Shown piece by piece: positions 1-31,951 of a stretch of 31,951 bases of DNA. Position 1 is the stretch's first letter, and every line of letters starts with the position of its first letter. Below the pieces are notes generated by a model. The model ran no database searches and was not told where the DNA came from. It was given only the letters and a program-made list of their open reading frames with translations. Source of the stretch: a virus. The stretch lies in IMG/VR virus record IMGVR_UViG_3300031601_000013, positions 1-31,951 of that record; one strand, 5' to 3'. The position numbers were made by a program, and so were the translations under genes.

Positions 1-1189
1 ACACAATTTCACTAAATTTAAATTTTGAAGATTGAAACAATAGATTAAATGTATCTCCAGACCTACCATTTCTATTTTTTAATACTCTTAAATCAAGTAT
101 CTTTTCTGCTTTCTTCTTCCACTGATTCAATACATCCATATCATATTCTTTTTGCTTATCATTATATATTGATTCACCTTGGTAAGAATCTAAAATATTA
201 GGATCAAGTGCTAATACCATTTCACTAGAATACTCTATAGATCCTGACCCCTTGAAACTTGATAATGTTACCTGTTTAGCATAACTATCACGGCCTAAAG
301 AACTAATACAAATAATAGAACAATTAAACTCTTGTATTATCTTCTTAAGTTCAGCTACAATGTCATTTAACACACTATATTCAGAACCTTTATTAGCTGT
401 AGTTGATAAAGCAGGTAATATCTGTAGATAATCTATAATAATAACTGGAGATTTACCTTCGTTTATCTTAATAGTTGCTTTTATATCATCTCTAATATGC
501 TGCTCCCATCCCTTGCTAACAGTCTTGATTGTTATATTCTTAGAATAAACCTTATAATCTTCTATTGAGTTTAAAAATGATTCTGTTTTAGAAATATTAG
601 TACATTCTCTTATATTTACAATATCCCAATATGATAACTGCCTATGTCTTTCTGATAATCTAATGATAGATTTTACAAATAAATCTTTTTCTGACATTTC
701 AGCTGTATAATATATCACTTTATTATCTGCCATTGCTACTTGATCAGCAAGTTGTAAACATAATGTAGACTTACCTAGCGAACTTATCGCACCAATTGTG
801 GTTAATCCTGTGGATATCCCTCCCAACTCATTATCAAAAGTAGGGAATCCAGTTTTGACAACGTTTTTAAACTGACTATCAAACTCTTTCATATAAGTAT
901 TAATTTTATTATATGCAGTATCAACACTGATATCATGCTTAATATAATTATCTTTTAAAGCATCAAACTGAAGTGATATGTCTTTATGTGTAGAAACATA
1001 TTCATTTATGTTTATTTTATCACTAATGCTATCTAAAATATCTTTAATGATTAATTCTTGTCTTGATGCAATAGAATCATTATAAGTAGATATATCTATT
1101 ATATTTGAATCAACATCTATTTGTATATCATCAAGATATGATGTGAAGTTATCCAGACCACCTCTAATTATATTATCTATATCTGTCAT
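1..1189 (-). CDS. DnaB-type replicative DNA helicase (3' part outside window)
   Basis: 396 codons are visible and the frame is still open at base 1, so the C-terminus is missing. It is a RecA-fold hexameric helicase of the DnaB superfamily that would unwind the fork in phage replication. Walker A is GAISSLGKS at about residues 133-141. TAEMSEKDL (about 162-170) matches the DnaB EMS motif, VIIIDYLQI (249-257) is Walker B, ISSLGR matches LSQLxR, GSGSIEYSSEMVLAL matches the ESGAIEQDAD segment, and LRVLKNRNGRSG is the arginine-rich KNRNG motif. The first 110 residues do not look like a standard DnaB N-terminal domain. The ATG overlaps the antirepressor stop (TAATG), so translation is coupled. The family is clear; self-loading or use of the loader candidate at 2623-3054 is inference. 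Confidence 0.93.
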   Translation of the reverse strand, partial: MTDIDNIIRGGLDNFTSYLDDIQIDVDSNIIDISTYNDSIASRQELIIKDILDSISDKININEYVSTHKDISLQFDALKDNYIKHDISVDTAYNKINTYMKEFDSQFKNVVKTGFPTFDNELGGISTGLTTIGAISSLGKSTLCLQLADQVAMADNKVIYYTAEMSEKDLFVKSIIRLSERHRQLSYWDIVNIRECTNISKTESFLNSIEDYKVYSKNITIKTVSKGWEQHIRDDIKATIKINEGKSPVIIIDYLQILPALSTTANKGSEYSVLNDIVAELKKIIQEFNCSIICISSLGRDSYAKQVTLSSFKGSGSIEYSSEMVLALDPNILDSYQGESIYNDKQKEYDMDVLNQWKKKAEKILDLRVLKNRNGRSGDTFNLLFQSSKFKFSEIV

Positions 1190-1842
1190 TATTTAATTTC
1201 CAGTGCGTAATCTTCTAACCATACAAATTTATGATAAGATTTAACAGATCCATAATTATAATCAAAAACTGATATAGTATCTACTTCCATTTCCTTATCT
1301 ATTGACTTAAGGATTCTCCAATCAAATTTAATACCATGATTCAACATAGTCATTCTTTTAATTGTTGAGTAATCTTTTGACTTGTCTAATTCTATTTCAG
1401 GTTTTTTAACTTGTTTAGATTTTTGACTTGCAGTATTTAATGCTGTCGCAGTTTTCTTATCAGATATATATGCTTTAGTTTTAATTGCATTTTCTAATTG
1501 CTCTTCTTTCTCAATAAGCTCAAGTAAAGCTTCTTTGTATGTTTTAGGTAATGCTGGAGTATTAACTTTTTCAAGCTTCATAACCAACTTCATTAATAAA
1601 GCATTATTCAACTTAGATCCAACTGCTATAGCTTGCATTTTAGTTAATGAGTATGTTTTGATTGTTTGGGTAGCACCATTACCCTTAGGTATACAGATGT
1701 CCAAAATTGACAGCTGTCCAAAACTAGGTTCTTTTGCAAGTTCGACTATTTTTATCATTGACTTATCATGTCTAACTTCTAAGATATCGCATATCTCTTT
1801 TAGAGTGATTACAGTTTTATTTTCTATTGTTGTTATATTCAT
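1189..1842 (-). CDS. Rha/KilAC-type phage antirepressor
   Basis: 217 aa. The N-terminal half (residues 8-65) is a winged-helix-like DNA-binding region containing ITLKEICDILEVRHDKSM, typical of Rha and antirepressor N-terminal domains. YSLTKMQAIAV follows, then PKTYKEALLELIEKEEQLE, the hallmark linker before KilAC domains, and a C-terminus with FDYNYGSVKSYHKFVW, like the FDANYGxVxAYHxDVW ending of many antirepressors. An in-frame TTG 28 codons upstream would extend the ORF, but that stretch is the pseudoknot leader. The ATG at 1842 has AGGAT 9 nt upstream and is preferred. It ends in a TAATG overlap with the helicase. The likely role is a lysis-lysogeny or early regulatory switch; the family is recognised, the target is unknown. 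Confidence 0.85.
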   Translation of the reverse strand: MNITTIENKTVITLKEICDILEVRHDKSMIKIVELAKEPSFGQLSILDICIPKGNGATQTIKTYSLTKMQAIAVGSKLNNALLMKLVMKLEKVNTPALPKTYKEALLELIEKEEQLENAIKTKAYISDKKTATALNTASQKSKQVKKPEIELDKSKDYSTIKRMTMLNHGIKFDWRILKSIDKEMEVDTISVFDYNYGSVKSYHKFVWLEDYALEIK

Positions 1843-1856
1843 TTGATTTAATCCTA

Positions 1857-1964
1857 ACCGTTTGAAGCCTACCACTATAGGAATAATGGCAGAACGGTAA
1901 TTTAGAATGATATCAGCTGGCTTCAACTAGCTAATTATCAGAATTTGATAATGTAAGTATACCA
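1857..1964 (-). promoter_or_regulatory. Promoter plus pseudoknot leader RNA of the antirepressor (leader B)
   Basis: An extended -10 box (TGG-TATACT, 1956-1964) is followed after 3 nt by a perfect 7-bp hairpin (ATTATCA/TGATAAT, 1934-1952). Next come TTGAAGCC (1919-1926), ACCGT (1894-1898), a 7-bp hairpin CCATTAT/ATAGTGG with loop TCCT (1872-1889), then GGCTTCAA (1862-1869, pairs with TTGAAGCC) and ACGGT (1857-1861, pairs with ACCGT). This is an H-type pseudoknot ending 2-3 nt before the AGGAT Shine-Dalgarno. Leader A (4368-4463) has the same order of parts with different stem sequences, which supports RNA pairing. Function unknown. Confidence 0.65.
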
Positions 1965-2198
1965 CTATTCTTGTCAAATACTAGTATTATTTCAACTGAC
2001 CTGAAAAATCAAGTGAGTTAATATCTAGTCGAAATATTGGATGCGAGTTTCTAGTAGCCAACCGCTCTGATATACGCTATGAGTTTCTAGTAGTGTGATA
2101 GACGTCATCAAAAGTGGGTTGGTTAATTAGTTCAACTACTATCAATATATGGGATCTAAAATCTGAGCGTCGAGATTTCTAAGTCTTTTAATATCTAA
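1927..2198. repeat. Non-coding control region with repeated CTAGAAACTC-type motif
   Basis: This 272-bp stretch carries no credible gene. Its lower part holds the promoter and 5' hairpin of leader B. The 13-mer GAGTTTCTAGTAG occurs perfectly at 2045-2057 and 2081-2093, 36 bp apart. Degenerate relatives lie near 2015-2031 and 2171-2187. CCAACC and GGTTGG form an inverted pair bracketing about 60 bp including the second copy (near 2058-2121), and the palindrome AATACTAGTATT lies at 1977-1988. The arrangement suggests protein-binding sites (operators or iterons) between the replication and regulatory genes; no function is proven. Confidence 0.5.
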
Positions 2199-2306
2199 TT
2201 AAAATAAATCGTGAAGTTGTACATTTTGTGTGATTTGTATGCACCCAATTCCATAGAATATTGTTAATCCTATAGCCCAATATGCTATATTAGATATCAT
2301 ATTCAT
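2199..2306 (-). CDS. Small single-pass membrane peptide (35 aa)
   Basis: A 35-residue ORF beginning MNMISNIAYWAIGLTIFYGI. Its ATG overlaps the TGA of the preceding gene (ATGA), and GGGAG lies 8 nt upstream inside that gene's last codons, so translational coupling is likely. Residues 4-24 form one hydrophobic helix and the C-terminus is polar. No family is recognised. Its size, its good ribosome site and its place at the operon end support a real gene; membrane function is inference. Confidence 0.6.
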   Translation of the reverse strand: MNMISNIAYWAIGLTIFYGIGCIQITQNVQLHDLF

Positions 2307-2623
2307 TTTATACTCCCGATTAAATTAGCAATCATATCTTTTATTTTGTTATCTGTTTTAACAGTTGCAACATTAATATCTGATAGAGTATTCATTATAA
2401 AATTAAACATTTTAATATGCTGATAATCACCATCTAGTTCTGATCTTGTAATGCTTTCTAATACTGACCATATCCATTTATATGTTTTGATTGTTGGAAT
2501 AGTAGTATCATTGATCATATAAATACATCTTCTAAGTTCAAATTTAACCGCTAAGATATCATTTTGCTTCATTTTCATAACTGTTACCTTGTCTAATCCG
2601 TCTAAGTAATCATAATTAGTCAT
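2303..2623 (-). CDS. Hypothetical protein in the replication operon
   Basis: 106 aa, predicted mostly helical and soluble, no family recognised. It starts in a TAATG overlap with the preceding gene, with AGGAG 10 nt upstream, and ends in an ATGA overlap with the 35-aa membrane peptide. Its place between the helicase-loader candidate and the antirepressor/helicase pair suggests an accessory role in replication or regulation, but no motif shows this. Confidence 0.75.
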   Translation of the reverse strand: MTNYDYLDGLDKVTVMKMKQNDILAVKFELRRCIYMINDTTIPTIKTYKWIWSVLESITRSELDGDYQHIKMFNFIMNTLSDINVATVKTDNKIKDMIANLIGSIK

Positions 2624-3054
2624 TATTTAGCTCCTAGTAGTGCTTGTTGCTCTTTTTTGTTAGATAATATATAAACACTAGCAAAATTTCTTTTGTCTTC
2701 TACAAGCTTAATGTATCCACTTTCTAAACATCTTACATATAAACCATTAATGTTTAATCTTTTAAAGTCTTCTTCTGAGTATGTATGTGATGTGTTAAGT
2801 GTGTTTAAAGTATTGCTACTTACATTTTCTAGTATTTCTCCTAGTAATGGTATGTTTGGATATTTCTTCTCTCTTAAGGTCTTTTGTATAGCCTTTAAAT
2901 ATTCTTCTTCTGTTAGATGTTTCAATTCATTGTAATAAAATAATGATGTTTCATTTAAAATATTCTTGTTACATATATCTAATATTATCAACCATTGCTT
3001 ATAAAACACTTGCTTGCTTAACTTTATATCTTTTACTTTTGTTATGTTACTCAT
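2623..3054 (-). CDS. Probable helicase loader or replication accessory protein
   Basis: 143 aa. The N-terminal 75 residues have a helical pattern with FYKQWLIILD near 17-26, LTEEEYLKAIQKTLREKKYP (47-66) and IPLLGEILE. This 'Y..L..LteeEf..Ai...l....yP..P...il' pattern is seen in phage helicase-loader and loader-like proteins (SPP1 G39P type). The C-terminal half is a small basic domain. It overlaps the initiator gene by ATGA and the next gene by TAATG. Initiator, this protein and helicase in one operon mirror the lambda O-P arrangement. The assignment combines a weak pattern with context. Confidence 0.5.
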   Translation of the reverse strand: MSNITKVKDIKLSKQVFYKQWLIILDICNKNILNETSLFYYNELKHLTEEEYLKAIQKTLREKKYPNIPLLGEILENVSSNTLNTLNTSHTYSEEDFKRLNINGLYVRCLESGYIKLVEDKRNFASVYILSNKKEQQALLGAK

Positions 3055-3812
3055 GTTATTTTTCCAATTAAGTTTTGCTGATTAGATTGTTCTATCTCAT
3101 CACTAAAGAACTCACTTGCTCCTTGCTTAAGTCTTTCATGATGGAATGATAGATTGTTGCTTTGGTTAGATTTATCATTCATCAAGAAAGTTGCAAATCT
3201 TCTTTTAAAGTAAAATGTCTTTTGCTTCTCTGCATTAAACTTATTATCTCCATGATTATAGGCTGTCCAGTGGGATATAAATGTTTTGAATATACCCTCT
3301 TGGTTAGATGTTACTTGAAGTTCTGATTTAGCCTTGTCTATCCAGACACTTATTCTTGCATCAATAGATATATTATTAGTATTGTTATTAGTATTGTTAT
3401 TAGTATTACTATTGTATTCCGCATTCTGGTCAACTTTAGGGTGGTATTCTGAACAACTTTTTGTTGTTTGAAATACGGAAGTTGGCATGGAACGACTTTC
3501 CGTATTATGGTCAACTTTTTCTATTAGTTCGTATGTATATCCACCACTAGGTAAACCAGTGCTTTTATTGAATTTTTTATATCTAGATATGTAGCCTTCA
3601 TCTATTAATTTTTTCCATATACGAGACATAGTACCTTTATCTTTAATGCCATATGCTTCCATGACATTGTTGTTATTGATGCTCCAATTAGATGGTAAGC
3701 TCCATAAGTACAATAATATTCTAAGCTCATTGGATGTTAATCTCCTGTCCTGCAATATTGAGTTGGGTATCATGGTGTAATTACTTTTGAGATTATTTCT
3801 TAGTATGCTCAT
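3051..3812 (-). CDS. Phage replication initiator (O-like, winged-helix N-terminus)
   Basis: 253 aa. Residues 13-100 form a winged-helix domain (TMIPNSILQDRRLTSNELRI, then WSINNNNVMEAYGIKDKGTMSRIWKKLIDEGYI), the pattern of phage initiators and helix-turn-helix replication proteins. An Asn/Thr-rich linker follows at about 120-150, then a C-terminal part with WIDKAKSEL that probably recruits other replication proteins. The linker DNA carries AT-rich 12-bp tandem repeats and longer inverted and direct repeats, as in lambda O where the origin lies inside the gene. It starts by ATGA overlap with HNH gene 1 and ends by ATGA overlap with the loader candidate. The initiator role is well supported by family pattern and context; origin function is inferred. 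Confidence 0.75.
   Translation of the reverse strand: MSILRNNLKSNYTMIPNSILQDRRLTSNELRILLYLWSLPSNWSINNNNVMEAYGIKDKGTMSRIWKKLIDEGYISRYKKFNKSTGLPSGGYTYELIEKVDHNTESRSMPTSVFQTTKSCSEYHPKVDQNAEYNSNTNNNTNNNTNNISIDARISVWIDKAKSELQVTSNQEGIFKTFISHWTAYNHGDNKFNAEKQKTFYFKRRFATFLMNDKSNQSNNLSFHHERLKQGASEFFSDEIEQSNQQNLIGKIT
3373..3518. other. Candidate replication origin: AT-rich repeats and iterons inside the initiator gene
   Basis: Three 12-bp tandem units TTATTAGTATTG/A lie at 3373-3408. Next to them is a 21-bp direct repeat (3417-3437 and 3498-3518, 2 mismatches, starting TTCCGYATT and ending GGTCAACTTT), and an inverted core AATACGGAA at 3472-3480 pairs with the second copy. An AT-rich tract beside iterons in the linker of an initiator gene is the layout of the lambda origin. 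Sequence features are direct; function is inference. Confidence 0.5.
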
Positions 3813-4351
3813 TTTGATATCCCTAAATTTAGCTGATTATCTAAATTGAATTTTATGATGTATGCATTATAAGCTTTTGCTGCTTCTATCTCTGATGAGT
3901 AAATGCCTATATACTTTTGATTACCGTATATATACACTAAAGCTCTCCATTTATTATTAGCTTCATGCCAGCAAATTCCTCGATATTTTGACTTGCCGTA
4001 TGGTCGTCTGTTTAAATTATTAACACTTCTAGTTGTGAATCTACAGTTCTCTGGTGAATAGCCTTGGTCATTATCAATACGATCAATTTGTAAGCCCTTT
4101 TCCCAGCCGTCAGAGATAAAAGATTTCATCCCTTCATAAGTAGACCATTCATCACATATCGTGATACCACGACCACCATAGTTGATATAGGCTTTACCGT
4201 CAACGTCATCACAGCGTTGGTGCATCTGTGACCATACATTATACTTAGCTTTACAGGTTTTGCATTTACTATACTTACCGTCTTTGGTAGATTTTAGATT
4301 ATGAAACTCCGATAACTCTTGGATAGTGTTGCATGTATTGCATTTTTTCAT
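3809..4351 (-). CDS. HNH homing endonuclease with AP2-like C-terminus (copy 1)
   Basis: 180 aa. An N-terminal zinc-ribbon-like motif has Cys4, Cys7, Cys30 and Cys33. YGGRGITICDEW leads to the HNH core GLQIDRIDNDQGYSPENCRF with NN following. The C-terminus (about 118-170) is an AP2-like DNA-binding domain (SKYRGICWHEANNKWRA, then SSEIEAAKAYNAYI). It is free-standing, not in an intron, and nicks DNA to promote its own copying. Its TGA overlaps the initiator's ATG (ATGA), so it sits seamlessly in the operon. It has leader A upstream and AGGAT 9 nt before the start. Two relatives lie at 15709-16260 and 17822-18385. Family certain; cleavage site unknown. Confidence 0.93.
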   Translation of the reverse strand: MKKCNTCNTIQELSEFHNLKSTKDGKYSKCKTCKAKYNVWSQMHQRCDDVDGKAYINYGGRGITICDEWSTYEGMKSFISDGWEKGLQIDRIDNDQGYSPENCRFTTRSVNNLNRRPYGKSKYRGICWHEANNKWRALVYIYGNQKYIGIYSSEIEAAKAYNAYIIKFNLDNQLNLGISK

Positions 4352-4367
4352 TTGACTTAATCCTAAT

Positions 4368-4463
4368 GGGATGCTTGAACGAGTGGATTAAACTCCATCC
4401 CAAACTGATATTGCTAAAGAAAGGTTCAAGACTTTCAATATCAACTAATTTGATAATAGTATA
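4368..4463 (-). promoter_or_regulatory. Promoter plus pseudoknot leader RNA of HNH gene 1 (leader A)
   Basis: A -10 box TATACT lies at 4458-4463, followed by hairpin TATCAA/TTGATA (4439-4455). CTTGAAC (4424-4430) pairs with GTTCAAG (4374-4380). GGGATG (4396-4401) pairs with CATCCC (4368-4373). A 4-bp hairpin GAGT/ACTC with loop TTAATCC fills 4381-4395. The last four parts (GGGATG, hairpin, GTTCAAG, CATCCC) touch with no spare bases, giving a compact H-type pseudoknot. It ends 3 nt before AGGAT, and the segment TTAGGATTAAGTCAAATG that follows differs by one base from that of leader B. Confidence 0.65.
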
Positions 4464-4476
4464 ATAACATACTTTT

Positions 4477-4614
4477 CTATGTTGATGTGACCTTAATTGA
4501 GCCATCTTCATAGTAAGCTGAGTGTACTCCATCTGATATATCACCTGCATATACAGTGGAAGATATAAATCTTACCCATACTACTAATAATATATTCTTT
4601 CTTCTGTTTTTCAT
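4477..4614 (-). CDS. Small exported protein candidate (45 aa)
   Basis: A short ORF (MKNRRKNILLVVWVRFISST at the N-terminus). Basic residues 2-6, a hydrophobic stretch at 8-20 and VYA at 21-23 resemble a signal peptide that would be cut before Gly24, leaving about 22 residues. AGGAA lies 8 nt upstream of the ATG. It follows the 69-aa gene and precedes leader A. No family is recognised; the signal peptide reading is an inference. Confidence 0.55.
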   Translation of the reverse strand: MKNRRKNILLVVWVRFISSTVYAGDISDGVHSAYYEDGSIKVTST

Positions 4615-4640
4615 TGTTTTATTTCCTGTTGCTGTTGTTG

Positions 4641-4850
4641 TTATAAATTAAACCATTTGTTCCTAGATCTATATACAAATTCACCATTTTCTTGACAGCA
4701 ATAAGTAGCATTTTTACCCTCTAATAAATCTATACCATCTTTGATTAAATGACACTTACCCTTATATTCATAATAATAACATTCTATATAATTTATGCTG
4801 AATAAATTTAATTTATTTATTTTTCTTCTTGTTAATATATTAATATTCAT
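4641..4850 (-). CDS. Hypothetical small Cys/Tyr-rich protein
   Basis: 69 aa with four cysteines (C24, C33 and the pair C51-C52), many tyrosines and lysines, and a basic N-terminus. It starts in an ATGA overlap with the Cro-like gene, with GGAG just upstream, so the two are co-translated. No family is recognised. It belongs to the short regulatory operon that begins at the tandem-repeat promoter near 5081. Confidence 0.65.
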   Translation of the reverse strand: MNINILTRRKINKLNLFSINYIECYYYEYKGKCHLIKDGIDLLEGKNATYCCQENGEFVYRSRNKWFNL

Positions 4851-5047
4851 ATCATCTCCTTTCTGAATTTAATTATTTTACGTTCTAATTTTAATCTGTG
4901 GACTGGTGTAATAAAGTTAATACTTTTCCAGTAACTAATATTACGCTCCGATACTCCTAGAAAATTAGCTATATTAACTTGAAACCTAAAATGCTTTCGA
5001 GCCTCAATTAGTAGGTCTAGTGCAGATAGTTGTTTAAGATGTTTCAT
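4847..5047 (-). CDS. Small Cro-like helix-turn-helix regulator
   Basis: 66 aa. The segment FQVNIANFLGVSERNISYWK (about 22-41) reads as a helix-turn-helix with the turn at LGVSE and recognition helix RNISYWKS, similar to Cro/YdaS-type proteins. A basic tail follows (LKLERKIIKFRKEMI). It is the first gene after the structural operon. Its promoter carries three perfect 11-bp tandem repeats, likely operators for it or a partner repressor. AAGGAG lies 8 nt before the ATG. The DNA-binding role is fairly safe; Cro function is inferred from size and place. Confidence 0.7.
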   Translation of the reverse strand: MKHLKQLSALDLLIEARKHFRFQVNIANFLGVSERNISYWKSINFITPVHRLKLERKIIKFRKEMI

Positions 5048-5080
5048 GAGTGTATCTCCTTTTTGTTAAACTCAAATATA

Positions 5081-5139
5081 AGTATAACATAAGAATACTA
5101 AAAAGATACGAAAAAGATACGAAAAAGATACGAAAAAGA
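5081..5139 (-). promoter_or_regulatory. Cro-like gene promoter with three 11-bp tandem repeats
   Basis: TATACT (5081-5086) preceded by TGT forms an extended -10. Upstream, the plus strand reads AAAAAGATACG three times without error (5100-5110, 5111-5121, 5122-5132), plus a partial fourth unit to about 5139. The 11-bp period is close to one helical turn and puts the same face of each site on one side. This fits operators of a regulator, or phased A-tracts that bend the promoter. Confidence 0.6.
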
Positions 5140-5149
5140 GTATAAATTA

Positions 5150-5719
5150 TTATAATATTCTTAGTTGTTTAACTAACATACCAGTGTTTCCAGATTTAAA
5201 AACTCTTTGTGACAGATTAGTTAGTGATAGAGATACTGACAATTTAACTGATCCGTCAGTTGTTATAAGAAGCGGTGTATACAAATTACCGTGAGCAACT
5301 TCCAAACTGTTATCTCCCCCCGCTATGTAAGCTCTCGGAACTGTTGTTGTTACCGCCCCTGCATCAATAGTATATGTTATGGCAATGTTATCACCAATAT
5401 CACTATACGTTAGATAATCGGCACCTATTGAGGTATTTATCTCAAGAATGTCATTAGCTAAACATGGAATTGTAAGCTCCAATTGAAGCAATATATATGT
5501 TGTTGAAGTTGGTGTGACTGTAAAATCATCAACTAATTGAACGTCATGAAACCCTAAAATGCTATAAAAAGATGTAGTGTTTATACCTAATTTTGTTTTT
5601 ATACTTAACTTTTCAATGTTACTTAAGTCAGTAACTAAATCAGTCATCCTTTTATCAAGAAAATCACCACTTCCACCTGTACCACTAATAACGCTTTCAA
5701 TAAGATTGTTATTAGACAT
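5150..5719 (-). CDS. Putative virion surface protein, beta-rich
   Basis: 189 aa. A short polar N-terminus with Gly-rich SGTGGSGDF is followed by a region rich in Thr, Ser, Val and Ile with alternating hydrophobic residues, as in beta-sandwich virion proteins. No catalytic motif and no family is recognised. It is the last gene of the capsid operon, overlapping the 97-aa gene by TAATG with a G-rich ribosome site. Position suggests a capsid decoration or head-fibre protein; this is inference. Confidence 0.6.
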   Translation of the reverse strand: MSNNNLIESVISGTGGSGDFLDKRMTDLVTDLSNIEKLSIKTKLGINTTSFYSILGFHDVQLVDDFTVTPTSTTYILLQLELTIPCLANDILEINTSIGADYLTYSDIGDNIAITYTIDAGAVTTTVPRAYIAGGDNSLEVAHGNLYTPLLITTDGSVKLSVSLSLTNLSQRVFKSGNTGMLVKQLRIL

Positions 5720-6012
5720 TAATACCCACCCCCATCTACACCAATATTTAAATTAATTCCTGTTCCACCTGATATTACAAATCTGAATATCATTCCATTT
5801 CTAAGTTTAACATTTCTCATAGATGGCGTTTCAAATGAAAATCCATCCATATCTTGAAAATCTAAACCAACTATAGCAGATTGAAGAACAACTTTAGCAC
5901 CCCCAAAAGTACCAGTAACTTGGATTACTAAAGCCTCTGGGTCTGATTTTAATACATTAAAAGTAGCTGTAGTACTATTAGTTGATATATTATTTAGAAT
6001 AATTTTTGACAT
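5719..6012 (-). CDS. Small capsid-operon protein
   Basis: 97 aa, beta-rich, with Gly-rich FGGAKVVLQ (about 36-44) and a Gly-rich end (SGGTGINLNIGVDGGGY). It is the second gene after the major capsid, with GGAG 8 nt before the ATG. Size and place fit a head decoration or minor head protein. No family is recognised. A strong 10-bp hairpin precedes it. Confidence 0.6.
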   Translation of the reverse strand: MSKIILNNISTNSTTATFNVLKSDPEALVIQVTGTFGGAKVVLQSAIVGLDFQDMDGFSFETPSMRNVKLRNGMIFRFVISGGTGINLNIGVDGGGY

Positions 6013-6037
6013 TATCTACTCCAATATTATTTAATAT

Positions 6038-6069
6038 CTTTCTAATACCAAAGATAAAATATTAGAAAG
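6038..6069 (-). other. Perfect 10-bp hairpin between capsid-operon genes
   Basis: On the transcribed strand CTTTCTAATA and TATTAGAAAG are exact inverted repeats around a 12-nt loop. No U-run follows, so it is not a standard terminator. Its place between the 87-aa and 97-aa genes fits an mRNA processing or 3'-end stabilising hairpin that would keep the capsid message more abundant than the downstream genes. Confidence 0.6.
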
Positions 6070-6077
6070 AAATTTAT

Positions 6078-6341
6078 TTATGCAGCAAATGCCAATAATT
6101 TTAATTTAGCATTTACAGTAGATATTACAACAATCCCCATACTAGATGCAGCAGGCAACTTTGCCAATATCCAGTCATCATTAGTTATGCCGTACAGATC
6201 AAGGTAATCTTTGAAACCAGTTGAATTTGCACTTAAATCTGCAATAACACCAGAATAAGACAAAGTCCATACTCCAGATGAATCTGATAAGCCGCCTGAA
6301 ACTTGATGTATACTTGAAACCTTATTTATATCAAAAGCCAT
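6078..6341 (-). CDS. Small protein next to the major capsid gene
   Basis: 87 aa, mixed alpha/beta, with no recognised motif (MAFDINKVSSIHQVSGG at the start and a hydrophobic C-terminus). It begins 12 nt after the capsid stop with AAGGA as ribosome site, so it is in the same transcript. A small gene directly after the capsid is often a cement or decoration protein; only position supports that here. Confidence 0.65.
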   Translation of the reverse strand: MAFDINKVSSIHQVSGGLSDSSGVWTLSYSGVIADLSANSTGFKDYLDLYGITNDDWILAKLPAASSMGIVVISTVNAKLKLLAFAA

Positions 6342-6353
6342 GTTATTAATTCC

Positions 6354-7193
6354 TTATACTGTTGTAGTTATTATTTTACAGACACCTTCTGGGCGAGTAA
6401 CAATAGATCCTGCCGTTGCTACACTTAGTATAGTAACTCTATCTTGATCTTCTTCTACACAAACCTTAGATGATGGTCTTCTATTATACCCTACTGCAAT
6501 AGAATCATAATCTACTATGTAGTTATTAGGGCCTGTTGCTTTAGGTAATGTATTCTCTACAGATGCACTGCTTAACACTCTAATATCAACACCACCAAAA
6601 TTACCTATACTACCTTTCATCAATGGTCTACCTGAGTTTTGATCCCAAGATTTGAAATCAGCATCATTAAAGAATGTAGGCATATTTTTAGCAGACGTAT
6701 ACATTGATAGTCTATCACCAGTACAACCATTATCAATTAACTGGAATCTACCTTTAATTAGATTAGCTACAGTTAAATCTGTTGTCGTTACTAAGTTATT
6801 ATTAGCAGTTTTAAACTCTGCATCAGCTGCAATTAATGCTTTTAATTTCATGTTATCATTAAATCTAGCTAGTGCATGAGCATGTTGCTGTACATGACCT
6901 TGTATAACATCATAGTTAAATAATGTTTGGTAAGCATAACCGATAGTCGTTTTAAGATTATGGTTTGCTTGTGCTATTTGTACATTTCTTTGTGCTACGT
7001 CTACTGTTGGAATATTTCCAGAACTAAAATCTGAAGATTTCATAGATAGTTGATCAAAGTATGGAATATTAAAAGATTCACCAGAAGTGTCATACTCTCT
7101 GCATGTACCAGATAGTTTTTCCATGTTTTGCAATTCTTCTTGCACCATATCGTCAAATTCAGCCATTACTGTAGCAAATGATATTGTAGACAT
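6354..7193 (-). CDS. Major capsid protein
   Basis: 279 aa. The length and pattern fit a short HK97-fold capsid of podoviruses. A helical N-terminus (MSTISFATVMAEFDDMVQEE, with ELQNMEKL following) leads to NIPYFDQL and VDVAQRNVQIAQANHNLKTT, then a helix rich in His/Gln (NYDVIQGHVQQHAHALARF). The C-terminal half has GRPLMKGSIGNFGGVDIRVL, typical of the A-domain strands. It has a strong TAGGAG site and its own 163-bp upstream gap, as expected for a highly expressed gene. It lies more than 11 kb downstream of portal and scaffold, unlike the T7 order. Confidence 0.8.
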   Translation of the reverse strand: MSTISFATVMAEFDDMVQEELQNMEKLSGTCREYDTSGESFNIPYFDQLSMKSSDFSSGNIPTVDVAQRNVQIAQANHNLKTTIGYAYQTLFNYDVIQGHVQQHAHALARFNDNMKLKALIAADAEFKTANNNLVTTTDLTVANLIKGRFQLIDNGCTGDRLSMYTSAKNMPTFFNDADFKSWDQNSGRPLMKGSIGNFGGVDIRVLSSASVENTLPKATGPNNYIVDYDSIAVGYNRRPSSKVCVEEDQDRVTILSVATAGSIVTRPEGVCKIITTTV

Positions 7194-7356
7194 ATTATGT
7201 CTCCTATTTTGTTAATTAAAGATTATTATTATTTTTCTATAAAGTTTACCAAAAGGGCCTTATAAAAATTATCAATATAATGGTTAAGTTATCCCAAAAT
7301 AGGCTTAATATATATTATGGTTATATTATATTACATTTATTTATAAAAATACAATA
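7194..7356 (-). promoter_or_regulatory. Intergenic region upstream of the capsid gene with an imperfect direct repeat
   Basis: No gene is present. The transcribed strand has two related segments, GCCTATTTTGGGATAACTT (rc of 7286-7304) and GGCCCTTTTGGTAAACTT (rc of 7242-7259), 44 bp apart. The second contains TGG-TAAACT, a candidate extended -10. Several AT-rich -10-like boxes also occur near 7305-7340. A dedicated capsid promoter is likely, but the exact box is uncertain. Confidence 0.4.
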
Positions 7357-9804
7357 TTAATTATTCTTAATGTAATCTTTGAAGTCTTTATTAAATGGTG
7401 TTTGTGACCAAGCAGGCACACCTAACTGCATAAATTGATTTAAAACGATTACACCAGCTTTTCTATCATCACCATTTATAACAGCTTTTCCAGATGATAC
7501 GGCAGAATGCATAATGTTCCATGTATCCCTCATTAATGGAGATGATACCTTGTATGCAGCCTGATTAGGAGATAGAAATATACTTAATGCCATTGCCGGC
7601 CTTGATATAGTGCCAAGCATTGCATCTAACATACCTTTTTCACTAGTCATATCATCATAAGTCTGACTAAAACTACCAGTTCTAGCTAAGGTTATTAATG
7701 ATGATACAACCATATTAGGTATAAAGCCTCTGGCCATTAATCTAGCTCCATATTCAGCCATACCCCAACTACCTTTAGTTTCATAAGCATTTCTAAATCC
7801 GTATACAGATGTTCTAATAGCAAAACCCCAAAATTGTGTTAATGCTTTATGCAGAATATCACCACCTGGTAGTGCTTTTATTTTTGATGATAATCCATAA
7901 TCTAAAGGAAATTCATTAGGCATACCTCTTAGATTTGCAGTTAGTTCTATACTTGCAACTTTATTAGCTAAAATTCCATTAAATTTTTCACTAGTAATAA
8001 AATCACTATCTTTACCAACTTTTCTTATTTGTTTCCAATCATCAGCATTTATATGGTGCTGTGTTTCAAGTATATCTCTATAACCTTGTGGTATATCATC
8101 AAATGATTTGTATTTATTTACTTGCATACTAAAATCTCTATTACTAACTACACGCAAAGCATTATCTTGTACATGGAAATGGTTTATAGAGGCACCCGCT
8201 AAATAGTTTACAGATTTATTAAATAAATTATTTTCTCCTAAAGGAGATTCTTCAACTGCATACCTATCCTGTGTATCATGTGAAAATATTTTGAATAATT
8301 CAGCTGCATCATTTAAAGATTCTTTAGCCTCACCATGGCCAACCATTGTTTTAGTGCTTTTAAGTATATCTCCAAAACCTCTAAATAACTCTAGTGGTAA
8401 TGTTGCTAAAGTTTCTCTTTCAGTGTTATTCAGTGCTGCGGCTATCGGCCTATCTGCCATTGGTGAAATATACATCGTAACAGGTCTTGTTGCTAATACT
8501 AACTTACCATAACCATTTATTAATTTATTTCTAGCAAATCTAGCAGCACTTGTTCCTATTTGTTCACCATATCCGTTATCTATAATAGATTTATAATAAT
8601 TTAAAGCAATATTGCTTATACTCTTATCATTCTGTAGATCCTTTGTTGATAATCTTCCACCAGTTGTTTCTGATACTGCTAAATCATTAATTTTTCTATG
8701 TGTGAAGGATACTAAATTTTGCACCATATTTTTGTCAGAATACTTAGAAACCATATAGCTATATGACTTTTCATCTATAAAAGTTGGATTGCTAAAGTTC
8801 AATCTAGGTAAATCACCATTTATTAATGAATCCCTCATATCTTCAAATGCTTGATCTATAGATGGTTTAATTGTTTTATTCTCGTATCCCTTATCTATTA
8901 TTCTTTGTATTTCATCGCTACCAATAGAACTTATCCAGTCATTCTTATATTCTTCAAGACCTTCTTTACTTAATATTGGTTGAGCTTTTAATATACCTTC
9001 TCTAATATTTTTAAATCTTCTTTTATTAAAAAGTTTACTTCTTAGCATATCATGACTTAATGCAAATGGTTTCTGATCTATTTCTAATCCATGCTTTTCT
9101 AATACACCTAATCTTCTAGCCTCATTGTTTATTTTAACTATTAGATCATCATGTAAGGCTTTGACATGTATATTGCTGTAGTCTTCCGGATCAATTAAAG
9201 CTTTCTCTACTAATTCTTTAGTGTTCTTACCTAAACTATCAGATATTCTTTGTTTAACTGTCATTAAAGAATGTGGGCCTAATCTAGCGGGATCAAATAT
9301 TTCTTTAGCTGTTAGTTTTCCATCTGCAAATTGTTGTAACACTAATGATTTTCTTACACCATCTGCATTGCCACGAATATAAGTTGATACCATTTTAGAT
9401 TGAGTTTGTTTTATAAAATCAGATAGTGATTTTTTTTGAGCAACAAGAGTTCTTTTAGCATTCATTAAAGATTCTATAGAATTATTATAGTCTTTTATTG
9501 TTTCAGATCGATCTGATCTACGTTGTTTATTATCTTCTTTTAATTGTTGTAGCTCTGCTTTATCTAGTTTATCTTTACTAAGCTTTATAGCATCTGTATA
9601 GCCATCTATAGTGCCTTTATCAGCGAGAGAACGCTCTCTTTTCTCTAGTCTTAAGCCATTTACTTGTTCTTGTGCTGTTTTATGTTCTGCAATTAATGAT
9701 TTTAACTTATCATTATCTTTTACACCATCATGTATTGCTTTCTCAAGTTGATTTTGTTCTTCAATTGAAAGATTTAACTTTTGAGCCTCTAAACCACACT
9801 TCAT
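7357..9804 (-). CDS. Internal virion protein, large (T7 gp16-like C-terminal part)
   Basis: 815 aa. The first 140 residues are strongly charged and helical, probably coiled coil (EEQNQLEKAIHDGVKDNDKL, then KLDKAELQQLKEDNKQRR). The rest is long and helical with repeated Asn/Lys segments and a C-terminal region holding WGFAIRTSVYGFRNAY and FIPNMVVSSLITL. This fits the large internal core protein that forms the DNA-ejection channel in T7-like phages. No transglycosylase or nuclease motif is seen. Its ATG overlaps the preceding stop (ATGA). With the 616-aa product upstream, the total is about 1430 residues, close to one gp16-size protein split in two. Confidence 0.65.
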   Translation of the reverse strand: MKCGLEAQKLNLSIEEQNQLEKAIHDGVKDNDKLKSLIAEHKTAQEQVNGLRLEKRERSLADKGTIDGYTDAIKLSKDKLDKAELQQLKEDNKQRRSDRSETIKDYNNSIESLMNAKRTLVAQKKSLSDFIKQTQSKMVSTYIRGNADGVRKSLVLQQFADGKLTAKEIFDPARLGPHSLMTVKQRISDSLGKNTKELVEKALIDPEDYSNIHVKALHDDLIVKINNEARRLGVLEKHGLEIDQKPFALSHDMLRSKLFNKRRFKNIREGILKAQPILSKEGLEEYKNDWISSIGSDEIQRIIDKGYENKTIKPSIDQAFEDMRDSLINGDLPRLNFSNPTFIDEKSYSYMVSKYSDKNMVQNLVSFTHRKINDLAVSETTGGRLSTKDLQNDKSISNIALNYYKSIIDNGYGEQIGTSAARFARNKLINGYGKLVLATRPVTMYISPMADRPIAAALNNTERETLATLPLELFRGFGDILKSTKTMVGHGEAKESLNDAAELFKIFSHDTQDRYAVEESPLGENNLFNKSVNYLAGASINHFHVQDNALRVVSNRDFSMQVNKYKSFDDIPQGYRDILETQHHINADDWKQIRKVGKDSDFITSEKFNGILANKVASIELTANLRGMPNEFPLDYGLSSKIKALPGGDILHKALTQFWGFAIRTSVYGFRNAYETKGSWGMAEYGARLMARGFIPNMVVSSLITLARTGSFSQTYDDMTSEKGMLDAMLGTISRPAMALSIFLSPNQAAYKVSSPLMRDTWNIMHSAVSSGKAVINGDDRKAGVIVLNQFMQLGVPAWSQTPFNKDFKDYIKNN

Positions 9805-11651
9805 AAACTACCACCTATCATGCATGTAAAATAAGATTCAGCTGCATCTGCATTATCTCGTATCTTTTTAATTATCTTTGTAAAATAAACATTTTGGTCT
9901 GCATCATCATAAAATTTATGTTCATTACTTTCTATAGACTTCATAACCATATCACTTAGTTCTTTTTCATTTTCTGTAAAGTCCCTCGCACCAAACATTC
10001 CTTTACCATCTCTATAATCATTAAGAAGTTGATTAGATTCATGCATTCCCATATGATTATCCATAGTATCTTCAATATCATTAAATAAACCTTTTCTATA
10101 ATCATCAGTATACTTTTTATGGCTAGCCTCTTGCAATGATTTTAAGTACGCTCCATGCTTAGAACCTGACGCAACCATACTATCTAATTCTTTTAATAAG
10201 TTAGCATCTTCTGTGCCTCTTTTAGTCTCCATATACCAGTTAGGGTAATTATGTGTTATTTCAGAACCACCTTTATAAGGTTCATCAATATAAAAACCTT
10301 TCTTCTCTACTTCTTTAATAGCACCTGAATTTAAATATGATTGTGTCTTAAATAATCCTTTAGCTAGTTTATCGGCTTGTTTATTAACTGGAAGTTTTCT
10401 ATATTCATCAGTCAATAATACTTTTCTTGCCCCACTTTCTTTATAATATTTATTTAGTTGGTTAATATCTGTGCTTAATTCAGCCTGTGCGGTAGGATCT
10501 GCTAAACTAACAGTTCTGCTATTATGCAAAACACCATATTTTGATAATATAGCCTGTGTCAATTTTCTCTTAGATATATCATCTAGTCCAGATGTTATAA
10601 TTCTATTGTACTCAACAATAGCATCATCTGATAATCTTATATCACTATGTATTTTACCAGTTTTTATAGTTGGCTTTAACGTATTATTAATTATCTGTTC
10701 TTTTTGTGCTTTTGTAAATGTAGCATCTATTAATTCTTCATTTCCTACTGCATTAGATTTATTATTTTCTACTGTTTCATTAGCTCTTAAATCATGATTT
10801 ATATTATCTTGCTCTATTGTTCCTGGAGTTCTTTCAGTTGTCTTAAGTGAATCTTCTTTTTTAAATCTATCAGAGAGTTCTGTAGCTTTTAAACCTGCTG
10901 ATGTTACCTGACTTTCTGCCATTACAGTTGATCTATAAATAGCACCTATACCCTCACCAATACCGAAAGGTATAGTATTTATAGCTGTATCTTTTAAAAA
11001 TCCCAAAGTATCTATGTTTGCTTTACCTTGTTTATCATAATTTATATTAGAACCAACCTCAAAAGGTAAAAATGGTACTGAATATGTAGTTAATCTTCTT
11101 ATTAATCCACCCTTAGGGTTACTAATAGCTTTTGATATATCAATTTTATTTAATAAACTAGTTTCTGCAACTTCTTTAGCTGTAGTGGATGCTACAGTTT
11201 CACCTACTCCAGAAGCTATCCTTGATGCAGCGGCTACTCTTGCAGCACCTAATGCCTCTGGTAATATAATAGCAGCAGCAGTCATACCGATTAAATTAGA
11301 GCCGAACATAACTAAGTTATTAGGATGCTCACTAGCTATATTTAATTTAGATAACTCCATTTTATCACCAAAATTAAACCCACCATGATCAGGTTCATTT
11401 CCTAAAATGTGCTGACTAGCCCAAGCACCTACATTATAGATATCTTGTGCTCCTGACACTACATCAAGTTTAGCAGCATCATATATACTTCTTCCTACAC
11501 CTGTTTGTGTTCCTTGATAAGTAGTTTGTTCTGGTAATTGTGATTGTCTTACTAATGGATTAGGTTCTAATTGCTTTAAACCCGTATTTACTTTATTTTC
11601 ATCTGGAGTATCAAAAGTACTAATATTATTTATTTTATTTATATCTTCCAT
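9801..11651 (-). CDS. Internal virion protein (T7 gp16-like N-terminal part)
   Basis: 616 aa from the ATG at 11651, which follows the preceding TGA by one base and has GGAT 8 nt upstream; a longer form from 11705 would overlap the upstream gene. The N-terminal 80 residues are polar. Residues near 110-160 are Ala-rich and hydrophobic (VMFGSNLIGMTAAAIILPEA), a possible membrane-inserting segment. The remainder is charged and helical. No lysozyme motif is visible. Position between the gp15-like and 815-aa proteins supports an internal core or ejection role. Confidence 0.6.
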   Translation of the reverse strand: MEDINKINNISTFDTPDENKVNTGLKQLEPNPLVRQSQLPEQTTYQGTQTGVGRSIYDAAKLDVVSGAQDIYNVGAWASQHILGNEPDHGGFNFGDKMELSKLNIASEHPNNLVMFGSNLIGMTAAAIILPEALGAARVAAASRIASGVGETVASTTAKEVAETSLLNKIDISKAISNPKGGLIRRLTTYSVPFLPFEVGSNINYDKQGKANIDTLGFLKDTAINTIPFGIGEGIGAIYRSTVMAESQVTSAGLKATELSDRFKKEDSLKTTERTPGTIEQDNINHDLRANETVENNKSNAVGNEELIDATFTKAQKEQIINNTLKPTIKTGKIHSDIRLSDDAIVEYNRIITSGLDDISKRKLTQAILSKYGVLHNSRTVSLADPTAQAELSTDINQLNKYYKESGARKVLLTDEYRKLPVNKQADKLAKGLFKTQSYLNSGAIKEVEKKGFYIDEPYKGGSEITHNYPNWYMETKRGTEDANLLKELDSMVASGSKHGAYLKSLQEASHKKYTDDYRKGLFNDIEDTMDNHMGMHESNQLLNDYRDGKGMFGARDFTENEKELSDMVMKSIESNEHKFYDDADQNVYFTKIIKKIRDNADAAESYFTCMIGGSL

Positions 11652-11652
11652 A

Positions 11653-13857
11653 TCACATCCATGCCCTAGCTGCTTCGGGTAAACCGGCACTAGCAGCATA
11701 AGCACTAGTCGCCTTATCTATTTTAGCCTTCAATATTGTTTTTTTATCTGCAACTACAGATACATCATGTGCTGTTATTGGTTCAGTTATACCTGTTTGA
11801 TATCTAACCCACAGTCTACCATTAGAACTATAGATATGTGATTCATCTTTATCACCAAGATATTGTTTATTTCTTTCTATATTTTGACTGGCAGTATATT
11901 TTTCATTTATTTGTTTATTATCACTAACTTTACCAACTACTAAATTATTTCTGTGTATAGCTTTATTGTATATATCATCATTAACTTTACCTAAAATAGC
12001 TCCATATAAACTTTTGTCAACATCTGCTAATCCGTATGTAGAACCTATATCTGGATTTATAGAATATGTAGAACCGCCTGTAGAACTGCCTGCATAAACT
12101 GGATGTTCACGTAACATGTTTAAATTATTTGATTTAACATCATTAATAGCACTTGTCATATCTTCACCTTTTTTCATTTTAAGATAAACTTGTGTTTGAG
12201 AAGATTTAATTAAATCAGCTTGTGAATTTCCAGTAAGAGTAGATAGTTTATTTATATTAAAACTACTGGAATTTTGCGATACATATGTTAATAGACCTTG
12301 TGAATTACTGATATTAATATTATTACCTGATGCACTTTCATATTTTGCCGGTGTACTATCTTCTGATGTAAAGGTTAATTTATCACTATTCATATCTTTT
12401 TGAATAATTGGTGAATATGATCTTATAATATTTGCCGTTTCCTGTGGATTAGACACATTACCATTTTTGTCATGTTCTAAAAACCTAATATTTCTTAACA
12501 TAGCTGAATCAGATGTTCCGCCAAATATAGTTTTATGAGTTTCACCCGACATTTTATATATCATATTAGTATTAACAATAGATTGTGTTAAATTTTCTGG
12601 TGTATCTGGAGCATTAGAAAATGAATGTATAAAATTTTGATGCTCTTGTGTGATTGGATTATATGCACTATCTGGTAATCCTCGGCTATTCATCCATGAT
12701 TTTAACTTTTGTTGATAATCTAAAGAATTCTCTGATTGTTCAGCACTTGTATTTGATGTGGCCAATTTATCAGCGGCTGCTTTAACATCTGGACTCATTG
12801 TATATGCCAATTTATCAGCCTCACCATTTTTTATATATGATGTAGCCATTTTACCAATTTGATTAGAAACATAATCATCAGAATCATTCAATGTTTTAGA
12901 ATCCTGGGTTATAGATTGTGAATTTCCTAGTGAATTAGTTAATATTTTAGCTTTCATTTTTGCATTATATAGATTTAGCATATCCGGGTTAGCTTGAAAA
13001 TCTATTTCAGACGTATCTCTAACTTTACCACCATGAAATATATCTGATATACCATTAGTCACAGCTGCATTTCTCTTTATAACCATAGCATTACTTTCAT
13101 TCATGGCTGTTGCCACATTCATACTAGGTATATTTGGTATGGGCTGATGCTTAATATAAGCCCATGCTGTTAAGTTATGCACTAAGCTATTTAATTTATT
13201 TACTTGTGAATTAGTAGTTAAAAAAGGTTTTATATTTTCTAAATGTTGCATTTGTGATGATACTTCATTAAATATTTTCTTTCTTTCTTTTGGATCTTCT
13301 GTATTACTAAGCCTTATATCCCACCCGCTTAGTTCAGAACTTCTACCATTTATAGCAGTATTTAAAAGATTATTATTATGTATTTCTGAATTTTTTAGTG
13401 TTGCTTGTTGTATTCCTGCTTGACCATAAGAATCTAATGTTGAATTTATAGCATCCCTTTGACCGGGTAAAAGGCTTTTGCTTGCATTCTTTAATCCTAA
13501 TAATTTAGCAGAATTAGTTGAAGATGCTTGTGCTATAACATCTGGATTATTACTTAATTTAATAGCATTACTTGTATTACTATGTGACTCTTTTGCTTGA
13601 GTTAAAAGATTATAATATAAATTTGTACTATATTCTGTTGATATATTTAATGCAGTTTTAGCAATACTAGATATATCACCACTGATATTATTAATTGCTT
13701 GAGCTTTTTGGTTAGCTGTATTAGCTGTAGACATCTCTGTGTTAGCTGTTTGTTGTGCAGCACCTTCAATATAGTTATTATCCTTTTTAGGAGTAACACC
13801 TATTGGTTGAGATGGACTTAACATACTTGTTATTTTTTTAAACATTTCAAAGGACAT
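11653..13857 (-). CDS. Internal virion protein, T7 gp15-like
   Basis: 734 aa, very rich in Asn, Ser, Ala and Gln, mostly helical, without signal peptide or catalytic motif. Repeated helical segments (for example LLTQAKESHSNTSNAIKLSN, and ATAMNESNAMVIKRNA) fit the elongated gp15-type internal core protein ejected with the DNA. It follows the gp14-like gene and a 58-aa gene and precedes the gp16-like pair, the same gene order as T7 14-15-16. The assignment rests on size, composition and order. Confidence 0.6.
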   Translation of the reverse strand: MSFEMFKKITSMLSPSQPIGVTPKKDNNYIEGAAQQTANTEMSTANTANQKAQAINNISGDISSIAKTALNISTEYSTNLYYNLLTQAKESHSNTSNAIKLSNNPDVIAQASSTNSAKLLGLKNASKSLLPGQRDAINSTLDSYGQAGIQQATLKNSEIHNNNLLNTAINGRSSELSGWDIRLSNTEDPKERKKIFNEVSSQMQHLENIKPFLTTNSQVNKLNSLVHNLTAWAYIKHQPIPNIPSMNVATAMNESNAMVIKRNAAVTNGISDIFHGGKVRDTSEIDFQANPDMLNLYNAKMKAKILTNSLGNSQSITQDSKTLNDSDDYVSNQIGKMATSYIKNGEADKLAYTMSPDVKAAADKLATSNTSAEQSENSLDYQQKLKSWMNSRGLPDSAYNPITQEHQNFIHSFSNAPDTPENLTQSIVNTNMIYKMSGETHKTIFGGTSDSAMLRNIRFLEHDKNGNVSNPQETANIIRSYSPIIQKDMNSDKLTFTSEDSTPAKYESASGNNINISNSQGLLTYVSQNSSSFNINKLSTLTGNSQADLIKSSQTQVYLKMKKGEDMTSAINDVKSNNLNMLREHPVYAGSSTGGSTYSINPDIGSTYGLADVDKSLYGAILGKVNDDIYNKAIHRNNLVVGKVSDNKQINEKYTASQNIERNKQYLGDKDESHIYSSNGRLWVRYQTGITEPITAHDVSVVADKKTILKAKIDKATSAYAASAGLPEAARAWM

Positions 13858-13859
13858 TT

Positions 13860-14036
13860 TTAATCACCTAATGCAGAAAAATTTTTGTTCATTATTCCAC
13901 TTTGTTTTGCTATTTCAACATGTAAACCTAATTGTTGCTGCTCAGATGATTGAGCAACACATAAGCTACCTATATATTCACCGCTTTTATAAGCATCTGA
14001 ATCTTTTATTTCTGGTGGTATCTCTAGTTCTTGCAT
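13860..14036 (-). CDS. Small protein in the internal virion operon (58 aa)
   Basis: A 58-residue ORF starting MQELEIPPEIKDSDAYKSGE and ending in FSALGD. AAGGAT lies 7 nt before the ATG, and it ends 2 nt before the gp15-like start. It fills the gap between the gp14-like and gp15-like genes exactly. No family is recognised; it is acidic and probably soluble. Confidence 0.7.
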   Translation of the reverse strand: MQELEIPPEIKDSDAYKSGEYIGSLCVAQSSEQQQLGLHVEIAKQSGIMNKNFSALGD

Positions 14037-14048
14037 AATATATCCTTA

Positions 14049-14570
14049 TTATTTAAACCCTTCAAACGTTTTGTATACATCAGATCCAGCACTGGCAACA
14101 CCCCCAATAGCTCCGAATATGTTACTAGCTTTCTGATAGTTCAATTGAGTATGTATATTTGCTAGCTGTGTTTTGCTATTTAGAGTATCTATTTTAAGTG
14201 CAACATTACCTTGCTTTAATGATTTAGATGTATTATTGAATTCATCAACCTGCACGGCATTAAATGTAGGAGATTGTGTACTTAATCCCCTAACACCCAT
14301 TCTCATTTCATTTTTTGCTAGCTGTACATGAACTTGTTCAATTGATGCATTCTTTTGTTTTCCGATTTTATATTGACCTTCTAATTCTTGTGTTTTAACT
14401 GCATTCTCTTGTGCTGTTGCAGATGCTGTTGAGGCCTCTGAACTTGCTATAGAGCCCGCTACAGATGCTGCTGCCCCAACTATTCCGGCTACAGCACTAA
14501 CTCCCGCAACTATTGAGGTTGCAGATGCGGCAGAAATAGCTGCGATACCCGCTACAAATAACGATGCCAT
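14049..14570 (-). CDS. Internal virion protein B, T7 gp14-like
   Basis: 173 aa. Residues 1-50 are Ala/Ser/Val-rich and hydrophobic (MASLFVAGIAAISAASATSI, then VAGIVGAAASVAGSIASS), able to insert in a membrane. The middle is a helical region rich in Gln/Asn, followed by NIFGAIGGVASAG near the C-terminus. This hydrophobic-helical-Gly/Ala layout is that of gp14-like ejection proteins, which enter the outer membrane at infection. Neighbours (gp13-like, gp15-like) agree. Confidence 0.7.
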   Translation of the reverse strand: MASLFVAGIAAISAASATSIVAGVSAVAGIVGAAASVAGSIASSEASTASATAQENAVKTQELEGQYKIGKQKNASIEQVHVQLAKNEMRMGVRGLSTQSPTFNAVQVDEFNNTSKSLKQGNVALKIDTLNSKTQLANIHTQLNYQKASNIFGAIGGVASAGSDVYKTFEGFK

Positions 14571-14585
14571 ATATATCCCCTTATA

Positions 14586-15023
14586 TTATTCTATAATTAA
14601 CTTATCAATTAAAAGATTAGCAAATAGTAGTGCTTGTTCATCATTATTAGTGTTATGTAATAAGTAAAATCCATTATTATGGATGTTTTTTAAACCAAAA
14701 TATTTAGCAAACATACGACTTTTAATATTTAATAACTGTGTTAGTATCCATATCTTACCATTACTGCTATTACTTATTAACTTATCTCTAATAGCATTTC
14801 CTACTAACTTAAAGTAGCCTTTATTTTGATATTTTTGATCTATAGATATAACTAACCCAATAATTCTATCTACATTTAATTGTGTTGTTTCTACATAACC
14901 AAAACAACCTACTTCAATATTATCTATATATATTGAGTATATTTTAGACAAATTGCTAAATTTGGCTAGTGAAGTTTCATATTTTAAAGCATCCTCTTCA
15001 CAACTTATTTTAAAAGATATCAT
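14586..15023 (-). CDS. GNAT-fold acetyltransferase-like protein
   Basis: 145 aa from the ATG at 15023; an in-frame TTG upstream overlaps the previous gene and is less likely. IDNIEVGCFGY (about 34-44) and GLVISIDQKYQNKGYFKLVG are the beta4 strand and the acetyl-CoA-binding region of the GNAT fold (Q/RxxGxG-like, here QNKGYF). FAKYFGLKNIHNNGFYLL fits the last strands. It lies between the Gly-rich 65-aa gene and the gp14-like gene. A second GNAT-like protein lies at 15306-15719. Substrate unknown; a structural role in the virion is possible. Confidence 0.65.
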   Translation of the reverse strand: MISFKISCEEDALKYETSLAKFSNLSKIYSIYIDNIEVGCFGYVETTQLNVDRIIGLVISIDQKYQNKGYFKLVGNAIRDKLISNSSNGKIWILTQLLNIKSRMFAKYFGLKNIHNNGFYLLHNTNNDEQALLFANLLIDKLIIE

Positions 15024-15031
15024 ATTATTAT

Positions 15032-15229
15032 TTATATCCCTGTTGGAGTTTTTCCGTCCCAATTCATTGCACCCTGTGACTTAATAATTCCGAATTCTTG
15101 TTGTGATAATTGTGCTTTCTTTTCAGCTTCTTGTTGTTTTTGACTATCTATTTGCTCTTGTAGTAACGCATTAGACTTTTTAGCACTATCATTTGCACTA
15201 TTATTACCACCACCGCCGCCTTTACCCAT
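15032..15229 (-). CDS. Small Gly-rich virion-associated protein
   Basis: 65 aa starting MGKGGGGGNN, then a Gln/Lys-rich helix (LLQEQIDSQKQQEAEKKAQL) and a short tail GAMNWDGKTPTGI. Short proteins with a poly-Gly head and helical body precede internal virion genes in many podoviruses. AGGAT lies upstream of the ATG. A candidate promoter (TGT-TACAAT) sits about 35 bp before it. Confidence 0.65.
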   Translation of the reverse strand: MGKGGGGGNNSANDSAKKSNALLQEQIDSQKQQEAEKKAQLSQQEFGIIKSQGAMNWDGKTPTGI

Positions 15230-15262
15230 AATAAAATCCTAATAAATTAATATAGTTATATT

Positions 15263-15271
15263 ATTGTAACA
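15263..15271 (-). promoter_or_regulatory. Candidate extended -10 promoter for the internal virion operon
   Basis: In the 76-bp gap between the gp13-like and 65-aa genes the transcribed strand has TGT followed by TACAAT. No convincing -35 is present. The extended -10 form resembles the leader B and 5081 promoters. Weak evidence. Confidence 0.3.
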
Positions 15272-15305
15272 TATTTATAAAACTTAATTATAGTTAATTA
15301 TATTA

Positions 15306-15719
15306 TCATTTTCTATACTCAACTATATCACAATATTCATTAGAGTTAACTAATTTAAAACCAATAAGTTTAACTAAATATAGCGATGCTCTATATACTG
15401 CATGGTTATAAACATGTTTCGTCTGTATGTGTGACAATAAAATAGAATTCTTAGGTACTCTATTCATTAATTCTTTTGCCATAAACATTAATTTATTAGA
15501 ATTTTTACGTTTACAGGCCCAAACACATAACCACCATGTAGTGCTTTCACTTCTATCAACATTATATACTACAACTAAAGCTATTACTTCTTCATCTACT
15601 ATATATATATTTCCCATATCGGGTATTTTATCAGTTAATTCAGCAGTTTTAAAATGTTCTATATCTAGTGATTGTAAATAGTATTTAGCAAAATCTTTAT
15701 GAGTTTCATTAATTATCAT
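15306..15719 (-). CDS. T7 gp13-like, GNAT-fold protein
   Basis: 137 aa from the ATG at 15719, which has GAGG 8 nt upstream inside the end of HNH gene 2; an ATG four codons earlier lacks a site. The pattern (NIYIVDEEVIALVVVY, ESTTWWLCVWACKR, a helix, then SLYLVKLIGFKLV) is the GNAT-like fold of podovirus gp13 proteins. T7 gp13 is 138 aa and sits just before gp14-15-16, as here. T7 gp13 is needed for particle assembly; enzyme activity is unproven. The HNH gene overlaps its start, so translation is probably coupled. Confidence 0.65.
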   Translation of the reverse strand: MIINETHKDFAKYYLQSLDIEHFKTAELTDKIPDMGNIYIVDEEVIALVVVYNVDRSESTTWWLCVWACKRKNSNKLMFMAKELMNRVPKNSILLSHIQTKHVYNHAVYRASLYLVKLIGFKLVNSNEYCDIVEYRK

Positions 15720-16260
15720 ACAGTACCTCATTTAACTTATTTGGTAGTTTATTTAAAATAATATAGTTATCATACGCGATATATGCCTCTTTTTCTGTTG
15801 CATAGTAACCTATATGAGTATTTTTACCATTCAAAGTAGATATTGCTACAAACTTACTACGACCACTATTATACGAAACTCCTCTATAAATGCTTGTGCC
15901 ATTCTTTCTTATTCTTCGATTTAACGCATTGACTTGATTTGTCACGAAATGACAGTTTGAAGGGCTGTAACCTTTCTCATTATCTATGCGATCTATCTGT
16001 AATCCTTGAACCCAGTTTTCATTTAACCAAGGTCTCATTCCGTTAAGTGTTAACCATTCGTCACACACTGTGATACCTCTACCACCATAGTCTTTATAAC
16101 GTAGATTGTTAGTCTTATAACATCTTGACATTATGGAATGATAAATATTATCTCTAAGCCTGCATTTTTTACACCTAAGTTTATGACCATCGTTTGAATA
16201 TTTATCTTTATGAAACTGATTTAATTCTTGAGTGATTTTACATTTAGTACATTCTTTCAT
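15709..16260 (-). CDS. HNH homing endonuclease with AP2-like C-terminus (copy 2)
   Basis: 183 aa. Zinc-ribbon-like cysteines are C4, C7, C30 and C33 (CTKC, CKKC). Then come YGGRGITVCDEW, the HNH core GLQIDRIDNEKGYSPSNCHF with VNALNRR, and the AP2-like domain (TSIYRGVSYNSGRSKFVAIS, then ATEKEAYIAYDNYI). It is closely related to copies 1 and 3. It lies free-standing between large terminase and the gp13-like gene and overlaps the latter by 11 bases, supplying its ribosome site. It has its own promoter and leader C, with AAGGAT 8 nt before the start. Confidence 0.93.
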   Translation of the reverse strand: MKECTKCKITQELNQFHKDKYSNDGHKLRCKKCRLRDNIYHSIMSRCYKTNNLRYKDYGGRGITVCDEWLTLNGMRPWLNENWVQGLQIDRIDNEKGYSPSNCHFVTNQVNALNRRIRKNGTSIYRGVSYNSGRSKFVAISTLNGKNTHIGYYATEKEAYIAYDNYIILNKLPNKLNEVLYDN

Positions 16261-16292
16261 AACACTATCCTTGTTATTGTATCTTTTTGAAA

Positions 16293-16375
16293 TATAGAAG
16301 AGAGATGATAAGTCTCTTGTTCAGTCGCTAAACCTATCTATAATTATATTATATCATATAATACTTCTCTTGTAA
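16293..16375 (-). promoter_or_regulatory. Promoter plus 50-nt structured leader of HNH gene 2 (leader C)
   Basis: Promoter: TTACAA (16370-16375), 16 bp, TATAAT (16348-16353), preceded by TGA (the terminase stop codon), so also an extended -10. Exactly 5 nt later stem P1 begins: TATAGA (16337-16342) pairs with TCTATA (16293-16298). TAGG follows the first strand. Inside are a possible GTT/AAC mini-stem and the hairpin AGAGA-CTTATCA-TCTCT (16301-16317). Leaders D and E share this plan with different P1 sequences. Confidence 0.65.
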
Positions 16376-17574
16376 CTCATTGATCTTCTGGTAGATGCTA
16401 GATGACCATCTTCTATTGATTGAGCAACATATTGCCAACAATCGGCAGCATGACAACTCCAATTATGTAATGGTTTTTTGCCAAATACTTTATCACGTTC
16501 ATTATAATCTCTACAATAAGCGGATAATGAATCAGTTAGATGTGTGGCTTTCTTGTCAATAATAACTTTACTTAGATATACTTTAGATAAATTAATAAGA
16601 GCATCTTTATTACTACTTCTTCTAAGAACTACTACATCTGCTCCTGCATCTCTAAATGAATCTTTTGCTGTGGTAATATGAGTTTCACCTACTTGCCTCT
16701 TAACAGAATCATGGGGTAGTATACACCTACCCATAATAGCATTATTCTTCATCGTAAACTCTTTGATTAAACTATAATACCACCCATAAGTATAAACTTC
16801 TGTTGTTGGAGTATGATAAAACACAACTCTAATAGTACCAGTAATTTCAACTTGAAATCCTATAATAGGTGTAGCATCACTACCTAAATCGAAAGCATAG
16901 TGTATAGGTAAATTATGTATAATATTAACATCTTGTATTCTTTTATCATCATCAATAGATTTCATCTCATGAGCATAATATAATGTTTCTGAATTTAAGT
17001 ATGGTTCACAATAAAACTCACGTTTGATAGAATCTATTGTCATATTTCCATCTACACGACAATTCTCAACATCTTCATCACTTATATATCTTATATTTTC
17101 ATCATCTTTTAAAGTTTCAACTGTTTCTAATCTAGTTATCCATCTATCATCATGTTTTAAACTGTTAAATAATCTCCATGAAAAATCATAACTGTTAGGT
17201 GTTGTATTAATAATAACCCATGATTTAGATTGCGTTATAACTGGCTGTAGCACTTGATATACTTCATGGCTACGATAAAAGGCAAACTCACTAAATACCA
17301 CACCACGGAGATTAATACCCCTTAGGCTATCGGCTCTAGTTGCACCGGCTAGATAAATAACAGAACCATTAGTAAGAGTGATGACTTTCTCTTGATTATT
17401 TGTACTAGCAATCAATGACTTAGGTATTATTTCTAAGAATCTCGTGATTTCTGGATGTTCTAATTCATTATCGCGGTTAATTATTACACCTCGCCAAATA
17501 ACCTTAGATGCTTGTTCACGATCGGGGAGTATATAAGCATAGTTACCAACATTTTCTAAAGCATAATCAACCAT
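16354..17574 (-). CDS. Large terminase, C-terminal part (after frameshift)
   Basis: 406 aa as read from the internal ATG at 17574, but the protein really continues from the 84-aa ORF upstream. The true coding frame can be followed back through FCFCIM and GKDVF into the Walker A. Walker B is GVVFSEFAFY. The nuclease domain shows YAFDLGSDATP, ILPHDSVKRQ and HNWSCHAADCWQY, the Asp-containing metal sites of podovirus terminases. As one protein (16354-17821) it would be about 488 aa, a normal size. It cuts and packages the DNA through the portal. The ATG at 17574 has no clear role of its own. If the frameshift is real, packaging would need ribosomal shifting. Confidence 0.9.
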   Translation of the reverse strand: MVDYALENVGNYAYILPDREQASKVIWRGVIINRDNELEHPEITRFLEIIPKSLIASTNNQEKVITLTNGSVIYLAGATRADSLRGINLRGVVFSEFAFYRSHEVYQVLQPVITQSKSWVIINTTPNSYDFSWRLFNSLKHDDRWITRLETVETLKDDENIRYISDEDVENCRVDGNMTIDSIKREFYCEPYLNSETLYYAHEMKSIDDDKRIQDVNIIHNLPIHYAFDLGSDATPIIGFQVEITGTIRVVFYHTPTTEVYTYGWYYSLIKEFTMKNNAIMGRCILPHDSVKRQVGETHITTAKDSFRDAGADVVVLRRSSNKDALINLSKVYLSKVIIDKKATHLTDSLSAYCRDYNERDKVFGKKPLHNWSCHAADCWQYVAQSIEDGHLASTRRSMSYKRSII

Positions 17575-17821
17575 AATACAAAAACAGAAAACGTCCTTGC
17601 CGGGCTCTCCTCGGTAGGTGAAGAAAAATTTTAGCCTGCAATGATGCCTTAAAGAGTTCTAAATATTCTTGCTGATAGTTTCTTAATTTAAATGGAACGA
17701 TAGGTTTATCATTAAATGTGCAAAATTTATCTTTGAAGAATTTTAATTTACCTACGATATTTGTTTTAGCTAATTCTAATTCTTTCTTTTTAATGAGAGT
17801 TTTGATTGATGATATATTCAT
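17567..17821 (-). CDS. Large terminase, N-terminal part (ends at a +1 frameshift)
   Basis: 84 aa. The end of the intact part reads FKLRNYQQEYLELFKASLQA, then KIFLHLPRRA, the adenine/Walker A approach of phage terminases. After RRA the frame reads RQGRF and soon stops; dropping one base of the GGG at 17602-17604 gives RRAGKDVF, the expected Walker A. So this is the first 77 or so residues of a 488-aa terminase. It starts directly after the HNH gene 3 stop (TAA-ATG), with GGAT upstream. Sequencing error, disabling mutation and +1 programmed shift are all open. Confidence 0.85.
   Translation of the reverse strand: MNISSIKTLIKKKELELAKTNIVGKLKFFKDKFCTFNDKPIVPFKLRNYQQEYLELFKASLQAKIFLHLPRRARQGRFLFLYYG
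17602..17604 (-). other. Frameshift site inside the terminase Walker A
   Basis: The transcribed strand reads GCC CGG CAA GGA. Removing one C gives GCC GGC AAG GAC (Ala-Gly-Lys-Asp), the expected catalytic motif, and joins two ORFs into one full-length terminase. The zero-frame codon met at the slip point is CGG, probably rare in so AT-rich a genome. Confidence 0.8.
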
Positions 17822-18385
17822 TTAAAATCCATTTATTTGATGAGTTAAATTATTAGCTATTACATACTTATCATAAGTTATTGCAGCGAGTATAGGATTA
17901 GCATGATAACCAAGGGACTTCTCCTTACAATTGCCAATACTTATTTTGCATCTATATCTAACTACTAATTTGTTGCCAGCTCTTTTTTCCTTAACCATAG
18001 AAACTCCTCTGTAAGGAAGTCTTAAATTTTTATGCGCCCTTTGATTTAAAGCATTAGCAGAATTATTTATAAATCGACAATTATCAGGACCATATCCCTT
18101 ATCATTATCTACCCTATCAATTTGTAGTCCTTTAGTGTAGTTATCCTCTAACCATAACATGAATATATCTTTATTATGCCATTCTTTACATACAGTAATT
18201 CCCCTGCCACCCCAATCTTTATACCTAGACGAGGTTTTATTGTAGCATCTAGTCATCATATTAGCATAAACATTGTCTTTATTGATACAGTCTTTGCATA
18301 TGGATCTTACGGTCATGGTTTTAGAAGATAATATACTAAAGTATTTTATTGATTTATCAACCTTACATCTTGAACATTCTTTCAT
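17822..18385 (-). CDS. HNH homing endonuclease with AP2-like C-terminus (copy 3)
   Basis: 187 aa from the ATG at 18385, chosen because AAGGAG lies 8 nt upstream; an in-frame ATG eight codons earlier lacks a site. Zinc-ribbon-like cysteines are C4, C7 and a CKDC pair. WGGRGITVCKEW and the HNH core GLQIDRVDNDKGYGPDNCRF are followed by ANALNQR, then the AP2-like domain (PYRGVSMVKEKRAGNK onward). It is the most diverged of the three copies (Lys for Asp in CKEW, Gln for Arg in ALNQR). It lies between portal and large terminase and touches the terminase start. Leader E provides its promoter. Confidence 0.93.
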   Translation of the reverse strand: MKECSRCKVDKSIKYFSILSSKTMTVRSICKDCINKDNVYANMMTRCYNKTSSRYKDWGGRGITVCKEWHNKDIFMLWLEDNYTKGLQIDRVDNDKGYGPDNCRFINNSANALNQRAHKNLRLPYRGVSMVKEKRAGNKLVVRYRCKISIGNCKEKSLGYHANPILAAITYDKYVIANNLTHQINGF

Positions 18386-18415
18386 ATCAACTCCTTGATA
18401 GAATCCCATAGAGAG

Positions 18416-18480
18416 TTGTAACAGGTGTTGAGATAATACACTTTTCGGGAGCTACCCTAGTTACAATAATTATTATACCA
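18416..18480 (-). promoter_or_regulatory. Promoter plus 51-nt structured leader of HNH gene 3 (leader E)
   Basis: Extended -10: TGG-TATAAT (18472-18480); no good -35. Exactly 5 nt later P1 begins: TTGTAAC (18460-18466) pairs with GTTACAA (18416-18422), a perfect 7 bp. TAGG spans the end of the P1 junction, then a mini-stem GGG/CCC, an A-rich junction, and the hairpin GTGT/ACAC (18425-18441) with TTATC in its loop. Same order as leaders C and D. Confidence 0.65.
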
Positions 18481-18484
18481 TATA

Positions 18485-20107
18485 TTAAATACCCATACCT
18501 GTAATACTAGTATTCTGGCCTAATTGGGCCGGGTCTATTGGTGTTCCCTGTCCTAATGATGATGGTTGGAGATTACTATCTTGTTGCTGTTGCTGTTGAC
18601 CACCACCACTTTTAGCCTCTTGTTGTTGAGCTGCTGCCTTATGTGCAGCATCTGTAATATTTTTCACTTCTTGAGGACTATTTAATACAGAATAAGTAAC
18701 TTTCAGGTTTTTAGCTAAAGCATTAAATGTTTCCTGCTGATTTAAATATATATTTCCCGAACCTTCACCAAGTATCTGCGTTGATAATGTAGCTAACTGT
18801 AAAATAGAATTGACATTATCTTGTGCTTGTATATCTACAGCGGGACTATCGAACTTAAAATCATATAATTTCGATTCAGGTGAATCTATAATTCCTCTTT
18901 CTACTAATATAGCAAAAATAGAACTCATTAAACCGCCTAATGTTTCATTTGCAACCCTAGCCAAATCTGCAACTGATTGCCTTTCTTCATCTGCTTGTCT
19001 ATAACCTACCTCTGTAGCAGTAGCATGGGGAGTATTTTCAGGCATTCCTAAGGGCATAACATTAAAGAACTGTCTAATCTTCTGTTCCAAGTCTTGTATC
19101 ATTCCTTGTACAGCTTGAATGTTTATCTGCCATTGAATAGGTTGCACTGGCATTCTACCATCTGCTATTAATTCAGTCGGGTAGATGTTTCCACCCTCTG
19201 TTCCAAAATTATATGGCAAATTATCAGGTACTAATAAATCTGGGTTAGCAGAATACTTAATATATCCTTTAATACTTCCAGTTATTTCATTAAGGTACTC
19301 AATATCTTCTAGTATTTGTAGTATTATTCCATGCCCTCTAGCCTCACCCGGTCGTAAAGTTTCATTAACTAATATTAACTGTCTCCATGATGAAAAACTA
19401 ACACTTAAAGGCTCGCTAAATTCATCTTCAAGAAATTGTATATAGCAATATTTTTTATATTTTGTTTCTCTTAAATCTAAATAACCACATGTTATATTGT
19501 ACTCACCCGCAATATCTTTACCTTTTGCAATTTCAGGATTTAATATATTAAGATCTCTCCAGTTAATAACCTTTTTAAACCATGCATTAGTATTCATTGG
19601 ATCATCACTGAATTCAGGCATCAGAGTAATACCCGCAACATTTTTAAATACTATTGGTCTTTCCTTACTAGGACTATCAATCCATATAGCACCACAACCT
19701 ATGTTAAGGTCTAAAAAGAATGATTTAGCTATACTATGTAGGTTTGATTTATCTATAGCATTAAAAACCTTTAAAGTATGTTGTTCTTCGTAGTGATCTT
19801 CTCCAGTTTCATCATTAGCCGAATAGATAGAACCCCATCTTCTATTAATAGGTAATAAAAGACTATGAAGTTTGTTAGCTCTCGAATTAGAACACCATTT
19901 AGGAGTAGAGTTATATATATTCTTATTAAGATTCTTTCCTGTATCATTATATCCGTATAATACGTTAAGGCCATCTGATAAAGGAGCACACAACTTAACA
20001 GCTCTTATAAGAGTATTTACAAATCTTTGATTCATTTGGTAAGCTGCGTTATACCTTAGATTAAAATCTAATAATTCATCATCATTAAACTTAACTTTAT
20101 CTTTCAT
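18485..20107 (-). CDS. Portal (head-tail connector) protein
   Basis: 540 aa, the usual length for podovirus connectors. AYQMNQRFVNTLIRAVKLCA and WCSNSRANKLHSLLLPINRR match the N-terminal region of T7 gp8-like connectors (xxRRxxNxLxSxLxPPxxRW). PLGMPENTPHATATEVGYRQ matches the conserved 'ATEVxxR' segment that lines the tunnel. The C-terminus is a Gln-rich tail (six Gln in a row, then SNLQPSS). It forms the dodecameric ring through which terminase packs DNA. It follows the scaffold gene, with AAGG 9 nt before the ATG. Confidence 0.9.
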   Translation of the reverse strand: MKDKVKFNDDELLDFNLRYNAAYQMNQRFVNTLIRAVKLCAPLSDGLNVLYGYNDTGKNLNKNIYNSTPKWCSNSRANKLHSLLLPINRRWGSIYSANDETGEDHYEEQHTLKVFNAIDKSNLHSIAKSFFLDLNIGCGAIWIDSPSKERPIVFKNVAGITLMPEFSDDPMNTNAWFKKVINWRDLNILNPEIAKGKDIAGEYNITCGYLDLRETKYKKYCYIQFLEDEFSEPLSVSFSSWRQLILVNETLRPGEARGHGIILQILEDIEYLNEITGSIKGYIKYSANPDLLVPDNLPYNFGTEGGNIYPTELIADGRMPVQPIQWQINIQAVQGMIQDLEQKIRQFFNVMPLGMPENTPHATATEVGYRQADEERQSVADLARVANETLGGLMSSIFAILVERGIIDSPESKLYDFKFDSPAVDIQAQDNVNSILQLATLSTQILGEGSGNIYLNQQETFNALAKNLKVTYSVLNSPQEVKNITDAAHKAAAQQQEAKSGGGQQQQQQDSNLQPSSLGQGTPIDPAQLGQNTSITGMGI

Positions 20108-20124
20108 AATTATACCTTAATGTA

Positions 20125-20739
20125 TTAAACTAGTGACTTCCACTTTTCAAAGGCTGCTTTTTTTTCAAAGTGTGTTCCACTTCTTTCAGCATCTTTTAAT
20201 GCCTTATAAGCATCTTTCTTTGATTTTGATTTATCTGTATTGTGATATGAGCTAGTTACATTAGTGCTAGTATTCAAGCTCTCTTGATACTTTGACTCAT
20301 AAAAAGTTACGTCGTCCTTACTTAATAAAGAAATAACCCTATCAGTAAAACCTATCTTATCTTTCATGAATTTACTAACATTTTCACTAATATCGAATTT
20401 ACTATCTTCTTTTTCTTTGTCGCTAACCAATTTAGCATCGTATTTATTTTTTGCATATTTATTAAACTGTGACTGATTAAGTCCTAACTTTTTAGCATCA
20501 TCACTAGTTAACTTAAGAAATTCATCATCAATATTTTCAATAGAATCTTCTTTTAAGTAGTTTTCAGGAACTTCAAAATCAGCATTATACTTTTTTTCCC
20601 AGTTCTGTTTTTGACTGTATGCAGTTTCTAATTCTGTATAACTTTTTTCTAAGTCACTTTGAGTATTAAATCTACCCAATATCTTCTCACTAACTACTAT
20701 ATTCTCATTATCGATAACATTATCATCTGTATCTAACAT
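20125..20739 (-). CDS. Capsid scaffolding protein
   Basis: 204 aa, highly charged and helical. KILGRFNTQSDLEKSYTELE (about 19-38) is the typical 'xFKSxEDLxKAYxELE' start of T7 gp9-like scaffolds, and ADFEVPENYL and AKKLGLNQSQFNKY follow as in that family. The C-terminus is Lys-rich (SKSKKDAYKALKDAERSG), the usual coat-binding end. It directly precedes the portal and overlaps the 72-aa gene by TAATG. Scaffold is absent from mature heads. Confidence 0.8.
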   Translation of the reverse strand: MLDTDDNVIDNENIVVSEKILGRFNTQSDLEKSYTELETAYSQKQNWEKKYNADFEVPENYLKEDSIENIDDEFLKLTSDDAKKLGLNQSQFNKYAKNKYDAKLVSDKEKEDSKFDISENVSKFMKDKIGFTDRVISLLSKDDVTFYESKYQESLNTSTNVTSSYHNTDKSKSKKDAYKALKDAERSGTHFEKKAAFEKWKSLV

Positions 20740-20957
20740 TAATTATCTCCTTTGTTTAATGTTGTTTTAACTATAGTATCAAAATATGATATTAATCTTC
20801 TTCTACCTTCATCAATAAATATGTCTTTATCTGTAGCATCTATATTACTAATAAACATATCATCTTTTAATAATCTTAACACTTCTTTGCCATCAACAGT
20901 ATTAAATAAAGTAAATATCTTTGATTGAAGTCTTAATTTTGTGTTTTTATCTAACAT
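20739..20957 (-). CDS. Hypothetical protein upstream of scaffold
   Basis: 72 aa, charged and mostly helical, with no motif recognised (MLDKNTKLRLQSKIFTLF at the start, FIDEGRRRLISYFDTIV later). It is translationally coupled to the scaffold gene (TAATG), with AAGGG before its own ATG. Position suggests a head-assembly helper; nothing in the sequence shows it. Confidence 0.65.
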   Translation of the reverse strand: MLDKNTKLRLQSKIFTLFNTVDGKEVLRLLKDDMFISNIDATDKDIFIDEGRRRLISYFDTIVKTTLNKGDN

Positions 20958-20988
20958 GTTAACCCTTATTTTAATATATAGTGATACT

Positions 20989-21264
20989 TTATTTATAAAA
21001 TTCTATTACTTGATATGCTAAAACAGCATCAATAGATCTTACTCCCCAGTGAATAGTAACCTCTGTTGGTGCTGTTATTGATGAGCATACTGACGGAACT
21101 ACATACTGTGATACTGCTACGCTACCCGACATTGTATAGCCTTCTATTATAATGGAGTGTTCCATATCGACAGGAAACTCTAGTGTCTTGGTAAGTTCTA
21201 AATGTGTAGCTACTCCACGTTGAACTCTTTTTATATTTCCACCAAATAGTGTTGAATAGTTCAT
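20989..21264 (-). CDS. Small structural protein between fibre and scaffold
   Basis: 91 aa from the ATG at 21264, which overlaps the fibre stop as TAATG with TTGGAG 10 nt upstream. Beta-rich with few charges (KTLEFPVDMEHSIIIEGYTM, then SVAVSQYVVPSVCSS). No family is recognised. It may be a small tail or head surface protein; this is inferred from the operon only. Confidence 0.6.
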   Translation of the reverse strand: MNYSTLFGGNIKRVQRGVATHLELTKTLEFPVDMEHSIIIEGYTMSGSVAVSQYVVPSVCSSITAPTEVTIHWGVRSIDAVLAYQVIEFYK

Positions 21265-22823
21265 TATATTATTCTCCAATTGTTATTTAAAAATCTGAAT
21301 GTTACTGTTATTGACTTTCTATCTAATACAAGTGTTTCATTAATAGCTAACCCCATGATAGATTCACCTGTTGAAGGCACTAAGGTGAGATTGGCAACAA
21401 TCCAATTGTCTTTAATATCAGTAACAGAGATAATATCTCCATTTTGGCCCACAGGAAAAGTCACCGGGAATGAACCTATTGCTGATGTATCGCACATTAT
21501 AAAATCACCAGAAACAGCTGTATACGCAGATGTTTTCATAAGATAGTTAAGTGGAAGTATTTTAAAATCTGCAATAGGATAATTTGCTATAGCAACATTA
21601 GATAAATCTCTATTAGCTATTTTAGAATCCACTGATTCCTTCTTATAATTAGACCCAGTTGCAAACATAGTACTAGAATCACCCTGAGCAACCCCCCTTG
21701 ATACAGTTATTTGTGTGTTAGGTGGTACTTCCGGTGATATAGTTAGATAACTAGGGACTGCAAGTGTAGGATTATCAACAATAGTAACAATATATGAATA
21801 TGTAGACCCAGTAGTTTCACCACCACCACCAGTATATGCACTAGGTGACAATATTAATCTACCATCAATATACAATGTAAAACTATTATCTAATACATCT
21901 ATCCATGGCTTATTAGGGTTAGATTGATATTCTATCAAATCTATTCTTGTTGTTGGACCTTCTGCATCAAATACGAATAATTCATCTATTAATCCACTAG
22001 TAGACGTTGCTGCTATGCCTGAAAGTGCAGAATAATGTTTAGCACTAAATCCAATGTTTCCAAAATCATCAGTGATTTCTAATGGTGATACGGCCCATTC
22101 TTTAGACCAGTGAGCAGATGCAAGACCTGATACAACATTAGTTAATGTTTTATCTACTACTACATTTCCGTTAACATCAATTTTTAATATATCGCCATTA
22201 ACTGGAGTATGAATAGCATTACCCGCTAATTCTGCTGTTATATTAGTATTTACAGCTGATGCATTAACTTGGCCAACAACTGTACTACTTATATCTTGTT
22301 CTACTTCATTAACAAAAAGATCATAATCTTGTGCTACAATTTCAGAACCCGATCTTCTCCAAAAAGATTTATCCTTAAGGGGTGATAATATATTGCTATA
22401 ATCTATATCAGATTTATTTTCATTTATGTTATAACGTAATGATGATGTTTTGAAATTCTCATTATCTTGTTCAATAGTTGATGATTGTTGATTATATGAT
22501 TTATTCAAATTATCTTGATTAAGTGGTGTTGTATTAGAAAAATTAACAGTTACGTTAGTTTTACCATCTGGTGTTATAGTTATTACTGAATCTAAGACTG
22601 GAGCAGTGTTAAATATAACATTTCCTTTTGAAAGACTGGCACTAGGATCTGTTAATGTAACTATAAATGTATTTGTGGCTATTATGTCATCATCTTCATT
22701 AGCACTATTGCCAGATAATGTTTTATAAACATTGACGGATCTACCTTGTACTATATTAAAATTAAACAAAAAGCTTTTTGTCACTCCATCTGCTACATAC
22801 TGAGTTATAAACTTATTACTCAT
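21264..22823 (-). CDS. Tail fibre protein
   Basis: 519 aa from the ATG at 22823 (ATGA overlap with the previous gene, GAGGAG 12 nt upstream); a GTG nine codons earlier is less likely. FITQYVADGVTKSFLFNFNI is the T7-gp17-type N-terminal domain that attaches the fibre to the tail. The middle is repetitive and Ser/Thr/Asn-rich, with a helical part near SSTIEQDNENFK. The C-terminus (TAVSGDFIMCDTSAIGSF, then TGESIMGLAINETLVLD) is a beta-rich tip domain found at the end of many phage fibres, probably the receptor-binding end. No peptidase or depolymerase motif is seen. Confidence 0.8.
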   Translation of the reverse strand: MSNKFITQYVADGVTKSFLFNFNIVQGRSVNVYKTLSGNSANEDDDIIATNTFIVTLTDPSASLSKGNVIFNTAPVLDSVITITPDGKTNVTVNFSNTTPLNQDNLNKSYNQQSSTIEQDNENFKTSSLRYNINENKSDIDYSNILSPLKDKSFWRRSGSEIVAQDYDLFVNEVEQDISSTVVGQVNASAVNTNITAELAGNAIHTPVNGDILKIDVNGNVVVDKTLTNVVSGLASAHWSKEWAVSPLEITDDFGNIGFSAKHYSALSGIAATSTSGLIDELFVFDAEGPTTRIDLIEYQSNPNKPWIDVLDNSFTLYIDGRLILSPSAYTGGGGETTGSTYSYIVTIVDNPTLAVPSYLTISPEVPPNTQITVSRGVAQGDSSTMFATGSNYKKESVDSKIANRDLSNVAIANYPIADFKILPLNYLMKTSAYTAVSGDFIMCDTSAIGSFPVTFPVGQNGDIISVTDIKDNWIVANLTLVPSTGESIMGLAINETLVLDRKSITVTFRFLNNNWRII

Positions 22824-24907
22824 ACTATTATATTCTCCTCTATTAGCCACGCTATTTTTTGAATGTTTACTGGGTATGGGGTATCTTGCACAACCTCTAT
22901 GAAAAAGTCTTGTTTAGCTCCTCTTGCAAAGCTGAATCTATGCGTATTAGTGCTTAGTTGTGGGTAAGCTGATTGCGGTGTTAATTGATCAGAATATAAT
23001 AATCCAGTTACTTTATCATTTACCTTGAAGTTAAAAGATTGAAAGTACTGTATCCATGCTTGAGATACTTTTCTAGTTTTAAAACTTCCTGATGTACCAC
23101 TATACAATGGCATAGTTTTCAATGTAGCTACAAACGATTTTCCCACCCTAATATCACCAATAGTACTACTATCAACTAATACATAATATTTATTTAATGA
23201 GGTGTCTAAAATTGCCGGATATTCTCCTAAATAACTATAATTAGTATTCCCAGATACTATAGTTTTAACACTTACACCAATTAATTCATTAGCTACTATA
23301 TCAGAAGTAGGATAATCCAAATATATCTTACCATTTGTAACAGTAGCATTTAACCCATAATCAAAATCATTAATTAATGATGGTGTAATTATTCTATTAG
23401 TATTTGAAAATAAATATAATCTATTATTCAAAACACTTAAATCTCTTATGGTTTCAGTACCAATTGTTGATATATTAAACTGTGAAAATCCGTGATTCTG
23501 AAATTGTAAAGATGTTGAATATATACATATAGAACCATCTACATTTAATAAAGCTAATATCTGATCTTGGTTGTTATCAATGTCATAGACAGCTGCTTTT
23601 ATTGGATGTTTTATTAAGTGTTGTGAATTACTAGATATAATACCCGCTGATACTGATTTGTCTTGTTCTATAATCTCAACTAATGCTTTTCCGTTTGATG
23701 TTATGAAGTATATATTATTTTTATATTTAATAGGTTTCATTAATGATGATGAATAACTACTAGTTAACTGAGGAGCGAAATTACCCGGTGTTATACCAAC
23801 GTCATAACCAGTCATTACTGTTAATTGCTGTGATTCTGTGAATAAATGTAGGTTAACACCACCGAATATATGTTTAATTCCGCCACCTTCCGAATTCTGA
23901 ATAATATATACAATTGCATCAGGATCTTCACCACTATTCACATTAAAATCATTAGGTGTATTTATTTTTGACCCCGCTACTATCATAGGTAAATCAGGAG
24001 TATTTGCGAACCATAAACGGCCTTGAAAGAATGAAGTTAATGAAGGATATACCTTATCACCATTAATTCTATCACCCCATATTGGCTTTCTCATGCTCCA
24101 CGTAGCACCTTCTTTACTATATCCAGTACCAAATGCCTGTAGTACTGTTATAGTTATTGATTGGCTAGTAGCTGATGGATTGCTAACTGTTTTTATGATT
24201 CCAAACCCTATAGGCTGTTCAACAGTTGCACCAGTTCGACCGAATATCATTCCACCTATCCAATCATCTGTAAAAGGATTACTTCCACTAGGAAAAGATA
24301 TAGATATTGTTGACCCTAAAGGTGTTCCAGATGCTGTAAACTGATATTTTGAATAATCTATATCACCAAAATCAATACTAGGTACTACTGAAAAACCAAT
24401 ATCCTCTATAGTACTATTGGCGAATGTTACCGGATCAATAACTATTTTTTGTGGGTGTACACGTGGATGAGATATAACAATGAAATTATCAGTTGCAGTT
24501 GTATCAAAGTCCTTAACTACAGTATTAACTATTGTTGTTATTTTCTTTGTGGCAATTGGAACTTGTACCGCATCTTTGGAGAACTTTATAAGATATACAA
24601 ATGTATCTGAAGATGTTACTTCATTTATTAATATAAGTTGATACCAGTAACTATCTTTTGACCTAAAAGAGAAATGATCTATACCAATGATAGCCGTATT
24701 TAATACAATATTTTGATACTGTGTTATATAGTCAAAAGACTTTCTTTTTTGTGGTAACTGTTGACTAGATATATACATGTTATCGCATTTAGATAATGCT
24801 GTTAAATATTGTTGTCCTTGTGATGTATAATTAAATAATTGAGGATCAACCTCACCTAAACCGAATGAATCTTGTTGTACAATGCTACTCATAACTTCTA
24901 TAGCCAT
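22820..24907 (-). CDS. Tail tube/nozzle protein (T7 gp12-like, tail tubular protein B)
   Basis: 695 aa, almost entirely beta-rich. The N-terminal QQDSFGLGEVDPQLFNYTSQ and KCDNMYISSQQLPQKRKSFD match the 'fxxGevxPxLxxR.D...y..g...c.N....p.Gg' start of podovirus tail nozzle proteins. VYPSLTSFFQGRLWFANTPD is the family's 'yP....fy.qRL.fagt...p' motif. It would form the hexameric nozzle below the gp11-like ring. It overlaps the upstream gene; starts at 24907 and 24892 are both possible, neither with a strong ribosome site. Confidence 0.82.
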   Translation of the reverse strand: MAIEVMSSIVQQDSFGLGEVDPQLFNYTSQGQQYLTALSKCDNMYISSQQLPQKRKSFDYITQYQNIVLNTAIIGIDHFSFRSKDSYWYQLILINEVTSSDTFVYLIKFSKDAVQVPIATKKITTIVNTVVKDFDTTATDNFIVISHPRVHPQKIVIDPVTFANSTIEDIGFSVVPSIDFGDIDYSKYQFTASGTPLGSTISISFPSGSNPFTDDWIGGMIFGRTGATVEQPIGFGIIKTVSNPSATSQSITITVLQAFGTGYSKEGATWSMRKPIWGDRINGDKVYPSLTSFFQGRLWFANTPDLPMIVAGSKINTPNDFNVNSGEDPDAIVYIIQNSEGGGIKHIFGGVNLHLFTESQQLTVMTGYDVGITPGNFAPQLTSSYSSSLMKPIKYKNNIYFITSNGKALVEIIEQDKSVSAGIISSNSQHLIKHPIKAAVYDIDNNQDQILALLNVDGSICIYSTSLQFQNHGFSQFNISTIGTETIRDLSVLNNRLYLFSNTNRIITPSLINDFDYGLNATVTNGKIYLDYPTSDIVANELIGVSVKTIVSGNTNYSYLGEYPAILDTSLNKYYVLVDSSTIGDIRVGKSFVATLKTMPLYSGTSGSFKTRKVSQAWIQYFQSFNFKVNDKVTGLLYSDQLTPQSAYPQLSTNTHRFSFARGAKQDFFIEVVQDTPYPVNIQKIAWLIEENIIV

Positions 24908-25481
24908 GAGTTTTTACGTTAAATTGCCTAACTTTACCATTTTGGATATCGTTATTTTTAGCAATGATCACATACCTTTGATATGTTTGTGAAAACATAG
25001 AACTTAATTGAGCATTTTCTAGTAAATTCATTGATAGCTCACTAGCTGAAAGATAAGATACGGCCTCTATAAATGATTGTGGTATTTCTTCTATAGAGAT
25101 ATCACCTACTTTATATTTAACTAAAATAGTATCAATATTTGTATACAATGATTTGCCTAAAATCTCATATGAACTTGAATCTAAAGCCAAATTTATTCTT
25201 TCAACGCCACCACTATCAACAGGTTTGTAAGCCTCTATAATTTTAAAGCAATCTATAGGCACTAAATATTCATAATTAAAGGATGGATTACTAGACGTTG
25301 TAAGTCTTGCCAATTTCTTAAACTTTATAGCAAATGACCATATATGCGATTCTAATACAATCTTAATTTTAGCATCAATTGTATCGCTTATTATTTGACC
25401 CCATTCATCGCTTATGCTAGAATCTTGGTGATTTCTACCTAATAAATTATACACCCTGTTAATTATTTGTATATCAGCCAT
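24885..25481 (-). CDS. Tail tubular protein A (T7 gp11-like adaptor)
   Basis: 198 aa, the normal family length. IINRVYNLLGRNHQDSSISD at the N-terminus, ESHIWSFAIKFKKLARLTTS, YEYLVPIDCFKIIEAY and IPQSFIEAVSYLSASELSMN reproduce the gp11 pattern (helical start, 'W.F......L', 'Y.lP.d...i', 'lP..f..a...rla.ela'). It forms the ring between portal and nozzle. GGAAGG lies before the ATG, 1 nt after the small terminase stop. It pairs with the nozzle gene downstream. Confidence 0.82.
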   Translation of the reverse strand: MADIQIINRVYNLLGRNHQDSSISDEWGQIISDTIDAKIKIVLESHIWSFAIKFKKLARLTTSSNPSFNYEYLVPIDCFKIIEAYKPVDSGGVERINLALDSSSYEILGKSLYTNIDTILVKYKVGDISIEEIPQSFIEAVSYLSASELSMNLLENAQLSSMFSQTYQRYVIIAKNNDIQNGKVRQFNVKTHGYRSYE

Positions 25482-25482
25482 T

Positions 25483-25971
25483 TTAACCTTCCAGTTTATC
25501 CAGTCTTAATTTAAGTTCGTTGAGTTCAGACAGTTCATTTTTAGTTTTGATTAGATTGTTTAATGTGTTGAGAGTTGCATTGTCTAGTTCAGCCTCACAA
25601 CCATCTTCACCCATTATCTTAGAAATAATAACGCTTAACATGTCAATATTATCATCTTTGTAATCACTAGCTTTAATTTTAACTGCATTTTGTCGCCAAT
25701 GATCTTTAGTTTTAAGATAAAATATCTGTGCTGTAGTATCTCCAGACATTGCATTGTCGATCAAAGAATTAGCAATTTGCTCACTTACAGTGCTTGCACC
25801 TTTCTTATACCGTTGGAAATACTCGGGATATTCTCTAAAGATACTATACAGTGTACTTTTATTCATTCCGAAACGATCAGCAACACGTTCAATGCTTAGC
25901 GTTCTTCCTAATGTTTCAAGTGAATCTATTTGATCTGTTGTTAGATATTTCTTAGCCGTTTTTGAAGTCAT
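25483..25971 (-). CDS. Small terminase subunit
   Basis: 162 aa. The N-terminal helix-turn-helix (SIERVADRFGMNKSTLYSIF, about residues 27-46) would recognise the packaging site. RYKKGASTVSEQIANSLIDN and MSGDTTAQIFYLKTKDHWRQ match the central oligomerisation region of small terminases ('GD..a..f.lk....W'). The C-terminal coiled coil (TKNELSELNELKLRLDKLEG) would contact the large subunit. AAGG lies 8 nt before the ATG. It lies 7.7 kb upstream of the large subunit, with tail and head genes between. Confidence 0.85.
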   Translation of the reverse strand: MTSKTAKKYLTTDQIDSLETLGRTLSIERVADRFGMNKSTLYSIFREYPEYFQRYKKGASTVSEQIANSLIDNAMSGDTTAQIFYLKTKDHWRQNAVKIKASDYKDDNIDMLSVIISKIMGEDGCEAELDNATLNTLNNLIKTKNELSELNELKLRLDKLEG

Positions 25972-26009
25972 TTATAGCCTTTGATATAGTTATATATTAA
26001 TATTATATA

Positions 26010-26195
26010 CTATTTATGGTAATAATTTGGTAAATTATGATACTTTACACAGTCATCGTAACATTCTCTTGCCTCTTCTTCTGTTTCAAAAAGTCCTTGT
26101 GCAAAACTATCACCGTCTTTAACCAGAAATTTCCACTTATTCATATCTTGTAAAAAAAATACTGGTTCTATCTCTTTTCTTGTTATATTACTCAC
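26010..26195 (-). CDS. Small hypothetical protein
   Basis: 61 aa, acidic, with two Cys near the C-terminus (ARECYDDCVKYH) and aromatic residues in EPVFFLQDMNKWKFLV. It overlaps the previous gene by ATGA with AAGGAG upstream. No family is recognised. It belongs to the string of small genes between leader D and small terminase. Confidence 0.6.
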   Translation of the reverse strand: MSNITRKEIEPVFFLQDMNKWKFLVKDGDSFAQGLFETEEEARECYDDCVKYHNLPNYYHK

Positions 26196-26488
26196 TTAAT
26201 AATCTCCTTAATAGTATCATACATCATATCCAACGAGCTAAATCTAACTGTACATTCCTTGCCTAAATGCGTCAAATTCTTACCTTTGCTATAAATATTA
26301 TATGAGTACTCTGTAATACCATTTGTAGTTAGTGATATAACTTCATTACGTGGGTCTAGTTTCTTTATCATTTCTTTGCATTCTAGTAGTTTGTTGAAAT
26401 CTATATGTGCTTTGCGTATATTTTCTAATTTACCATGTTTTGGTGGTATACATAGGCGTATTGAAGTATTGTTTTTATCTATATTCAT
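26192..26488 (-). CDS. Small hypothetical protein
   Basis: 98 aa from the ATG at 26488, which follows the previous stop by one base with GGTGGAT upstream; a start at 26509 would overlap. The N-terminus is basic and the body mixed alpha/beta (RKAHIDFNKLLECKEMIKKL, then ECTVRFSSLDMMYDTIKEII). No recognised motif. Confidence 0.6.
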   Translation of the reverse strand: MNIDKNNTSIRLCIPPKHGKLENIRKAHIDFNKLLECKEMIKKLDPRNEVISLTTNGITEYSYNIYSKGKNLTHLGKECTVRFSSLDMMYDTIKEIIK

Positions 26489-26489
26489 T

Positions 26490-26696
26490 TTATCCACCCC
26501 CATATACATATACTAATTCATCATCTTTTAGTTCTCTTATATTTTCTGATATTTCTGTGACGAGAGAAGAATTAGGATAATTATAATATTTTAATTTATG
26601 ACATTTTATAATAGCATCTTCAATAGTTTCAGCTTTAATGACAATCAGTCCTGCTGTGTAATTGCACAATACATTTTCTGCAACAAATGTTTTCAT
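26490..26696 (-). CDS. Small hypothetical protein
   Basis: 68 aa with a beta-alpha-beta look: KTFVAENVLCNYTAGLIVIK, helix TIEDAIIKCHKL, then ELVYVYGGG. The 'A.t.edAi..c.kl' helix resembles small phage proteins of unknown role. It overlaps the 82-aa gene by ATGA with GGAG upstream. Confidence 0.6.
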   Translation of the reverse strand: MKTFVAENVLCNYTAGLIVIKAETIEDAIIKCHKLKYYNYPNSSLVTEISENIRELKDDELVYVYGGG

Positions 26697-26941
26697 GATA
26701 TCTCCTCGCTATTTCTGAATACTTTGAAACTTGGCATCAAATAAAATTGCTCAAAAGGACAACACATATTATCTGATATTTTTCTTTGAAATTTATACTC
26801 TTCATATCTATTTTTACTAAAACACATCGTTTTAGTAACTCTAGTTATCATATGAATTGTTTTATATCTAAGTGGTATACATCTTGGATGACTTGTAATA
26901 ACTATAGTATCACCGACTTCGACTAAATTTATTTGGTTCAT
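26693..26941 (-). CDS. Hypothetical protein, first gene after leader D
   Basis: 82 aa, beta-rich at the start (INLVEVGDTIVITSHPRC), basic, with four Cys (C21, C40, C60 and C61). VGDTIVIT may be an SH3-like small barrel, but this is a guess. AGGAG lies 7 nt before the ATG. It heads the operon that probably continues into small terminase and tail genes, and follows a structured leader otherwise seen before HNH genes. Confidence 0.6.
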   Translation of the reverse strand: MNQINLVEVGDTIVITSHPRCIPLRYKTIHMITRVTKTMCFSKNRYEEYKFQRKISDNMCCPFEQFYLMPSFKVFRNSEEIS

Positions 26942-26975
26942 AACATTTATCTCCTGTTATTTTATCTGTTGAGAG

Positions 26976-27036
26976 TGTAGCAAACGATGATAAGTCGTCT
27001 TTCAGTAATGATCCTAGCTACATCTATAGTGTATCA
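26976..27036 (-). promoter_or_regulatory. Promoter plus 47-nt structured leader (leader D)
   Basis: Extended -10: TGA-TACACT (27028-27036), where TGA is the stop codon of the 69-aa gene. Exactly 5 nt later P1 begins: TGTAGC (27017-27022) pairs with GCTACA (26976-26981). TAGG follows directly, then a possible TCA/TGA mini-stem and the hairpin ACGA-CTTATCA-TCGT (26984-26998), whose loop is identical to leader C while its stem differs. Confidence 0.65.
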
Positions 27037-27243
27037 CTTATTAAAATGTTCTTCCATTATTCTAATAAATAATTGTTTATTAGTTAAATTACTATATTTA
27101 TCAAAGTACTCTGCAATCTTTACATCAATTGCATTATGATAATAAAGTTTTAATGAAATATTCTTTTTAGTGTTCTTTTTATTCCATTCATTTGATGTTT
27201 TTTGTCTTAATAGTATTGAGTGAGTAGTATTACAATTTGACAT
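27034..27243 (-). CDS. Small protein, possible ribbon-helix-helix fold
   Basis: 69 aa. A basic N-terminus, then NISLKLYYHNAIDVKIAEYF and TNKQLFIRIMEEHF, a strand-helix-helix order like small ribbon-helix-helix DNA-binding proteins. The match is by pattern only. GGAG lies upstream. Its stop codon forms part of the promoter of leader D. Confidence 0.55.
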   Translation of the reverse strand: MSNCNTTHSILLRQKTSNEWNKKNTKKNISLKLYYHNAIDVKIAEYFDKYSNLTNKQLFIRIMEEHFNK

Positions 27244-27246
27244 TCA

Positions 27247-27336
27247 TTATTCATCTCCGCTTTCTATTAAATGTATTATTAAAACCGCAACAAGTGATAT
27301 ACTTATTGCCACAATTAGTTCTGTTAGATTAATCAT
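27247..27336 (-). CDS. Small membrane peptide (29 aa)
   Basis: A 29-residue ORF (MINLTELIVAISISLVAVLI, then HLIESGDE) with one clear transmembrane helix and an acidic tail. GAGGAG lies 7 nt before the ATG, the best ribosome site of the neighbourhood, and it fits exactly between two genes. Function unknown; size would allow a pinholin-like or regulatory membrane peptide, but no lysis gene is adjacent. Confidence 0.65.
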   Translation of the reverse strand: MINLTELIVAISISLVAVLIIHLIESGDE

Positions 27337-27351
27337 TTCTTATCTCCTCTA

Positions 27352-27543
27352 TTAATAGTTGGTTATTATCACTACACCTTTAGAATAATTAACATAATTG
27401 CAGCCGTGTTTAATCATTGCATACTCTTTGATTAGTTGTCTATACTTTGCATTTGCATCTTTTTCAACTTCAAAACTAAATTCTTTTAAAACTTTATATT
27501 CGTCACGACTTATTCCATACTCTTCTATCGCTACTTTATACAT
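27352..27543 (-). CDS. Small hypothetical protein
   Basis: 63 aa, charged and helical in the middle (FSFEVEKDANAKYRQLIKEY), ending in hydrophobic VVIITNY. No recognised family. First gene behind a good promoter (27575-27603), but without a clear Shine-Dalgarno. Heads the group of small genes before leader D. Confidence 0.6.
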   Translation of the reverse strand: MYKVAIEEYGISRDEYKVLKEFSFEVEKDANAKYRQLIKEYAMIKHGCNYVNYSKGVVIITNY

Positions 27544-27686
27544 TTTATTATCTATCGTTGTTGGTATGTGAGTAAGTATATTATAGTATTCCTATAATGT
27601 AAAGAGATAAATAGAAATAATGTGAAATAATTTAGTATGAAATGTTGTTGAAAATACTTATTTTAGAAGTAAGTGTGTTTAATTAT
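27544..27686 (-). promoter_or_regulatory. Intergenic region with sigma70-type promoter
   Basis: TTTACA (27598-27603), a 17-bp spacer and TATACT (27575-27580) form a near-consensus promoter for the small-gene operon starting at 27543. The upstream part of the gap, after the membrane-protein gene, has only a weak ACTTA/TAAGT hairpin followed by TTTTC, at best a poor terminator. No gene is present. Confidence 0.65.
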
Positions 27687-28178
27687 TTATCTTTTAAAGC
27701 CAAACCACATAATGAAAGATCCTACAATCATATAAAATAATTCGCAAATCACTGAAGATATCAAAACATAAGTAGTGAAATTAGAATTACCTAAAAAGCT
27801 CAAATCTAAAGACATATCAAATATACCTACGAAAATAAGTATATTTGCATACCAAATTACGACTTTATTATTATAATACTTTTCAGGTATAAACAAAAGA
27901 TAACACCCTATCCCACCAATTAAAAACAATGTTATTATAGCCTCAAGACTTGATTTTATTTCATAATGTGATGTATTTTCTATAAAATATAAAAACCACA
28001 TCGAACTGAGGCTTATACAAAGTGTTATGAACATATTACTTATCTTTTTTTGCGTAGTTATCATTCTTATACCTGCTATTATTTTGTAAATTTTTATTAA
28101 TAATAATATCCATAATCCAATATCAATTAGATATACTTTCTTATTACCAATGAATATTTTATTTTCTCGGACAATCAT
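27687..28178 (-). CDS. Multi-pass membrane protein of unknown function
   Basis: 163 aa with about five hydrophobic segments (near 17-35, 48-65, 80-96, 107-125 and 138-158), joined by short basic or acidic loops. No family is recognised and no good ribosome site is seen. It is the last gene of an accessory cassette with two other membrane-associated proteins. Candidate roles are superinfection exclusion or another host-envelope effect; this is inference. Confidence 0.65.
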   Translation of the reverse strand: MIVRENKIFIGNKKVYLIDIGLWILLLIKIYKIIAGIRMITTQKKISNMFITLCISLSSMWFLYFIENTSHYEIKSSLEAIITLFLIGGIGCYLLFIPEKYYNNKVVIWYANILIFVGIFDMSLDLSFLGNSNFTTYVLISSVICELFYMIVGSFIMWFGFKR

Positions 28179-28190
28179 ATTTAGACATTA

Positions 28191-28538
28191 TTATAACATT
28201 AATTTTTTATTATACAATTTTATTGATAGATATAATACTGTAACATCAGATATCAAGTATATTGAACCAACTTCTAAATTTCCTGATATTACTTGGTAAC
28301 AATCATATATACACCAAAGCAATCCGTAAACTATAAAATAATAACACAAATATTTTTTATACTTACGATATCCCTCTCTATTTTTAGTAGTATAATATAT
28401 AAGTGCCACACCAACAGGGCTAGTAACAGCATTAATGATAAAAAAATGTATAAGACGATAATTAATATTATAAACACTGTATACGGACCAAAAAACACTA
28501 AAAATTAAAAGTATTAATATTATTTTATTACTTTTCAT
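28191..28538 (-). CDS. Multi-pass membrane protein of unknown function
   Basis: 115 aa with four hydrophobic segments (about 5-22, 29-48, 64-82 and 90-108) and basic loops (KNREGYRKYKKY). It overlaps the lipoprotein gene by 11 bases, so the two are co-expressed. The four-helix small size would permit a holin-like or exclusion protein, but no family is recognised. Confidence 0.65.
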   Translation of the reverse strand: MKSNKIILILLIFSVFWSVYSVYNINYRLIHFFIINAVTSPVGVALIYYTTKNREGYRKYKKYLCYYFIVYGLLWCIYDCYQVISGNLEVGSIYLISDVTVLYLSIKLYNKKLML

Positions 28539-29061
28539 TCTTTATACCTTTTTCATAACCCCTTCTAAATGCTCTTTTATAGACTATCTTGTAAGCTTTC
28601 CAACCAAAATATATACTTAATAGTATCTTTACATAGTTTGACCAACTTACAATAAAACTTGCAAAATGATTTATAAGAATTTCTATTGTAGATTCGTTAT
28701 TATTATTGATAACTTGTAAATCTGAACCTGAATAAGATGTTTTTTTGTTATTTTTACTTGTTGAAGTTTGAACTTGTGTTGAGTTTTTAGACTTATCATT
28801 GTTGACACCCGCCAGAATTGTTTTAGTCGGTGACACATCGACTGGCATCTGTGTTGAATTATCTTTTTTATTGAATATAGACCTGTCAAAACTAGAACCA
28901 TGCCCTGTATTAAGAGCAACTTTCACTGCGTTCTGGGCAGTATCACCACCAGATATATTATTAGATGGTGCAATCAACGAGCTTAGACCCTTTGTAGCAT
29001 CCGCTAAGAAACATGAATTTAAGAATAAACAAAGAACTATTACTATAAATATTCTTATCAT
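28528..29061 (-). CDS. Lipoprotein with C-terminal membrane anchor (possible unimolecular spanin)
   Basis: 177 aa. MIRIFIVIVLCLFLNSC is a lipoprotein signal with lipobox LNSC; Cys17 would be acylated. Residues 20-125 are Ser/Asn/Thr/Lys-rich and disordered. Residues 131-155 form a transmembrane helix (FASFIVSWSNYVKILLSIYF) followed by a basic cytoplasmic tail (YKRAFRRGYEKGIKNEK). An outer-membrane lipid end plus an inner-membrane helix is the plan of unimolecular spanins such as T1 gp11, which fuse the membranes at lysis. No endolysin lies nearby, so this is a hypothesis. It has its own promoter and no clear Shine-Dalgarno. Confidence 0.65.
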   Translation of the reverse strand: MIRIFIVIVLCLFLNSCFLADATKGLSSLIAPSNNISGGDTAQNAVKVALNTGHGSSFDRSIFNKKDNSTQMPVDVSPTKTILAGVNNDKSKNSTQVQTSTSKNNKKTSYSGSDLQVINNNNESTIEILINHFASFIVSWSNYVKILLSIYFGWKAYKIVYKRAFRRGYEKGIKNEK

Positions 29062-29082
29062 ATATTAAATAATTTTAATTGA

Positions 29083-29110
29083 ATTATAAATATCTTATCA
29101 TTTTAAACAA
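29083..29110 (-). promoter_or_regulatory. Promoter of the membrane-protein cassette
   Basis: TTGTTT (29105-29110), a 16-bp spacer and TATAAT (29083-29088) lie just after the terminator's T-run and about 20 bp before the lipoprotein start. Good -10, fair -35. Confidence 0.6.
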
Positions 29111-29132
29111 AAAAACCCTAATTAAAGAGTTT
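29108..29132 (-). terminator. Rho-independent terminator of the recombination operon
   Basis: On the transcribed strand AAACTCT pairs with AGGGTTT (7 bp, one G-T pair) around TTAATT, followed directly by TTTT. It lies 33 bp after the VRR-NUC stop and before the promoter of the membrane cassette. Confidence 0.8.
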
Positions 29133-29164
29133 ATTGACAAGTAATAATATTCTCTGTTGTTGCA

Positions 29165-29527
29165 TCATCGTGCATTATTTAACTTCTCCTTTATTTTATC
29201 CATTGCTATAACTGTTTTCTTAACTGCATCATCAAAACCATAACAAACAATAATATTGTGATCTAAAGATTCCATCAAAGAAATAGTTTCTTTTTGTTTA
29301 ACTGATAATTTACCAGTTCTAGTTTTTAACTCAATGAAAAGACTAACATTATTAAGAAGAACTTGTATATCAGGTATTCCCGCAACAACTCCCTCTTTTT
29401 TAAGTCTAACAGCTTCTAATATCCCTCTTTTACCACCATTTGGAATAGAAAATATAAGGTTTTTTTTATATTTAATTCTAAACCATTTAACGAAATTAAC
29501 TTGTATATTATGCTCTTCATGTCTCAT
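29165..29527 (-). CDS. VRR-NUC family nuclease
   Basis: 120 aa, the size of stand-alone phage VRR-NUC proteins. EEHNIQVNFVKWF (N-terminal Glu and Gln), SIPNGGKRG, GVVAGIPDIQV with the catalytic Asp53, and FIELKTRTGKLSVKQKE with Glu66 and Lys68 give the PD-(D/E)xK site. Members of the family act as structure-specific or Holliday-junction-like nucleases. It ends the recombination operon, and a strong terminator follows. Confidence 0.88.
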   Translation of the reverse strand: MRHEEHNIQVNFVKWFRIKYKKNLIFSIPNGGKRGILEAVRLKKEGVVAGIPDIQVLLNNVSLFIELKTRTGKLSVKQKETISLMESLDHNIIVCYGFDDAVKKTVIAMDKIKEKLNNAR

Positions 29528-29546
29528 ATTTAACCTTAATTATATA

Positions 29547-29846
29547 TTAAAAGGGTATTTCGCTATCATCGAATGTACTAGAATCAAACTTTGGCTGTGG
29601 TGGTCTTTGTGTGCCAAGATTTTGCTGTGTATCTCCTTTTTCGTAGAACTTTTTGCAATTACCTAAGTATATGTTAGGATCGTTTTTTTCTGTCTTTTGC
29701 TGTATTGCTCCATGACCTCCAAATTTGTCTTCTTTTTCTGTATCGAAGAAAACTGTTGCATCCAAATACATACCTTTAGCACCTTTAAACAATTTTGACT
29801 TATCTATTTTACTAACATCTATTTTCAAACTTATTCCGTATATCAT
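29547..29846 (-). CDS. Probable single-stranded DNA-binding protein
   Basis: 99 aa. YGISLKIDVSKIDKSKLFKG and GMYLDATVFFDTEKEDKFGG match a small phage family found beside recombination genes. The acidic tail ends DDSEIPF, like the protein-docking tail of SSB proteins. The beta-rich body would fit an OB fold. It sits between the HTH protein and the nuclease in an exonuclease/annealing-protein operon. SSB function is inferred from tail and context. Confidence 0.65.
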   Translation of the reverse strand: MIYGISLKIDVSKIDKSKLFKGAKGMYLDATVFFDTEKEDKFGGHGAIQQKTEKNDPNIYLGNCKKFYEKGDTQQNLGTQRPPQPKFDSSTFDDSEIPF

Positions 29847-29858
29847 TGCTCATTCCTT

Positions 29859-30098
29859 TTATTTTTTATTAATTTTTATATCTTTATTGTAATTTATCCA
29901 ATCAATATCTGTATGTTTTATAAATATGTAACCTCTTTGATGTGCAATACTTATTATAAATGAAGCTATATCCTTAGGAATATAACCCTGCTTTTTATAT
30001 CTACATAAGCTATCTAAATTAACACCAGTAATAGATTTAATATTAGAGTAGAATCCAAACTTATGTACAAGATCCCTTACTTCTAGCTTATTTTTCAT
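29859..30098 (-). CDS. Small helix-turn-helix protein
   Basis: 79 aa from the ATG at 30098 (a TTG two codons earlier is possible). VRDLVHKFGFYSNIKSITGV, then NLDSLCRYKKQGYIPKDIAS, looks like a Cro/C1-type HTH with recognition helix near LDSLCRYK. It overlaps the end of the annealing-protein gene. The ribosome site is weak, so translation is probably coupled. Target unknown; a regulator of the recombination operon is possible. Confidence 0.55.
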   Translation of the reverse strand: MKNKLEVRDLVHKFGFYSNIKSITGVNLDSLCRYKKQGYIPKDIASFIISIAHQRGYIFIKHTDIDWINYNKDIKINKK

Positions 30099-30705
30099 TA
30101 TCAATCTTATTAGTTTTTATCTTTTTATCTAAAGATGAAATCATTACATCATAATTTTGTAATGGTGTCTCTTCGATACTATTAATTTTAAAATGTTGCA
30201 TAAAAATTAATTTATTCACACTAGCTTTTACTATCATATCATTAAGTATTTTAACACGTGAAGAATCTATAAATTCTATATTTTCTTCTGGGTATGTTTC
30301 ACCTTCATATATATATAAACCTAAACCAAATATCGCAATATTCTTAACCAAACATCGCATTATAGTTTTGTTAATATCAAACATTGTATAAGCCTCAACA
30401 GCCTTATCACCATTTTTAGTAGCATATGTATAAGAAATATTTTTCATAGCCTTAAAAGAACTATTCATGACTGGTAACCACATCTCATGCGTAAGGTTAT
30501 TCGCTGTTATTTCTGTATATACCATTGCTCCTATGGTACTTTCAAAGTATGGTAATCTATTTTCATTTTTAATAATTTTATATGTTGCATCAGGATATAT
30601 TTTAACAAATTCTGCCCAAGCATAACTCCATTTTAAATATGTTTTTCCCTGTAAATTCTCTGTTTTATCATTAACATTTATCTCATATAACTTTTTAAAA
30701 CTCAT
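30088..30705 (-). CDS. DUF1071 single-strand annealing protein
   Basis: 205 aa. GKTYLKWSYAWAEFVKIYPD, then ATYKIIKNENRLPYFEST, is the signature start of DUF1071 proteins, followed by GAMVYTEITANNLTHEMWLP and the conserved 'D.nKtiMRClvKNiAifGLGLYiYeGE' segment (about 118-147). These are Rad52/Sak-like annealing proteins that pair with a phage exonuclease. It overlaps the YqaJ exonuclease by ATGA, as expected of a Red-type pair. Confidence 0.85.
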   Translation of the reverse strand: MSFKKLYEINVNDKTENLQGKTYLKWSYAWAEFVKIYPDATYKIIKNENRLPYFESTIGAMVYTEITANNLTHEMWLPVMNSSFKAMKNISYTYATKNGDKAVEAYTMFDINKTIMRCLVKNIAIFGLGLYIYEGETYPEENIEFIDSSRVKILNDMIVKASVNKLIFMQHFKINSIEETPLQNYDVMISSLDKKIKTNKIDNEK

Positions 30706-31316
30706 TTTATTTTTTCCTCATAATTATTAATAATATACTGTATTTCATTATTCGATCTTTCAATAATATTTTTTATATCCTCTATTATATCTTCATCCCT
30801 ATTTATTCTAATAGAATGTCCTTTATTTTTAAAAGAAGTGTTATATATGTAGTAATCACACCACTTTCTTTCTGATATATACATAATCATCTGCATTTGA
30901 TAGATATATAATTTAGGTATCGCAGCAACACCATTCATAACCTGCTGTAAAAATAGTTTTGAATTAGGTGCTTTCACTTCTATAACGCCATCATCTTCTA
31001 TCAATCCATCTGGAGAACACCCAACAAATTTATTAAGCTCCATAAATCCAACTTGATTTACTTCTACATCATTATGATACTCATAAGATACAAGAGCTTC
31101 ACCCTCTAAATCCTTTCCCCTCTGTATATCTTTGCTATATATAGGACAAGGTATCTTTTTAGTAATACGCTCACTTGCTTTATCATATATTAATCCTGTT
31201 CTTACAATAGCATTACCCTTGTATTTAAATATATCACTAGCTGTTAACTTTCCACATCTTACACGCAACCATTCATCAGTGCCTTGCTCCATGTCACGAA
31301 TAATATAGTTACTCAT
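30702..31316 (-). CDS. YqaJ-family (lambda Exo-type) exonuclease
   Basis: 204 aa. EQGTDEWLRVRCGKLTASDI (about 10-29) is the YqaJ signature, RGKDLEGEA carries Glu71, GCSPDGLIEDDGVIEVKAPN holds Asp103, Glu113 and Lys115 of the PD-(D/E)xK site, and YQMQMIMYI holds the conserved Gln residues. It would degrade one strand of dsDNA ends, leaving a tail for the DUF1071 annealing protein encoded next. It overlaps its neighbours on both sides by ATGA. Confidence 0.92.
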   Translation of the reverse strand: MSNYIIRDMEQGTDEWLRVRCGKLTASDIFKYKGNAIVRTGLIYDKASERITKKIPCPIYSKDIQRGKDLEGEALVSYEYHNDVEVNQVGFMELNKFVGCSPDGLIEDDGVIEVKAPNSKLFLQQVMNGVAAIPKLYIYQMQMIMYISERKWCDYYIYNTSFKNKGHSIRINRDEDIIEDIKNIIERSNNEIQYIINNYEEKIK

Positions 31317-31588
31317 TTTATAGCTCCTTCCATTATCTCGATCGCTTTTGTCAAAGTTTCTTCTGTCGGCTTATTCATATACGAACTACAGCCAATCGAA
31401 TAACTAATATACACATTTTTATCGTATACCCCTTGAATTGCTTTTAGGATACTCGCACTGCTCAGATAAAAACAGTCTGACCCTATGTATTGATGTACAA
31501 GTTCACCACCTTTACCAGTCTTGAATAACTCCATATATGCTTGTATATACTTCTCTTTCAATTCTTGTATTAACTCTTTTCCTGTCAT
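31313..31588 (-). CDS. Hypothetical early protein
   Basis: 91 aa. A basic helical N-terminus (KELIQELKEKYIQAYMELFK), then a mixed part with SDCFYLSSASILKAIQGVYD. No family is recognised. AAAGGAG before the ATG is the strongest ribosome site of this operon. It overlaps the exonuclease by ATGA, so it is probably an accessory to recombination or an early takeover protein. Confidence 0.65.
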   Translation of the reverse strand: MTGKELIQELKEKYIQAYMELFKTGKGGELVHQYIGSDCFYLSSASILKAIQGVYDKNVYISYSIGCSSYMNKPTEETLTKAIEIMEGAIK

Positions 31589-31603
31589 CTCACTGCTCCT
31601 TTG

Positions 31604-31867
31604 TTAATAATCACACTTACATTTTCTAATATTCGCACCACAGTCGCACGTACATGTACATTCATCTAAATCGTGTTCACATTCACCACAAATATATTCT
31701 TCCACATCGTGTTCACCTACTGCAAATGTAAACATTGACAATTTAGAATCAATTGTCATAGCTGCGAAATTCATACCATGACAGAAAATATTTGCTTGTT
31801 GATGTGTCGTACCATCTGGAAGTTCTTTGATAATTTTATTAGTTCTATTGTCGATTATTGTTTGCAT
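31604..31867 (-). CDS. Small Cys-rich, zinc-binding candidate, first gene of the operon
   Basis: 87 aa. The C-terminal 29 residues contain eight Cys in CxxC and CxC spacing (ICGECEHDLDECTCTCDCG, then RKCKCDY), likely binding zinc or another metal. The N-terminal part is a small mixed domain (IIDNRTNKIIKELPDGTTHQ). First gene after the 31898 promoter, so expressed early. No family is recognised; a host-takeover or DNA/RNA-binding role is only a guess. Confidence 0.65.
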   Translation of the reverse strand: MQTIIDNRTNKIIKELPDGTTHQQANIFCHGMNFAAMTIDSKLSMFTFAVGEHDVEEYICGECEHDLDECTCTCDCGANIRKCKCDY

Positions 31868-31897
31868 TTTATATCTCTTTGTTAACTTGTTGATAGT

Positions 31898-31926
31898 ATT
31901 ATACTAACTCATGTAGTAAATTACAA
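31898..31926 (-). promoter_or_regulatory. Promoter of the early/recombination operon
   Basis: TTGTAA (31921-31926), a 17-bp spacer and TATAAT (31898-31903) form a strong host-type promoter. The leader of about 25 nt has no visible structure, unlike leaders A-E. AGAGAT serves as ribosome site before the ATG at 31867. Confidence 0.75.
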
Positions 31927-31951
31927 CCCCATTTAGTAAATAAATGATATT

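Follow-up and report, generated by a model that had tools for sequence, protein, structure and literature searches.

A predicted family of phage leader RNAs with a variable loop complementary to two sites ahead of the gene

Introduction

Three promoters in a 31,951-nucleotide stretch of viral DNA (IMG/VR record IMGVR_UViG_3300031601_000013; hereafter, the window) are each followed by sequence that can close into a folded RNA. What are these elements, and what might they do for the genes behind them? A sequence-only reading had described them as a conserved fold at the first base of the transcript, of a plan known from no family, had asked for covariation in homologues, and had thought of antitermination in the manner of HK022 put RNAs or of protection of mRNA ends. 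Here we examine the fold, its relatives and its pairing partners.

Results

All three elements lie on the minus strand, copy C at 16342–16293, copy E at 18466–18416 and copy D at 27022–26976, and the promoter-linked closed folds are present as first described. A −10 box lies upstream of each one at a distance of exactly 5 nt, TATAAT in copies C (16353–16348) and E (18477–18472; TGGTATAAT) and TACACT in copy D (27033–27028; TGATACACT). The box is preceded in all three by TG (two bases before it in copy C), as in extended −10 promoters. Copy C also has a −35-like GTTACA (16376–16371), which paired with its −10 box gives 10/12 matches.

The stems of copy C are P1 (TATAGA/TCTATA), P2 (GGUU-UAGC-GACU) and P3 (AGAGA/UCUCU, loop CUUAUCA), connected by the junctions J12 (UA), J23 (GAACA) and J31 (CU). 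Copy E has UUGUAAC/GUUACAA as P1, GGG-UAGCU-CCC as P2 and GUGU/ACAC as P3, with AUUAUCUCA in the loop, GAAAA as J23 and CU as J31. Copy D pairs UGUAGC/GCUACA in P1 and ACGA/UCGU in P3 (loop CUUAUCA); its P2 is degenerate and its junctions deviate (J23 GAAAG, J31 UU). A search for further copies carrying the P2 of copy D gave only chance matches, so that D is best regarded as a degenerate copy.

R1, a covariance model built from outside sequences only with the window left out of training, recovered exactly copies C (54.6 bits, E=7e-16), E (53.6 bits, E=1.5e-15) and D (25.3 bits, E=4.6e-6) from the window, the next-best place having E=3; these E-values are rough. In an alignment of 109 distinct copies, standard pairs fill 92% of the pair cells, compared with 59% after shuffling, and there are 514 two-sided changes, against 150 in shuffled alignments and at most 142 with a slid partner. 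Covariation in homologues is thus seen, and the stems of a conserved RNA fold do covary. Permutation tests of P1 and P3 gave z values of 24 and 19 on copies already selected for pairing, and for this reason the fold is better judged by the R1 search and the pair-change counts. That the three folded elements are more than chance is confirmed.

The family plan is a three-way junction, P1-UA-P2-GAAAA-P3-CU-P1', in which P2 is either GGG-UAGCU-CCC or GGYU-UAGC-GRCU. P2 and the junctions are nearly invariant across very different phages while the P3 loop varies. Several parts of the original description change in this light. What had been taken for a possible 3-bp mini-stem is P2, a second hairpin that is real and conserved and is degenerate in copy D alone, and the A-rich junction is present as the conserved GAAAA. 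TTATC in the loop does not survive as a motif, since no other part of the family varies as much as the loop. In the members, P1 follows a −10 box at about 5–7 nt, a sharp peak with at least 5/6 −10 matches in that stretch in 113 of 199 copies, which supports a fold at approximately the first base of the transcript. The start codon usually lies 25–50 nt past the element.

At least 120 IMG/VR stretches are matched by each of two core strings alone, and by their sequences these elements form a large, mostly unrecognised group of phage leader RNAs. For the most part, the genes behind them encode HNH/GIY-YIG homing endonucleases, DUF1376 replication proteins or products of antirepressor type (Rha, Bro-N, KilA-N and ANT). 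Vibrio phage 1.198.A and Enterobacter phage Tyrion are among the cultured phages with a copy. Other searches yielded little: one of 11 matches to a first DNA pattern was a true copy by eye (L007), a degenerate int-alpA pattern run on genome contigs gave no credible copy among its matches, and protein-based searches of viral contigs with the terminase and the HNH gene of this phage brought up no relatives.

The plan does belong to a known family, contrary to the earlier statement. Rfam classes copy E as an int-alpA RNA (RF02996), with a full-length match (1–71) of 37.5 bits at a cut-off of 35.8. Rfam run on the whole window returned nothing at the default cut-off and copy E in sensitive mode, the default miss probably being due to speed filters. 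Copies C and D both fall short of the RF02996 cut-off. Among viral loci tested, 11 of 12 of type A pass it and none of eight of type B, the type of copy C, which falls below Rfam detection. All three copies nevertheless follow the int-alpA plan under R1, and C and D share the fold of E although they lie outside Rfam. The int-alpA RNAs share fold and junction sequences with the phage copies, and a 20-nt core, CTAGGGTAGCTCCCGAAAAG, is identical letter for letter in several int-alpA members. Their setting differs: int-alpA lies between int and alpA, whereas the phage copies precede homing endonuclease, replication and antirepressor genes, and no integrase/alpA neighbourhood is found at the window copies, of which two stand before HNH-type genes and the third before an 82-aa ORF. 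The Rfam structure line holds no P3-loop pairing, and the family is filed as an sRNA.

Complementarity of that loop is the key feature, which the sequence-only reading missed. The P3 loop, variable as it is, has a complement at two places, site 1 just behind P1' and site 2 within the loop of the Shine–Dalgarno (SD) hairpin. Compared with loops swapped between copies, complementarity reaches z=13.6 for site 1 and z=20.1 for site 2 (105 distinct loops, duplicates removed, some relatedness remaining among copies); the copies were not selected on pairing with either site. In 86 of 87 copies overlapping loop bases serve both sites, and the two pairings are therefore mutually exclusive. The ribosome-binding site (RBS) hairpin around site 2 gives z=14.4 when the test is anchored on site 2; without that anchor the test had little sensitivity (z=2.7), since the SD strand hardly varies.

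In near-identical leaders the loop and both sites change in concert. Leaders ahead of one gene family, the MATLTLKK genes, carry, as loop/site 1/site 2, CGTTAC/GTAACG/TAACG, CTTCAC/GTGAAG/TGAAG, CTGATAC/GTATCAG/ATCAG and CTTTCAC/GTGAAAG/TGAAAG. At one locus of two Vibrio phages the near-identical leaders have TTCATAG/CTATGA/CTATGA and TTCGTTA/TAACGA/TAACGA.

In the copies of the window taken one by one, the two pairings are weak (P=0.34 for C, not significant; 0.046 for E; 0.058 for D), and it is at the family level that they stand out. The leader tail of copy C (16261–16292, minus strand, as are all tails and genes here) holds a possible site 1, GAUA (16283–16280), and an RBS hairpin, AUAACA-AGGAUAG-UGUUAU (−2.5 kcal/mol), with the SD and site 2, GAUAG (16269–16265), in its loop. 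Behind it is a 183-aa HNH/AP2-type homing endonuclease (15709–16260; Pfam AP2 E=1.8e-6, under the curated cut-off). The tail of copy E (18386–18415) has UGGGAU as site 1 (18408–18403) and the RBS hairpin UAUCAA-GGAG-UUGAUA (−3.6 kcal/mol), and leads to a 187-aa HNH endonuclease (17822–18385) between portal and terL, with 41% identity to annotated phage HNH endonucleases (tblastn) and an N-terminus resembling that of the gene behind copy C. In the tail of copy D (26942–26975) site 1 is GAUAA (26966–26962), and the RBS hairpin, AUAACA-GGAGAUAAA-UGUUAU, presents the SD and site 2, GAUAA (26951–26947), in its loop; the 82-aa ORF that follows (26693–26941) has no match in Pfam and belongs to no known family. 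Loop E is also complementary to several GGAGATAAT-type RBSs in the window, but the sequence matched is generic SD, and we claim no trans targets there.

Discussion

We consider it probable that the elements are modular, self-targeting antisense leader RNAs that control translation of the single gene behind them. Comparison of the sequences displays the fold, its promoter position, both complementarities and their mutual exclusion, the RBS hairpin and the concerted change of all three partners; whether the effect is to switch translation on or off, and any action in trans, we infer. Transcription would start at P1, or within one or two bases of it, and P1, P2 and P3 would fold into a three-way junction with the P3 loop exposed. 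This loop would pair either with site 1, as a pseudoknot, or with site 2, never with both. Pairing with site 2 would clamp the RBS hairpin and turn translation off, and pairing with site 1 would leave the hairpin open.

The best reading by analogy is that the leader works like the phage C4 RNA, to which it is not detectably homologous. C4 of P1/P7 (Rfam RF01695) is a three-stem RNA with an antisense loop directed against a ribosome-binding site, a variable loop that sets specificity and antirepressor targets (PMC5320573, PMC12197685), all of which the phage leaders share; antirepressor genes, found behind the leaders too, are the class that C4 controls (PMC12197685). C4 is cut by RNase P and has two antisense regions, a' and b' (PMC5320573), whereas the leaders take their 5' end from the promoter itself and have a single loop for both sites. 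The long P1 and UUCG P2 of C4 are also unlike the leaders. A C4 covariance search of the window and an R1 search of seven C4 loci gave no match. The C4-like antisense loop to the RBS is seen family-wide and is weak in the window copies alone. More speculatively, the junction RNA, released or acting from another copy, might silence mRNAs of the same specificity, as C4 does on the P1/P7 antirepressor, and the cassette might give a burst of product on entry, followed by shutdown.

A sensor acting only in cis, in which binding of a ligand, or of a protein from host or phage, to P2 and the junction shifts the loop between sites 1 and 2 so that translation responds to a signal, is the strongest competitor, though we think it unlikely. 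Expression platforms usually work through two pairings that exclude each other, and the near-invariance of P2 and the junctions alongside a variable loop suggests a partner molecule, pairing alone being insufficient to explain it. However, the genes behind the leaders (endonucleases, replication proteins and antirepressors) have no common pathway and thus point to no obvious metabolite, and concerted changes of specificity are easier to understand under pairing in trans.

Less probable still is a stand-alone sRNA with targets elsewhere, its placement before a gene being incidental. RF02996 is typed 'Gene; sRNA', the 5' end coincides with P1 and a U-rich linker follows P1'. The U-tracts are mostly too short for a terminator, however, and P1 plus U-tract was rejected as one since the longest T-run is mostly 3 or fewer; the start codon mostly 25–50 nt behind and a coevolving RBS hairpin likewise speak against it.

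HK022 put RNAs are structured RNAs at the start of phage transcripts, and a conserved hairpin and junction at +1 recall them. That the leaders, like put RNAs, bind RNA polymerase and cause antitermination is nevertheless very improbable: R1 finds no match in HK022 (best E=0.99), three terminators near elements against 3.5 expected in shuffled sequence are no excess and leave no terminator link, and loop–RBS pairing would go unexplained. The spacing to the start codon and a loop complementary to the RBS point to translation instead. A closed stem at the 5' end could stabilize mRNA, possibly as a side effect, but for protection the loop need neither vary nor be complementary to two sites, and this is a most doubtful primary role.

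The leaders suggest that homing endonuclease genes and other cargo bring along an RNA switch of their own. Tentatively, and with less confidence than we place in translational control, the elements may be mobile promoter–leader–gene cassettes with a common scaffold and private antisense loops, in which a resident silences an incoming cassette of the same loop: a code of immunity and self-restraint for phage cargo genes, homing endonucleases included, in phages of Proteobacteria and reaching Bacilli. If the reading as translational leaders is right, hundreds of phage accessory genes now annotated without regulation would carry a common RNA control element, and there would be a testable function for the orphan Rfam motif int-alpA. 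Control of this kind would account for the presence of cargo genes, homing endonucleases among them, in late operons that they leave undisturbed. Loop specificities that occur naturally and can be interchanged on a single scaffold would also be of use for studies of exclusion between phages and as a source of orthogonal translation switches.

Identity and extent of the leader family

The three 5′-terminal leader RNAs of the window lie on the minus strand, as do its larger genes: copy C at 16342–16293, copy E at 18466–18416 and copy D at 27022–26976. Each has its first base exactly 5 nt past a −10 box that is itself preceded by TG. The 31,951 bases (30% GC) also encode podovirus-like proteins (head-tail adaptor, TerL, tail protein, DnaB-like helicase and Sak annealing protein). 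The terminase large-subunit gene is in two frames (16354–17574 and 17567–17821), the break at 17567–17574 falling near a poly-A/T stretch; this is probably an assembly or sequencing error, a real frameshift being possible.

A sensitive Rfam scan identified copy E, over its full length, as int-alpA (RF02996, filed as an sRNA; 37.5 bits, cut-off 35.8) and returned no match for copies C and D. The core of copy E, CTAGGGTAGCTCCCGAAAAG, also occurs unchanged in int-alpA members of sampled bacterial genomes. The sequence-only reading, which knew no family with this plan, was mistaken here: the motif is in part already known. The common plan is a three-way junction, P1–UA–P2–GAAAA–P3–CU–P1′ (P1′ being the 3′ strand of P1), into which 199 unique copies parse.

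The family comprises type A and a type-B branch that includes copy C. At least 120 IMG/VR stretches matched the type-A 19-mer TAGGGTAGCTCCCGAAAAG, and at least 120 the type-B 17-mer TAGGYTTAGCGRCTGAA, some of the latter by chance in coding sequence. The int-alpA model passed its cut-off at 11 of 12 type-A loci and detected none of 8 type-B loci. R1, a covariance model built from 19 copies, all from outside the window, recovered copies C (E = 7e-16), E (E = 1.5e-15) and D (E = 4.6e-6), with no match better than E = 3 over the rest of the window.

RF02996 matched 39 of 369 sampled genomes from the class of the gammaproteobacterium Arsukibacterium and 7 of 289 from that of a Rhodobacteraceae genome. 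R1 matched 26 of 274 in the class of Arsukibacterium and none of 198 in that of Hymenobacter, and gave one strong match among 200 in that of Paenibacillus. The family reaches beyond Proteobacteria, since a clear copy is present in Bacilli (L457 1488–1583, genome G802, class of Paenibacillus), in which loop UUCCCG is matched by AGGGAA downstream of P1′ and the RBS hairpin is long. A P2 core, TAGGGTAGCTCCCGAAAA, lies without obvious P1 or P3 in a T4-like tRNA cluster of Acinetobacter phage PhT2 (L166 2501–2522), possibly a decayed copy.

A covarying fold at the predicted transcript start

Each of the 16 base pairs undergoes two-sided changes among 109 distinct aligned rows. Pairing is kept in 92% of cells (59% when shuffled), and two-sided cells number 514, compared with 150 after shuffling and no more than 142 after sliding, in an alignment fitted to the structure and so biased towards it. 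The covarying stems proposed from the window are borne out. So is a fold at the first base, proposed earlier for three copies: throughout the family −10-like hexamers concentrate 21 to 15 nt upstream of the UA junction, which places the beginning of the fold at about +1. The start codon is mostly 25–50 nt downstream of P1′.

One loop complementary to two sites

The P3 loop varies more than any other part of the leader and is complementary to two stretches further downstream, a feature missed from the window sequence: site 1 immediately follows P1′ and site 2 adjoins the start codon. Swapping loops among 105 copies with distinct loops abolished this complementarity (z 13.6 for site 1, z 20.1 for site 2). 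In 86 of the 87 copies having both pairings overlapping loop bases serve both sites, so one molecule cannot form both. A hairpin with a covarying stem (z 14.4) presents site 2 in its loop, and the 3′ side of this hairpin overlaps the Shine-Dalgarno sequence.

Loop and sites change in concert. One gene family is preceded by near-identical leaders in which loop, site 1 and site 2 form five or more distinct triplets. At one genomic position, two Vibrio phages with leaders otherwise very similar have TTCATAG with CTATGA twice versus TTCGTTA with TAACGA twice. RBS hairpins are clear in the window copies. Dual pairing there is short and at best marginal (C, P 0.34; E, P 0.046; D, P 0.058), and this step therefore rests on the family.

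The loop of copy E (18437–18429) is complementary over 7–9 bases to the RBSs of several other window genes (starting at 4850, 20739, 26941 and 31316), which may reflect generic Shine-Dalgarno complementarity or real trans targets.

Genes behind the leaders

Among 138 different proteins encoded behind leaders, HNH and GIY-YIG homing endonuclease families are commonest (HNH_3 26, HNH 15, GIY-YIG 6, HNH_5 5; one protein may match more than one family). Next come DUF1376 (8), which we take to be phage replication proteins, and antirepressor-type regulators (Rha, Bro-N, KilA-N, ANT). In the window, terL is flanked by HNH-type endonuclease genes (15709–16260 and 17822–18385), and each of the two has a promoter and a leader RNA of its own.

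Comparison of genomes indicates that promoter, leader and gene act as a single unit, because related Vibrio phages have at the same place either an empty site (1.236.O and jenny 12G5) or different leader–gene units, on the other strand from their neighbours (1.198.A, 1.178.O, 242E40-1 and 1.135.O). One contig (L242 700–2900) holds three HNH-type units, each with a different P3 loop, within a phage tRNA gene cluster. The leader is absent from some cassettes, since other inserted genes in this phage group lack a good match (L462 in 1.265.O and L466 in 1.135.O, Vibrio phages).

Proposed mechanism

int-alpA was reportedly first described by Weinberg and colleagues in 2017, and the site 1 pseudoknot, which the Rfam structure line of RF02996 does not show, may perhaps already have been noted there. 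In the literature searched int-alpA was named only in one sRNA list (PMC12370729). To our knowledge, the novel points are the type-B branch, placement of the fold at +1, a loop doubly complementary to downstream sites together with the RBS hairpin, and the association with cargo genes of phages.

Antitermination resembling that of HK022 put RNAs, suggested earlier, drew no support from an R1 search of HK022 or a terminator scan. The closest working model is the C4 RNA of phages P1/P7, a phage antisense RNA with a specificity loop that targets an antirepressor gene's RBS (PMC5320573, PMC12197685). R1 did not detect C4 and the C4 model had no match in the window, so the likeness is one of analogy, not membership.

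Comparative analysis demonstrates, as predicted structure, a fold starting at P1, two exclusive pairings, an RBS hairpin and their concerted change. We infer that pairing of the loop with site 2 would block the ribosome and that pairing with site 1 would relieve the block; more speculatively, copies with like loops might act on one another in trans.
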